Source: Siphonodentalium dalli (taxonomy: Eukaryota > Mollusca > Scaphopoda > Gadilida > Siphonodentaliidae). Taken from it: DNA of 64,000 nucleotides. The stretch lies in NCBI GenBank assembly GCA_032622095.1, contig CP136064.1:195083948-195147947 (forward strand), in the 5' to 3' direction. The notes under the pieces are model-generated. The model saw only the letters and a list, made by a program, of their open reading frames with translations, had not been told where the DNA came from and did not search any database. The translations under genes were made by a program, and so were the position numbers. Position 1 is the first letter of the stretch. Each line of letters starts with the position of its first letter. Shown here one piece after another: positions 1 to 64,000 of the stretch.

Positions 1-289
1 GTTGTTGTTTTGCCGCAGACGATATACATGTATCCAATATACTTGTATTTGATTGGTTGAATCACAGCAGTTCATCAAATTAAACCAATCAGAGCATGGC
101 TTACAGTCTGTGGCTAGGTTTCGGAGGTCAGTCATTTCACTTCCGCCAACGTTTGTGTCAAAGGTCAAAGTGCGAGCTCACGGAAACAAACGAAATTTAC
201 AGATTTACTTCCGACAACACTTCGTAAGCATTCACAGCTTACGGAAACGAACGAGGGGACCCGATTGACTTTGTGTGGTAACTGCATGA

Positions 290-405
290 TAATAGCGGAA
301 CTGTATCGTAGTGTATCGAAATTACAGTCAAATGAATCGCGTATAGAATCGTGAATGACGAATCGCGATGCATCGAAATCGCAATGAATCGTTACAGGCC
401 TACTG
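290..405. mobile_element. Terminal part of a hAT-like element
   Basis: The stretch holds repeated ATCG words (aatcgcg, aatcgcaatgaatcg) and ends atcgttacaggcct. Reverse-complemented this gives AGGCCTGTAACGATTC, a typical hAT terminus with subterminal repeats. The other end would be upstream of the window, so bases 1-289, which hold no gene I can support, may be its interior. Confidence 0.45.
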
Positions 406-412
406 GTGATAC

Positions 413-779
413 AGGGATTTTTTGGCCAAGAAGGGCCAACTATCGACACAAATCCCAATCAGAATTAGGCATCTTTTTTTCCCCAATTTACTAATTCACG
501 CGACCCCAAAATTCCCAATTTACATGTACTCTACAGATAAGGAATATGCACCAATAGAATTTTTTTTTTTAACCCTGATAGGATATTTTAAATGTGACAT
601 TATCATTTGGCAACTAGTCTAGTAACTTGTACTACATATGTTCAGTTGTGTTTCTTTTTCACAATAATATGGTTCCAATAATACTTACTGACTCACAGAA
701 GTTCCCAATTGTATCCCTCTACGACGTTAATATTCCCAATTGGAAAGGGCCAGGCCCCAATTTTTTTTTTAAATCCCTA
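413..779. mobile_element. Possible short TIR element
   Basis: The left end reads CAGGGATTTTTTGGCC. The right end, read from the other strand, reads TAGGGATTT, an A run, then GGGGCCTGGCC. These imperfect inverted ends resemble hAT termini. The flanking 8-mers agree poorly, so the target duplication is decayed or the boundaries are off. The interior has repeated 'ttcccaatt' words and several T-runs. Confidence 0.35.
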
Positions 780-1073
780 CGATATAAATGCAGCAGCCAA
801 CAAAACATGGAAGAGGTTTTCTAATGTGTGGACATGTATTGGTATTTTTATCCTCCAGAATCTGAGAAGTCCATCAAAACAACATGTCTCAAGCATAAAG
901 GCCAATTAAAATTATTTGAAGAAATAGATTGATCATCAATGTTCAAACATCACATTGATGGAAACTCTACCTATTGAAAGGAACAAGTGAAGAAATTATT
1001 ATACAAACTATTCTCCTGGAAGGGTGTCTAAAGTTTTAGTTTTCGGACAGGCATGACACCACATCTTAGTTTA

Positions 1074-1288
1074 CAGTAATGCCTTAAATAATCGACTACT
1101 TAACCACAGCAGAATTATGGGTAATTTTTCAGGAGTTAGTCAAAAATATGGCTTGTTGCCATTCACCGGATAGCTCTCACTGAGATCTTTCTGATGAATG
1201 GCAACAAGCCATATTTTCAACTAAATCCTGAAAAATTACCTATAATACTGCTGTGGTTAAGGAGTCGATTATTTATGGTATTATACTG
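1074..1288. mobile_element. Family A palindromic MITE, copy 1
   Basis: This is a 215-bp near-perfect inverted repeat flanked by TA on both sides. The ends are CAGTAATGCCTTAAATAATC and, inverted, the same sequence with a few changes. The two arms meet at the short centre around GATAGCTCTCACTGAGATC. TA target, short TIR and lack of coding capacity fit a Tc1/mariner-type MITE. Sequence on both sides (1289-1883) is unremarkable AT-rich intron. Confidence 0.85.
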
Positions 1289-1883
1289 TATGTATATCAC
1301 AATTAATGACCCCTGACAGGGCAAGATGTAGAAATCTTACTATTTTTCCTGATTTTTTTAACTGCTATTGATATTCTTATAAGATATCAGGGTTAATTGA
1401 GAGATAATAGCTGAGTACAATTAAATGTCCCTGCAATGATGTGTTATGTGTTACTATCGCCAACAAAAGTTACATGAGGCAAGTAAGGGGTCACACAGTT
1501 AAGATTTTTGCATTGGAAATATAAATGCGTTGCAAAAATGATGGCATTCTTCCAAATATTGAAGGGAAAATAAAATAGACACCATTCTATATTTGGTGTG
1601 TATGAGATTAGTTAGTTTGTTAGTAGTTAATTTGGGGTTTAATATCACTTTCATTGGCTATGGTTATATTGTGACATATTATTTATTACTCCTCCCACTT
1701 TTAGCAGACTACTACTTCAGGCAGTTACTACCTTGGTCCTATTCTTTGCTCCAATACTAGAACATGTCTTAGAAAATAAACATGTGGCATTTGCCCAAAA
1801 GTGAACAGATGTCAGAGATTTGCACACCGCTGTACAAGACGTAATTGCAATTTTCATGTCATAATCTGAATAAGTCATAAATA

Positions 1884-2113
1884 CTATAATGCCCTAAATA
1901 ATCGACTCCTTAACCACAACAGAATTATGGGTAATTTTTCAGGATTTAGTCAGAAATATGGCTTGTTGCCATTCATCAGAAAGTTCTCACTGAGAATTAT
2001 TTCTCACATGAGAGCTTTCCGATGAATGGCAACAAGCCATATTTCCAACTAAATCCTGAAAATTTCCCATAATTCTGCTGTGGTTAAGGAGTCAATTATT
2101 TAGGGCATTACTG
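1884..2113. mobile_element. Family A palindromic MITE, copy 2
   Basis: This is a 230-bp inverted repeat with TA flanks. Its centre is longer than in other copies because of an extra GAGAATTATTTCTCACAT-like insertion between the arms. It lies about 120 bp beyond the SANT-exon donor in the RERE-like gene. Confidence 0.87.
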
Positions 2114-2234
2114 TATGTGTTTTCTTCGGTATCTTTCAGAGACTGTATCTGCATAAGAATCTTACAGAAGATCGATATGCTAACAGTTTGTCACAAAACA
2201 GTCAAAATAGAAAATTAAGTAACTTGTTACTTAC

Positions 2235-2315
2235 TGTCTCTCTGTGAGGCAAGAGTTCTTTTCGAATCTTGAAGAAATTCTTTCCATGCTGGCGGAGACC
2301 CTTAACAAACCGTTT
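2235..2315 (-). CDS. RERE: RERE-like exon: SANT domain helices
   Basis: This exon is 81 bp, 27 codons, phase 0 at both ends. The acceptor is tatttcaacag and the donor gtaagtaac. It encodes [20 protein letters not shown] followed by LLPHRET. This is the SANT core of RERE/Atrophin; SANT binds histone tails and supports deacetylase recruitment. The next expected exon (GELITFYYYWKK-type sequence) is not present down to base 1, so it must lie outside the window. A palindromic MITE (1884-2113) starts only about 120 bp beyond the donor. Confidence 0.97.
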
Positions 2316-2894
2316 CTGTTGAAATAAAGATTGTGAGGTAAAAATATTTTATGAAAATAAAAGTGACCAATGGATCATTTGCCTAACAGACAGCGGAAAT
2401 GTTAAGTCAAAGAATATGAGGCCAAATATCCATGACACTCCAGATGTGTGATTTTAAACCAGATGGTGCCACAGCAATGTCATAAATATCTTTGTTTATC
2501 ATCAACAGAGTTCCACACTAGAAAATGTTACATTTGAGTTAGAATATCCCATGTTTATGAGCCGACAAAAATGATATCAAGATTCATAACCCAGTCAGTT
2601 TAACTGAATATCATTTTAAAATGTGCTATTTAAAGCTAATTAAATATGATTTTACATCCTGGTTTATGTCTTCCAGTTTTCAGGTAAAAAATATATAATG
2701 TCTGCCTTGGAACACTTTAATTAAAGAAGCTATCTAAACTATTTAAAACTCTTTACTATAAAACTAGTTTGGAGAATATAATAAATTCTTTATGGTGTTG
2801 AAATCTTAATTCGGAGCTAATTGAATAAGATTTCCTGGCTTTGAAAAATACACCAATTAAAGACATATTATGGACTTGTTCGGGTGCGTGAAAC

Positions 2895-4650
2895 CAGACT
2901 TTCCGCTAGTAGGGCAGGGGGTCCCTTTAAGGGTCCCATTCCCCCAGCCAATTTTCCCCTTCTGTCATACCACAGGACATATTCCTTATGTATAAAGGTA
3001 TAAAGATATTTACTTCTCAATTTTGTTGGGACAGTAAATGTACCTTACTTGTATTTATATTCGCGCAGTACTATTTTTCGCTCAGTTTTTAATTCGCGCA
3101 CCATGCTGCGGGAATTCAAAACTGGCAAAAATATTTTCGTAAAATGCTTGGTTTTGAGGAAAGTTTAAGATCTTAATTGTTAATGAAGATACGTGTGCAT
3201 ATTAAACACCATAACGGTGGCTTTACATCGTGTATAATTTATGATAACTGCATCAATGTTTTGTGAAGACGGCTGTTTGTACTTTCCAAAAACTATATTC
3301 TGATATTGAAATAGTTATAAACATAATTTGTTATGAACTCGAAAGAAATAAAACCACAATCGCGTATAAAAAAAAAATGACATCAGAAAAAAAAAAATCA
3401 AAACTAAATTGACTGTGGGTTGTGTTGACATGATTAACTCAGAATATTCGTTCACTGGGTAGTGGTAGCGTTGTGAATAGGTGGACTTGCTTTCGTGCAT
3501 CTTCAGTCAGCAATTTATGTATTTTCTTATTTCAACAGCAATGATGATACCATGACTTGTTGCTGTATACTTATATCATATATCAGTAATGGTTTTGATG
3601 TTGGTTACCCGCATGTAAATTATAGTCCTGCAAGCCTAATATCAGTCCAACCTTTCATAATCTATATATATATATATATATATGTACGTAACTCATCAAC
3701 ATATAGCCTTCTTGTTTCTAGGTGGTTGGTATAAACTTAGGAGTCGTACTATTTTTCGCTCAGTTTTAAAATCGCGTAAGGTACTAAGAAATTTAAATAG
3801 TTGACAACTTTATTTGATTTCTAGCGAGAATACACACTCGGACCGATCTAACACTAAAAGTTGAATGTCAGTATGTCTGTAGGCCGCAGCTAACATTCAA
3901 CGTGCAGGGTCGATGTGTTCCATTTAGAATATAGAGTACACTTTATTTAGTTTTTACTGAAATGCTCCGGATTCTGAACGAACACACCCGGCTCTGCACG
4001 TTGCACGCTAGCTCCTACCTGCAGACACAGTTAGATAAACTGGAGAAGTGATAAAACACGACATCGCTAGAACACATGCTTTGGAGTCCGCTGGTTACGT
4101 TGCTGTGGTTAGGTTACGAAAAATGACCGCCGATAATTTAATCATACCTATTGATTCTATCTTCATGTCGTAAAATATATATATCACTCCATTTTTGTCA
4201 AAGCATCTTATCTATGTTTATTATAATTTAGCTTGATATATAGAACTAAAACATTGCGCCTTTATTCTATTCCTTCATTGCTTCCAACCTGTTAATCGTC
4301 TATCTGCTGAGTGTTATATTCCGGCTCGTTATGCATCCGAACTATCTGCCGTGTCTTGAATAGTGAGTCGTTTAACTTCAATGGGCGCGTTTCCGTATAC
4401 TGGGAACAACACAAGGCCTTCACCACCGGTGATCTATAACCTGGCAATTAATTTTTATCTAATAAATGTTCTAGGTTTTATAGTTATTGCGGTTGATAGC
4501 ATGGTAACTTGGGTAGAAAATGGATGCAAAACAATCAGCAAATATACTCTCTGATACTTCTATTGGCCGATACAACAAAAGTAGGTCCACTAGGAAAACA
4601 TTGACTGCATTTTCCCCTCGGCGGATACAGGACCCGTTCCCCAAAAGCTG
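2895..4650. mobile_element. hAT-like insertion inside the family C element
   Basis: The inserted segment starts CAGACTTTCCG and ends, read inverted, CAGCTTTTGGG. It is flanked by gtgaaac (2888-2894) and gtggaac (4651-4657), a 7-bp duplication with one mismatch. A direct repeat of ACTATTTTTCGCTCAGTTTT occurs at about 3070 and 3748. No transposase ORF is visible, so it is non-autonomous or decayed. Confidence 0.5.
3663..3683. repeat. (TA)n microsatellite
   Basis: About ten TA dinucleotides in a row lie within the insertion at 2895-4650. Confidence 0.9.
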
Positions 4651-5086
4651 GTGGAACTGATAAATTAGTACTCAGTCACTATGCCAACTGGGGGAATGTA
4701 GCATTCTACTAACATCGCCAAAAATCTCAAAGAAATTGACAATAAACTAACGCAAATGATTTCGCCATCGATACTCATTGCATTTAATAAATATATAAGA
4801 CTGACGGTGTGTGTTGTAAATTTGGATTAATATTCATAAAAATAACTTCTTTGAGCAACCGGAGTTTTTCACATCACTTTAAATCTATCAATTATCTTAA
4901 AGTTTATTATTTGTTTGCATTTGAGATCGATCAAGTTTAAAAATGCTCTATCTTTTCCCCCCGACACCACTTCCAATAATAACAACAACAACAATTTCTC
5001 AGGAACTTGTTTACAAGGCATGTATGCACTATTTTTACCAAAACACAATTTTAGGACACATCTGGTGTTACACATATTTAACTTAA

Positions 5087-5342
5087 TCCTTATATGACGG
5101 GAGCTGCGCTGGTGCAGCATTAAAGATCTTGTGCAAGTGCATTCTCTTATATATGCGAGTCTCCCACAGGGAGCCTCTCATATATAAGAGAATGCACTAG
5201 CTTACAAGGTCAAGGTAAAATTGTTAGGTCAATACATTCTCTTATAAATGCGAAGCTCCTTGGGGAAGACCCACATGTATAAGATAATGCATTGGCACAG
5301 GGTTTTCGCAAAATTTCAAGAAGCTCGTCATGGAAGCATTTT
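5087..5342 (+). mobile_element. Family B TTAA MITE, copy 1
   Basis: TTAA (5083-5086) precedes the left end TCCTTATATGACGGGAGCTG; the right end is GTCATGGAAGCAT then TTTTAA. Two internal perfect hairpins with stems of about 25-30 bp (ATTCTCTTATATATGCGAG and its complement) are separated by a constant spacer (aaggtcaaggtaaa). TTAA target and termini close to CCCTTTCATGAC fit a piggyBac-like non-autonomous element. Confidence 0.75.
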
Positions 5343-5506
5343 AATGTATATATTTTCAACTGAAAAAATTACAAACATCACAGCTGAATAAGTGCCGTAC
5401 GGAAAATAGCTATATTTTCAGTCCTCAAAAAATATTGTTATGTATGTGGAATTGTTGATGTCTTTCTTTTTATTATCTAGTTTTATCACACACATGGTAT
5501 GGTTAA

Positions 5507-5763
5507 ACCTTTCATGACTGGAGCCTCATGAAATTTTGCGAAAACCCGGTGCCAACGCATTCTCTTATATATGAGTCTCCCATAGGGAGCCTCGCATATA
5601 TAAGAGAATATATTGGCCTGACAGTATTTACCTTGACATTGTAAGCAAGTGCATACTCTTATATATGCGAGGCTCCCTATGGGAGACTCGCATATATAAG
5701 AGAACTCACTGGCACAAGATCTTTCTTTAATGCTGCACCAGCCCAGCTCCCATCATGAAAAGG
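5507..5763 (-). mobile_element. Family B TTAA MITE, copy 2, inverted relative to copy 1
   Basis: TTAA flanks both sides (5503-5506 and 5764-5767). The order of internal parts is the reverse of copy 1: the GGTTTTCGC-side end comes first and the gctgcaccagc end last. It forms a roughly 680-bp inverted pair with 5087-5342 around a spacer of about 160 bp. Confidence 0.77.
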
Positions 5764-6489
5764 TTAATAATATAACAGGTTGTGTTCTAAATGATGCAAT
5801 GGGCAAAAGTTTTCGAACAAAGTAAATATTCTACCTTTCATTCTGTCAGTAATTTTCTAGACAGTAACCAGGTTCAGTCCACATTTGTGTATCTTGTGAC
5901 ATGTTTTACTATGGTATTGCTATGGATATGTACTTGGCGGGAAAAGTCATGTAATTTTACGGTGCAAAATTGGCTGATATGATTAATTGGCTTCAATAAA
6001 AACATAATGATACCATGCAGACACCTCGTTCTATTCTCCTACCGCCTGAATAGTGTTGGATTCTCACATTAGAAGACCTACATTAGTACATTTACACATA
6101 AGCGACAAAAAGATGCCAAAAAAAAAAATCCAGCAAGAAAAAGCAATTTAGGTTCCGGGAGGCAGATGATCTATGATAAAATACTGAATAGTAATAGAAC
6201 CTGACAATAATGCATGCATGTCTACAATAGTTTAGTTTTCTTTTCCTTGGTTATCAGAAAATGGTTCAACCCTTTTTGCTATACTTTTCGTTATGCTATA
6301 CGTTTGATACAAAACTTCTAAAGTTAACGGTTTGACGGTGTAAGTGGCCACGTGACTTTCGTTGTTACAATTTAGACGTATGAACCTGGCTAATAAGAGT
6401 AAACAAATACTGATTGGAACCAATCAAGTACAGGTTTCATAATGGAACAAATTGGTTCAGAAGTTGAAAAAGAGCATCGCCAGGACATG

Positions 6490-6600
6490 GCAAAATATGC
6501 CTGTGACAAATCCAACAAAGGGCCAAAACTCTGGTGAAAATTGACTGGCGGAACCCAAATTTGAACTTGACCTGTATTTTGTGCTCGTAAACCCACATAT
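6490..6600. repeat. Fragment of a dispersed repeat
   Basis: The words aacaaagggccaaaactctg and acccaaatttgaacttgacc recur in related form at about 32660-32780. This is a diverged fragment of the same repeat; 6600-6810 and 6910-8060 otherwise show only AT-rich intron. Confidence 0.5.
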
Positions 6601-6810
6601 CACATTCCATTCTATTCCATTCAGTCCAGACATACAAAAGTTATTATCTGGAAATGAAAATTGAGTGCAAATTCTAACAAAAATAATCATTATTTTAATA
6701 ATCCATAAGATAAGTAGCACAAGAATAGAACTCCTACCACTTCAAGAGATTTATTTTAATGACATGAACTAGTGAACTTTCTTCTGGTGTTGATAACACA
6801 TTATACTTAC

Positions 6811-6909
6811 AGTCTCCTCATCTGTCCATTTCTTCTCGATTGCTTTTGGAACAGGACACTTGACTAAAGCCTGGAGCGCTTTCCCCGTGTCATATTTGTT
6901 ATCATGCAA
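6811..6909 (-). CDS. RERE: RERE-like exon: ELM2 end and SANT start
   Basis: This exon is 99 bp, 33 codons, phase 0 at both ends. The acceptor is attttgcag and the donor gtaagtata. It encodes [20 protein letters not shown] followed by [33 protein letters not shown] is the standard transition from ELM2 to the first helix of SANT in RERE. The Cys in LVKCPVPK stands where I recall Lys or Asn in vertebrate proteins, a minor lineage difference. WTDEET joins directly to KRFVKG in the next exon. The intron towards SANT is about 4.5 kb and holds the two inverted TTAA MITEs at 5087-5763. Confidence 0.97.
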
Positions 6910-8062
6910 CTGCAAAATAATACAAGTATACTGAAGACATATCCTATTAACCTCTTTTCTGCTATACGTCAGTACTGAGTAGAGACATAAAATGTGTGCT
7001 AAACATTCGCAATGAGTAATGACCCACTTCAACACACTAGCATTCGGCCATTATTGCAAAGTGGAATTCATAGATTGGAGCAACGGTGTATGGTGATCCA
7101 GGAATGTGAATAATTAGACTTTCAACGGAGTCAGTTTTAGGGTTTTCCTGATATTACCATTATATTTTTCCAATGGTAATCAAATTATGACGGAACATTT
7201 CCAACTTACTCATAAACACTTTAATATTAACCTTAGATAAACACATAACAGCTATTTGCCTCGCAGATTAGTTGTGACGATTCATCAACTATGTTTGAGT
7301 AATTACGATTGTTTAAGCTTTGAGGGCATTATCTGCCATTGCATCGAATCCAAATATCATAGATATAATAGTTCCTCCTATTAAGTAGGTTTGGCAGCAA
7401 ATTTGACATTTTGAAATATTTTTAAATGAGTGTCATCATAATGGTGATGATCTGAATTTTACAAAACTAAAACTACAGAGTACATATGTAATGAATAATG
7501 TAACATTTCCATACTGATATCATATTAAAAGCTAAACAATAATTTCAGTATTCTGGTTCATACACATATATAAAAATTATGTGTAACCTATTTTTCGTTT
7601 GCCTGGTTTGTGCTTAGGTAACCCATACCATAGGTCAGCAGAAGAGTTACACAATCAACTGTTATAATCAGTAATAACGGTGAGAATCATTTATCACGAC
7701 ACCTGCAGAAAACTTTGGTGCAACCTGTTTTTCGTTTGCAGCATTTTCATTTTAGATAACCTCCAGGTGAACTAAACGTTCGTTCGCCTCAAATTTGCAG
7801 GCCTGTATTAAATAATTGTATGTAGCAACCAACATTTGTCAATAGTAAGAGTATATGAACGATTAATAGACTATCCAATTAACTGTCGATCGGCAGACTA
7901 ATCGAAGATCAATTGATTATAATTATCTGATTAATCATTGCAGGTCTTGTTAATATGAGAACTGTTGGGCAAGAATATAAATAGAATTCTTCATAATTTT
8001 CTTAAAATTATGTTTGTATTTAGGAGATAAACATACTAGTACTCGGTCGAGTTGGATATTCG

Positions 8063-8129
8063 GGGATTCGAGCATGGAACAGTTTGTGAACGTGCCAGTG
8101 AGTTCACAAACTGTTTTCATGCTCGAATC
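8063..8129. repeat. Short inverted repeat
   Basis: Arms gggattcgagcatg...aacagtttgtgaac and their complement surround a loop of about 10 bp. No flanking duplication is obvious. Confidence 0.75.
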
Positions 8130-8696
8130 CCAACTTTATCGCCATTGTAATTCAAGACCCCAATAAATTTAAAATAAATTGCACAAAAAGCACATTTTAT
8201 CGACATTACATGCTATATGAAGTGATATAACCTTTTTTCGGTGATCAAATATCTGGGTACACTCCATGGGGTTATCCAGAACAGCGCCTGATAAACTTCC
8301 TGTTAATCGTATCTATAGAAATTAATGTTCCGGTTTCCTTCATTACGTGAGTCCTGGCAGCGCGGTGACTTATTTTATGCAAGTTGTTAATGTTGATTAA
8401 ACTTTGTGCTTAAACTTATCCAGATATTTTCATCAATTATGTCTATTCTCTTATGAATGTTGAACAGACATACATTTATTATGCTATAATCAGTTGAATC
8501 ATTTCTGATTGACAATGCCAAAAATAGTTGAAAAAAATTGTAAAACTGTCACATTTGATTTTGCATGCATAAACACATGGAACTATTTTGACACACTCAA
8601 ATATTGGCAATGCAATTCTTCAAGGAAATGTATCAGGGCATGACATGTGCAGTTTGTGATCATTATACCATGCTAGGACAGTTGAAATACTAAAGT

Positions 8697-8858
8697 AATT
8701 ATATATGCAATCAACGTCGTTTTTGATGCATCTGTCGGCATATAGAAGTGTCTGATGCCGAATTACATACTGTATAATTTCGCTTCTAAGTATGTAGCTC
8801 GGCATCACACTTCTACACGCTGACAGATGCATCGAAAAGACGTTGATTGCTTATAATT
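8697..8858. mobile_element. Family D palindromic MITE, copy 1
   Basis: This is an inverted repeat of about 162 bp with arms AATTATA(ta)GCAATCAACG, then gatgcatctgtc, agaagtgt and gatgccga. The same arms recur at 14289-14646. Confidence 0.75.
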
Positions 8859-8888
8859 ATGACAATCCACATATTAGTTAGTGATTGA

Positions 8889-10009
8889 CTCTTTCACTGC
8901 CATGCAGCACCACAGACAGATCTGCTACTGCCAAGCATGCTATACATGTACATGTAGCATATTGCTGCTACATTCATATGGATTGGGTATTTCTCAATAA
9001 CTTTTGTATCTGCCGAGCTATTTTCATGAAACTTGGTATGCATGTAGGTATTGGTCTGTGGAATCGAAAACACGCACAGTCCACCATTGTCCCATGACCA
9101 CGATCATGTGACCACAAACAAGATGGCCCGCCACCCCAAAATATAAGAAAATTTCAGTATTTCTCAATAACTTTTGTATTTGTAGAGATATTTTCCGGAA
9201 AGTTGTTATGTAAGTAGGTATCAGTATTGGGAATAGAAAATATGTTCTAGTCCGCCAGTGTCACATTTCACGTGACCACGATCATGTGACCACAAAACAA
9301 GATGGCCACCATCCCGAAATATAAGATAATGTTAGTATATTGTTGTTAATACATATTTATAGGGTATTTCTCAATAACTCTTGTATCTGTAAAGGTATGT
9401 TCGTGAAACTTGGTGCAATTAGATATTGGACTTGCGAATTGAAAACACTTCCCAGTCTGCCAGGGTCATGAGACCGTGACCATATGAGGGTAACGAGACC
9501 GTGACCACATGATCACAAAACAAGATGGCCGCCACACCAACATATGAGGAAAATTCATTATTCTCAATAACTTTTGTATCTGCAGAGATATTTTGATGAA
9601 ATTTGGTGTTAGTATTGAGAACCGAAAACAAGTTAGTATATTTCTGCTAAATACATATATTATTGGGTATTTCGCAATAACTTTTGTATATGCAGAGGTA
9701 TATTCCTGACACTTGGTATGCAGGTAGGTATTAGTCTCTGTGGAATGGAAAACACTTCCCAAACCAGGAGGGTCACGTGACCGCGACCACTTAATCACAA
9801 AACAAGATGGCCAACATCCCGAAATATAAAAAAATAAACTGGGTGTTTCTCGTTTAAAAATTGATTATATCACGTACAGTTTTCACAGAATAATATAGAG
9901 TTACTTCCCATGGATTGATGTTACTGGACGAAGGTGTCAGGATTCGACTCAAGTCGCGATCGGCAGTGTATGGGTAATTCTACTCAAGTCGCGATCGGCA
10001 GTGAAAGAG
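8889..10009. mobile_element. TTAA-type TIR element carrying an internal tandem array
   Basis: The left end CTCTTTCACTGCC is preceded by TTGA (a changed TTAA). The right end GGCAGTGAAAGAG is followed by TTAA at 10010-10013. Near the right end the 21-mer actcaagtcgcgatcggcag + tg is directly repeated. Most of the interior is the tandem array 8985-9838. It lies in the intron between two ELM2 exons of the RERE-like gene and has no coding capacity. Confidence 0.6.
8985..9838. repeat. Tandem array, five units of about 100-205 bp
   Basis: Units start at about 8985, 9157, 9362, 9557 and 9664 with (gg)gtatttctcaataacttttg. They run through 'atattttcNtgaaacttggt' and 'gaNaacac' and mostly end near 'catgtgaccacaaaacaagatggcc'. 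The fourth unit is short. Confidence 0.8.
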
Positions 10010-10958
10010 TTAAACTAGTTTTTTTTAAGAAACTATATGTAAAACACTAAAATAGTAAAACTACCCAAGTGACACGTGTGCTGGACTTCAGCTGTACTTT
10101 TAACGGAAAATGGGAAATTGGGTCTAGAATAAATTGGGCGACCGACCGGAAGTTCGATCTCTGTTTCCAATTTTCGAACTATACAAAACCAAGACACCAC
10201 ACCTGTAAACTATTAAACTGTACTTGCTGGTATAAATTTTACTTATTTAAAACGATTCTAGAACATCTATTGTCATAAAGACAATCTGATTCCATAGCAA
10301 TTCCGAAGCGGTGTTCCCAAACTTCCCCACCGAATTTGCAGTACAAACTCGAAAAATAAACAATCGCTACAAAGCTGCATTCTATGCTCTCGTGACCACT
10401 GCCATGTCATTAGTACTGGCACGAAGCTGGATAAATGCTAATACTAATAGTGGAATAGTTATGTAAAACATTCCTTTATCCCCAACTAAATTATCGCATT
10501 TCATAGTTTCACTGATCTGTCTAATTCGTCAATTTTATTTTCACGGTCTGGTAACTATGGACGCTTTTATGAAATGGCATCATGATGTGGGGCGACCGTT
10601 GGTGCTTGTCGCCCAAATTCTTAAAGTATCACTGCGCGTTGTGAAGCGGGGAAACGACATTTCCCTCGCTGATAGAGATTGTCGCTACCAAGCGTATCTA
10701 AGGGCATTGACCAATCAAATGTACGTATTTAAGCAAAAGCGAAAGTAGTTGTAATTATTATTAGATATTTTGTGTATTGAACTGTAAATGAAATTGTGGC
10801 CATCAACCTGTAAGTTCCCACAAAGTTTGGTATCCAAGGCTCGCTGTGTTCTATGGATCACACAGTGGCTCGTCATAAGAGAATGTTGGTGATAACTTGT
10901 ATTAAAGTAAAATTGATAGGGATAGATATTTCTATCAGCTATGTTATAATTAACTTAC

Positions 10959-11058
10959 AGTGTGTAAAGCATTTATAGTTGTCTCATCCATCGATGCTGC
11001 CTGGCACCCGTCATCTGTGGATCCACCATCACACATACCCGCAAAGGCTGCAACACTC
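10959..11058 (-). CDS. RERE: RERE-like exon: ELM2 core
   Basis: This exon is 100 bp: one base plus 33 codons. The acceptor is ttttgtag and the donor gtaagtta. It encodes [20 protein letters not shown] followed by [13 protein letters not shown]. With the previous exon it makes the invariant [18 protein letters not shown] stretch of RERE ELM2. The Cys-Asp-Gly-Gly and the DDGC positions match the family. It ends in phase 0. The intron on its 5' side is only about 1.4 kb and contains the start of the AAGATGGC tandem array; the intron on its 3' side is about 4.0 kb and carries a TTAA element and a palindromic MITE. Confidence 0.97.
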
Positions 11059-11557
11059 CTACAAAATCAAATCAGTAACTCTCTTCCAATATATAGTTCA
11101 GTGTTATTGAAGTAAACCCTTGATCAGATCTACAGGGATGATTGATTGGAGTCACTCTTTACAGCACTTCTTCGAAAACGCTCTCTTTAAAATGCTATTT
11201 TAAATAACTTATTCAGGAAAAAACGCTCTTTAAAATAACTTCTGCGACAAAAAAAAAAAATCTTAAAAAAACTGTTAGCAGTGCCAGCAGAAGAAGATGG
11301 TACAGTAATGCTCTAAGTAAGGTTCTCTATTTACTATCTACACGTTCTGTAGGGACGAAGAGTAGTTGAAAAACAACTCCATTATAGTCACTAATGTTCC
11401 GCTGGAGTTGAACTGGGCCCTTCTACAATTCTCTATAATTTACATTTAGACCAAATACTATTGTGATTCAAATTTGACCTCGATACAATCCATAAAAATA
11501 TAGCTAAAGGTTCATATATGTCATTAAACTGTCATGTCAATCAATGGTGCTCAGAAC

Positions 11558-12012
11558 AAGATGGCTGCTGGCGGCCATGTTTTTTGGCCGAATGACCCCA
11601 AAATGACTCGTTCCCATCTACATGTCATTATTAACATTCTTGACAAATTTTATGATGATCAGAATAAAAGTACGACCTGTAGCCCGTGCTAAAGAATTTA
11701 GTCATACAAAGAGTAAAATCCAAGATGGCTGCTGGCGGCCATGTTTTTGGGCCGAATGACCCCAAAATTACTCGTTCCCATCTACATGTCAATATTAACA
11801 TCCATGACAAATTTCATGATGATCAGACGAACAGTACAGCATGTAGCCCGTGCTAATGGATTGAATTTTGAAATCAAAGATGGCCACTGGCGGCCATGTT
11901 TTTTTTCCGAATGACCCCAAAATTAATCATTCTGGTCTAAATGTTGATGTCAACAGCTATCACAAATTTCATAATGATCCGACCAAAGGTACGACCTGTA
12001 GCCTGCATTGTT
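11558..12012. repeat. Three tandem units of about 160 bp (AAGATGGC...GGCGGCCATG)
   Basis: Units start at 11558, 11722 and 11877 with aagatggctgctggcggcca, then 'gaccccaaaat', 'cacaaatttcatNatgatc' and 'cgacctgtagcc'. The array sits in the intron between two ELM2 exons. Confidence 0.85.
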
Positions 12013-12109
12013 GACGCCTTACGTACACACGCACACACGTACACACGGACGACGGACAACAAAGCCATGGCAATAGCTCAAACTTTACAAAGTAAAGTTG
12101 AGCTAATAA
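12013..12109 (+). repeat. Repeat 3' tail with terminal hairpin ending TGAGCTAA
   Basis: A run rich in CACACG and GACGGAC leads to atggcaatagctcaaacttt and a hairpin ending in agttgagctaa. Almost the same tail is at 52365-52447; a variant is at 33410-33478 and 35345-35430. Confidence 0.65.
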
Positions 12110-12174
12110 TAATTATAGCCTATTTCAAATACATACATAAAACATCCGGCATGTTGACGGAAGAAAATATTTGA

Positions 12175-12300
12175 CCTGGTGACCCCATTTAAACAAATTT
12201 AAATCCCAATCACACAAGGACCCTCCATACCAAATACAAGCTAAATTGGCCTGATCGTTCTTGAGAAGAAGTCATTTTAAGAATTACTATTGCGGGAAAG
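12175..12300 (+). repeat. Fragment of the 'gaccccattt' 155-bp repeat unit
   Basis: ggtgaccccatttaaacaaa ... ccaaatacaagctaaattgg ... agaattactat matches units at 30655-31100 and 32965-33410. Confidence 0.7.
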
Positions 12301-12459
12301 AGTCCCATATGACCAGAATTTCTGTTACATGTTATTTACATAAAGATCTTCTATATTTCGAGTTAAGTCACTTTTAGCAATGCAAATTAGGATGTTGTCC
12401 CGATATGACAACACAGCCTGAAATGCAATATAGGGTGTGTAATAAAGTAGGTACCATAC

Positions 12460-12590
12460 CTAGCAGCCCTGAGAAACATGACTAGATCGCCGTCGAGTAC
12501 AGATTGTGGCTGCCATCGAATCTGCTCTCTGTCCTCGCAGCATTCTGGCATTTGAGACGGAGTCGCACATTTGTGCGGAGGTAGCCGGGC
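12460..12590 (-). CDS. RERE: RERE-like exon: BAH-ELM2 linker and ELM2 start
   Basis: This exon is 131 bp: 43 codons plus two bases. The acceptor is a T-run followed by gcag, and the donor is gtatgg. It begins ARLPPHKC, where vertebrate RERE has AKLP. It passes through a divergent, cysteine-bearing linker (residues about 8-25, including ECCEDRE) and ends in SVLDGDLVMFLRAA. The last part is the beginning of the ELM2 domain, where LDGDL-MFLRAAR corresponds to a conserved motif. ELM2 recruits HDAC1/2 and the methyltransferase G9a in the vertebrate protein (family knowledge). The final AG joins the G of the next exon to encode Arg. The linker is the least conserved part of the six exons, as expected for an inter-domain spacer. 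Confidence 0.95.
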
Positions 12591-13085
12591 CTGCAAAAAA
12601 ATACAAAATAGTTTTAGAAATCCATATAACACTCATATTAACCATTTGGCATGCAGAATAATAATTAGTCATCAAAATGAAGATTAATATTTATCAAAAG
12701 TTACACCTACTATCGCTTTCACTTAAATATATGCATCTGATTGGTCAAGGAAATTTTATACGCTTGACAGCAACAATCTCTATCAGCTGAGGGGAATTAT
12801 CGTTTCCCGCATCACAATCCGCAGTGATTCTTTAAGAAATCGGGCAACTCCAAAAGTCGCACCACATCATGACATCATTTTGTAAACAAGTTCATAGATA
12901 TCAGACCGCGAAGACAAAATTAATGATTAAGACTGACTGATCAGTGAAACTGAAATGCGATAATCTAGTTGGGGGATAAAGGAATGTGGTACATGACTAT
13001 TCCCCTATTCACATTTCTTCAACGTCATACGAATACTAATATGACATGACATGAATCACGAGAGCATAAAATGTGACAATTAAAG

Positions 13086-14010
13086 TAGGGTTGAAACGAT
13101 TAATCGACTAGTCGTAGACGACGCTGAAATGTCAGAACGTCGACTCTGAATTTTGTCGTCGACTAGTCGGAATATAGTGTATTAGTTTCGTGTATAACGT
13201 TTTCAAGATCGATTCCGAAATAAACGGTGTTAACTGCGCGTAAGTTATGGTAAGTATAACGTTTGGTGGCACCCGGAATTGACAGTGTTACTAGTATAGA
13301 CACACACGGACCGGTGACCCGACTATTAATTGGACGAATGAAATTGACAACACAATGTCTCACTCGTCGTTTGAGGTCAAAGACATGATGGCAATGATTG
13401 ACGCGCTTTGTTGTTTGTCCGAGATCGCTTTGATACAGACACTGTGTATATTTCCATTGATCTCGCACCGTCGGATTATGATGCGACACTGGGTGAAGGT
13501 CGCTTAAGGTGACGTCATTGGTGCTACTGTATATAAATGATACTGACATTAAGAACTGGATATCGTATTCTACAACGCAGCCTATACTATAGGGCGTATT
13601 TAGTCGGAACATTAGTATTTTATAGTGACACCGCTCGGCACCGGTTTATAGGTGATCACGTGACTAAACGAAATAATCTCGAACGCTGATATTAAATTTA
13701 AAACCTGTATAAATGAGCGTGTATCTAATCATTATCCACCACATGTCTAATTATATAATTACATTCAGTGTGTTGGATAAATATCAAGATGTTTACACTA
13801 TTATTTCCCAAATAAATTGGTGTGTATGCAGGGAAATGCGCAACGCAATAGACCGTCATTGCATCGGTCATCAGTGTATGCCATGTACGATGAATTTTCC
13901 GTACAATGTTATGTTTGAACGTTTTGATATCGGATACCGACTAGTCGACGCAACGCGACTTTTGGGCCTTGACTAGTCGACTCTGAAATTCACTAATCGT
14001 TTCAACACTA
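13086..14010. mobile_element. Non-autonomous hAT element, 925 bp
   Basis: It is flanked by a perfect 8-bp duplication, AATTAAAG (13078-13085 and 14011-14018). The left end is TAGGGTTGAAACGATTAATC and the right end reads TAGTGTTGAAACGATTAGTG inverted; GACTAGTC motifs are repeated near both ends. An 8-bp duplication with TAGGGTTG-type ends is diagnostic of hAT. The longest internal ORF (13163-13612, minus) has no transposase motif I can see. It occupies about 40% of a RERE-like intron. Confidence 0.9.
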
Positions 14011-14288
14011 AATTAAAGCGTTTGATTTGAGTAAGTCAATGGACACCGCAAATTCGCTTTGGAAGTTCGGAAACAGAGTGTGCTCTGGTAGTGTTGTTTT
14101 AAATATGTGAATTTTACAGAAGCAAGAGTAGCTTAATAGTTTACGGGTAAAGTGTCTTAATTTTGTGTAGTTTAGTTTATCCTTGGAAAAAGAGAACAAA
14201 GTGAGTGTATTTTATAAATCTCAGGTCGGTCATTGTCATGTATTTCAAATATTTTTTTAGATAGCTGGAATAAAAGTAAAGTTGGCAC

Positions 14289-14646
14289 AATTATAAGCAA
14301 TCAACATGGTTTTTGATGAATTTCTGGGTGGAAAGAAGTGTCAGATGCCGAACAACATACAGTAATGCCCTAAACAATCGACTCCTTAACCACAGCAGAA
14401 TTATGGGTAATTTATCAGGATATAGTCCGAAATATGGCTTGTTGCCATTCATCGGAAAGCTCTCAGTGAGAGCTTTCTGATGAATGGCAACAAGCTATAT
14501 TTCCGACTAAATCCTGATAAATTACCCATAATTCAGCTGTGGTTAAAAAGTCGATTATTTAGGGCACTACTGTACGAAGTGCAGTATGTTGTTTGGCATC
14601 TGACAATACTATACACCCTGAGATGCATCGAAAACGCTGTTTTGAA
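14289..14646. mobile_element. Family D palindromic MITE, copy 2, interrupted
   Basis: The left arm (aattataagcaatcaacatg ... cagatgccgaacaacatac) and right arm (cagtatgttgtttggcatct ... gatgcatcg) match 8697-8858. They are separated by a complete family A MITE at the palindrome centre. Arms are diverged by a few substitutions. Confidence 0.8.
14360..14572. mobile_element. Family A palindromic MITE, copy 3, nested in family D
   Basis: The complete 213-bp element, CAGTAATGCCC to GGGCACTACTG, is flanked by TA. Insertion at the centre of the older D palindrome shows that A was active after D. Confidence 0.88.
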
Positions 14647-14869
14647 AACAAATTTATTTGTGTGCATATATTTTAATGAGATTGCACTTTAATTAGTACT
14701 GCAACCAACAAAATGATTCATGCAACAATTTGATATCTGACAAATTATAGAAACACAAAATCTTTTGAAAACCCAACCTTCGGGTTGCCGGTATTTTGTC
14801 CTAATGTCAATACATGAATATTTGTTCTCAGAAAAATATTTTTATGTTTATCCGAATTGTAAATCTTAC

Positions 14870-15023
14870 CTGGTGGGTGGAACCAACCCGAATCTCGCCC
14901 TGTGTGGTCGCCAGTCTTTTGGTTTCTGGGTTATACCCGAGAATATAGAAGAAATTTCCTTTCTCGGGCACAAAGTCCTTGACCCCAGAGATATCTTGGT
15001 AGTGCTTGATATTGCACTTCCCT
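14870..15023 (-). CDS. RERE: RERE-like exon: end of BAH domain
   Basis: This exon is 154 bp: one base plus 51 codons. The acceptor is ctctttcag and the donor gtaagattt. The translation contains GKCNIKHYQDISGVKDF, then FFYILGYNPETKRLATTQGE and IRVGSTHQ. NFFYILGYNPET and the following TQGEIRVG are near-identical to the vertebrate RERE BAH C-terminus as I recall it, so this exon identifies the gene with very little doubt. The exon ends in phase 0 and joins cleanly to ARLPPH in the next one. Intron length to the next exon is about 2.28 kb, and more than half of that intron is a hAT element and a nested pair of MITEs. Confidence 0.97.
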
Positions 15024-16026
15024 CTGAAAGAGAAACAATTGGTTCTTGATGATTAAAGGTACACAATCCGATTCAATGGTCAATGTATCATCAGATTCCA
15101 ACAACAGACATTTCTTCAAAATACGCTTTAGTTAGCAGAATTGATTAATTACCAAAAAATAATGCTAACCACCATCAACTGCAGTATATAATTTTCCAAA
15201 ACGTGCTTTAATAATATATCAACATTTTGTTCAACACAACTTGGTATTGAGAGTATGTCGGTCAGTTCATCGAATATGTGCTAGGCCGCATAATATTCCA
15301 AATTCTTAAAAATAACAGATTTCACAAATCTATATCTGTTAACTCTTGAGCTTTGATATGTGGGCTCACTGACTTGAATCAAATATATTTTTACCCCCGG
15401 AGCCAAAGAAATAGTAATTTAGGAGTATTAATTCACATTATGTATCTTTATGAGATACCAAAAGCCTAAATACTACCTAACGAAACAAAATATCTATTAA
15501 TACGTGTCTCTTTCTACTCTCAACATTGCTTTTATATGATTTGAAGTATTCTGCAGAGTAATGCCATGATACTCAAAACTCACATCAAGTTGTTACCATT
15601 GAGCATGGACTGTTGCATTATGATTGCTTCATTGCTACATGGACATGAAAGAGGCACCTGTTTTGAGGCACCTGTTTTGTGTGATTGTAAACTTGAAGGT
15701 TTGTCCATATATTTATATAATGATTGTACTCTGTATGTCTCTAAAAAATATATATATATGAAACAATAAAGTTGTCAGTTATTTTAGTTCACCACAAAAT
15801 TTCAAGTTATTAATGGCCATCAATCTTCTACTGTTGTCCCATATAGACTTTGTTCAATGATCTTGTTTGAGGTTCAAAGATATAAAACATTTCTCAACCC
15901 CATAATATTATCTACTTTGAATACTTTGTATTCATGATATGATGATAGTAAATTATAGACTTTCATTTCTTGAAATGCACTCACTGGGTGTCAAGGTCAC
16001 ACAATATTATACTAAAGTGTACATAA

Positions 16027-17424
16027 ACCTTTTTATGACGGGAGCTGCGCTGATGCAGAATTAAATATCTTGTGCCAGTGCATTCTCTTATATATGTGGG
16101 TCTCCCGTAGGGAGCCTTGCATATATAAGAGAAATCACTGGCTTACAAGGTCAAGGTAAATATTGTTAGGTCAATGTATTCTCTTAAATATGCAAGATAG
16201 GGCCCGACGAAGCTTCAAGATTCGATTTTGAATCTTACGTTCCGATTCGATTCGAAAGCGGTCGTGTGATTCGGAATATTTTGAATCGTTGTATACAAGT
16301 TATTTATCACGGGGAATAGACTGCATTATATGTACAAAACATTTGTAATATCCCAAATACTTAACCTTAGGCTACTTCCGCGAAAATCTGGGACCTCCGT
16401 GGTCCAATGTGTACAGGGTAAGTTGTCCAATAGCCCACTGCTCATATATATTTTTTCTCCTCCCAGTCCCAGCGCTGACTACTCGTGGCAGGTCGGTAGG
16501 TTACTCGTGCAACCTGCTGTATACAGGTCTGTGATGGATCGTGTGTTCATCACGGTTGCCATAATCGTAGCGCACACCAGTTTAATCCACCACATAAAAC
16601 CAGCAATGTCGCGATTTTGACCGGCCCCATACTGTGGAAGCGAGTGAATTTCTTTTGGGACATATTTGTATGTCGGTATTTGACATTCTTACCAGAAAAG
16701 CCAATATTGCGTTACTCAGCTCAATCAAATAATATATTTTTTTTTAATTTAAAACTTAACACGATATAAATATATTAAATAAACAGTTTGTCCAAATCCG
16801 ATCAACATCTTTATACAGCATATGTTATCTGGGAAATGGAATATGGTTGACCATTTAGCTTTCATGGCAACTCAATTGATCCGATGGACAGGCCCAAGTT
16901 GGGATACTATACATAGTTCCTGTAATCCCGTTAGCGTATAAAATGCACCATTCCCAAGTCACGATGTGCAATTTTGATATCGCGCGTGCCTCCTGTGTGC
17001 GACAGAGTGAAGCTTACATGCGCAGACGAGTTTCCGTTTGCAATGACTCGAATCAGACTCCATTGACTCCAAAGTTCCAAACTGCTTACTTTCACGAATT
17101 TCACGCATATTCTCATATATTAAACTGTTTAAAACTGTGATTAACTACTGTTCATATCATAGAAATTAAGTTTCTCCGACGTATTCTGAGTTATCTCACT
17201 GACGTTATAAAATCATTGGACATTTGCCTCCATTTTTGCTCGTACTTCCCACTGATCGGTACCGCCAATCTACTAAAGTGTTTGAAACAGATCTCGATTC
17301 GAGATTCGATTCGATTTCGAATCATTATCATGATTCGAGATTCGATTCGATGTTGAAATTGCCGATTCGTCGGGCCCTAATGCAAGGCTCAATGGGAGAC
17401 TCGCATATATAATAGATTGCATTG
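16027..17424 (+). mobile_element. Family B TTAA MITE, copy 3, split by a hAT element
   Basis: The left part (16027-16197) carries the TATGACGGGAGCTGCG end and the first hairpin. The right part (17380-17424) resumes in the middle of the second hairpin and is lost after gattgcattgag, so the right terminus is missing. Confidence 0.75.
16198..17379. mobile_element. Non-autonomous hAT element, 1182 bp
   Basis: The ends are TAGGGCCCGACGA and TCGTCGGGCCCTA. Flanks are ATGCAAGA (16190-16197) and ATGCAAGG (17380-17387), an 8-bp duplication with one mismatch. GATTCGATTCGA words repeat near both ends, as expected for subterminal transposase-binding repeats. No long transposase ORF is present. Confidence 0.87.
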
Positions 17425-17453
17425 AGATCACACAAGGTTGTTTTTTTTTAAAT

Positions 17454-17529
17454 GGGCCTATAAAAAGTATACAAGATTACATGTCTATAAATTTTATAGA
17501 CATGTATCTTTTATACATTTTATAGGCCT
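17454..17529. repeat. Inverted repeat next to a RERE-like exon
   Basis: The arms ggcctataaaaagtatacaa and gattacatgtctataaa are followed immediately by their near-perfect complement, with almost no loop. It lies 35 bp beyond the donor of the 17564-17660 exon. Confidence 0.85.
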
Positions 17530-17563
17530 GTTTTGTAAAAAAAATGGTTTAAATTAAACATAC

Positions 17564-17660
17564 CTCAGAGAAGATACTGGATATACTTCAGAAACATCGG
17601 AGACAAAAAGCTCTCTTGAGCGAAGGACCGAATCTTCACCATAGAGATCTCTTCCAATGC
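17564..17660 (-). CDS. RERE: RERE-like exon: C-terminal part of the BAH region
   Basis: This exon is 97 bp. The acceptor is tttag at 17661-17665 and the donor gtatgt at 17563 downward. It starts with two bases completing a codon and ends with two bases of an Arg codon. It reads through GRDLYGEDSVLRSRELFVSD and ends in VSEVYPVSSLR. RELF-SD-YPVS-LRGKC is the signature just before the end of the RERE BAH domain, which binds chromatin. The codon split across the junction with 14870-15023 restores Arg-Gly-Lys-Cys. A perfect inverted repeat (17454-17529) lies 35 bp beyond the donor. The preceding exon needs a single-base overhang; no partner was found upstream in the window. Confidence 0.9.
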
Positions 17661-19544
17661 CTAAAATTATAGAATATGGAAATTATAGAATATTAAAATT
17701 ACAGAAAATATAAATTATAACATAATTATCTGGTAGAATTAATAGAATATGGAAATTGTCTCAGTCAGTATTTGAAGAAATACTCAGAAGCATTTTCTTA
17801 TTTATCTTCTGAAAGTTGAGAAAAAGTAAAGAAATGTTATTTCCCGATATAAAAAATAGTAAATACATCAAGAAAATTGCCATCCTAACACTGATCCCAA
17901 AGGAAAATTCTTCGTGGCACAATCAAATCTTCCAAATAATTTAGAGAATATCCTGTAAGTATATGCGTGCTTTCAGTGGTTTATTTCTTAAATGAAATAA
18001 CCATTGGAGGCTACACACAACAGAACAATCAGTAAATTATTCGCTCATATCAAAAATATAAACTAGTTCTGATCACAACAGTACCAGTACATTGTAGTTA
18101 ATCAGATAAATCTGTGTATAGCCCACTATAGGTGAGAATAGATATGATCCCTGAGGGAACAGACATACATCTAATTATGCAACCTAAATCTGATATACCA
18201 TTAGGACCTCAGTGAAATAAAGCAATTATATAGGCTCAATGCAGGCTTTAGTGGACAGATCAAACAACCTACTTTTAGAAGGTCCAGATAGCTGAGAATC
18301 AACAGTTTCTTGTGTTATCATGACGAAACTGGATCATTCTCAAGGATTTTTCACACAATGTCATCACTGTAGAGGTGTCCAAACTGATTTGTTCTTTCAA
18401 AGCAAATCCTAGCTTACAGAAGGCCAACGAAAATGTAAACAAATCATATAACTAGCACAGATTTAGCACAACAGGAAAGCTGCGGCCATTATCAATCAGA
18501 CAATACAGAGAATGATGCAGAGCCAGATGATATATAAATAGCCTTAATTTCACATTAAATTCAAATTTAAATGAATGGCCTAAATTAATCATAGCTAATG
18601 AGTGCAAAGATATTGACATTATATGATATATCAGCTAGTAATTTGGAATGTATTTTTATTTTCAATAATTTAGCATATAATTAGTATTCACAAGAATAGG
18701 ATAAATAACTCCTAGCATAACAAGGGGAGTAACTGTAAAATATCTGTGGTTAGTTTGTGTTTTATAACAGGCTGTCCAATTTACTGTATGTTGGCCAGTG
18801 TGTTGGCTGACATTATATTGTTTGTAAAACAGAGCAAAGCAAATAATTGTTCTTGTATAAAAGGGTCGTGTCAAAATATGATTGGTAAAGGTATGTGTGA
18901 ACCCATGAATGATTTGGAACTAAAATTCTCTTCCAACTAATAAGGTTTTCCAAGGCACCTAAGATATCTATATAGTAAACAACTCCTGGTTGCACAATGA
19001 AGTTTTTGATGTTCAATGTCAATTGCAAAGTATTCCATTCAAATTTGTTCACTCATCAGTGGGCGAAGCTGGGGAATCGAAAAACTAAAGTTAGAAGCTC
19101 TCAACCAATGCATGTTCTAGCAACAAATATTCAACTTGAAATACAATAATACATACACAATATAATACATGCAATATATTTGTATCTGACTATTTAGATC
19201 CTGGTAATTAACATATGGCTCCTTTAACATGGAAAGCTCAGCTTATACATATAAATGCAGAGGAGTGACGGAAGCTATATTTAATTCTCCTATTCAGTTT
19301 GTCCAATTTAGATGCAATTTGCAGATTCAAGAAAAAGATTATAACAATCATGCCATTAAAATTATGGCCTCATAATTTGAGAATAGATTAACAGCCACAT
19401 AATTTGAGATAAATTAGCATAATGACTGAAGTGACATTCTGTATTAAATGCTATTCAATTTAGGTGTATAGTTTGTACAAATGGCTTCTCTAGATTGACT
19501 TATATAATAAAGTTGAATATGCACAACTTGCAGTGCCTGTATAA
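17661..19544. other. AT-rich sequence without recognised features
   Basis: No exon, RNA gene or element with clear ends was found. It is probably intron of the RERE-like gene. A few short ORFs (for example 18746-18940) look random. Confidence 0.5.
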
Positions 19545-20799
19545 TAGTCGGATTCCTTATGTCATTTTGCATTTTTGGTTTGTTGAAAGCGATCTGAAAA
19601 CGGATTCTGTATGCCAAGTTGGTGTGTTTTCAGGGTTGACTTGTTTCCATTTTTGAATTTTGGCGGGTTGTCGTAAATCGAGGTCAACATAATTTAGAGA
19701 GCGTTTCGTATTTACAGAAAACGATAGATGGTGCCACTTGGCGTATGGTGATCAGTGCGACTTGAAACTTCTCCAAACTAACAGATTATATGACCCTTTC
19801 ATATATTTTTGAAAATTTTGATGTGATCGGTTCATTCTTGTTGGCTACAGTTGTGATAAAAATTTAACACTGAACCCTATGGATATTTTAGTAATTTGAA
19901 TAAATGGCGCCATTTTGCGTATGATGATATGCGCATACTGATATTCCTAAAAAAATACTTAGTATGCAACATAAACGTAGTTTTAAATAGAATGGATGTG
20001 ATCAGATGATTCTTGCTGGCTATACAGTTGCGATCAAAATTTAACACTGAACCCTATGGAAATTTTGTGTTATGCTAAAACGTTGATTGTAATATATCAC
20101 TTATTGGCAATCGTGCGTAACTATATATGAAGATTAACAATCGTTTTTGGCCCACTCTAACTATCCGTGATTTAATGGATGCAATATATGATATAGTTAT
20201 GCCTCAAGATACAGTAATTGGCAAATGTAAGTGTCGAATGGTTTTGTAATTTCGATAATATGCAGTCTGTTGAATCAAACGAAAATATTCCCAACAAGAC
20301 TGAAGTTTCACGATGTGATTACATATTAAGTTATTGTTTTATTTGATACTTGTCTGTCTTGTTGTCCACTGAATAGTTTTTTACGCCACATCGTTGATCA
20401 TAACGGGATGTAGTGTCACAAATACACAGGTATATATGGTAGTTGTTCATTGTCATCAACTCAATCGTTGTCATCGGAGTCCGTCCCACATACACTGGGG
20501 GAATCTGTGTTTTCGCAGGATTTGTGCTACTGATAAATTTCGGTGCAGCTGATATCTTTACTGTAGCGGTATAGGCGTTGCTTTCACACTCACACGCCAG
20601 TTACATTTGGCGAACTTCAGTACAGTGACTGAAACCCAACATTCACCATCAATATTCTAACCACAATTAATCTCCAACGCTTCGTGTATAGCTGAGAAAA
20701 TCAAGTAAATTCAAATTTCAATTAAAGTAGATCTTAATGAGTAAAATAGATATCAACTATAGTTGCATTTTCCTGAAAATTCTGAGTAGGTGCTTAGTA

Positions 20800-21300
20800 A
20801 CCGTTACTGAGGAGCTATCGGGTGGCAAAGTCTCCCGATCTTATAATGACCATGCAGTGGCCTATGCAGAACATGGCTGCATGGTTTTAGACATATACAT
20901 GTGCCCAACTTTGAACAAAACCAGCACCATGTGATTAGACACTGACTAAATTAAGGCAATACCAATGAATGATTAGTACACCATTGTGGTATTTTATTAG
21001 CAACCGTTGCTAACCTTAATTAAGACATTTGGTTCACTCTGACTCCCAGGTATATCTCAAATTTCACATTTGGGTATTAACTTCACCGGAAACGCAAACA
21101 CTGACGTTGAATTACGACCCTATATATAAGCTATAATTGCAATTTCCAGTGAGTTCCCGGCAGTTTCCTAGACTAAGTTTCTCGATCTTATAATGATCAA
21201 TGGCACATGGGGCACAAACATGTACAGTTTCATATCTATGTCACCATTTGAACATAACCAATACCATCCGACTATAGACACTATCTAATTTACGGGAAAA
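20800..21300. repeat. Diverged direct repeat
   Basis: cNcgatcttataatgaNcaN ... catgtRcNcaNtttgaacaN ... accatNNgactagacact occurs at about 20837-20960 and again at about 21181-21300, the second copy more decayed. Confidence 0.5.
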
Positions 21301-22021
21301 TACCACGGCCCAGGGTGGTTATTCGGTTCAAAGCCAAGTTTATTATTGGGGCAGAACGATTCATTAAACCTAAGTAGATGGTTTGTTCACAACAGATGGA
21401 GTCATGATACATTGTGAAGGATGATGGAAGGGTCCCCTCAACTATGTTCTTCGACACATTATTGTCCCCGCACTGTGTCACTTGCATCTTAATGGGTTGT
21501 ACAATGTATAAGACCAACTACATAATGCACATATATGTCTTCTTATAAATAAATTCTCTCTTAGAAAGTGTCCAGAGATGTCTTGCCTATTTATACTGAC
21601 AATTTATTTTTATTCTTGTGGCAAAGGATTTGAGGGCCGCCGTGAATAGTTATGTTGACTAAGATGTTAATTTAGTATGTGAAACATGTATCCCGGGGGA
21701 TGTATCGAGTGGACGGAGAAATTGTCTTCTTTATCATCAGATGAACATAATTTAAACTCCCAATTTGGATAAACCCATCAGGACTTATAGAACAACCATC
21801 TATGACGCAATACATATGGAAATTTGAAACAATATCAGCGTATTCACATGTATAGCTAAACATATCATTGGCATAGATGAGTTGTTGTAGTTGTTACATT
21901 GATATTGGTCGGGTTTCTCCAAATTTATTACAAAAACAGAATGATCCATAAGCACCATAGCTTGGCATGAAAATATTTTTAAAAACCTACATGACCGAAC
22001 AATTTTAACAGACAGTGGCTG

Positions 22022-22797
22022 AAGCTGCTTTCACATACTTGCGTTTTATGCATGCGTTTTACGGATGCGTTTGGCGGACGTGCGCTTAGAGCTTTCACAT
22101 ACCTCCGTTTACCTCTGCGCGTACGCGTCCGTTAACGGATGCGTGAATAATTATTTGTGTTTACATATTGTCCTTTCGCCATGGATTCCGACGAGGACGA
22201 GGACGTTCTAATGATTGCTTTGTGTATATATAACGAAAGACGACGGAAGAGACCAAGACGCTTTTGGGAGCACGAAATAGTTAAGAAAAGAAGAGAACAA
22301 GGGGCATATGCTAATCTAATTGTCAAAGATTTGTATTCGGATGAAGACAAGTTCATTGGTTATTTCAGGGTGTCTCGCGAACAGTTTTCCATAATATTGC
22401 ATTTCATCGGCGACGATATACAGAAAATGCGAAAGAGCCGAGAGCCACTGTGCCCAAAACAGAGGTTAGCAATTTGACCCAAGATTAGATAGCATGGTGC
22501 CAGCAGCTGGCATACGCCACCACATATATACCATTCTCATTCGTAAACACCACAAAATATCTACGGTATATCCCATGATTAACGACATCGCACCGAATAC
22601 CCCTGTCCGCTTATGCGTAAAACGGACAGCTTTTCGGTCTGGGAGCGAAAAGTTATGCGCGCACGCACGCACGCGCGTTTAGCGGATGGTATGTGAAAGC
22701 CCCAGCGATAACATTGGAGATCGAAACGATGCGCATACGGATGCGTTTACGGATGCGTAAAACGCATGCGTTAAACGCATGTATGTGAAAGCAGCTT
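22022..22797. mobile_element. PIF/Harbinger-derived element, internally deleted
   Basis: The terminal repeats AAGCTGCTTTCACATAC and GTATGTGAAAGCAGCTT are followed inward by a second pair (gctttcacatac at 22093 and gtatgtgaaagc at 22688) and many ACGGATGCG / GCGTAAAACG words. The interior contains the 5' part of a Harbinger transposase reading frame. The expected 3-bp target duplication is not obvious. Confidence 0.75.
22181..22477 (+). pseudogene. Truncated PIF/Harbinger transposase N-terminus
   Basis: This is a 98-codon frame from ATG 22181. After an acidic start (MDSDEDED) come RRFWEHEIVKKRREQGAYAN and then a segment with YFRVSREQFSIIL and CPKQRLAI. The [RRFW-H-I--KR-EQGA-NL] and [Y-R-S-EQF--IL] motifs are typical of the N-terminal region of HARBI1-like transposases, and 'QRLAI' normally leads into TLRFLATG. 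Here a stop follows directly, so the catalytic DDE domain is deleted and the product cannot be a nuclease. The frame lacks other stops, so the element decayed recently or by one deletion. Confidence 0.78.
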
Positions 22798-24716
22798 TAC
22801 ACTTATATAAATATGACTCGCAGATGTGTTAGCTCACAATTCCGTATTATGCAGAACTTAATCCTGGCAATAAACATTAAGTTTGTCAATTGATGAAAAA
22901 ACATCATCAATCATTTTACAACGACATCCTGAAACTTTAGTCTTTATAAACATAACATTTGTAGAATAGTGGACATTATCACTGAAGCACGTGGTTGTAT
23001 ATGATTGATGTGAACCAAATTTTTATCAACTACTGTATCTGGTGGCCTGACTGTATTGCAAGTTACTTTTGTAAAATCACACGTAATTACAGTATATTAC
23101 ATGTAAGGGCCATGCATATATGATAGCCATTAAATTCGATCACTGTGAACATTTGAGTAAATTGTCAAACTCTCAATAGGGTTCAACGTTAAATTTTGAT
23201 CGCAACTGTAGTACTGTACCCGCGGAGACTTATCTGACGACACCAATATTCTCAAAAATACATTTCAGAGTCACAATTGATATATGTGCTTAATTTCAAC
23301 TCACACAATTTATGATAAGACTTATCATGTTAGTTAATGTGTGTATAATCAGGATTAGTATGTGTATAATCAGGATTAGTATGTGTATAATCAGGAAACG
23401 CTCTTTAAATTCTTAAAAACGTCCAAACAATTTGTTTCCGCTAACATGTCAGACTGGAAATAAGTAAACTCTGAAAGTAGACCGCCATATTTGATACTTT
23501 TGATAATTTCAGCTCGCACAGTCCACCAGAAGGTTAGTTATGAGGATTAATATTTGCATAATAAGTAAACGCTCTTTAAATTATTAAAACAGTCCAAAAA
23601 CACTTATTTCCAATAAAATTTCAACTGGACACAGGCAAACTCTGAAAGTAGACACGCTATTGGTAAATAAACCGTTCGCATGTCGTCTTTGACATTCCGA
23701 AATTGCGCGACCGATTTTTTCGACCAAAGGAATCTGACTTGTCAAATCAGCGAGGGTGGGGGCAGAGTTAGATTTTCTTTAATATCTTTAACAAAAATTG
23801 ATGTATCGAAGTTTTGTTTGTGACATATGATCAAGATATCCTTGTAGATTGTTCATGTTCGTCTATATGTGATGTAGCTGATTTTAAGAATATACAATAC
23901 CTTAATATTTGGGAAAGAAAATTGAAAATGCAGTCATAAATACAATTCATCTGATGATTTTATGATAAAATTTCACATTAAGATATGTAATTATGCAATT
24001 TGTGGCAAGATCTCTCCATGTTTTTCGATTTCCGGGAACAAAGAAAGCCACTTACCAAACTTGCTATGCGTAATAGCATGTTTTTATTACCAGGTGGACG
24101 GGAAAAAATAGAGGGGTACACAAACAAAAGCCCCACACAAACCTGTTTCCACTAAACTATCAAGCTGGAAACAGGTAGATTCTGAAAATAGACACACTGG
24201 TGGTATAGAAACCGTTCTCATATCGCTTTTAACATTCCGAAAACGCGCGACCACTTTTTTTCGACATAAGGAATCCGACTATAAGCTGATATCAGTATTG
24301 CTATGTCCATCTGTGGCTCGAGATCAGCAAATGATATTTAATTTTACTGGTGAAAATGTTAATTTCATGAAAGTTCTGAATTCCTGATTCCAATTGCATA
24401 TTTATTAAGCATTTATTTACGAAATACTCCTCGACCAAGTAGTTGCCTTTGGAAATGTTATGGGAGCCCTTTTACCTAGCTCAAATTTCAATCCCCCCAT
24501 CCCGCACATACTATACCCATACACGTTGTCCTATTCAAAAGATTAATGCTCATATTACCTGTGTATCTCTCACTAAATTAAACCAACAGGGAATGATAAA
24601 CATATGTATTTTTATTTGCCAGCTAACACTGACCACTAGAGAACAATTTCATGAAAAAATAAGTCTCTGCATGGATACACACATTGACAATTGTTACATT
24701 GAGAATACACATACCG

Positions 24717-24737
24717 GTATATATATATATATATATT
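24717..24737. repeat. (TA)n microsatellite
   Basis: About ten TA dinucleotides in a row. Confidence 0.9.
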
Positions 24738-26382
24738 ACCTACAATATCACTTTTATGTATCGCCAACGAAAGCACACTTGCATTACTTAACCTTTCAGT
24801 CTGTTATAAATAAAACCACAATTAGAATAGCTTGACTTTATATCCACTTATATTAAAATAGGAGCTCAGTATATAGGCTTATGATATGGGCTCATTTACA
24901 GATACTATATCATGGGGTGGTGCACTAACACTAGATATTCGCAGTTGATTGTATGGACTGACATTTTTCCCTGGTGACTATAGGGATACACCGTTCTCCA
25001 AAACATAAGGCAAAAAAAAAAAAATGTTCTTTTCCAATCAGTTGGCTGAAAAATTCCAGGTAGGTAGGTAGGCATTTTTTTAAAATGTCATTTCAATGGT
25101 TTATTCAGAGTGACAACATTCCAGAAAGGTATGCAAGATATTGACTTTTGGTTGAAACCCAAGTCCTCATTGTTTAATTTGGTATTTATTGCTTTATATT
25201 ATACTAATCAACACTTTTTTATTAGCAAGAAAGGCAAATATGTGGATATGATCAAATGAGATTTTTTTCTTTTCTGACAATGATAACATATTGTACTTTA
25301 TTTTGTAGTAATAGTTTCATTACAAGTATACATGTACTGGGTGCATATTAGAAACACAAAATAAAAACTATTTCAATATTATAGCTATTAAACATCTCTA
25401 TTTGTTAATTTTGATGAGAATAAACAACATGTACTATCTAATATATTCTAATCTACTGAGAACATGCCCTGCCCTCCCAAATTTCCTAATTAAATTCTGA
25501 TTAAACTATGAAGATTCTTTCATAAATGTTTATCTCAAAATTTAAAAAAGTCTTGAAAATGAGGAAATTGACAGAATTAATGCATGTCAGTAAATGTATT
25601 AATTCGAGCATATTAATCAATGTTCAAGATGGTCTATCTTTTCCTGGCTACACTACAATAAGTCATTAGTATAGTACTGATCGAGTAGTACTTCTTTCTT
25701 TTTTTCTTTTTCATGGGACGCGCAGTCACAGGCTTGTGCTATTGTACTTTGACAGAATTGTCTTGTTATTCCGTTGTGCATAATTAGTTAGCTTTTGAAA
25801 GAGACCCACCAAACCTTGTACTATAATTTCAATTGTGTGAATTTTCCGCGGTGTATTACCTATTACTATTATTCAATTATGTATGATTATAAGCCACTTC
25901 AGAGTACTCACTCCCAAGGCAAAAGGGAATAAATCATCATAAACTTTATATCAAAGGATGAGAAGATACAAAATCATCGAGTTATCACAGGTTTATCCCT
26001 TTATAAACAAAGAGCACACTTTATCTTCAATCACCATGCAACTTGTATACAGTTTCATTAGATATTCAAGATAGGATTCACATCCACACTGCCCTGGGGG
26101 AGATAGAGACTAATCTTGTACATCAATCCCACCAGTAAAACCCAAAATATATATATGCAAAAGCAATAAAACATGCACTAGACCTACAGGGTGTCGTCCA
26201 AACTTTTCTCAATCATTAATCACCTTTTCAGCGTTGAAAGGATCATAGCAAGGGTACTAATGGTGCTAATAGAGCCAGTAAAAACTACACATGTCATACT
26301 AGTATGTAGTTTCCTGGCGGCTTGTTCCCCTATCAACACTTGGTACACTTAATTGATGGTAATTAGTTAGAAAACAGCCTAC

Positions 26383-26469
26383 CCACAGTAAGAACACATC
26401 ACTAGCTGCAGATCGTTCCTCTCTGAACACCATCCTCTCACCATGTCCAAAGTACACACAAGTTTCATC
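26383..26469 (-). CDS. Candidate coding exon, unassigned
   Basis: On the minus strand this 87-bp segment is open in phase 0 and preceded by a good acceptor (caatctctcacag). It can end at gtaggc or, four bases earlier, at gtgggt. It would encode DETCVYFGHGERMVFREERS followed by AASDVFLLW. The composition is protein-like and the region is not part of any repeat I can see. It lies upstream of the RERE-like exons on the same strand. Neither donor gives the one-base overhang needed to join directly to 17564-17660, and I do not recognise the peptide as BAH sequence. It may be an exon of the same gene with others missing, or chance. Confidence 0.3.
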
Positions 26470-28402
26470 CTGTGAGAGATTGCTTTAACATAGATATGTT
26501 TATACATTCAATTGCCTACTCAACATTGAGATATTTTTCTCTTCTATAAACACCATCTCTGAGGTAGACGCCAAGAAATGTATCTGTCTATGTGTTATCA
26601 TGGTATTCAGCAAGGAGCTATAATTTTTTCATAGAGCTTTGTAATGCCTTTCAAGCTAGTTTCAGTTTTCTGAAAATGTGATGGAAAATTGTTAGTGAGC
26701 GTTCTCAAAGAGACAATTAACACTACATTTATCTCATACCACCCATAAAGTAGTGCATGTGTCCATATCATCTCAATGAGAATAACATTTATTATATGCC
26801 TGCCTATGAAATAGCGGAAAATTACCGAAACTATGTCATCATATGTATCTCTTAGAAGCTATACAGTAGAGAAATATTATTTTGTTATTTAATTGAATAA
26901 CGTCATCACTTGAAAGCGGTTTGCTACCTACATATCAGCTGATCAGTTGATTTCCATGCATTGTTTAATTTGCTGTGTTATTAAAAGTGAAATTGCTGCA
27001 TAATTTAGCAACTTTAAGCATTAATAAGGCGCACATAATAAAAAGAACACCAACAGGTTATGTTTGAATACCTGAAACATCTCATTTGTGTCTGGAAAGA
27101 AATATTAAATTTCAGCCGCTCTGAAACGTTTATGGTTCTACATAATTTTGACAATTAAAACAAAGATAAAGCAGTACATGAAGTTTATTAATTGTCTAAT
27201 GTTAAGATAATGAAATGTACCTTTTCCAGAAGTCGCGATTTATTCCATTTCCAATTCCAGAATGCCAATGAATACAAATATCGCAATATTTGTTTGGGAC
27301 ACAATCCTCAAGTTCGAAGTGGTATTTTTATGATTTCAATGCGTCTTTCTGGGAACACATAATGCTCATACTAGTAGAAAGGTGGTCAAAATTAAAAAGC
27401 GAATATTATTAGGTGTATTTTGTTGCAGTTTTAAATTGATAATTTGATAATATATATTCTAAGTAGAAAGCAGCAGTAAATGGAATTCAATTGTTTTGTT
27501 TTTTTTTAAGCTATTTTAGTCTGAAACAAACATGCCATCTTTGAAATGTTGCAAAATAATATTTATTATTGGAGATGTTAAAAATTTATAACTATTTGTA
27601 TATTAAATCCAATCAGTTTTAACAAAGCATTAGCACCTGTCTATGTACTATATCTGTACCTGATCACATGTCCTGGGTCTCAAAACACTTACAGATAAAA
27701 CATATATTGTCCTTGTGAAATTATAGATAACAAATTTCTTTTTGATGTTGAATATCAAACAACACACTTGAGGAATCAAGCTTGGGTGTATATATGTGTA
27801 AGTCAGGTTACATAAGAAAGGTCATGACCAAACAAATCATCAAAGGTCCCAATACCTTTATATTGTCCTCGTCTGGCTCAGAATATCATAGCATTATTAA
27901 ACCTTTCTATACTAAATACACATCACAAACCCTGCATGCTGACAAAAGCATTCTAACAAAAAAAAATACACGATATTCAACTCTTATATACCTTAACCCA
28001 TTGTGACATCACATGTAAACAAATATTTAACTGTGAATTCCCGAGGAACTCCAAGTTGTTGTGAACTGATGTTAACAATGTACTTCCCACAAAAGTACAT
28101 GTAACAATTATACCAAACAAAACTAGGTCAAGGTCGCATCCCAAAAAAGGGCACTGACCTTAGGTCACCAACTCACCACCCGTAATTTCTCTATATAAAC
28201 GAGAGAGTACAAGTTCTCGTCCCACTTACTCAGAAAACTTATCTGATTGCAGATGGTGACAAATCACCTGAAGAGCTTAACCCAAGCAAAATCAATTTTT
28301 ACGCTATATTTTAATACAAAAAGTATTGGTACACCAAATACCTAATTACCTGAGTTATCACACTTAATAAGCAATTAACTTAAGAGAATTCACACCTACC
28401 AA

Positions 28403-28600
28403 CAGTAATGCCATAATTAGGGATTTACTGCTGAACCACAGCAGAATTGTGGGTAATTTTTAGGATTTAGTCGGAAATATGGCTTGTTGCCATTCATCGG
28501 AAAGCTCTCAGTGAGCTTTCCGATGAATGACAACAAGCCATATTTCCGACTAAATCCCGAAAAGTTACCCATAATTCTGTTGTGGTTAAGGAGTCGATTT
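28403..28600. mobile_element. Family A palindromic MITE, copy 4, right end lost
   Basis: CAGTAATGCC through the palindrome to ggttaaggagtcgattt. The last dozen or so bases of the right terminus are replaced by unrelated DNA. Confidence 0.8.
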
Positions 28601-29298
28601 GTACTTGGCGGCGGAGACAGAACTGTCAGTAATACATACTCTGAATATCCCTGGTATATGAGGTGAATCTTTATTGAAAAAAAGAGTGATTTGTTTAATA
28701 ACCAAACAGGGAAAATACTTTCAGTACAAATATGGTTAACCATTGTGTAATGAAGCCAGGTGCACAGCAGGCACATGCCCCTGTCAATTTTTGCATAATA
28801 GGAAAAAGACCTGGTAGTATTAACATCTTATTTATGTAAGGCTTATAAAAGTTGGCCTTTGTTACAGGTTCATGCTGAATTATTCAACAATCAGGTCACA
28901 AAACCTCTGTTATAACTTATTGTCAAATACTCCAAACTAATTTGTAACTTTCATTTATATGTTCAAAACATAATGTACAACCTTCTTCTGATATTCAGGA
29001 TATTATGAATTTGATTTTATTATCAAACTCCTTGCGAATCTGTAGAGTTATCCTTATATATCATAGTTTTACAATCAAATACAAATCTATTTGATGTTGA
29101 ATTTCAACACAATTATGAGGAAAATAACAGAAGAATATGGGAACTTTATTTCTCTATTTTGCAGATGGTGAAGAGAATAGGGAGAGATAAACTGTTGACT
29201 TTGATACATCGATCAAAGGAGATGACATGTGAGAACATATTTATCGTTGTAATTGGCGAATTTCTTCGGAAATGCATATACTAAAAATAATATCTAAT

Positions 29299-29427
29299 GT
29301 TTTTGAGTGGATACGAAAATTTATGTCATCTGAGAACGAGACTGATGTTTATTTTCAGCCGCTCACGAAAATAAACATTTGTCTCGCTCACTCATGATAT
29401 ATAATTTTCAATATCCACTCAAAAACA
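29299..29427. repeat. Inverted repeat of about 129 bp
   Basis: Arms tgtttttgagtggataNgaa ... gacNNatgtttattttc and their complement surround a loop of about 10 bp (agccgctcac). It resembles another fold-back element, single copy here. Confidence 0.75.
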
Positions 29428-29768
29428 CCACATATCCTCTATGTACATATACACAATATATTCCAGTACGGAGTCCCTTATTGTTCTCAATAGTCAAAAT
29501 TAATTTGTTCAATACAGGTACATGTACTTTCAAATTAATTTATAATTATTATGACCGTTACTCCCCACTCTAAATTAATGTCAACTATGAAGTCATAATG
29601 TCATCTCTTTTTGATGTAATGGGCAGTTGGTCAAACTTTAACATGATATTATATATGAAAGTCTATATCAAATGGGAAAATAAATAATGTTGAATAAAAT
29701 AGCCCCAAAAGTTCAGCCCCAAATTTAATACACAAAAATATTTTGGAATCTGGAAAGTCATGTCATAC

Positions 29769-29819
29769 CTTCGGTGCAGCTATCAAATCTCCCCCTTCCC
29801 CTCTGAACTCCCAGCATCT
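29769..29819 (-). CDS. Candidate short coding exon, unassigned
   Basis: This 51-bp, phase 0/0 open segment on the minus strand lies between acceptor ccctcagagcag and donor gtatgac. It encodes RCWEFRGEGGDLIAAPK. An alternative AG ten bases upstream would shift the frame or meet a stop. It stands out from AT-rich surroundings. If real it could join in phase with 26383-26469 on one side and 45967-46042 on the other. I do not recognise the peptide, and short ORFs with splice-like flanks occur by chance in 46 kb of intron. Confidence 0.28.
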
Positions 29820-30654
29820 CTGCTCTGAGGGCAATGTGAAATATGTTATGAGTGTAAGTTGTATGGCACACAGATTTGTTATGACTTATCATTAGAGGGT
29901 ATCAGTAATTCCTGTTTTACTCACACACAGGATTTCTCCAAGCAATTAAATGTAAACATCATGATACTGTGCCACCTATCACTTACTCCCCATCTATCAA
30001 TAAGCACAGTGTGCCATGTAGCAATGTGTAGCAGGATAAGGGGGCTATTTTTTCAAGACACAGTCAGCAGGTTTGAGGATTAACCAGGTGTGTATATTAT
30101 CCAAATGTTAACCCCTTAGGCCAAAAAAAAGAAAGGTTTTGGTTCTCAGGCCCCGCCGCATTGAATAACAAGACAGTCAATGACTGTGAGGTCGCTCACC
30201 AGACTGCAAAGACTGATAAGACTGGGACTCTGGAGACCAAAACAGTCAGCACTTTTCATAATCACTTTAAAAGAAGTAGATTTAGAGACTTCAAGTATGT
30301 AGCTTGGTAAAAATCCACCTTGAAATTGCCAACTGTACACTACTGATCACCCCCCTCCTCCAGCTCAACAAGTCCCCTCCCGACCGGGATCCAGACTCCC
30401 AAGTCTTAGGTGGAATTTCACAACCGACACCTCAAACTTTCTCAATTGTTGGAAATTTCCAATCTCACAAGCGCCTTTTTCTAAAACCATTTAAACATGT
30501 TTGAAGCCCAATTATCCATGGACCCAAAACACAATACATGTATGTCAGACCAATCAGTCAGGTGGTTCCAAGGTAGATGTTTTAATGAATTTGGTATTTC
30601 GATGATTTTATTAGACACAAAAGTGTTAACTCCCCATAGCCTGCCATTTCTTGA

Positions 30655-31100
30655 CAGGTTGACCTCATTTTAACAAATCTGAATCTCAGTCACTAAAGGA
30701 TCCTCCTGATTCCTCCATACTATATGTAAGCTAAATAGTCCAAACTCTCTTGAGAAGACATTTTAAGAATTACTATAGAGACATATAGTTATGTCCCTGG
30801 TCCCACCCTATTTAACCTGGTGACCCCATCTGAATAAATTTGAATCCCAGACACCAAAGAACCCTTCATACATATCATAAATATCAGTCAAATAGACCTG
30901 ATGGTCCTTGTGAAGGAAGCATATTAAGAGGGAAACTGTCCTTCGCTTGGCCCCTATTTGACCAGGTGACCCCATTAAAAAAATCTGAATTGCAGTCAAG
31001 GAAGAACATTCCATTCTATATAAGCCAACTAGTTCTTGCAAACATATTTTAAGAATTACTATGTAGTGAAATAGTTAAGTCTCTTGCTCTGCCCTTATTT
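30655..31100 (+). repeat. Three tandem 'gaccccatt' units
   Basis: Each unit runs from gtgaccccatNtgaaNaaat through 'cNccaNacNatatNtaagctaaat' to 'aagaattactatNgagNNatagttatgtccct'. The same unit occurs at 32965-33410 and 62396-62870. Confidence 0.75.
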
Positions 31101-31145
31101 GACTTTGTGATCCCATTTTCACAAATCTGATAAGGATAAAAATTA

Positions 31146-32335
31146 AGTTCCCCAGTTGAAGTTGGTGATATTCACCCATTGGGCACCTCATTTATGAATT
31201 TTATCTTCTGCAAATTAGGGGATATAGAAACTTCCTAGAAGGGAAATTTAACTAACAACAATGTAAATTTGATACTATAGATACTTCCCAGAAGATGAGG
31301 CCTAAGCAGAATGAGGTCGCCAGAGGGTGAATTTGGTGATGCTAGCCTGCTGTGCGGGATAGCATCACAAAAAGCGTGTCTGTTCCTACATTGTGCATGC
31401 CTGGCCTCAAGCAACACAATGTATTATACAACAAGCCTTGAAATAGTGTGATAGTGTGTCTGTCATTTGCAGAATGAGGTCCCCAGAGGGTGAATTTAGT
31501 GATGCTAAATTCACCCTCTGGGGACCTCATTCTGATAAGGCCCTCAACTGCTATGGAAGACCTAGAATAAAATTGAATTTCCCCAGTTGAAGTTGGTGAT
31601 GTTCACCCATTGGGCCCCTCAATTATGAATTTTATCTTCTGCAAATTAGGGGATATAGAACCTTCCTAGAAGGGAAATTTAACTAACAACAATGTAAATT
31701 TGATACTATAGATACTTCCCAGAAGATGAGGCCTAGCAGAATGAGGTCTCCAAATGGTGAATTTGGTGATGCTAGCCCGCTGTGTGGGATAGCATCACTA
31801 AAAGCATGTCTGTTCCTACATTGTGCATGTCTGGCCTCAAGCAACACACTGTATTATACAATCAAGCCTTGAGATAGTCTGTCTGTTATTTGCAGAATGA
31901 GGTCCCCAGAGGGTGAATTTAATGACGCTATCCTGCACAGCGGGCTAGTATCACTAAATTCACCCTCTGGGGACCACATTCTGATAAGGCCCTCAACTGC
32001 TATGGAAGACCTAGAATAAGATTGAAGTTCCCCAGTTGAAATTGGTGATGTTCACCCATTGGGCACCTCAATCATGAATTTTATCTTCTGCAAATTAAGG
32101 GATACAGAAACTTCCTAGAAGGGAAATTTAACTAACAACAATGTAAATTTGATACTATAGATACTTCCCAGAAGATGAGGCCTAAGCAGAATGAGATCTT
32201 GAGACTCTAGATACTTCCCAGAAGATGAGGCCTAAGCAGAATAAGGTTCTCAGAGGGTGTATTTGGTTATGCTAGCCTGCTGTGTGGAGCAACATGAATT
32301 CACCCTCTGGGAACCTCATTCCACAAATGCCAGAC
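31146..32335 (+). repeat. Tandem array of three units of about 440 bp with hairpins
   Basis: Units begin at 31146, 31577 and 32026 (ttccccagttgaaNttggtg). Each carries agaatgaggtccccagaggg-type sequence followed by its complement. The hairpin at 31469-31532 is a nearly perfect 30-bp stem, and 31895-31983 is a longer-looped version. Confidence 0.82.
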
Positions 32336-34123
32336 ACTCTTGGAGAAAATGAAATTAATCTGATTTTAATGACCACTGAGTGATAATGTAAACAACAAGG
32401 GTGCTTCATTGATAACACTATTAATCTCATTTAAATTATGAATGACATGAATACACTCCCTGGGGACTCTGCCTATGTTTTTTAATTTATTTAAATAAAA
32501 AATACTTTATTTACCTGTGAGTTAGGAGGTGAGATAGGGTGGAATGCTGTTGGTTGGGGACAGGGTGGGGTTCTGGGTCATGTGGGGGGGGGGTGATAAA
32601 AAAAAAATTGTATGTTAAATTGATCAAGGAGTTCCTGAACTTTTTATTATTTTTTGGGGAATTATGGCCATAACTCTGTTAAAATATATCGGATCAAACC
32701 CATATTTGAACTTGATCTGTATATAAGTGTCAAAAATTCATATACCAAATTTGGTGTTGATCAGATGAAAAATGTTTGAGTAATCCTGTCTTGGATGAAT
32801 TCTATATCAAAACAAGAGTGGAAGGGGTTAAATAAACAATACCAAAATCCATACAGATGAAGAACATGCTAAGAAAAATCTAGGTAAGAAATATGAGACT
32901 GTGATGTGTCCTAAACAAAAATTAAAGGTCAAAATGCAAAAATTAAATTTTTTGTTTTTAAAGTTATGTCCCTAGCTCTGCCCCTATTTGACCCAGTGAC
33001 CCCATTTGAACAAATCTGAACCCCAGTCACCCAAGGTCTCTCTGTACCAAATATAAGCTAAATCGGCCAAATATTTTTTTAGAAGAAGTCATTGTAAGAA
33101 TTACTATGAGTTATGGCCCTGGTTTCTCAACTAATCGACCGGGTGACCTCATTTGAACAAATCTGAACACCAGTCACCCAAGGACCCTCCATACCAAATA
33201 TTAGCTAAATCGGCACAATGGTTATGGACAAGAAGTTGTTGTAAGAATTACTATGGAGGAATAGAGTTATGGCCCTGGTTTCGCAACTATTTGACCCAGT
33301 GACCTCATTTGAACAAATCTGAATGAGAGTCACCTAGGGAACATCCACACCAAATATGAACCAATTCGGCATTACGGTTTCAGAGGAGAAGATGTTCAAA
33401 GAATTGTTGATGGACGGACGGACGGACGAGGAGTGATGACTATAGCTCCACCGGAGACTTTGTCTCAGGTGAGCTAAAAAGGGCCGCATTAGGCCTTTTT
33501 ATTGCAATGCCTGATGTTATGACAAAATTTATTATTTTTTTTTGTGGATTTTATCAACATGTCCATAGCAGATATGTGTTGAATATTAGTGTGCATTGAG
33601 CTCTAACATGTAATGTGTTAAAAAGTGACTTGCAGGCTTACAACATGAAGTAGATGACTACAATTAAGAAAATGATTAGCTGATCCTCATGCTCTTCTTA
33701 CAATTAGTCATTGTGAACAACTTACACTAATTGTAACTTTATACAATTGAAAGGCACAGGACTAAATTCAGGATCACATATTAGAATGGGGAGGTATCAG
33801 TTTTTAGACAACAATAACAGTAGTTAATGTCAGGGGCATTACATATTGTTAGGTAATCCCAGTCATACACTGGTAGTACAATGTCATTTTTATATAAGAC
33901 TAAATGAGTTTATATGCTTAACAGTTCCCTCTACCTTTCTGGTTATTACTAGACAGAGGAAGGTATCTTTGTCCATGCTTACTATGCGCAGAAAAAAATA
34001 AAAAATAAAACCCTCCCTCCCTCATCGATTTGGAAAAAAAAAATTGCCCGAGAACCAAAACACTTTTTTTTTTTGGCCTTATCTTCTTATTATCTTCCCA
34101 GTGATTATCCTTGGTAGCTTTAA

Positions 34124-34375
34124 CCCTTTCATGACGGGAGCTGCGCTGATGCAGCATTAAAGACACTGTGTTAGTGCATTCTCTTATATATGAATCTCCA
34201 ATAGGGAGCCTCACATATATAAGAGAATGCACTGGCTTCAAGTTCAAGGTAAATATTGTTAGTCTAGTCCAACGCAATCTCATATGCGATGTTCACTATG
34301 GTAGACTCTCATATATAAGAAAATGCATTGGCACAGGGTTTTAGCAAAATTTCAGGAAGCTCCGTCATGGAAGGG
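34124..34375 (+). mobile_element. Family B TTAA MITE, copy 4
   Basis: TTAA (34120-34123), CCCTTTCATGACGGGAGCTG ... GTCATGGAAGGG, TTAA (34376-34379). Both internal hairpins are recognisable. Confidence 0.88.
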
Positions 34376-34814
34376 TTAAGGGGCCGAATTACAGGCATCT
34401 GTCCGATGCCAAAGTAACCCATTTTACCCAACTTCTAGTCTAAAATTTCCCAATTTACTATATTGTACAAAAGTGATTGATAATTGCATGAGTATTCCAA
34501 AGATTAGCTTCAAATGTTGTTAATTGGAAGTACACCAAAATTTATAGATTTAATTTCTTAATGGGAACCAAGGTCTTCGTAGTTGGTTCAAATGAAAATA
34601 ACATAATATAAAACTGTCATTAACAAGTACATGTAAAATATATTGACTTTATTCTTATTTTCATTATTAATAACTCTCCAATAACGTGTTTGTGCATATC
34701 AAAACCATTGTTATGAACCATTACAGTGGAATTACCGATCCAAGGCCAATTAATAATAATTACCAAAGTTTAATCAAAACTCAAAGGTAAACATTGCAAA
34801 AGGTCAAAACATTA

Positions 34815-34898
34815 TTTGGAAAATCATATCTAGACTTTGGAAAATCATATCTAGACTTTGGAAAATCATATCTAGACTTTGGAAAATCATATCTAGAC
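34815..34898. repeat. Four tandem 21-bp units
   Basis: Four perfect copies of tttggaaaatcatatctaga + c. The duplicate array is at 36764-36847. Confidence 0.95.
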
Positions 34899-36074
34899 TA
34901 AACTATTTGAACTTACAAGATTAGCGATGTTTATTTACAAATCACTTTAACAGTTTTGTTTACATAATAATGGTTTCAACACACTAAATCTCGTTATTGG
35001 ATAACTTTCAATAATTAATATAAGAACAAAGTGTATCTATGTCTCCAACATCTTTTTGGTGGCAATGTTTTTACAAACTTTTTAATTTTTGCACATTTAC
35101 CAACTGTGAAGCCTTGTGTCCTTTTAAATGACAACTAGAATTATGTGCTAAATCGGCACAATGGTTATGGACAAGAAGTTGTTGTAAGAATTACTATGGA
35201 GGAATAGAGTTATGGCCCTGGTTTCGCAACTATTTGACCCAGTGACCTCATTTGAACAAATCTGAATGAGAGTCACCTAGGGAACATCCACACCAAATAT
35301 GAACCAATTCGGCATTACGGTTTCAGAGGAGAAGATGTTCAAAGAATTGTTGATGGACGGACGGATGGACGGACGACGGACGAGGAGTGATGACTATAGC
35401 TCCACCGGAGACTGTCTCAGGTGAGCTAAAAAGGGCCGCATTAGGCCTTTTTATTGCAATGCCTGATGTTATGACAAAATTTATTATTTTTTTTGGTGGA
35501 TTTTATCAACATGTCCATAGCAGATATGTGTTGAATATTAGTGTGCATTGAGCTCTAACATGTAATGTGTTAAAAAGTGACTTGCAGGCTTACAACATGA
35601 AGTAGATGACTACAATTAAGAAAATGATTAGCTGATCCTCATGCTCTTCTTACAATTAGTCATTGTGAACAACTTACACTAATTGTAACTTTATACAATT
35701 GAAAGGCACAGGACTAAATTCAGGATCACATATTAGAATGGGGAGGTATCAGTTTTTAGACAACAATAACAGTAGTTAATGTCAGGGGCATTACATATTG
35801 TTAGGTAATCCCAGTCATACACTGGTAGTACAATGTCATTTTTATATAAGACTAAATGAGTTTATATGCATAACAGTTCCCTCTACCTTTCTGGTTATTA
35901 CTAGACAGAGGAAGGTATCTTTGTCCATGCTTACTATGCGCAGAAAAAAATAAAAAATAAAACCCTCCCTCCCTCATCGATTTGGAAAAAAAAATTGCCC
36001 GAGAACCAAAACACTTTTTTTTTTTGGCCTTATCTTCTTATTATCTTCCCAGTGATTATCCTTGGTAGCTTTAA

Positions 36075-36324
36075 CCCTTTCATGACGGGAGCTGCGCTGA
36101 TGCAGCATTAAAGACACTGTGTCAGTGCATTCTCTTATATATGAATCTCCAATAGGGAGCCTCACATATATGAGAATGCACTGGCTTCAAGTTCAAGGTA
36201 AATATTGTTAGTCTAGTCCAACGCAATCTCATATGCGATGTTCACTATGGTAGACTCTCATATATAAGAGAATGCATTGGCACAGGGTTTTAGCAAAATT
36301 TCAGGAAGCTCCGTCATGGAAGGG
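36075..36324 (+). mobile_element. Family B TTAA MITE, copy 5 (duplicate of copy 4)
   Basis: TTAA (36071-36074) and TTAA (36325-36328) flank the same element. It arose by the segmental duplication, not by a new insertion, because the flanks are also identical. Confidence 0.88.
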
Positions 36325-36763
36325 TTAAGGGGCCGAATTACAGGCATCTGTCCGATGCCAAAGTAACCCATTTTACCCAACTTCTAGTCTAAAATTTCCC
36401 AATTTACTATATTGTACAAAAGTGATTGATAATTGCATGAGTATTCCAAAGATTAGCTTCAAATGTTGTTAATTGGAAGTACACCAAAATTTATAGATTT
36501 AATTTCTTAATGGGAACCAAGGTCTTCGTAGTTGGTTCAAATGAAAATAACATAATATAAAACTGTCATTAACAAGTACATGTAAAATATATTGACTTTA
36601 TTCTTATTTTCATTATTAATAACTCTCCAATAACGAGTTTGTGCATATCAAAACCATTGTTATGAACCATTACAGTGGAATTACCGATCCAAGGCCAATT
36701 AATAATAATTACCAAAGTTTAATCAAAACTCAAAGGTAAACATTGCAAAAGGTCAAAACATTA

Positions 36764-36847
36764 TTTGGAAAATCATATCTAGACTTTGGAAAATCATATC
36801 TAGACTTTGGAAAATCATATCTAGACTTTGGAAAATCATATCTAGAC
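36764..36847. repeat. Four tandem 21-bp units, duplicate
   Basis: Same four copies as 34815-34898, in unit 2 of the segmental duplication. Confidence 0.95.
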
Positions 36848-38319
36848 TAAACTATTTGAACTTACAAGATTAGCGATGTTTATTTACAAATCACTTAAAC
36901 AGTTTTGTTTACATAATAATGGTTTCAACACACTAAATCTCGTTATTGGATAACTTTCAATAATTAATATAAGAACAAAGTGTATCTATATCTCCAACAT
37001 CTTCTTGGTGGTAATGTTTTTACAAACTTTTTAATTTTTGCACATTTACCAACTGTGAAGCCTTGTGTCCTTTTAAATGACAACTAGAATTATGACAATG
37101 CCCCTATTGCCTTTTTTCCTAAAGGCAGGGCATGGTGGATGGACACACAAACAGAAGTATAAAGCCAATTCATTATACCACCTCAAAACCACATATCTAA
37201 GAAATTCATTTCATACTTGAAGTTTTATGCTAATAGGTCATTGCTTTTACGTAGCCACCTCACATTTCTCAATAGTCAGATGACAGATAAATGAGCAAGC
37301 AATGACCCAACTGCGTGACCTTTAACATTGCAAGAAATTCCATTAGCAGTGTCTAGCATTTATTCTCTTTGTCCGCCCCGGAACTCCTGGTTAAATTATA
37401 CATGTCAGCCGTGCCTAGCAGCCACTCACCTATGTATCAAATCAATATTCACATAGCGTTATAACACAACACGATAAATCTTGATATTCGCAGAAAGTAA
37501 AACGTGATCTAACAACAGAAGTCCGCTATCTCTCCAGATATTGATCAGTCATCGGGAAAACAAAATCACTGGATATAACACTGAGTTTAGCACTATTATC
37601 CCGCACTGCCACTAATCAATGCTCTCGCGCTAATCCTATCCACATTATCGGCAAGCGGATCTCTGCCAGGCATTCATCAGGCGATTCCACTCAAATTGCT
37701 GCGACGACCGGATCTTTGCAAAGTATCCCATGATCCGAGGCACTCAGAACACGGATCTACATTCATTGATTATTCTCAGTAAGGCATTTGTAGATCAGCA
37801 AGTGTGATTCCTTAGTTTAGGACTGTCCAAACATTTGCCTATTCCGTACAGAACTACAGTCCTAAATCACTAAATTCCTGACATATGGTCGTTATAGATG
37901 CCCAGAGCTCTTCTATTTGTCCACTACAGCCGACTCTAAGGAAACAATCAAGATGTGATTGCTTATAGTTTAGGACTGTTTAAACATTTGCCTATACCAG
38001 ATAGAACTAGAGGTGGAAGTGTCCCACCTACAATACGGATAACCCCCGCAGTGCAATTGGACTAAATTAAGGGTAGCCATATTAACATACATGTATTTGT
38101 TTTGTTTTTTTTATATAAAAATAGAAATAAAAAAAAACATATGTAAGGAATACAAGCTCAGACAAAATTCCTAATTCGATATAAAGGGCGATAACTCTTC
38201 TAAAACAAGAGGTTGCTGGGATGCCCCATGGTGAAAATTGAAATATGGGCAGGTCGGAAACCAAATTGTGAAAAAAAATATGATGAACGAACAAATTACT
38301 GGACAATTCTAACGAATGA

Positions 38320-38645
38320 CTGACGGAAATCCAACATTTTCAGATAAAGAAAGAGGGATAACTCTTGAACGGAAATTGAGAACAATGTCAATAAACACTC
38401 TTTAGAAAGTCCTCATGATGCCAAATCTGCAAACCAAATTTCATTGAGATCCGATAACCCATGTTTGAGATATAAGAGCGGACGGACAGAATCCAACATT
38501 TTCAGGTAAACAAAGAGGGATGGATAACTCTTGAACGGAAAATGTGAACAACGTCAATGAACCCTCCTTTAAAAGCCCTCCTGATGTCAAACCTGCATAC
38601 CAAATTTCATCGAGATCCGAAAACCCATGGTTGAGACGGACACAT
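38320..38645. repeat. Two tandem units of about 160 bp
   Basis: aatccaacattttcagNtaaa, then 'agagggat(ggat)aactcttgaacgg', 'accaaatttcatNgagatcc' and 'aacccatgNttgag' occur twice, at about 38327 and 38490. Confidence 0.8.
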
Positions 38646-38975
38646 GTAATCCAGTATATTTACATACTAAGTGTTGTCATCACTAAATCCAGCATTCTGA
38701 TTGGTCGGCGCCCACGTGGCTAGTTGCAATTATTTCTCGGTGAATGCGCAACAGCTAATAACTTCAAGCTCATAACAACATCGATATGTCATTTGGGTTT
38801 GGAAAGACGAACGCGTAATGTTTTGGGCGCATTTGGATTCGCGCAGGATTGACTTAATAAATCATCGGGTTTCAATTGTTCCTGTTAACTTTTGCCAAGG
38901 GTACTATGGGATATTTTGGGCTGGTTTTGTCACGATACACTTATCGATTTAAAAACATTTATATATATGTATATA

Positions 38976-39127
38976 AATATAAGGATTAACTGTCATCTGG
39001 ACTGTTTTTATGGAGATGTAACCATGAGGTAAGTGGTCATAACTTCGGGTTTTAAACAAGTGATGACCACTTACCTCACGGTTACATCTCCATAAAAACA
39101 GTCCACATGACAGTTAATCCTTATATA
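38976..39127. repeat. Inverted repeat of about 150 bp
   Basis: tataaggattaactgtcat ... ctgtttttatggagatgtaa ... gaggtaagtggtcat is mirrored downstream, with a loop of about 25 bp around 39050. Confidence 0.85.
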
Positions 39128-39507
39128 CCCACCATCTTTTGGGATGGGGGTATAGCAAGTCAAACGGACCACATAATCAGGTACACAGATTCCCATGGTA
39201 GTAAATAACTGTCATGTTTTTTAAAATTGACTGAAAAATATAGGAATACAAGCTCAGATGAAGTTACATCCATGGACGGACAGATGAGCTAATTCCTATA
39301 TACCCCCATCTCCTATAACTCGTTACGGAGTGTATAACTACTGTCCTGAGTCACTAAAGTCTTGACATATGGTCATTATATAAATGGTCATAGACAGATA
39401 TATAGCACACTCATATTTGTCTACTGTAGCGGACACTGAGTATAATGTCAAGTCTCATTTCCTTATTATATAGGACTAACCAATCAAACCTGCTCCACAT
39501 AGAATTA

Positions 39508-39694
39508 CAGTAATGCCCTAAATAATCAACTCCTTAACCACAGCAGAATTATGGATAATTTTTCAGGATTTAGTCAGAAATATGCCTTGTTGCCATTCAT
39601 CGGAAAGCTCTCACTGAGATATTTCCGACTAAATCCTGAAAAATTACCCATAATTCTGCTGTGGTTAAGGAGTCGATTATTTAGGGGATTACTG
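39508..39694. mobile_element. Family A MITE, copy 5, right arm eroded at the centre
   Basis: Both ends are intact, with TA flanks. The right arm jumps from the centre (ctctcactgaga) to tatttccgactaaatcc, missing about 25 bp of palindrome. It is inserted in a unit of the 155-bp satellite. Confidence 0.87.
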
Positions 39695-40409
39695 TAGTCC
39701 TAAATCACTAACCCCTGACATATGATCTTTATAGATGCCCAAAGCTCTCCTATTTATCTACTGTAGGAGACTCTGAGGAAGCAATCAAGACACAATTCCT
39801 TAGTTTAGGATTTTCCTTATTTTAATGTCGGAAATCTCTCAAGTCATGATATATTGGGTCATTGTACATATCGTCGGAGGGCTTCAATAAGTTCCTCAGA
39901 TAACTTGTCAATATTTCAAGTACAAATGCAATTTTTCAATGTTTATCAGGGAAATTGGTGTTCTAAAATGTCATATCTGGGTTCCCCATAAAACATTTTT
40001 GTTAAATCTAAAATGTCGTAATTTTTATTTTCGAAACCGTTCCCGATAGGATAATTCTGATTGAACTGTTTTGTAGAAGAACGACTGGAGGGCGTATCAT
40101 CCTTATCCTGAGTGACTGAGACTAACGAAGCCGCAGGAATCATCAAAACTAAAATGTCGAATCGACAAGATTTCAATATTTAACTTCTAAAGTGTCATAT
40201 AATGCAATCAAATCATGTTTTCTCATCAACTAGATGATAATTAAATATGAAAGTACTAGTATCTATTATAACAACTGTGATATGACGTGTTATCATGCAA
40301 AGTTATTGGCAGATACCAATTCTAGTTCGAGATAAATAGTTTTTTGTGTCTCCTGAACAATTTGATTATCCTGAGGTACGACCTTTTAGAGGCCCACCAA
40401 TGATATGAA

Positions 40410-40487
40410 CAGTAATGCCCTAAATAATTGACTCCCTATTCACAGCAGAATTATGGGTAACTTTTCAGGATTTAGTCGGAAATATGG
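40410..40487. mobile_element. Family A MITE, copy 6, left arm only
   Basis: CAGTAATGCCC through ttaggcggaaatatgg-like sequence (tttagtcggaaatatgg), then unrelated DNA. The break is just before the palindrome centre. Confidence 0.85.
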
Positions 40488-40779
40488 GTATGTGGGGATT
40501 CATTGTCACAAACACCTGATTGAAGGTCCCACAAAATTATTTCACACCTGGTTGATAATACTCCAGCCTTGACAAGTATGGAATTTTTTATTACATAATA
40601 ATTATTACAGTTACAGTTGGTATGTAGAGGTATATATAAATGATATATATAAAAATACTTCTAGTTCATCAAAATTATTTTAATTATTGTGTATTTTACC
40701 TGTGTCTGTTAGATTTTACGTTTTAGTCATTAATTGTGAACCGACCAGAAAACGATGATTTAATTTGGCTAAAGTTTTT

Positions 40780-41284
40780 TTCATTTGGCTAATAAAATTA
40801 TCATTTGGCTAAACTTTTGGCTAAACTTTCTTTCGGTCCAGCGCGAACACTGATCAATACCTTTCATTTCAGGAAACTCTTACATTAATTGTATTATGGT
40901 GTTTTGTAAGGTTTAGGAAAAGTTAACACCTCTAACAAGATGCAGTTAATCTGATAGCATTAATATCGATGGGCTGAGGTATCACTATAGTATTTGTTGT
41001 TGTGGTGTTCACATAGCTAATCCTCTTTTAATGTGCCCTTCAGATGACACAACCATTCTAAAATGGTATTGTTCAGTTATTGTATGATAAACCACACAAG
41101 AGAGGTGAGAATAATTCATAACTAACTGCTTTCCTATCGATATAAAAAGTCGTTCAAACAGCGTTTGTCTAAATATACGACTCAAGTGTTGAAGTGATAG
41201 TACAGTATTTGGCAACTTTTAAAAGAATTTGGCAAAAAATATTTTCATTTGGCAAAAATAAATTTTGGTCCAGCGCAGACCCTG
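40780..41284 (+). mobile_element. Rearranged relative of the hAT element at 48649
   Basis: From about 40850 the sequence (ttcatttcaggaaactctta, aagttaacacctctaacaag, catttggcaaaaataaattt) tracks the element at 48649-49215 to its right end CAGCGCAGACCCTG. The left end is replaced by 'ggctaaa' repeats and a second internal copy of the right end (ccagcgcgaacactg at about 40838). Confidence 0.65.
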
Positions 41285-42468
41285 GTCCTGTTTCTCTGAA
41301 GTTCTGACATATGGTCATTATAGATGCCCATGCAGATATTGTGGCCACTCTCCTATCTGGATGTTGTAGCTGACTCTGTGAGGATGTACGGACTGTAATC
41401 AAGATACAATTTCTTAGTTAAATCTAGGAGTGTCAAAACATTTGCTGGTTTTGGAGAGCGGGGTGTCCTAAATCTAAGTCATGATATATGAACCTTATAG
41501 ATGCCAGTACAGATATATCCTATTTGTCTACTGTAGCCAGTTCTTAGGAAGCAATCAAGATGCAATTCCTTAGATTAGGACTGTCCAAACATTTGACTGT
41601 TCTGAATAGGACTACTGTCATAAATCTTTGTGAAAAGTTGTGATAGATGACAGTTATATTTCATCTTAAGTGACTTTCTTGCCTTCTGATCGGCTGAGAG
41701 CTTACCTCCATTTCCAGTAGAGTGCATCCATTTGGATGGGGAGGGGGGCACTTGAGCACTACATGCATGTAGTCCCAGCTATTTTAGCACGGTGGCTGCT
41801 TTGAGCTTGCCGTTTCATGTTTATGCTTTCAAAAGGTATGATATTCAAAACATATTTTATGAGTTATTCTAAGTAACTTGAGTTCATCCAATCATCTATT
41901 TAGTACACGTTTCCTTCGACGCAAACCACCTAGTGAAATCGGTAGGAATAATACTGGTTTACGTATGATTGCCTTACTATTCTATATCAGACTTTATGTC
42001 CAGATCCAGTGGCAGGATTATTCATCAATTTTAATTGACTTTATCATACAAATCAATAAAAAATTATATATTTATTGGAAAGATTGATATCTTATGGTCA
42101 TAATAATGTATTATAATCTAACATTTATGTTAAATTACGCACATAATATGCCGTGTAATTACCAATAACTCGAGTTTGATATGTTTGTTTATGCTCAGAT
42201 AAGACCTGAACTGTTACAAAAGATGCGAGGTAAAATTATTTATTTATTTTTTTAAATTATGTGATGAAATATATTTTTCACATTTAATAAATTACATATA
42301 AGTAATCTCAGTTGAGAACTCTTGTAGAGTTCAGAACAAATATGTTTTCTATGGAATAAACTGGATTACTTTCACAATTATGACATTTTATTACCGTCAT
42401 ATTGATGGGAGTTTAGATGAGCGGTGCTTCACATTTAAAGTCAACTATAAAAGAATAAGACAACCGTA

Positions 42469-42582
42469 TAGTAATTCCCGAATGATATGACCCTTTAACC
42501 ACAGCAGAATTACGTGAAATTTTTCAGGATTTAGTCGATGGCAACAAGCCATATTTCCGACTAAATCCTGAAAAATTTCCAC
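42469..42582. mobile_element. Family A MITE, copy 7, centre and right end deleted
   Basis: TAGTAATTCCCG ... ttaaccacagcagaattacg ... tttagtcg joins straight to atggcaacaagccatattt. It stops at gaaaaatttccac. The left end is of the 'cccgaa-tatgacccttt' subtype also seen at 52683. Confidence 0.78.
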
Positions 42583-43592
42583 AGGAGAAATCCCAAAATG
42601 GGAACTACAAAAAGGTTAAGATGACATTGTTGATACAATATATTAAATGACTAAAGAATGTATTGGCATTGACCACGTAAATATGGCTCATTGAGTGAGT
42701 TTATCTGTGTAGAATTGGGTCCGAATGAATTATCATGTATATGTACTTCAAGTGTTGTGTTTTCTCAAACATTACACAAATGCGGTTGTAGTTTCGGAAA
42801 TAATAGTTTAATGCTCCAATCTTCAAACAGGTAAATTACCTTCATACTAAAGTTCCTGAGATAGAATAAGAGTATAACATCACTTTAAACTCCATACAAT
42901 AGTACCTTAACGAATACCTGTCTAGTCGGGGAACCGCAGTGATATACTATAGCCTTATGGTGGAGTACAGCATCATAGGAAGTTTTACAGCGGCCAATTG
43001 TACATAGCGCACTGATTAATGCCAGCAGTTTAGTCAGTGAGGATGGTAACTATGTAGGAAAGGATGTATCAGGTACAAGTTAATAGATATGGATGGAAGC
43101 AAATCAATTAGAAAGTACAAACTAATGCCAGCTCAGGGCTCGCGGTCAGATAGGCATGCCAGAAATTATTACACACATATAATGCGAAAGTGCTCCAAAG
43201 CAAAGAGGGCATGCATCTGAGCAATGTCTATCGCTCTGTTCCCGCATATAACAAAGCTTATTTAGGGGGTGTTTATATCAGACCAGGCTAGCCCGGCCAA
43301 CCGAGCCAGTCCGGATAACCAAGCTGAGCGCGTGAGGTGTTTACATGTATATGACAAAAGCTAGCCGGAGACAGAATGCCTGCTTGAAAAGCAGAATAAT
43401 CGAGTTTGCGATACAGTCCTTGCCAATCAATTGATATTGGAACACCTTCATTTTGACAAGCACGTGCTCGACAGAGGGGTTTGGCAAAGTCATGCTTGTC
43501 GTATTAAATTGAGAAACAGATCCCGCGTGTTGAATCTGCTGAGGAACGGGATGTCTGTTACTCAAGCCTGCAAATAGTGTGTCTGTCATTTG

Positions 43593-43672
43593 CAGAATGA
43601 GTTCCACAGAGGGTGAAGTTAGTGACCCGCTAGCATCACCAGATTCACCCTTGCGGAACCTCATTCTCCTTA
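43593..43672. repeat. Fragment of the hairpin repeat of 31146-32335
   Basis: cagaatgagttccacagagg, then gtgaaNttagtga ... tagcatcaccaNattcaccc and ggaacctcattct: one diverged hairpin unit. Confidence 0.7.
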
Positions 43673-44041
43673 GGCGATAAGGTCAATAAGTGCTGAGTAT
43701 TCTGACTCGGTAGTGTGCGTGGTGGTACAGCGACTCCCAAGGAATTGATCTCAGAGATGGATGGCTCAGCAATCAGGCTCTAGTGTGTGCCGGCCTTTAG
43801 AATGTCTGCATTTCGCCATATAATCTGAGAAACTCTATAAGCAACAGCAGATGATCATGATAATCTTTTTGTTTCCACAGAAAGAAAAGTTTAATATTTT
43901 GATTGCACATCCAACTCTCTTTCTGTTTCGTTCAGATTTTGGTCTCATAATTTCTCAATGTTCTATCAAGAAGAATCAATATTTAGAAATGATTTTACTA
44001 TTTGACTATGCTGGCCACCTTATTGCAACTTATCAAAACTA

Positions 44042-44220
44042 CAGTAATGCCCTAAGTAATCGACTCCTTAACCACAGCAGAATTAAGGGTAACTTTTCAG
44101 GATTTAGTCGGAAATATGGCTTGTTGCCATTCATCGGAAAGCTCTCGGCAACGAGCCATATTTCCGACTAAATCCTGAAAAGTTACCCATAATTCTGCTG
44201 TGGTTAACGAGTCGATTACT
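44042..44220. mobile_element. Family A MITE, copy 8, centre eroded
   Basis: The left arm runs into cggaaagctctc and jumps to ggcaacgagccatatttccg, losing part of the right arm. The right end stops at gagtcgattac without the final GGGCATTACTG. Confidence 0.83.
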
Positions 44221-44342
44221 TTTAAATATACTATTTGGCAACTGATATTACATACATGAATGTAACAACGTGTAACTGAAAAAACAATTCAATCCTGCAT
44301 TACAGCCTGCAGCTCCATAAGTTTCAAGGGAGTCCACAAATG

Positions 44343-45028
44343 TGACCCGCCATATCAAATCCAGTCGTAAGTCGGGATTTTTTTACCCTGTGCCAATGGA
44401 TTCTCTTATATATGCGAGTCGACCATAGGTCGCCTCGCATATATAAGAGAATGCATTGGCCTAACAATTTTTGACAATTTTAATAATTTGTTCTTGTATT
44501 CTTTAACAATTTTATATTTCACCCATACAGAGCCCCAGACAAACGTGAGCAGACAACACTCTTCTATATGCTTCTATATATGTGTGGGGCTCCCTGCAGG
44601 GTAATGGTTGTTTTTTTATTTTATGTCCTGATTCTCTTATATATGCGAGTCGACCATAGGTCGCCTCGCATATATAAGAGAATGCATTGGCCTAACAATT
44701 TTTGACAATTTTAATAATTTGTTCTTGTATTCTTTAACAATTTTATATTTCACCCATACAGAGCCCCAGACAAACGTGAGCAGACAACACTCTTCTATAT
44801 GCTTCTATATATGTGTGGGGCTCCCTGCAGGGTAATGGTTGTTTTTTTATTTTATGTCCAAAAAATTGTAAGAAACATTTATTTAAAATACATAATAAAA
44901 AATTGTTAGGCCAATGCATTCTCTTATATATGCGAGGCGACCTATGGTCGACTCGCATATATAAGAGAATGCATTGGCACAGGGTAAAAAAAATCCCGAC
45001 TTACGACGGGATTTGATATGGCGGGTCA
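44343..45028. mobile_element. TIR element built from family B-like hairpins
   Basis: TGACCCGCCATATCAAATCC and its mirror ggatttgatatggcgggtca (with one extra base) form terminal arms of about 55 bp that run into 'aagtcgggatttttttaccctgtgccaatg'. Flanks repeat CAAATG (44337-44342 and 45029-45034). Inside are three ATTCTCTTATATATGCGAG hairpins and an exact tandem duplication (44401-44862). Confidence 0.75.
44401..44862. repeat. Exact tandem duplication, two units of 231 bp
   Basis: Both units start at the ttctcttatatatgcgag hairpin and run to tttttattttatgtcc. I see no difference between them. Confidence 0.92.
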
Positions 45029-45034
45029 CAAATG

Positions 45035-45741
45035 TTTGGAACGGAAAGATGGTGGAAGGGCACGATGTAAGTGAATGAAACTGGAACTATAGAATCAACT
45101 TCACACATAACAACAGAAGTTTATACAGTAGCATGACGAAATCTTTGGATAACATCAGATAGGGAATGACAGTAAATGTGTAATAAATACAGAAGCATAT
45201 GACTACAGAAGCCGACAACTTATGGCACCTTGTATCAGTGGAACAAGCGGTCATTTAGGCCTCAATTTAATTCTTGCTTTTAACTAATTAAGTGACACGA
45301 ATCAATCATATTACTGTATAATATATTAATGATTTTATAAATGGCGAGAGAATCCATTAAGTAAATAAAAGGATAACTCAACCGAGTAGTTTTATAGAGA
45401 TCTCATTGTATCTATTGACTAGTGTGCATTTATTTTATTGATTGATCGATTGCTACATGCTATGGAGTCGTCTTCATTGAATGCCGTGATATTTTCACTG
45501 AACAATTTCCTGTATCATACAGTAGCCTTGTTATAATAACCACCAGAAATTTTCTGTATTATGTTGGAGGCTCGTTCCGGAAGCTACAAACCCCCAGAAA
45601 CTCTCTGCATCATGTAGGAGTCTAGCTCCAGAAAATCAATTTACTTTTTGGGAATAAAGTATGATGTCAAAAGTAGATAGATAAGTGTTATCATAACTGC
45701 TTGTATTTGAAGTGCTACTGGGAACCAAAAGTCAATAGATA
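45035..45741. other. Unremarkable AT-rich sequence
   Basis: There are no ORFs, hairpins or repeats beyond a short near-duplicate 'ccagaaa(c/t)tNtctg(c/t)atNatgt(a/t)gga' motif at about 45545-45620. Confidence 0.4.
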
Positions 45742-45954
45742 CAGTAATGCCCTAAATAATCGACTCCTTAACCACAGCAGAATTATGGGTAACTTTTCAG
45801 GATTTAGTCGGAAATATGGCTTGTTGCCATTCATCTGAAAGCTCTCAGTGAGAGGTTTCCGATGAATGGCAACAAGCCATATTTCCGACTAAATCCTGAA
45901 AAGTTACCCATAATTCTGCTGTGGTTAAGAAGTCAATTATTTAGGGCATTACTG
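45742..45954. mobile_element. Family A MITE, copy 9, intact
   Basis: This is a 213-bp near-perfect palindrome with TA on both sides. Its arms show very few mismatches. Its right end abuts the donor side of the candidate exon 45967-46042. Confidence 0.92.
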
Positions 45955-45966
45955 TAAGTTTGTTAC

Positions 45967-46042
45967 CCCGTGTCCGTTCATGTAGTACAGGTTTTCACCT
46001 TCCCTCAGCAGGCCTTCATCCTCATGGGATACAGCTGGCTGG
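45967..46042 (-). CDS. Candidate coding exon, possibly 5' part of the RERE-like gene
   Basis: This 76-bp segment is one base plus 25 codons. The acceptor is ctacttatag and the donor gtaaca. It encodes QPAVSHEDEGLLREGENLYY followed by MNGHG. The acidic lead followed by GENLYYMNGHG is the kind of sequence found just before the BAH domain of Atrophin-type proteins, but I cannot confirm homology by eye. It abuts a palindromic MITE (45742-45954) on its donor side. A G-rich tract (46081-46130) on the plus strand forms the upstream C-rich intron. Confidence 0.38.
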
Positions 46043-46080
46043 CTATAAGTAGGTAAAACCTGTATGTTTAACAGAACTGT

Positions 46081-46130
46081 GGGGTGGATGGAGGGAATGG
46101 GTGGAGCGAAAGGGGGGGGGGGGGGCAGGG
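46081..46130 (+). repeat. G-rich tract with a run of 14 G
   Basis: ggggtggatggagggaatgg then gtggagcgaaa and G14. It could form a G-quadruplex on this strand; on the other strand it is a C-rich tract upstream of a candidate splice acceptor. Confidence 0.7.
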
Positions 46131-46139
46131 ACATGTAAC

Positions 46140-48203
46140 TAATAGAATATCTATGGGAAATATTTTGTTTTTCAGCAATTTAAGTAACCTACTCTCAGTA
46201 TGCTGTCAAATAAAAGCAGCCTCCCTCAGTCCACAGTGGTGACAGTGATTGACTGACAGTGCTTGCTACTGGTTCATGATAATTAGTGTTATTGCCAGTC
46301 GGGTTTATGACAGCCTTACACAGATTTAAACAAACAAGGTGTCACCCTGCTTGATACCTGAGTATCAGTATGATAAACTAGCACACAGTCCCAAACACTC
46401 CTTGTCAAAAAACCTAAGCTCATATCCTGTGATACTGTGTGATACTGCGTTAAATACCTGGCGAGATACAAGTCATATAACACAGTCAAATGAAACAGAC
46501 AGCTGATCACATCAACAAATACGAGATACAGGTCAGAACAGAAATAGTTGCCAAGCTACACATCCTAAAATAAAGTCAAATGAAACAGAACTGATCGCCT
46601 CAAACAAATACAAGATACAGACAAGACTGGAGATATCAGTCCCAACATGTAACAAACAAATGGATAAGAGATCAACATCAAAATGCATGTCATACATGTA
46701 AGTACAAGATGCATGCAATAAGTACAAAATGCACTTCGCACAATTTTATAGTCATTAGAAATGAATCCTTTAATAATTTGTTCTGATCCTCATAAAACTG
46801 CTAAACATGCATTTTGTTTTCTTTTTCATCAGTTAATTTTAAGTAAATCAGAGTCAAAGCATTCTAGAAATTGTTATTATTTCTACTAGAAACAGGTCCA
46901 TTGTAAATGTTATGATAGGAATTCTATGGACTTGATTCAAAGAGAAATAGCTACCAGAATTTGAACAAGTGGGTTGCATTTATGTTAAGACAACAAAACC
47001 CCATCCCATATCTCAAAAACATGCCTACAATTTTAATATGGCAACACGTGTCATAAGTGAAAACATCTCACTGTTCCATCGAAAATGACTTTGCCCCCAA
47101 CATCATGGTATTGTGTATCACTTTTTTATGTAGTCGATAAAAGGCAGGTGTTGGTATGAGGGATCTCCATGAGTCATTGTAGTGTCCCGGGTGTACCCCT
47201 CTGTGCACAACAATAGGCATTTGTTGCTCGACACAAAACAGCAGTGACAAAATATGCTAACCTGCTGATAAAGCAAGGCAATTTAAGTTGGAAGACCACA
47301 AGAACATGTAAAACGGCCATTTGTGTTTAAAGGAGGACATTCATAACAGAGTTATCTGCCTTAAGGCAGCCGGTATATACTGTCCAAGGTTAATTTTAAG
47401 TCAAATTCGTCCAGCATTTGTTCAATTCTGTTATGTTATTGAGACCAAAATAGGCTAATAATTTATTATTTCTTCTAGTATATAGAAATTGTACCATCTG
47501 GGAAGATTTACAGAAGTGATAGAAATTATTCACTTCAAGAACATTTCATGGGTTCCATGATTTATCATATATTGAATAATAGATTGTTTCTTGTAACACA
47601 TACTTCTCTTGTCATGGTAAAAATATTAGTATTCAGACCATTTCATTAAGAAAGCTTAACGTTGTGGCAAAAGCCAAACAAACTTTGAGGAATGTAAAAG
47701 TATCAGACTTTATTGAGCCGAATTTTCATCGCTTACAATCATGGAATTTCACCTGGGGATCTAATTCAATGGTTATTCCAATATTGACTCATAAAAGTCA
47801 CAAAAATCATGCAATCTCGAGCTGGGAACACTACAATAGATTACTAAGGATAAAGGAAAAACTATTAAAAAGTATATTTCCTGCATTATAAAGTCCTCCC
47901 ACCCCTGTCAGAACAGGTCATAACATTAATAAGTATTATTTACCAGCATAGCCAGAGCAGAGATTCATGACATGATCTAGGGTGGATACAAAACAATCAA
48001 CACTGAATCATCCAATACTTATGAATTACAATGTTGCTTCAGGCATAGTAATTACTACTGTAGTTACTGCAGGTAATGATAAGTAATTAGTCCATAAAAT
48101 ATCAATAAAATGTGGTTGGTGAAAACTTCCAAGTTTCAAATAACAATGGTTTCAGTCACCTCCTGTATATAACAAATACTGATAAATTTAAAAACAATTA
48201 ATT
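46140..48203. other. Mostly unique AT-rich sequence
   Basis: A loose duplication of 'caaatacNagatacagNtcag ... gtcaaatgaaacagac' occurs around 46440-46620. No exon or element ends were seen. The small ORF 47664-47891 has no recognisable domain. Confidence 0.4.
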
Positions 48204-48347
48204 AAAATATGGCTTGCTGCCATTCATCGGAAAGATCTCACCGAGAGCTTTCCGATGAATGGCAACAAGCCATATTTCCGACTAAATCCTGAAAAATTTC
48301 CCATAATTCTGATGTGGTTGAAGGGTAATATACTTTGGGCATTACTG
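48204..48347. mobile_element. Family A MITE, copy 10, left end lost
   Basis: It starts inside the left arm (aatatggcttgctgcc), keeps the centre and full right arm, and ends tttgggcattactg followed by TA. Confidence 0.83.
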
Positions 48348-48648
48348 TAGTTGGTAATTGGATCGTAATAACCCTCTTCGTGCATTGAACTAATGATATT
48401 AAGGGGGATTTTATTTCATGCAAACTTTTATAAAATAACATTTATTTATATCTATTGCTATATTTGGATTTAAAGTTCTTTTAATAGGCTAATAGGCCTC
48501 TGGGGATCCTGTAGAAAAATTGACTGGGAACAAATCCAGCGTATTGAAAAGGCGTTTCTATGTTCAATATGTTTTTGATAAACCATAAATGATTTCCCGG
48601 GAGAATTCCATGAGTGTAAAAGGAAAGACTGAAGCAGAGTGGTGGGTA

Positions 48649-49215
48649 CAGGGTTTGCGCTGCTGCCACTTGCCAAATTTGCCAATGGCAAAAATAATTA
48701 ACATTTGGCAAAAAATATTTCCATTTGGCAAAAGTTTTGGCAAGTCACTTTTTAATTCCTTTAATATTGAAAAATATTGGTCAATCAATACCATTAATTT
48801 CAGGAAACTCTTACACAACATAATTATATGTAGTGGTGCTTTATAAGGTTTAGGGAAAGTTAACACCTCTATTAAGATGAAGTTAATCTCATAGCATTAG
48901 TACTGATGGTTGGAGGGATTACTAATCCTCCTGTGATGTCCCCTTCTGATGGAGAAACCCTTCTACCATAGTATTGTTCGGTGATTGGCATATTGTTGTA
49001 TGATAAACCACAATAGAGATGCGAGTATAATTAATTATTAACTAACTGCTTTTCTATCGATATCAAAAGTCGTTCAAACCGCAAGTGTCGAAACATTAAA
49101 GACTTAAGGTTGCAGAAAATTATACTTCAGGGATAAAATTTGGAAATTGCTCAAATAATTTGGCAAAAAATATTTTCATTTGGCAAAAGTAAATTTCGGT
49201 TCAGCGCGGACCCTG
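48649..49215 (+). mobile_element. Non-autonomous hAT element, 567 bp
   Basis: It is flanked by a perfect 8-bp duplication, GGTGGGTA (48641-48648 and 49216-49223). The ends are CAGGGTTTGCGCTG and CAGCGCGGACCCTG. 'tttggcaaaa' motifs repeat near both ends as subterminal repeats. No coding capacity. Confidence 0.9.
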
Positions 49216-50021
49216 GGTGGGTATAACATTAGAAATATTCCAGATACCTTCTCAAAACGAATACTTCAAGCTGTTGATATAAATCCTGGAATTCCTTCCT
49301 CCGAGTGAAAGCAGCAGTAAATTGGCAGACAGGGCAATGAATCAAGTAGATAGAATCACGCTATAGTCCAAAAACCTGTGGCACAAGTAGTCCTCAATGT
49401 TTCTTTCTCGTCAGATCAAAAACAACATAAGCGAGTGAAAGGAAAATACCGCACATGCGGAGCAGACAAGAGACTTGATGGTAACACTAAACACAAAAAC
49501 GATTAATTACCGTGCCCGATCCAGTTATATTATCCAACGCGTTTATAATCCATAGTGTTCCGTGAACAGCTGCCGTAACACTGATGAGCTATGCTGCCAC
49601 CGCCTCTGGGGGAGGTAGCTAGTATATCTGGCTAAAATCGACAATCCACCATCAATAAAACACCAAGCTCATTTAATTTGTTGTGCTTGATTGCTCCATA
49701 TAACAAAACATACATGCAGCTTGTTGGATGAAAGTACTCGACTCCCCACTGCCTTCAGAATGTGTGTGAAGTGTTGACCTTTCACAGCTGACCTGACCTA
49801 AACACTGTTAAAATAGCTTGAGGGAGAATGATCAATGCATACAGTGGCCTGCATAGTGAGGCAGTATAATATTGATAGTGTTAGTACTGTACTATATCCA
49901 CAAAATAAACATTACACATTATCTTGCTTGGTCATTAACTAAATCTTTTAACATATATGGGAAGGCATCTCATCGACTAATACCAAAATCGATCTGAGTT
50001 ATAAGCTCTGTAGAGGAGTAA

Positions 50022-50450
50022 TCAGGCGAGTAATTGAGGGGACTGGAGTATTATTTTATTGACTCCCTCCCTTCCAGCTAGTCTGCCATGAGATTACATA
50101 GATAAAACAATTATACTGGGTGGTTTATAATGTTAGGGAAACCACATTTGAAGAGATAAAGTGTATGCTTTCCAGGGGAGGCGCCATAATTTCTACGAAG
50201 CAGGGTGGGGGCTACAGGAAACTACCAGGCTAATCATTGCAGATTTCCCCAGGGGGGAGGGGGGAGATTACCTTCCCCAACAGGGGGGTTAAAACAGGGG
50301 CCATGCCCTGGTGCCACCCCCTGATGCTTTCCCATATTAAATACACATAACTTGGCTTTTAATTTTTTATAATACATAGATAAAATGATTATATTGATGG
50401 GACTACAGTATTATTTTATTGAACCTTTCTCTTCCAGCTAGTCTGCCATA
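50022..50450. repeat. Diverged direct repeat of about 90 bp
   Basis: gggactNNagtattatttta, ttgaN..c.ctNNcttccagctagtctgccat at 50038-50092 and 50398-50450, with 'acatagataaaaNNattata' at 50096 and 50375. Confidence 0.65.
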
Positions 50451-50602
50451 TAAGTTTGAAAGAAAGCAGTGTGTGAAAAATAATGTGTTGAATAACCTGA
50501 GAATGCTTGTGTGCCGGATGCAGTGTCCTAAAAATATTAAGCATGGTTAATTTTAATAGTAATATAATAGAAAGATCATGTTTAAAGTGATATAGTATGC
50601 AT

Positions 50603-50636
50603 ATGGTTAAGGAGTCAATTATTGAGGCCGTTACTG
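50603..50636. mobile_element. Family A MITE, copy 11, right-end fragment
   Basis: tggttaaggagtcaattatt, then gaggccgttactg: only the last 34 bp remain. Confidence 0.65.
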
Positions 50637-50764
50637 TCATTTAGTTTTTGCAGTTCCCATCCATGCACATTTCAATTGTCATTATTCAATACCACCAACT
50701 GAGGTAGCATCTGACATTTTCGTGGTTATATGTTCGACAGTTAGATAACCACACAATTCGTCGC

Positions 50765-50902
50765 ACTCATAAACAACCTTTTCATAGAAAGAAAGAGAAC
50801 ATTTCTTTGAGATGAGCCAAATATTGTGGATTCATCGGACTCATAAACAACCTTTTCATAGAAAGAAAGAGAACATTTCTTCGAGATGAGCCAAATATTG
50901 TG
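50765..50902. repeat. Direct tandem repeat, 74-bp period, two units
   Basis: actcataaacaaccttttca, tagaaagaaagagaacattt, ctNcgagatgagccaaatattgtg occurs twice with almost no changes. Confidence 0.92.
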
Positions 50903-51244
50903 CACCAGTCCGCCGCTGCAAGAGAGCCACTTGATTAATGATAACATTATGTGGGTTTAGAACCCAGCTAGTCTTTTGTCATATTGTTATTTTTCATTTT
51001 TCATGTTGTTATTTACCTGTATGTTTGTCTTTTGTCATTATTTGTGTAAAGCATTAGGTAACATTGTAGTTTCATATAACGATTAAATCTCATCTTATAT
51101 AAATTTTTTTTGTCCCACTCAAAATTGATCAGTTATTTTTGTGTGTGATTTTCTATATTTTTTGTTTTAGTTTCAATTTCTCAATGATCCCATATTTTGG
51201 TTTTTCAGTTTGACCAGTTTCTGAAAAATTACCAGACAAACTAA

Positions 51245-51610
51245 AGTGATGTGAAACACTCTGGTAGGGTGATCAAATATAAATTGAGAATAATCTTGCT
51301 GAAAGTAGTTATTTGTTATGAAAATTAATTCAAATTGACGATACACAACGTCATTCTGATACATTAATTAAATGCAATGACTCTCAATGGTGAAATTATT
51401 TGTGTTAGATTATCACCGATAGTTGCGTCCTGAATCGAGATGTAAATATTTACAATTGGACGTAGTTCAGACGATGTTTTCTATGGAGTGATATGGTCAA
51501 TTTCTTCGAAATTTTCAGTGATGTTAGTAGAATGCTACATTCCCCATGTTGGCATAGCACCCGAGTACTAACTTATCAACTTCACACACTGAACAAGTCC
51601 ATAATATGTC
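51245..51610 (-). mobile_element. Family C element, copy 2
   Basis: agtgatgtgaaacact at the left and gaacaagtccataatatgtc at the right match, inverted, the element at 56736-57091. The TTAA flanks have changed (CTAA, CTCA). Confidence 0.75.
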
Positions 51611-52364
51611 CTCAAGAAAAGGCCAAAAGAATTTTCTAGGCAGCATGAACCCTGATTGCCCTAGAAGTTGGATACAGTAGTTACAAATTTACTAACAGTT
51701 TAGTTAAGGTACAGTAAATGTTAGTAGAAGCCAATGAAGACATTTCTTGCCATTGAACCATAAACCGGTACTTAACAGTCTGCCCCATGACAATCATAAA
51801 CAAACTGCTGAACACATCCCCAATCACCCCACTAATGTCCCTTTATAAGCCAACCATTTGATCTATTTTATATTAAAGACATCAAATATAACACAGATAC
51901 TATCTTCCCTATAAACAGTTGATCAGCAATCTAAATATAGGCGCGGACTAACAAAGCCCTGCCCTGGTAGATACCTCATGAGTTTATAGAGGAATCCTCC
52001 ACCATACTATAAGCAATTACACTTGTAGGCCCTTGATAAGATTTATAGTCACATTAACCATACACGATCTGGTCATAAAACACACACATGTGGCGGGAGA
52101 TTAGACTTATCAGACTGTCTACTGAAGGCTAACAGACTGCTCTATGTGCAGTGTGTGAGGGCAAATTATTGATTCTCTCTCTGGGAGATGGTCAAAAAGT
52201 AATTTCCTAGATGATAAAAATCTATTAACAATTAACAGAAGGCCTGCCAGTGTTAAGAGACCTGTCCCTATAGCTGCCATGATCCTGAATGGGATGAAGA
52301 GTGATGATGGCCCCTAGGTTAAAGATGCATTCAGGCTTCCAGACCTCCACTACAACAACATAAA

Positions 52365-52447
52365 CACACACACACGCACAGACACAATTGGACGACGGAT
52401 ACCAAGCCATGGTAATATCTCAAACTTTACAAAGTAAAGTTGAGCTA
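52365..52447 (+). repeat. Repeat 3' tail with terminal hairpin
   Basis: A CA-rich run, ggacgacggataccaagcca, then tggtaatatctcaaactttac and a hairpin closing in aagttgagctaaaa. It matches 12013-12109. Confidence 0.7.
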
Positions 52448-52472
52448 AAAACTAAACACCTAAAAAAAAATA

Positions 52473-52683
52473 TAGTAATGCCCTAAATAATCGACTCCTT
52501 AACCACAGCAAAATTATGTGTAACTTTTCAGGATTTAGTTGGAAATATGGCTTGTTGCCATTCATCGGAAAGCTCTGTGAGAGCTTTCCAATGAATGGCA
52601 ACAAGCCATATTTCCGACTAAATCCTGAAAAATTACGAATAATTCTGCTGTGGTTAAGGGGTCATATACTTCGGGCATTACTG
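52473..52683. mobile_element. Family A MITE, copy 12
   Basis: TAGTAATGCCC ... to ... tcgggcattactg with TA flanks. The two ends belong to different subtypes (aaataatcgactcc versus gaagtatatgacccc, read inward), so the copy may be a recombinant. Confidence 0.87.
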
Positions 52684-53171
52684 TAGTCCAAGTTTCCTTT
52701 GACAAAAAACAAACTTGTTATTATTAGTTTGCATTGTTGTTTTAAAAACAGCTTGATAAAACAGAACAATAACCAAACAATTAATAACTAATATAGTAAT
52801 GGAAAAAATTCTATATCAAGCAAGTGGAGTAAGTAAGATCTGTGGTTCAAATTTCTCAAAGTTAGACAAATTTGAGTAACTGTCAGAAAGTTTCAAAATG
52901 ATGGTTGCACATGGATTTCCCCTCCCATTCAAGACCCCCGCCTACACCACCCATCGATATATACCTCTCACTCCAGTCATCTGGGAAAGGGTTATTGTAT
53001 GTCCCAATAGTTAGTTCAAACATTTTGAGCATGAGATCCAGTTGTGAAGTAACTTTCAGATATGGAAAAATAGGAATTCTGATGAATGCCAGCAACACGG
53101 GGATATATAGATGATATGCCATTAAATGTTAAAATAGCTTTGCCCAGTCAAGATAGCTTTCACTTTTATAA

Positions 53172-53404
53172 CCCTTCCATGACTGGAGCTTCCTGAATTT
53201 TTTGCTAAAAACCCTGTGCCAATGCATTCTCATATATGCGAGTCTCCCATAGGGAGCCTCGTCTATATAAGAGAATACATTTGCCTAACAATATTTACCT
53301 TGACCTTGGAAGCTAGTGCATTCTCATATATATATGCGAGGCTCCCCATCGGAGACTTGCATATATATGAGAAAGCACTGGCACAGGATCCTGTCATGAA
53401 AGGG
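53172..53404 (-). mobile_element. Family B TTAA MITE, copy 6
   Basis: ATAA precedes CCCTTCCATGACTGGAGC, and CCTGTCATGAAAGGG is followed by TTAA (53405-53408). Both hairpins are present. Orientation is as in 5507-5763. Confidence 0.8.
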
Positions 53405-54377
53405 TTAACATAAACAGAGAAACATTTTTCACATAGTCAAGGCAAGAAGAGACTCAAATAAACACGGGACATAAGGGATTTTAATTATTAAAATATTTTA
53501 TATATTGAAAATGTGATGTGTTATACATGTATACTATCAGTTTCTTTTTCGACAAAAACAAAAGAAGCAGATAAAATACAGAACGTACATATTTTGCAAA
53601 GCTGGTGAATAAGACAGAATCTGATAAGCATGGTGAACTCAATAGCCTAGTTTTATATTTGTCCTATAGACCGTTGTTCATCTAAGAATTTACATGTATT
53701 CATACAAAAACAAATTATAAACTAAGTGTCAGTACAAAAAATAAATAAACCTAAAAACTAAGTTTCTATCCTCCAAGTTCAAAGGGATTTAAAGAAATGT
53801 GAAAATCTGGTTAATTTAAAATAAGAATAGATCATACAGAGGAGAGGCATTCAAATGAAATTAGTCAGTATGAGTACAAAAATATGCACATAAGTAAATA
53901 TGTGAGCAAATTTAATACAGCAGAGACATATGACAACACATACCTTTTCAAATGAACATCAGTCACATAATTTTAATCTACATATCAGCACGATATCAAG
54001 TAAGTGATGACTAAATGACGGAGATAAAAAAAATCAACTGTATCAATATAGTACTGTCGAGAAATCCTGCCTACATCAATACGCTTCAGTGACGGCCATC
54101 TAATTCCGCTAATGGTTGTATTTCAATAAAGCCACCTCAACACAGGAATAATTGATCCGTCAAACACACAAACGGAGCGTGTACACATGATCTCTTGGCT
54201 ATGTTTAAGTAAATACGAAACATCAATATCTCGCTGCGAGCTTTCCGTCAACGCGAGTGGTGACACAAAGAAGCGATACAATTATTATATTATTACAATT
54301 TCGTTCTCATTCACTTGTCAAATGTCAGTCATGTTAGAGAGTAGAACCTCACAACGTGGCTATGCGATCGACACCAA

Positions 54378-54617
54378 GGCATTGATTTGGCCTTAATTGT
54401 CCACTCGGGTGGCTCAGTGGCATTAGTTTGGCCTGATTGTCCACTCAGGTGGCATAAAGCTGGCCTTAATAGTCCACCCTGGTGGCTCGGTGGCAGTAAT
54501 GTGGCCTTTATTGTCCACTCGGGTGATTCAGATGGCCTTAATTGTCCTCATGTGGCACGGTGGCATTAATATCGCATAATTATTCACTTGGGTGGATTTG
54601 TGGCATTAGTATGGCCT
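54378..54617. repeat. Minisatellite, about six units of 40 bp
   Basis: Degenerate units of ggcattaNtNtggccttaat and tgtccactcgggtggctcNg, one after another, ending where a MITE begins. Confidence 0.85.
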
Positions 54618-54618
54618 A

Positions 54619-54885
54619 CAGTAATGCTCTAAATAATCGACTCCTTAACCACAAAGAATTATGGGTAACTTTTCAGGATTTAGTCGGAAATATGGCTTGT
54701 TGCCCTTGTTGCAGGAGCTTCGCATATATAAGAGAATGCACTGGCTTACAAGATCAAGGTAAATATTGTTAGGCCAATGTAATCTCTTATATATGTGAGG
54801 CTCCCTATGGGAGACTCGCATATATAAGAGAATACATTGGCACAAGGTTTTCACAAAATTCTAGGAAGCTCCAGTCATGGAAGGG
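54619..54885 (+). mobile_element. Chimera of left half of family A and right half of family B
   Basis: Bases 54619-54704 are the left arm of a family A MITE (from CAGTAATGC, TA-flanked, to cttgttgcc). Bases from about 54711 are family B from the middle of its first hairpin (gcatatataagagaatgcac) to GTCATGGAAGGG and TTAA (54886-54889). The join lies next to the palindrome centre of both parents. Confidence 0.88.
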
Positions 54886-55228
54886 TTAATTGGAATTGAT
54901 TTCATTTGGGCAGGTGATAAACACAGAACCGCATGTGTAATGGCCAATAGCCTATAACACTCAAGGTCAACCTTGTATAAGTGTTTAGAGGACCCATCCA
55001 GGTTATAATTGTCTGCCAGAAAACTCAAACAGCCTTGTTAGCATTTACCATGGCTACCTGTATTTTGCACACTGGCAATTGTTTATACTCCCAAGTTAGA
55101 TTGTTTGTTTTGTAAACAAGAAGAGGCAGTCTTAGTTAGTCAAAACAACTGGGAGTAAAGTACCCAGAATAATTTATAGAGAATTACTGGATTCACTGAT
55201 ACTTAACTGGTCCATTTTTTTTATTAAT

Positions 55229-55445
55229 CGCATTAAAGATACTGAAGGCCTTCCTTCCCAATGGGTATTGCTGTTAAAATATATAAGAGAAAGCAATGGC
55301 TTACAAGGTCAAAGTAAGTGTTGTTAGGCCAATGTATTCTCTTATATATGCGAGGCTTCCTATGGGAGACTCGCATTTATATAAAAGAATGCATTGGCAC
55401 AGGGTTTTCACAAAATTTCAGGAAGCTCCAGTCATGAAAGGGATA
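55229..55445 (+). mobile_element. Family B TTAA MITE, damaged copy
   Basis: Bases 55229-55245 (cgcattaaagatactg) recall the left end, then comes about 30 bp of foreign sequence. From 55280 the second half of hairpin 1, the spacer, hairpin 2 and the right end GTCATGAAAGGG follow. An isolated TTAACCCTTTCATGACTGGA end sits at 55524-55543. Confidence 0.72.
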
Positions 55446-56735
55446 ACATGACAAGAGAAAACATAAGTTTTAATGCTTTCCATGGATATTTCAGAAAATA
55501 ATTAAAAATTAAAAATTTCAATGTTAACCCTTTCATGACTGGAACTGGAACTCACAAACTTGTCTAGCTACATGAATCAGGTTAGCTTCCCTGTGTGTGG
55601 ATAACAATTCCCACTAATTATTTTGAACCAGGTTTGCCTGTTAACCTATATAATGTACAATGCATGTTACCAACTGAGCAAACAATTATAAGGCCCCCTT
55701 CACGGGATGGAATTGCTGGCTAGATGGAATCCACTATTCCTCAATTGAGTGAGTTCTCTTAAAATCAAACGACAGTTAAGCCAAATCCATTGTTATTAAC
55801 CTGATTTCAAATTTTTTGTTTAAACTGTCAGCTTTAATTCAAATGTTTTTGTTAAAAATCTGTTTTTAAGAGATATTTCTCAATGATCTGACATTTTTCA
55901 ATGTTTAACATCACGATTTGATATGAATTTCGACACCATGCAATCTGCACTCACTATGAATACCTTAATACGCTTTAACTGAATCAATTTTTCATGAGTT
56001 CCTGTTGTGGGGCAAATTATTCTACAACACTTCCTGGGGTGTAACTCATTTTTCTCAATTTGCAGGCCACTTCACTGTTAATTATTCAGCACTAGATAGA
56101 GACTATTATGTTTTTGAACAATATCAATGACAAATGATATGTCCAGTCATTTACGTACAATGAGAATGAGACCTCCGGCATTCACAGAATCTCTTAAACG
56201 GAACAAAAAGCAAATCAATAGAAGAGGTGATATTGTCTATGTGAGCACGGAGCGCTTTCCGTGAGATACGTGTCAATACTCATGTCATCCTGCCATGATC
56301 TACTCCAGTCTGGTTACGAGCTTGCACAATAAAGAAAGTTTCCAATCAATAGTACCACATTCATAGATAAGTGTTGCAGAGTGCCAACCAACAGGGAGCA
56401 AGCTTATACCATGCCAACTGACAGGAAGCTTGGATCTTATAAATTCTACCAGAAGAGTTTAGTGAAGATAGTGTAACATATTCCGATATGGCATGCTTTA
56501 TGCTTAAAATGTTTTATAACTGAATGCTCACAGATGAGTAGTTACTTTATTCCCATTCAATCATTTGCAGGGATGTTCAACTGATAAGTTCAACAAGGAG
56601 CCATAGGCTTATGCTGAAAAATATGCTTTTTCTTATAGCTTATGAGTTGACTTGAGGAAAAAAATAGCCACTTTTTTATCTCCATTGGTAATTTCTAGGA
56701 TTTCAGTAAATCTGAATTAAATAAATTCCATTTAA

Positions 56736-57091
56736 AGACATATTATAGACTTGTTCGGGTGCATGAAACTGATAAGTTAGTACTCAGGCCCTGTGCCAAA
56801 TGGGGAAATGTAGAATTCTACTAACATCGTCGAATCGACGACAACAATACTCCATAGAAAACATCGCCTGAACAATGCGCAATTGTAAATATTTACATCT
56901 CGATTTGGGACGCAACAAACAGCGATAAACCAGCACGAAGGATTTTCGCCATTGAGAGTCATTGAATTTAATTGATATATAAGAATGACGGGTGTGTGAT
57001 GTAAATTTCGATATATATTCGTAAAAATAACTACTTTGAGCAAGATTATTCTACATTTATATTTGAGATCACAGGAGTGTTTCGCATCACT
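56736..57091 (+). mobile_element. Family C element, best copy, 356 bp
   Basis: TTAA (56732-56735), agacatattatagacttgtt ... gtgtttcgcatcact, TTAA (57092-57095). It contains 'tgtaaatatttaca(tctcgatttgggacg)' and has no coding capacity. Short ends and TTAA flanks suggest a piggyBac-type target, but the inverted ends are only a few bases long. Confidence 0.65.
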
Positions 57092-57095
57092 TTAA

Positions 57096-58733
57096 GTATT
57101 TTGCATATTAAGGACCTATTTTGATCCCCGGAACTGAGCAAGAATGTGATAAAAGCAAGAATTACCCGTTATAATTTGAGGCTCAAAATTGTTGCGGGCC
57201 TTTAACTAAGAAAACAGTAATTTAACAGCCTGGTTTATGAACTGCTCCTTTAATTTTTTCCTCAATATTGTAAAAAAAATAATAAATATTTATATGGCTG
57301 ATTACAATGAGGTTTGTGGTCACAGTGGTGAAGAAAATATTTTATGGCAGAGAATCTTTTTTGCTTTCACCTTCTATTCCATTATTTATACAGTTTTATG
57401 GGAAGAAATACCATAAATTATTTTTATTATTTGAGGCATATTCAAAAATCTTATGAAATTCATGGTCAATTCTGCTATCAACTGCACACTCATTCGTTTA
57501 TATTTACGAAATACAGCAAAATACAGATTTCAACATGTTCAATAAACCGTTTACGTCAACATCATTGGAGAGGTCAACTTTATCAGAAAATTTCTTCATT
57601 AACTTATGAGGTATAGTTTACATAAAGCACACGTTTATTCAAGTAAATAAAACATTATCAACCTAAATTTCATAACATTACAAGCTACAATCTTCAGAGT
57701 ATGCAATAAACCTAGAACAACAAAGTTGTGTCAACATGTTAACGCTATTGCACGTGTTTGTGGTGTCGCAAGGTAAAACTCGAACCTACGGTTTTCATAT
57801 TACCATCGCCTCACAACAAACTTGTACAATAATGTTAACCAGTTCACACACTTGTGTTGTTCTATCTATTTGTCAATTGTTGTGGTGGTTATGACCGATT
57901 TTATTTTATTATTTTCCCCTTTCTGCATCTACTATTTTTTAGGCAACAGGCGATCGAGGCTTGGTGTTGCCTAATACTTTTCGCTATCGTTTAACCACAA
58001 TTCCTTTAAAAAATGGCGCTTTAAAATTTTCCCACAATTTTTTTAGAAATGGTGATTCATGGGGCCTGTAACATGACACCATTTTATCCTATTTAAAAGA
58101 TGTTATAAAAACAAAACAGCAAATTGTGTGTTGCCATCTAGTCAATTAATATGTTTTGGTATAGAGATAACTGATAACTTGATGTTCACAACACATTACT
58201 ATATAGTGAATAGGTAAACATGTATGGCAATCCTTTGCACCGTGACATCATGAGTCCAACATCACAACCCGGGAAACGTCACGAGTGATTTTGCACGAAA
58301 AACATCACGACAGCGCCTTCAGATAAACTGTAGATTCTGTCGAACTAACAAGGGTCAAGTACATTATCCACAATTTATAAAGAAGGGTAATGATTGAAAA
58401 CAAGTGTACATATATAATCAAACAACTCCATGGTCATAGTTTTAAGATGCTGCGACATTGGTCGATTTATCGCTAATATTGGTTGAATAAACCAAAAGCT
58501 ATTTACGTGATCAATACTCATCTTTGTTCCCACTAGCAATAGTAGGCCTATAGATATTTTGCAATACTCAAGTTCTGTATGAGTTTTCTGACAGACTGTC
58601 GGGAGAGCTGCTCTTAAGAAACTAGCCAACACTACACATACATCACTTATATCAAAGGAAGTATCTAGACAGGAAACATGTATAGATCATAGTTTAATTG
58701 CAGTCTTAAGTATACCCTGCATATGAACATATA
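57096..58733. other. AT-rich sequence without clear features
   Basis: No exons or terminal repeats recognised. Short ORFs such as 57344-57616 have no domain. Confidence 0.4.
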
Positions 58734-58946
58734 CAGTAATGCCCTAAATAATCGACTCCTTAACCACAGCAGAATTATGGGTAACTTTTCAGGATTTAGT
58801 CAGAAATATGGCTTGTTGCCATTCATCGGAAAGCTCTCAGTGAGAGCTTTTCGATGAATGGCAACAAGCCATATTTCCAACTAAATCCTGAAAAGTTACC
58901 CATAATTCTGCTGTGGTTAAGGAGTCGATTATTTAGGGCATTACTG
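58734..58946. mobile_element. Family A MITE, copy 13, intact
   Basis: This is a 213-bp near-perfect palindrome, CAGTAATGCCC to GGGCATTACTG, with TA flanks. Sequence is very close to 45742-45954. Confidence 0.92.
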
Positions 58947-59258
58947 TAGAATGCAACTCCGTCTTCTCATATTTTAGTCTGTGAATAGGTTTCATTCTAT
59001 CTGAGTTCATAAGATCAAAGATAGAAGAATCACATTCAAGTAATGTCCAAGGGGAAATTAACATTATCTCAATAAGAAAGTGACGAGACTTAGAAATACA
59101 TTGACCTACATTTAAATCTAGATCATTCCATTTGCTTGAATTACCACTTTCATGAATCATGCATTTTATTATAGCAAATATATCGAAAGCCGATGGACAA
59201 TGTAGACCAGTTAATGATTTCTTTTATAAAAATGCCAAAATTCCATGTGCAGCTTTAA

Positions 59259-59861
59259 AGGGGTACTGTACATTAAATCCGGCCATTTATGGGACCATCT
59301 CCTTTCAGGGTGCCTCGGTGGCTCAAATTAAAATAGGGGTACAACTTCAAGCCGTTTCGCCCTCCAGCGCTGGCGATTAGGGTTCAAATCAACATGTTTC
59401 CATCGTGGACTTTGTAACTCGAAATCGTTATCTGGTGGAGTTACCAGTTACTCGCCGATGGCCGGTGGTTTGCTGCACATGGCTGACGAGTTTATCAGCC
59501 ATTGAAATCACTGTTAGATTAGTCGCAAGTGTGCCGATTTCCTCCACCACTAAAACTGGCAATGTCGTGATATGGCCTTAGTGGCTAAAGCGACAATAAA
59601 CCCCAAATCAATCAATAAATCAATCAAAATCTCTGTTCATACTCATCAGAATATATGGTAATTATAATGGGAATGAATTTATGACTCCAGTCATAAATTC
59701 ATTTTCATTACAATTACCATGTTGTTTGTATAGTTCATATAGTAAATGAGTGTAATTTTGCAATAATCCATGGCTCAAATTCATTCATTTGTTGCATATA
59801 TTCTGTTGAGTATAAAAGAAGATGGTCCCAAAAATGGCCGGATTTAGTGTACAGTACCCCT
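59259..59861. mobile_element. TTAA-flanked TIR element with nested SINE
   Basis: AGGGGTACTGTACATTAAAT ... on the left is mirrored by ...ATTTAGTGTACAGTACCCCT on the right, arms of about 60 bp, with TTAA at 59255-59258 and 59862-59865. The left arm is interrupted by the SINE at 59302-59628 and continues after it (tcatactcatcagaatat). A second palindrome (59650-59722) forms the core. Confidence 0.78.
59302..59628 (+). mobile_element. tRNA-derived SINE
   Basis: An A-box-like segment (gcctcggtggctcaaat) and a B box (gattagggttcaaatca) about 50 bp later lead into a body of about 200 bp. The 3' tail is an AATC repeat (59605-59628). ATCTC at 59297-59301 and 59629-59633 is a short target duplication. 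Transcription by RNA polymerase III is expected from the boxes. This is the only retroelement with clear boundaries in the window. Confidence 0.8.
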
Positions 59862-60373
59862 TTAAGCTGCATTTCTTGTTTAACCGAATGTTTGTAAACC
59901 AGGTTATAGTATTGTTGTGGCCTGAGACACATCTAAAATGATACCCAAAATAACTAGTTAATTTCTTGCCAACATTGGTTTTACTAACTATACGGAACGA
60001 TGACACATATTTTAACTCGCTTCTTAATGAGGATCTAATTAAGCTCTGACGATGTTGAGCTAATTAATGACATGATCATTTAGTGTGGTGGAAGTAATTA
60101 ACTGAGAAAACTGCATCATGAAACAGAGGTGTCTATCATCAATTTGGCAAAGTAAGGGATCTTGACTAAACTATCCTGACATTGGTGGTCTCACAAATCT
60201 GCCCCACCCACACCCCCAGTCGCTATTTCGGTAATGTGCATATCATATTAAGGTGGTCATTATAGCCATCCCGCATTCACCAAGTTGCGATAAACAGAAC
60301 TACAGCACAGCTAGTTGAATAAAATTCCCTTTAGTTATTATGTATACCAGTTGATTTGTAGTTATCCCATAGA

Positions 60374-60434
60374 AAATGTTCAGATGATAACTTCAACAAA
60401 CAACCATATTGTTGAACTTATTATCTGAACATTT
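60374..60434. repeat. Short inverted repeat
   Basis: aaatgttcagatgataactt caacaa and its complement surround a loop of about 8 bp. A half copy (gatgttcaactgataagttc) is at 56573. Confidence 0.75.
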
Positions 60435-60849
60435 GCCTCAATAAATAGGGCTCCTTCTGCACTTTTTTTGGACACCCATGTGAGGATGCTAACCATTTTA
60501 TTTTTTACTGCACTTTTTACAACGAAGCCCAAATTAACATGATTTCTCAAATTAATAACCTGAACATATCCATTACTTCCATGAAGGAACTTCTTTATGG
60601 CATGGCCTCTTACAGCAACGAATTAAACACACATCTTTTTTAAATAGTCCAGGCTTTAATACATTTCAAATTCCTTCTGCTTCCCATGACTGAATAAACA
60701 AATCTGAATAATATTTTCCAACGTATTCAATACTTACCAATTTCAGAAAATTGTGGTGTAATATTCAATGAACAGGGAGAGGAACTATTCTAAGTTATAT
60801 AACTTGTGTTCCAATTCCCTGTGCAACCTCATTCAATATGTCTATATAT

Positions 60850-61030
60850 ATGATAACTAGCAGGTTAGCCCGCCACTGGCGGAAATCGTCAGAAACATGA
60901 CAATTTTTAATTTTAATTAATTTTTTAATGCATTCCCGTGGGTTTTTACCCTTAGATGGGAAGTTTGGTCTTGATCGGTGCAGCCGTTTTCGATTCTATA
61001 AAGTACAAATATATATATTTATATATATAT
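60850..61030. repeat. Possible 3' end of a decayed retroelement
   Basis: gttagcccgccactggcgga ... gggaagtttggtcttgatcg gtgcagccgttttcgattct followed by a TA-rich microsatellite resembles 3' ends of some animal non-LTR elements. No ORF remains. Confidence 0.3.
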
Positions 61031-61359
61031 GTAGTTCTCAAAATATATAGTAGATGTTAAAATATGTTGTAATAATTGGGTCACAATAAATATGTTCAAT
61101 CATGCACTTTTATTGATGTCGTCTGCTTTTATCACCCCTCCAAATGAATAATAGACCATTCTGATGTACACTTTTTAACTGACAGAGAATCCATTTGGTA
61201 TAAAAGGAGTAAAGGTGTAATTTTATCCTTATAAATATCATGACCATTTGCAAAATTAAGTGATTCATTATAGTTTCATCATTTTTTTCTGTCAAGATAT
61301 AAATCATATCACCACTCCCAGAAACAAGCCTGAATTGAGTGTGTCTGACATCTGACATT

Positions 61360-61735
61360 TGCAGAAGGAGGTCCCCAGAGGGTGAATTTAGTGATGCTAT
61401 CTCGTACAGCAGGCTAGCATAACTAAATACACTCTCTGCTTAGGCCTCAACTGCTATGGTATCAGATAGAAGTTCCCCACTTGAAGTTGATGTTCACCAA
61501 TTAGTCACCTTGATGTGCATTTTATCTTCTGCAAATTAGGGAATATAGATACTCAATATAAGGAAAAAAGTAACTAAAAACAATGTTAATTTGAGACTAT
61601 AGATACTTCCAAGAAGATAAGACCTACGGAGAATGAGGTCTACAGAGGGTGAATTAGGTGATGCTAGCCCACCGTGCAGGATAGCATAACTAAATTCAGC
61701 CTCTGGGGACCTCAATCTGCAAATATCAGACACAT
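61360..61735. repeat. Diverged single unit of the hairpin repeat
   Basis: cagaaggaggtccccagagg, then gtgaatttagtgatgctatc ... and aagttccccNcttgaagtt ... ggggacctcaatctgc match 31146-32335 with many changes. Confidence 0.75.
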
Positions 61736-61879
61736 TAAATTCAGGCTTGCCCAGAAACGTGTTATAACACTGTCAGGATATTATACCCTCTCAGCACAGC
61801 GTCATGACATCATTTGTTTGAGTTGTTCAATATTGGTGTGTGTTAATTATTTAAAACTTATTTAACAGCTCGGGGAATT

Positions 61880-64000
61880 GGTATGAACAAGACAGTCAAT
61901 GACTGTGGGGTCGCTCACCAGACTGCAAAGACTGATAAGACTGGGACTCTGGAGACCAAAACAGTCAGCACTTTTCATAATCACTTTAAAAGAAGTAGAT
62001 TTAAACAGGATATGTGGCTAGAGAGACTTCAAGTATGTAGCTTGGTAAAAAACCACCTTGAAATTGCCAACTGTACACTACTGATCACCCCCTTCCTCCA
62101 GCTCAACAAGTCCCCTCCCGACCGGGATCCAGACTCCCAAGTCTTAGGTTGGAATTTCACAACCGACACCTCAAACTTTCTCAATTGTTGGAAATTTCCA
62201 ATCTCACAAGCGCCTTTTTCTAAAACCATTTAAACATGTTTGAAGCCCAATTATCCATGGACCCAAAACACAATACATGTATGTCAGACCAATCAGTCAG
62301 GTGGTTCCAAGGTAGATGTTTTAATGAATTTGGTATTTCTATGATTTTATTGGACACAAAAGTGTTAACTCCCCATAGACTGCCATTTCTTGACAGGTTG
62401 ACCTCATTTTAACAAATCTGTATCTCAGTCACTAAAGGATCTTCCTGATTCCTCCATACTATATGTAAGCTAAATAGTCCAAAATCCCTTGAGAAGACAT
62501 TTTAAGAATTACTATAGAGACATATAGTTATGTCCCTGGTCCCACCCTTTTAACCTGGTGACCCCATCTGAATAAATTTGAATCCCAGACACCAAAGAAC
62601 CCTTCATACATATCATAAATATCAGTCAAATAGACCTGATGGTCCTTGTGAAGGAAGCATATTAAGAGGGAAACTGTCCTTCGCTTGGCCCCTATTTGAC
62701 CAGGTGACCCCATTAAAAAAATCTGAATTGCAGTCAAGGAAGAACATTCCATTCTATATATTTTAAAGCCAACTAGTTCTTGCAAACATATTTTAAGAAT
62801 TACTATGTAGTGAAATAGTTAAGTCTCTTGCTCTGCCCTTATTTGACTTTGTGATCCCATTTTCACAAATCTGATAAGGATAAAAATTAAGTTCCCCAGT
62901 TGAAGTTGGTGATATTCACCCATTGGGCACCTCATTTATGAATTTTATCTTCTGCAAATTAGGGGATATAGAAACTTCCTAGAAGGGAAATTTAACTAAC
63001 AACAATGTAAATTTGATACTATAGATACTTCCCAGAAGATGAGGCCTAAGCAGAATGAGGTCGTCAGAGGGTGAATTTGGTGATGCTAGCCTGCTGTGCC
63101 GGATAGCATCACAAAAAGCGTGTCTGTTCCTACATTGTGTATGCCTGGCCTCAAGCAACACAATGTATTATACAACAAGCCTTGAAATAGTGTGATAGTG
63201 TGTCTGTCATTTGCAGAGTGAGGTCCCCAGAGGGTGAATTTAGTGACGCTAAATTCACCCTCTGGGGACCTCATTCTGATAAAGTCCTCAACTGCTATGG
63301 AAGACCTAGAATAAAATTGAATTTCCCCAGTTGAAGTTGGTGATGTTCACCCATTGGGCCCCTCAATTATGAATTTTATCTTCTGCAAATTAGGGGATAT
63401 AGAAACTTCCTAGAAGGGAAATTTAACTAACAACAATGTAAATTTGATACTATAGATACTTCCCAGAAGATGAGGCCTAAGCAGAATGAGATCTTGAGAC
63501 TCTAGATACTTCCCAGAAGATGAGGCCTAAGCGGAATAAGGTTCTCAGAGGGTGTATTTGGTTAAGCTAGCCTGCTGTGTAGAATAGCGTCACTAAATTC
63601 ACCCTCTGGGAACCTCATTCTACAAATGCCAGGCACTCTTTGAAAAAATGAAATTAATCTGATTTTAATGACCACTAAGTGATAATATAAACAACAAGGG
63701 TGCTTCATTGATAACACCATTAATCTCATTTAAATTATGGATGACATGAATACACTCCCTGGGGACTCTGTCTAAGGCTGCAGAAGCTCTCTTTATCTCT
63801 CTATCTGCCTTGCCATGTCTATCAGTTCATAGGAGAGTTGCCTTGTAATGGGAATTTAAATAAATATACTTTATTTACCTGTGAGTTAGGATATGAGATA
63901 GGGTGGAATGCTGTTGGTTGGGGTGGGGTTCCGGGTCATGTGGGGGGGTGATATTTTTTGTTTGTATGTTAAATTGATCAAGGAGTTCCTGAATTTTTTA
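61880..64000 (+). repeat. Composite dispersed repeat, copy 2, cut by window end
   Basis: It follows 30166-32645 closely from acaagacagtcaatgactgt onward, including the 'gaccccat' units (62396-62870). The hairpin array has two units (62889-63628) instead of three. It contains a 19-bp stretch (near 62005-62025) missing from copy 1. It may continue beyond the window to the same terminal hairpin. Confidence 0.9.

Follow-up and report, generated by a model that had tools for sequence, protein, structure and literature searches.

A chimeric locus composed of parts of two MITE families in the scaphopod Siphonodentalium dalli

Make-up of the locus

The window analysed here, a stretch of 64,000 nucleotides from the scaphopod Siphonodentalium dalli, is dense in small non-autonomous elements. 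One locus, 54617-54889 with its target sites counted, is a chimera. It consists of a piece of a palindromic MITE with TA target sites (family A), a filler of 9 nt and a piece of a MITE with TTAA target sites (family B); its parts are compiled in Table 1. A sequence-only reading had placed the element at 54619-54885, which was right as to the location and slightly too short as to the extent.

Table 1. Parts of the chimeric locus and its left flank
Feature	Positions	Strand	Remarks
Left flank, degenerate minisatellite	54388-54616	+	TRF period of 73 bp over 54388-54570; similar unit at 54585-54617
Family A MITE, left part	54617-54704	+	Consensus positions 1-89 of 217; opens with its own TA target dinucleotide
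Small hairpin of the A arm, most of it	54692-54704	+	A consensus 77-91; 5-bp stem, 5-nt loop
Filler, 9 nt	54705-54713	+	Direct copy, 8/9, of 54696-54704; interpreted as the scar of a templated repair
Family B MITE, right part	54714-54889	+	Consensus positions 86-260 of 260; closes with its own TTAA
Second internal hairpin of B, still whole	54773-54841	+	33-nt arms, 91% complementary

The alignment with family A pairs 54617-54707 with positions 1-92 of the consensus and starts with TA-CAGTAATGC. It contains 3 mismatches and a single gap of 1 nt; 2 of the mismatches and the gap fall in the part up to 54704 (consensus 1-89). The homology ends at the 3' foot of the small arm hairpin, as judged from the consensus position and the fold of an A arm. 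The alignment with family B covers 54714-54889 against consensus positions 86-260, differs at 9 of the 175 aligned bases, contains a single gap of 1 nt and ends with GGG-TTAA. The nhmmer E-values of 1.8e-26 (A) and 2.6e-59 (B, from a profile that had the chimeric locus among its rows; the A profile was built without it) place both alignments far past chance. With 3.3% mismatch in its A part and 5.1% in its B part, the locus can be compared with the other copies of the window, which show 1.8-11.8% (A) and 5.6-9.1% (B).

The outer ends are exact. On the left, TA is followed by the end sequence of family A; on the right, the end sequence of family B is followed by TTAA (54886-54889). Neither family is represented with both of its terminal inverted repeats. 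Homology to A ends at position 89 of 217, so that the right 128 positions are lacking; homology to B begins at 86 of 260, the left 85 positions being absent. The proposed fusion of two families that differ in their target sites is borne out by both alignments and by the outer ends, and the junction given at 54705-54710 is correct. The description as half of B was too modest, since 175 of the 260 positions (67%), i.e., two thirds, are retained.

The left end carries only the TA of A, the right end only the TTAA of B. A single target-site duplication around the whole chimera is not found: the two target sites differ and the flanks are unrelated, the likeness of the left flank to the right one (54890-55229) being no better than that of shuffles (its score was reached in 169 of 200). 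With up to 3 mismatches allowed, the window contains the junction a single time, and 0 of 100 shuffles gave a match. Exact searches of viral_contigs for five patterns (junction, A core, A end, B right end, B spacer) found nothing, nor did searches of genome_contigs for the two A patterns, neither collection being intended for animal genomes. A Pfam scan of 9 of the 26 open reading frames of the window revealed no families, and an Rfam search gave 0 matches.

The parent families in the window

Family A comprises 14 loci in the profile search, the chimera counted, and 7 of them span the element from position 6 or earlier through 217. The consensus of 217 bp reads TA-CAGTAATGC...GCATTACTG-TA; going by its target site, the family is presumably Tc1/mariner-like. 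It equals its own reverse complement at 216 of 217 positions, a symmetry that was favoured by the 4 reversed copies among the 12 rows of the consensus. Single copies, too, are palindromic: their 108-nt arms are complementary to 97% (copy at 58732) and 96% (45740), and with DNA parameters an A copy folds into one hairpin of 217 nt. Internal deletions have removed 26 positions from the copy at 39506, 55 from that at 42467 and 21 from that at 44040; the copies at 48205 and 40409 are truncated, and those at 28402 and 52471 have lost 2 nt at the palindrome centre. Two further copies are listed as observations. The one at 1883-2114 carries an insertion of 18 nt at the palindrome centre. The one at 40409-40505 is truncated near position 96; by eye, its small arm hairpin is heavily mutated and the sequence preceding it is conserved.

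Family B has 8 loci, the chimera again counted, and a consensus of 260 bp, TTAACCCTTTCATGAC...GTCATGGAAGGGTTAA, in which the chimeric locus is 1 of 8 rows. Its target site and its CCC end make it presumably piggyBac-like. Five of the 8 loci begin at position 1 and extend at least to 254. Two of these five, at 34120 and 36071, have identical flanks and represent one insertion that was carried along in a segmental duplication; the tandem duplication itself extends over 33204-37094 with a spacing of ~1.95 kb and 98-99% identity. The element is an inverted repeat along its whole length, with a centre near 130, and contains two internal hairpins, the first with its centre near 83, the second near 179. 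When two whole copies were folded, the best structures paired the arms of the first hairpin with those of the second, which leaves the first without a free tip. When the first hairpin is folded by itself, its tip coincides with the break seen in the chimera.

Some other B copies deserve mention in their own right. At 16196-17391 a copy is split close to the middle of its second hairpin; by eye, the inserted sequence has TAGGGCCCGACGAA-like ends and a repeated ATGCAAG to either side. At 5083-5767 two copies lie in inverted orientation with ~160 bp between them. A stretch at 55524-55548, TTAACCCTTTCATGACTGGA, matches B positions 1-25 weakly (E 0.65) and lies 78 bp past another B copy; going by this match, it is possibly a B end fragment. 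The copy at 55279 had at one stage been considered broken at the same hairpin as the chimera. This idea was dropped, as the copy has probably diverged, the B profile reaching left to 55231.

A further element, at 44344-45027, is flanked by a target duplication of 8 bp, ACAAATGT, and has the ends GACCCGCC...GGCGGGTC and long inverted repeats. It contains the hairpin module of B three times, twice near the element ends, and hairpin modules are therefore common to elements with different types of target site. The B-like block may, instead, be a nested insertion of TA type, possibly into the middle of a smaller palindrome (TTTTTTTA / TAAAAAAAA); the TA on both sides and the palindrome were seen by eye. 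Within this element, 44399-44859 is an exact tandem duplication of 231 bp (2.0 copies, 100%), either recent or an effect of assembly.

The junction and its breaks

The filler is absent from the sequence-only reading. Pairs of adjacent 9-mers as alike as this one are found at 25 of 63982 positions of the window, that of the chimera included, and the copy is thus improbable by chance, even if several lengths are allowed for. To judge from its letters, it would result from a repair in which a polymerase copied its own flank prior to joining. Theta-mediated end joining leaves such templated filler at junctions, and here 8 of the 9 bases can be taken from the adjacent A sequence. Deletion junctions of this kind (cf. 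PMC11292364 and PMC11724301) are alike in that a short filler is copied from beside the break and the partners lack homology; in the present case the pathway would be deduced from the scar only. A divergent A sequence that simply runs on through the junction was also considered. It was rejected, because the agreement falls past position 89 (by eye), up to which there are 2 mismatches and the 1-nt gap; nhmmer weakly extends the A match to 54707 or 54710.

The breaks themselves had been described as lying next to the palindrome centre of each parent, with the halves joined at their hairpin centres. This fits B in so far as 3 nt separate its break from the tip of the nested first hairpin; the overall centre of B is ~45 nt away. 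It fits A only loosely. There the break is 20 nt ahead of the centre (position 109) and coincides with the base of a small side hairpin, not with a tip. If breaks were uniformly distributed, an A break within 21 nt of the centre together with a B break no more than 3 nt from one of three centres would be expected with a probability of ~0.016, a post-hoc figure for a null chosen after the data had been seen, with A allowed up to 21 nt. The coincidence of the breaks with the centres is modest.

The other A copies offer a comparison. Endpoints were entered by hand from the alignment, the break of the copy at 40409 was set at position 96 by judgement, and indels below 10 nt were dropped. The 10 events of at least 10 nt, the chimera excluded, show no clear preference for the centre (p = 0.35). 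Adding the two central 2-nt deletions lowers the value to p = 0.081, and adding the chimera as well to 0.051; both figures lean towards a hot spot, since several other small indels, spread along the element, were left out. If the 14 endpoints in A, the chimera included, are treated as independent, p is 0.012 over the whole length and 0.054 over positions 15-203. Breakage at a hairpin tip may have triggered the fusion.

Origin and meaning of the fusion

Probably, though with considerable reserve, we attribute the locus to separate insertions of A and B, which a deletion with templated end joining later fused. A and B would have inserted independently, a short distance apart and in their present order, and both would once have been whole. 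One later deletion would then have taken the right 128 positions of A, the intervening DNA and the left 85 positions of B. The repair, be it theta-type end joining or replication slippage, would first have copied 9 bases from the end of A and then joined the ends. Extrusion of a hairpin could possibly have supplied the initial break.

Separate insertions are favoured because each outer end keeps the target site of its own family only and the flanks are unrelated. The filler, 8 of whose 9 bases repeat their neighbours, also speaks for this origin. B did not insert within A, as the sequence past the TTAA of B is not A; nor did A simply insert within B, since the sequence ahead of A is not B and the left part of B is missing there. 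Two independent insertions plus one deletion are the fewest steps that account for the locus. That A and B can be close neighbours is documented by a pair in the same cluster, 483 bp apart (A at 52471-52685, B at 53168-53408 on the other strand), and the damaged copies at 39506, 42467, 44040, 48205 and 40409 show that deletions are common in A. Against this origin speaks that, of the 13 other A loci, a single one has a B copy within 500 bp, the nearest B being 1.45-7.7 kb away from the remaining 12. Also, the break in B is nearer to a hairpin tip than is usual for a random break. Finally, the 9-base copy could be older than the fusion. An alternative that had been named as fatal to a hairpin-centre origin, i.e., a B element inserted whole and truncated later, fits as well or better, if extended to both A and B, because an ordinary deletion between neighbours yields the same product.

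The most serious competitor of separate insertion and deletion is joining driven by the palindromes themselves. Hairpins or cruciforms would be extruded and cut near their tips, and, after a loss of bases, the ends would be joined within or between chromosomes. We consider this possible but doubtful. The model is the human PATRR translocation t(11;22). According to an excerpt of PMC4940405, its breaks invariably fall on the centre of the palindrome, and a cell model suggests that the hairpin is cleaved at its tip; deletions and template switching at palindromes are also treated in a 2021 review (PMC7999016, known from an excerpt). As in PATRR, two palindromic sequences are joined here and bases have been lost around hairpin tips. 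The chimera differs in that one break is 20 nt off and the other at a nested hairpin, and in that the event probably took place within one locus. It thus resembles PATRR, yet fails the strict centre rule on one side. The closeness of the B break to its tip, the rough closeness of the A break to its centre and their low post-hoc joint chance support such a process. So do the folding of a whole A copy as one hairpin, the tip that the first B hairpin exposes when folded alone, the central 2-nt deletions (28402, 52471) and the central 18-nt insertion (1882) in A copies. The larger events in other A copies, however, are no nearer to the centre than random ones, the values are p = 0.081 and 0.051 with added events and 0.012 or 0.054 with independent endpoints, the A break lies at the foot of its side hairpin, and the best folds of whole B copies leave the first tip unexposed.

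A quite unlikely course is transposition of A into the TA at the tip of the first B hairpin (consensus 83-84, in CCCATAGGG at 79-87), the right arm of A being lost later. In a one-ended version, the right end of A would attack this TA, the intervening DNA would be deleted and the right arm of A would again be lost afterwards. The retained B sequence indeed starts just past the TA. Simple insertion, however, requires the left part of B beside the left end of A, where the minisatellite is found instead, and the one-ended version requires a second deletion that stops almost exactly at the right end of A. Moreover, TA is frequent in the AT-rich B element.

An artefact of assembly or sequencing is very unlikely. 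Palindromes are difficult to sequence, as noted in an excerpt on GAP-Seq (PMC4057610), and the exact 231-bp tandem duplication lies inside another palindromic element of the window; the 9-base scar and a divergence matching that of other copies nevertheless look biological.

Hardly credible is a MITE of chimeric make-up that moved as one unit, despite a recognisable element end at each side and a precedent in Anopheles gambiae: its two ends come from families that differ in target site (TA, TTAA), a common duplication is lacking, and the junction is present once in the window and 0 times, as an exact match, in viral_contigs. The suggestion that such a chimera might found a new MITE family is not supported either, with one copy in the window and ends from two families. 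The precedent is AgaP2-P12MITE, a hybrid with the 5' end of one P subfamily and the 3' end of another, according to an excerpt of PMC1562414; due to this case the general idea of a hybrid MITE is not new. Both parents of AgaP2-P12MITE are P subfamilies and the hybrid is one of the MITE families of that paper, whereas the parents of the present chimera differ in their target sites and a single copy is seen. Chimeric MITEs at inversion breakpoints of the Atlantic cod, explained by ectopic recombination in an excerpt of PMC12368964, are alike in that pieces of elements have been joined by rearrangement; there, recombination occurred between similar copies, while A and B have no such similarity. 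Among the matches listed, titles and openings of abstracts describe no case of two MITE families fused at their hairpin centres.

The chimera is a real scar, though a fairly ordinary one, with no hint of a new mobile element. That the abundant palindromic MITEs of this genome repeatedly give rise to fusions by breaking at their hairpin tips, with a regular exchange of halves and hairpin modules between families that have different transposases, strikes us as improbable. If it were true, the B module in the element at 44344-45027 would count as a further product of this process. If many junctions of the genome were located at hairpin tips, MITE families would provide a natural assay for breakage driven by cruciforms in organisms other than humans; the present locus by itself does not establish them as such. 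As a single case, the chimera shows how dense palindromic MITEs decay and fuse.
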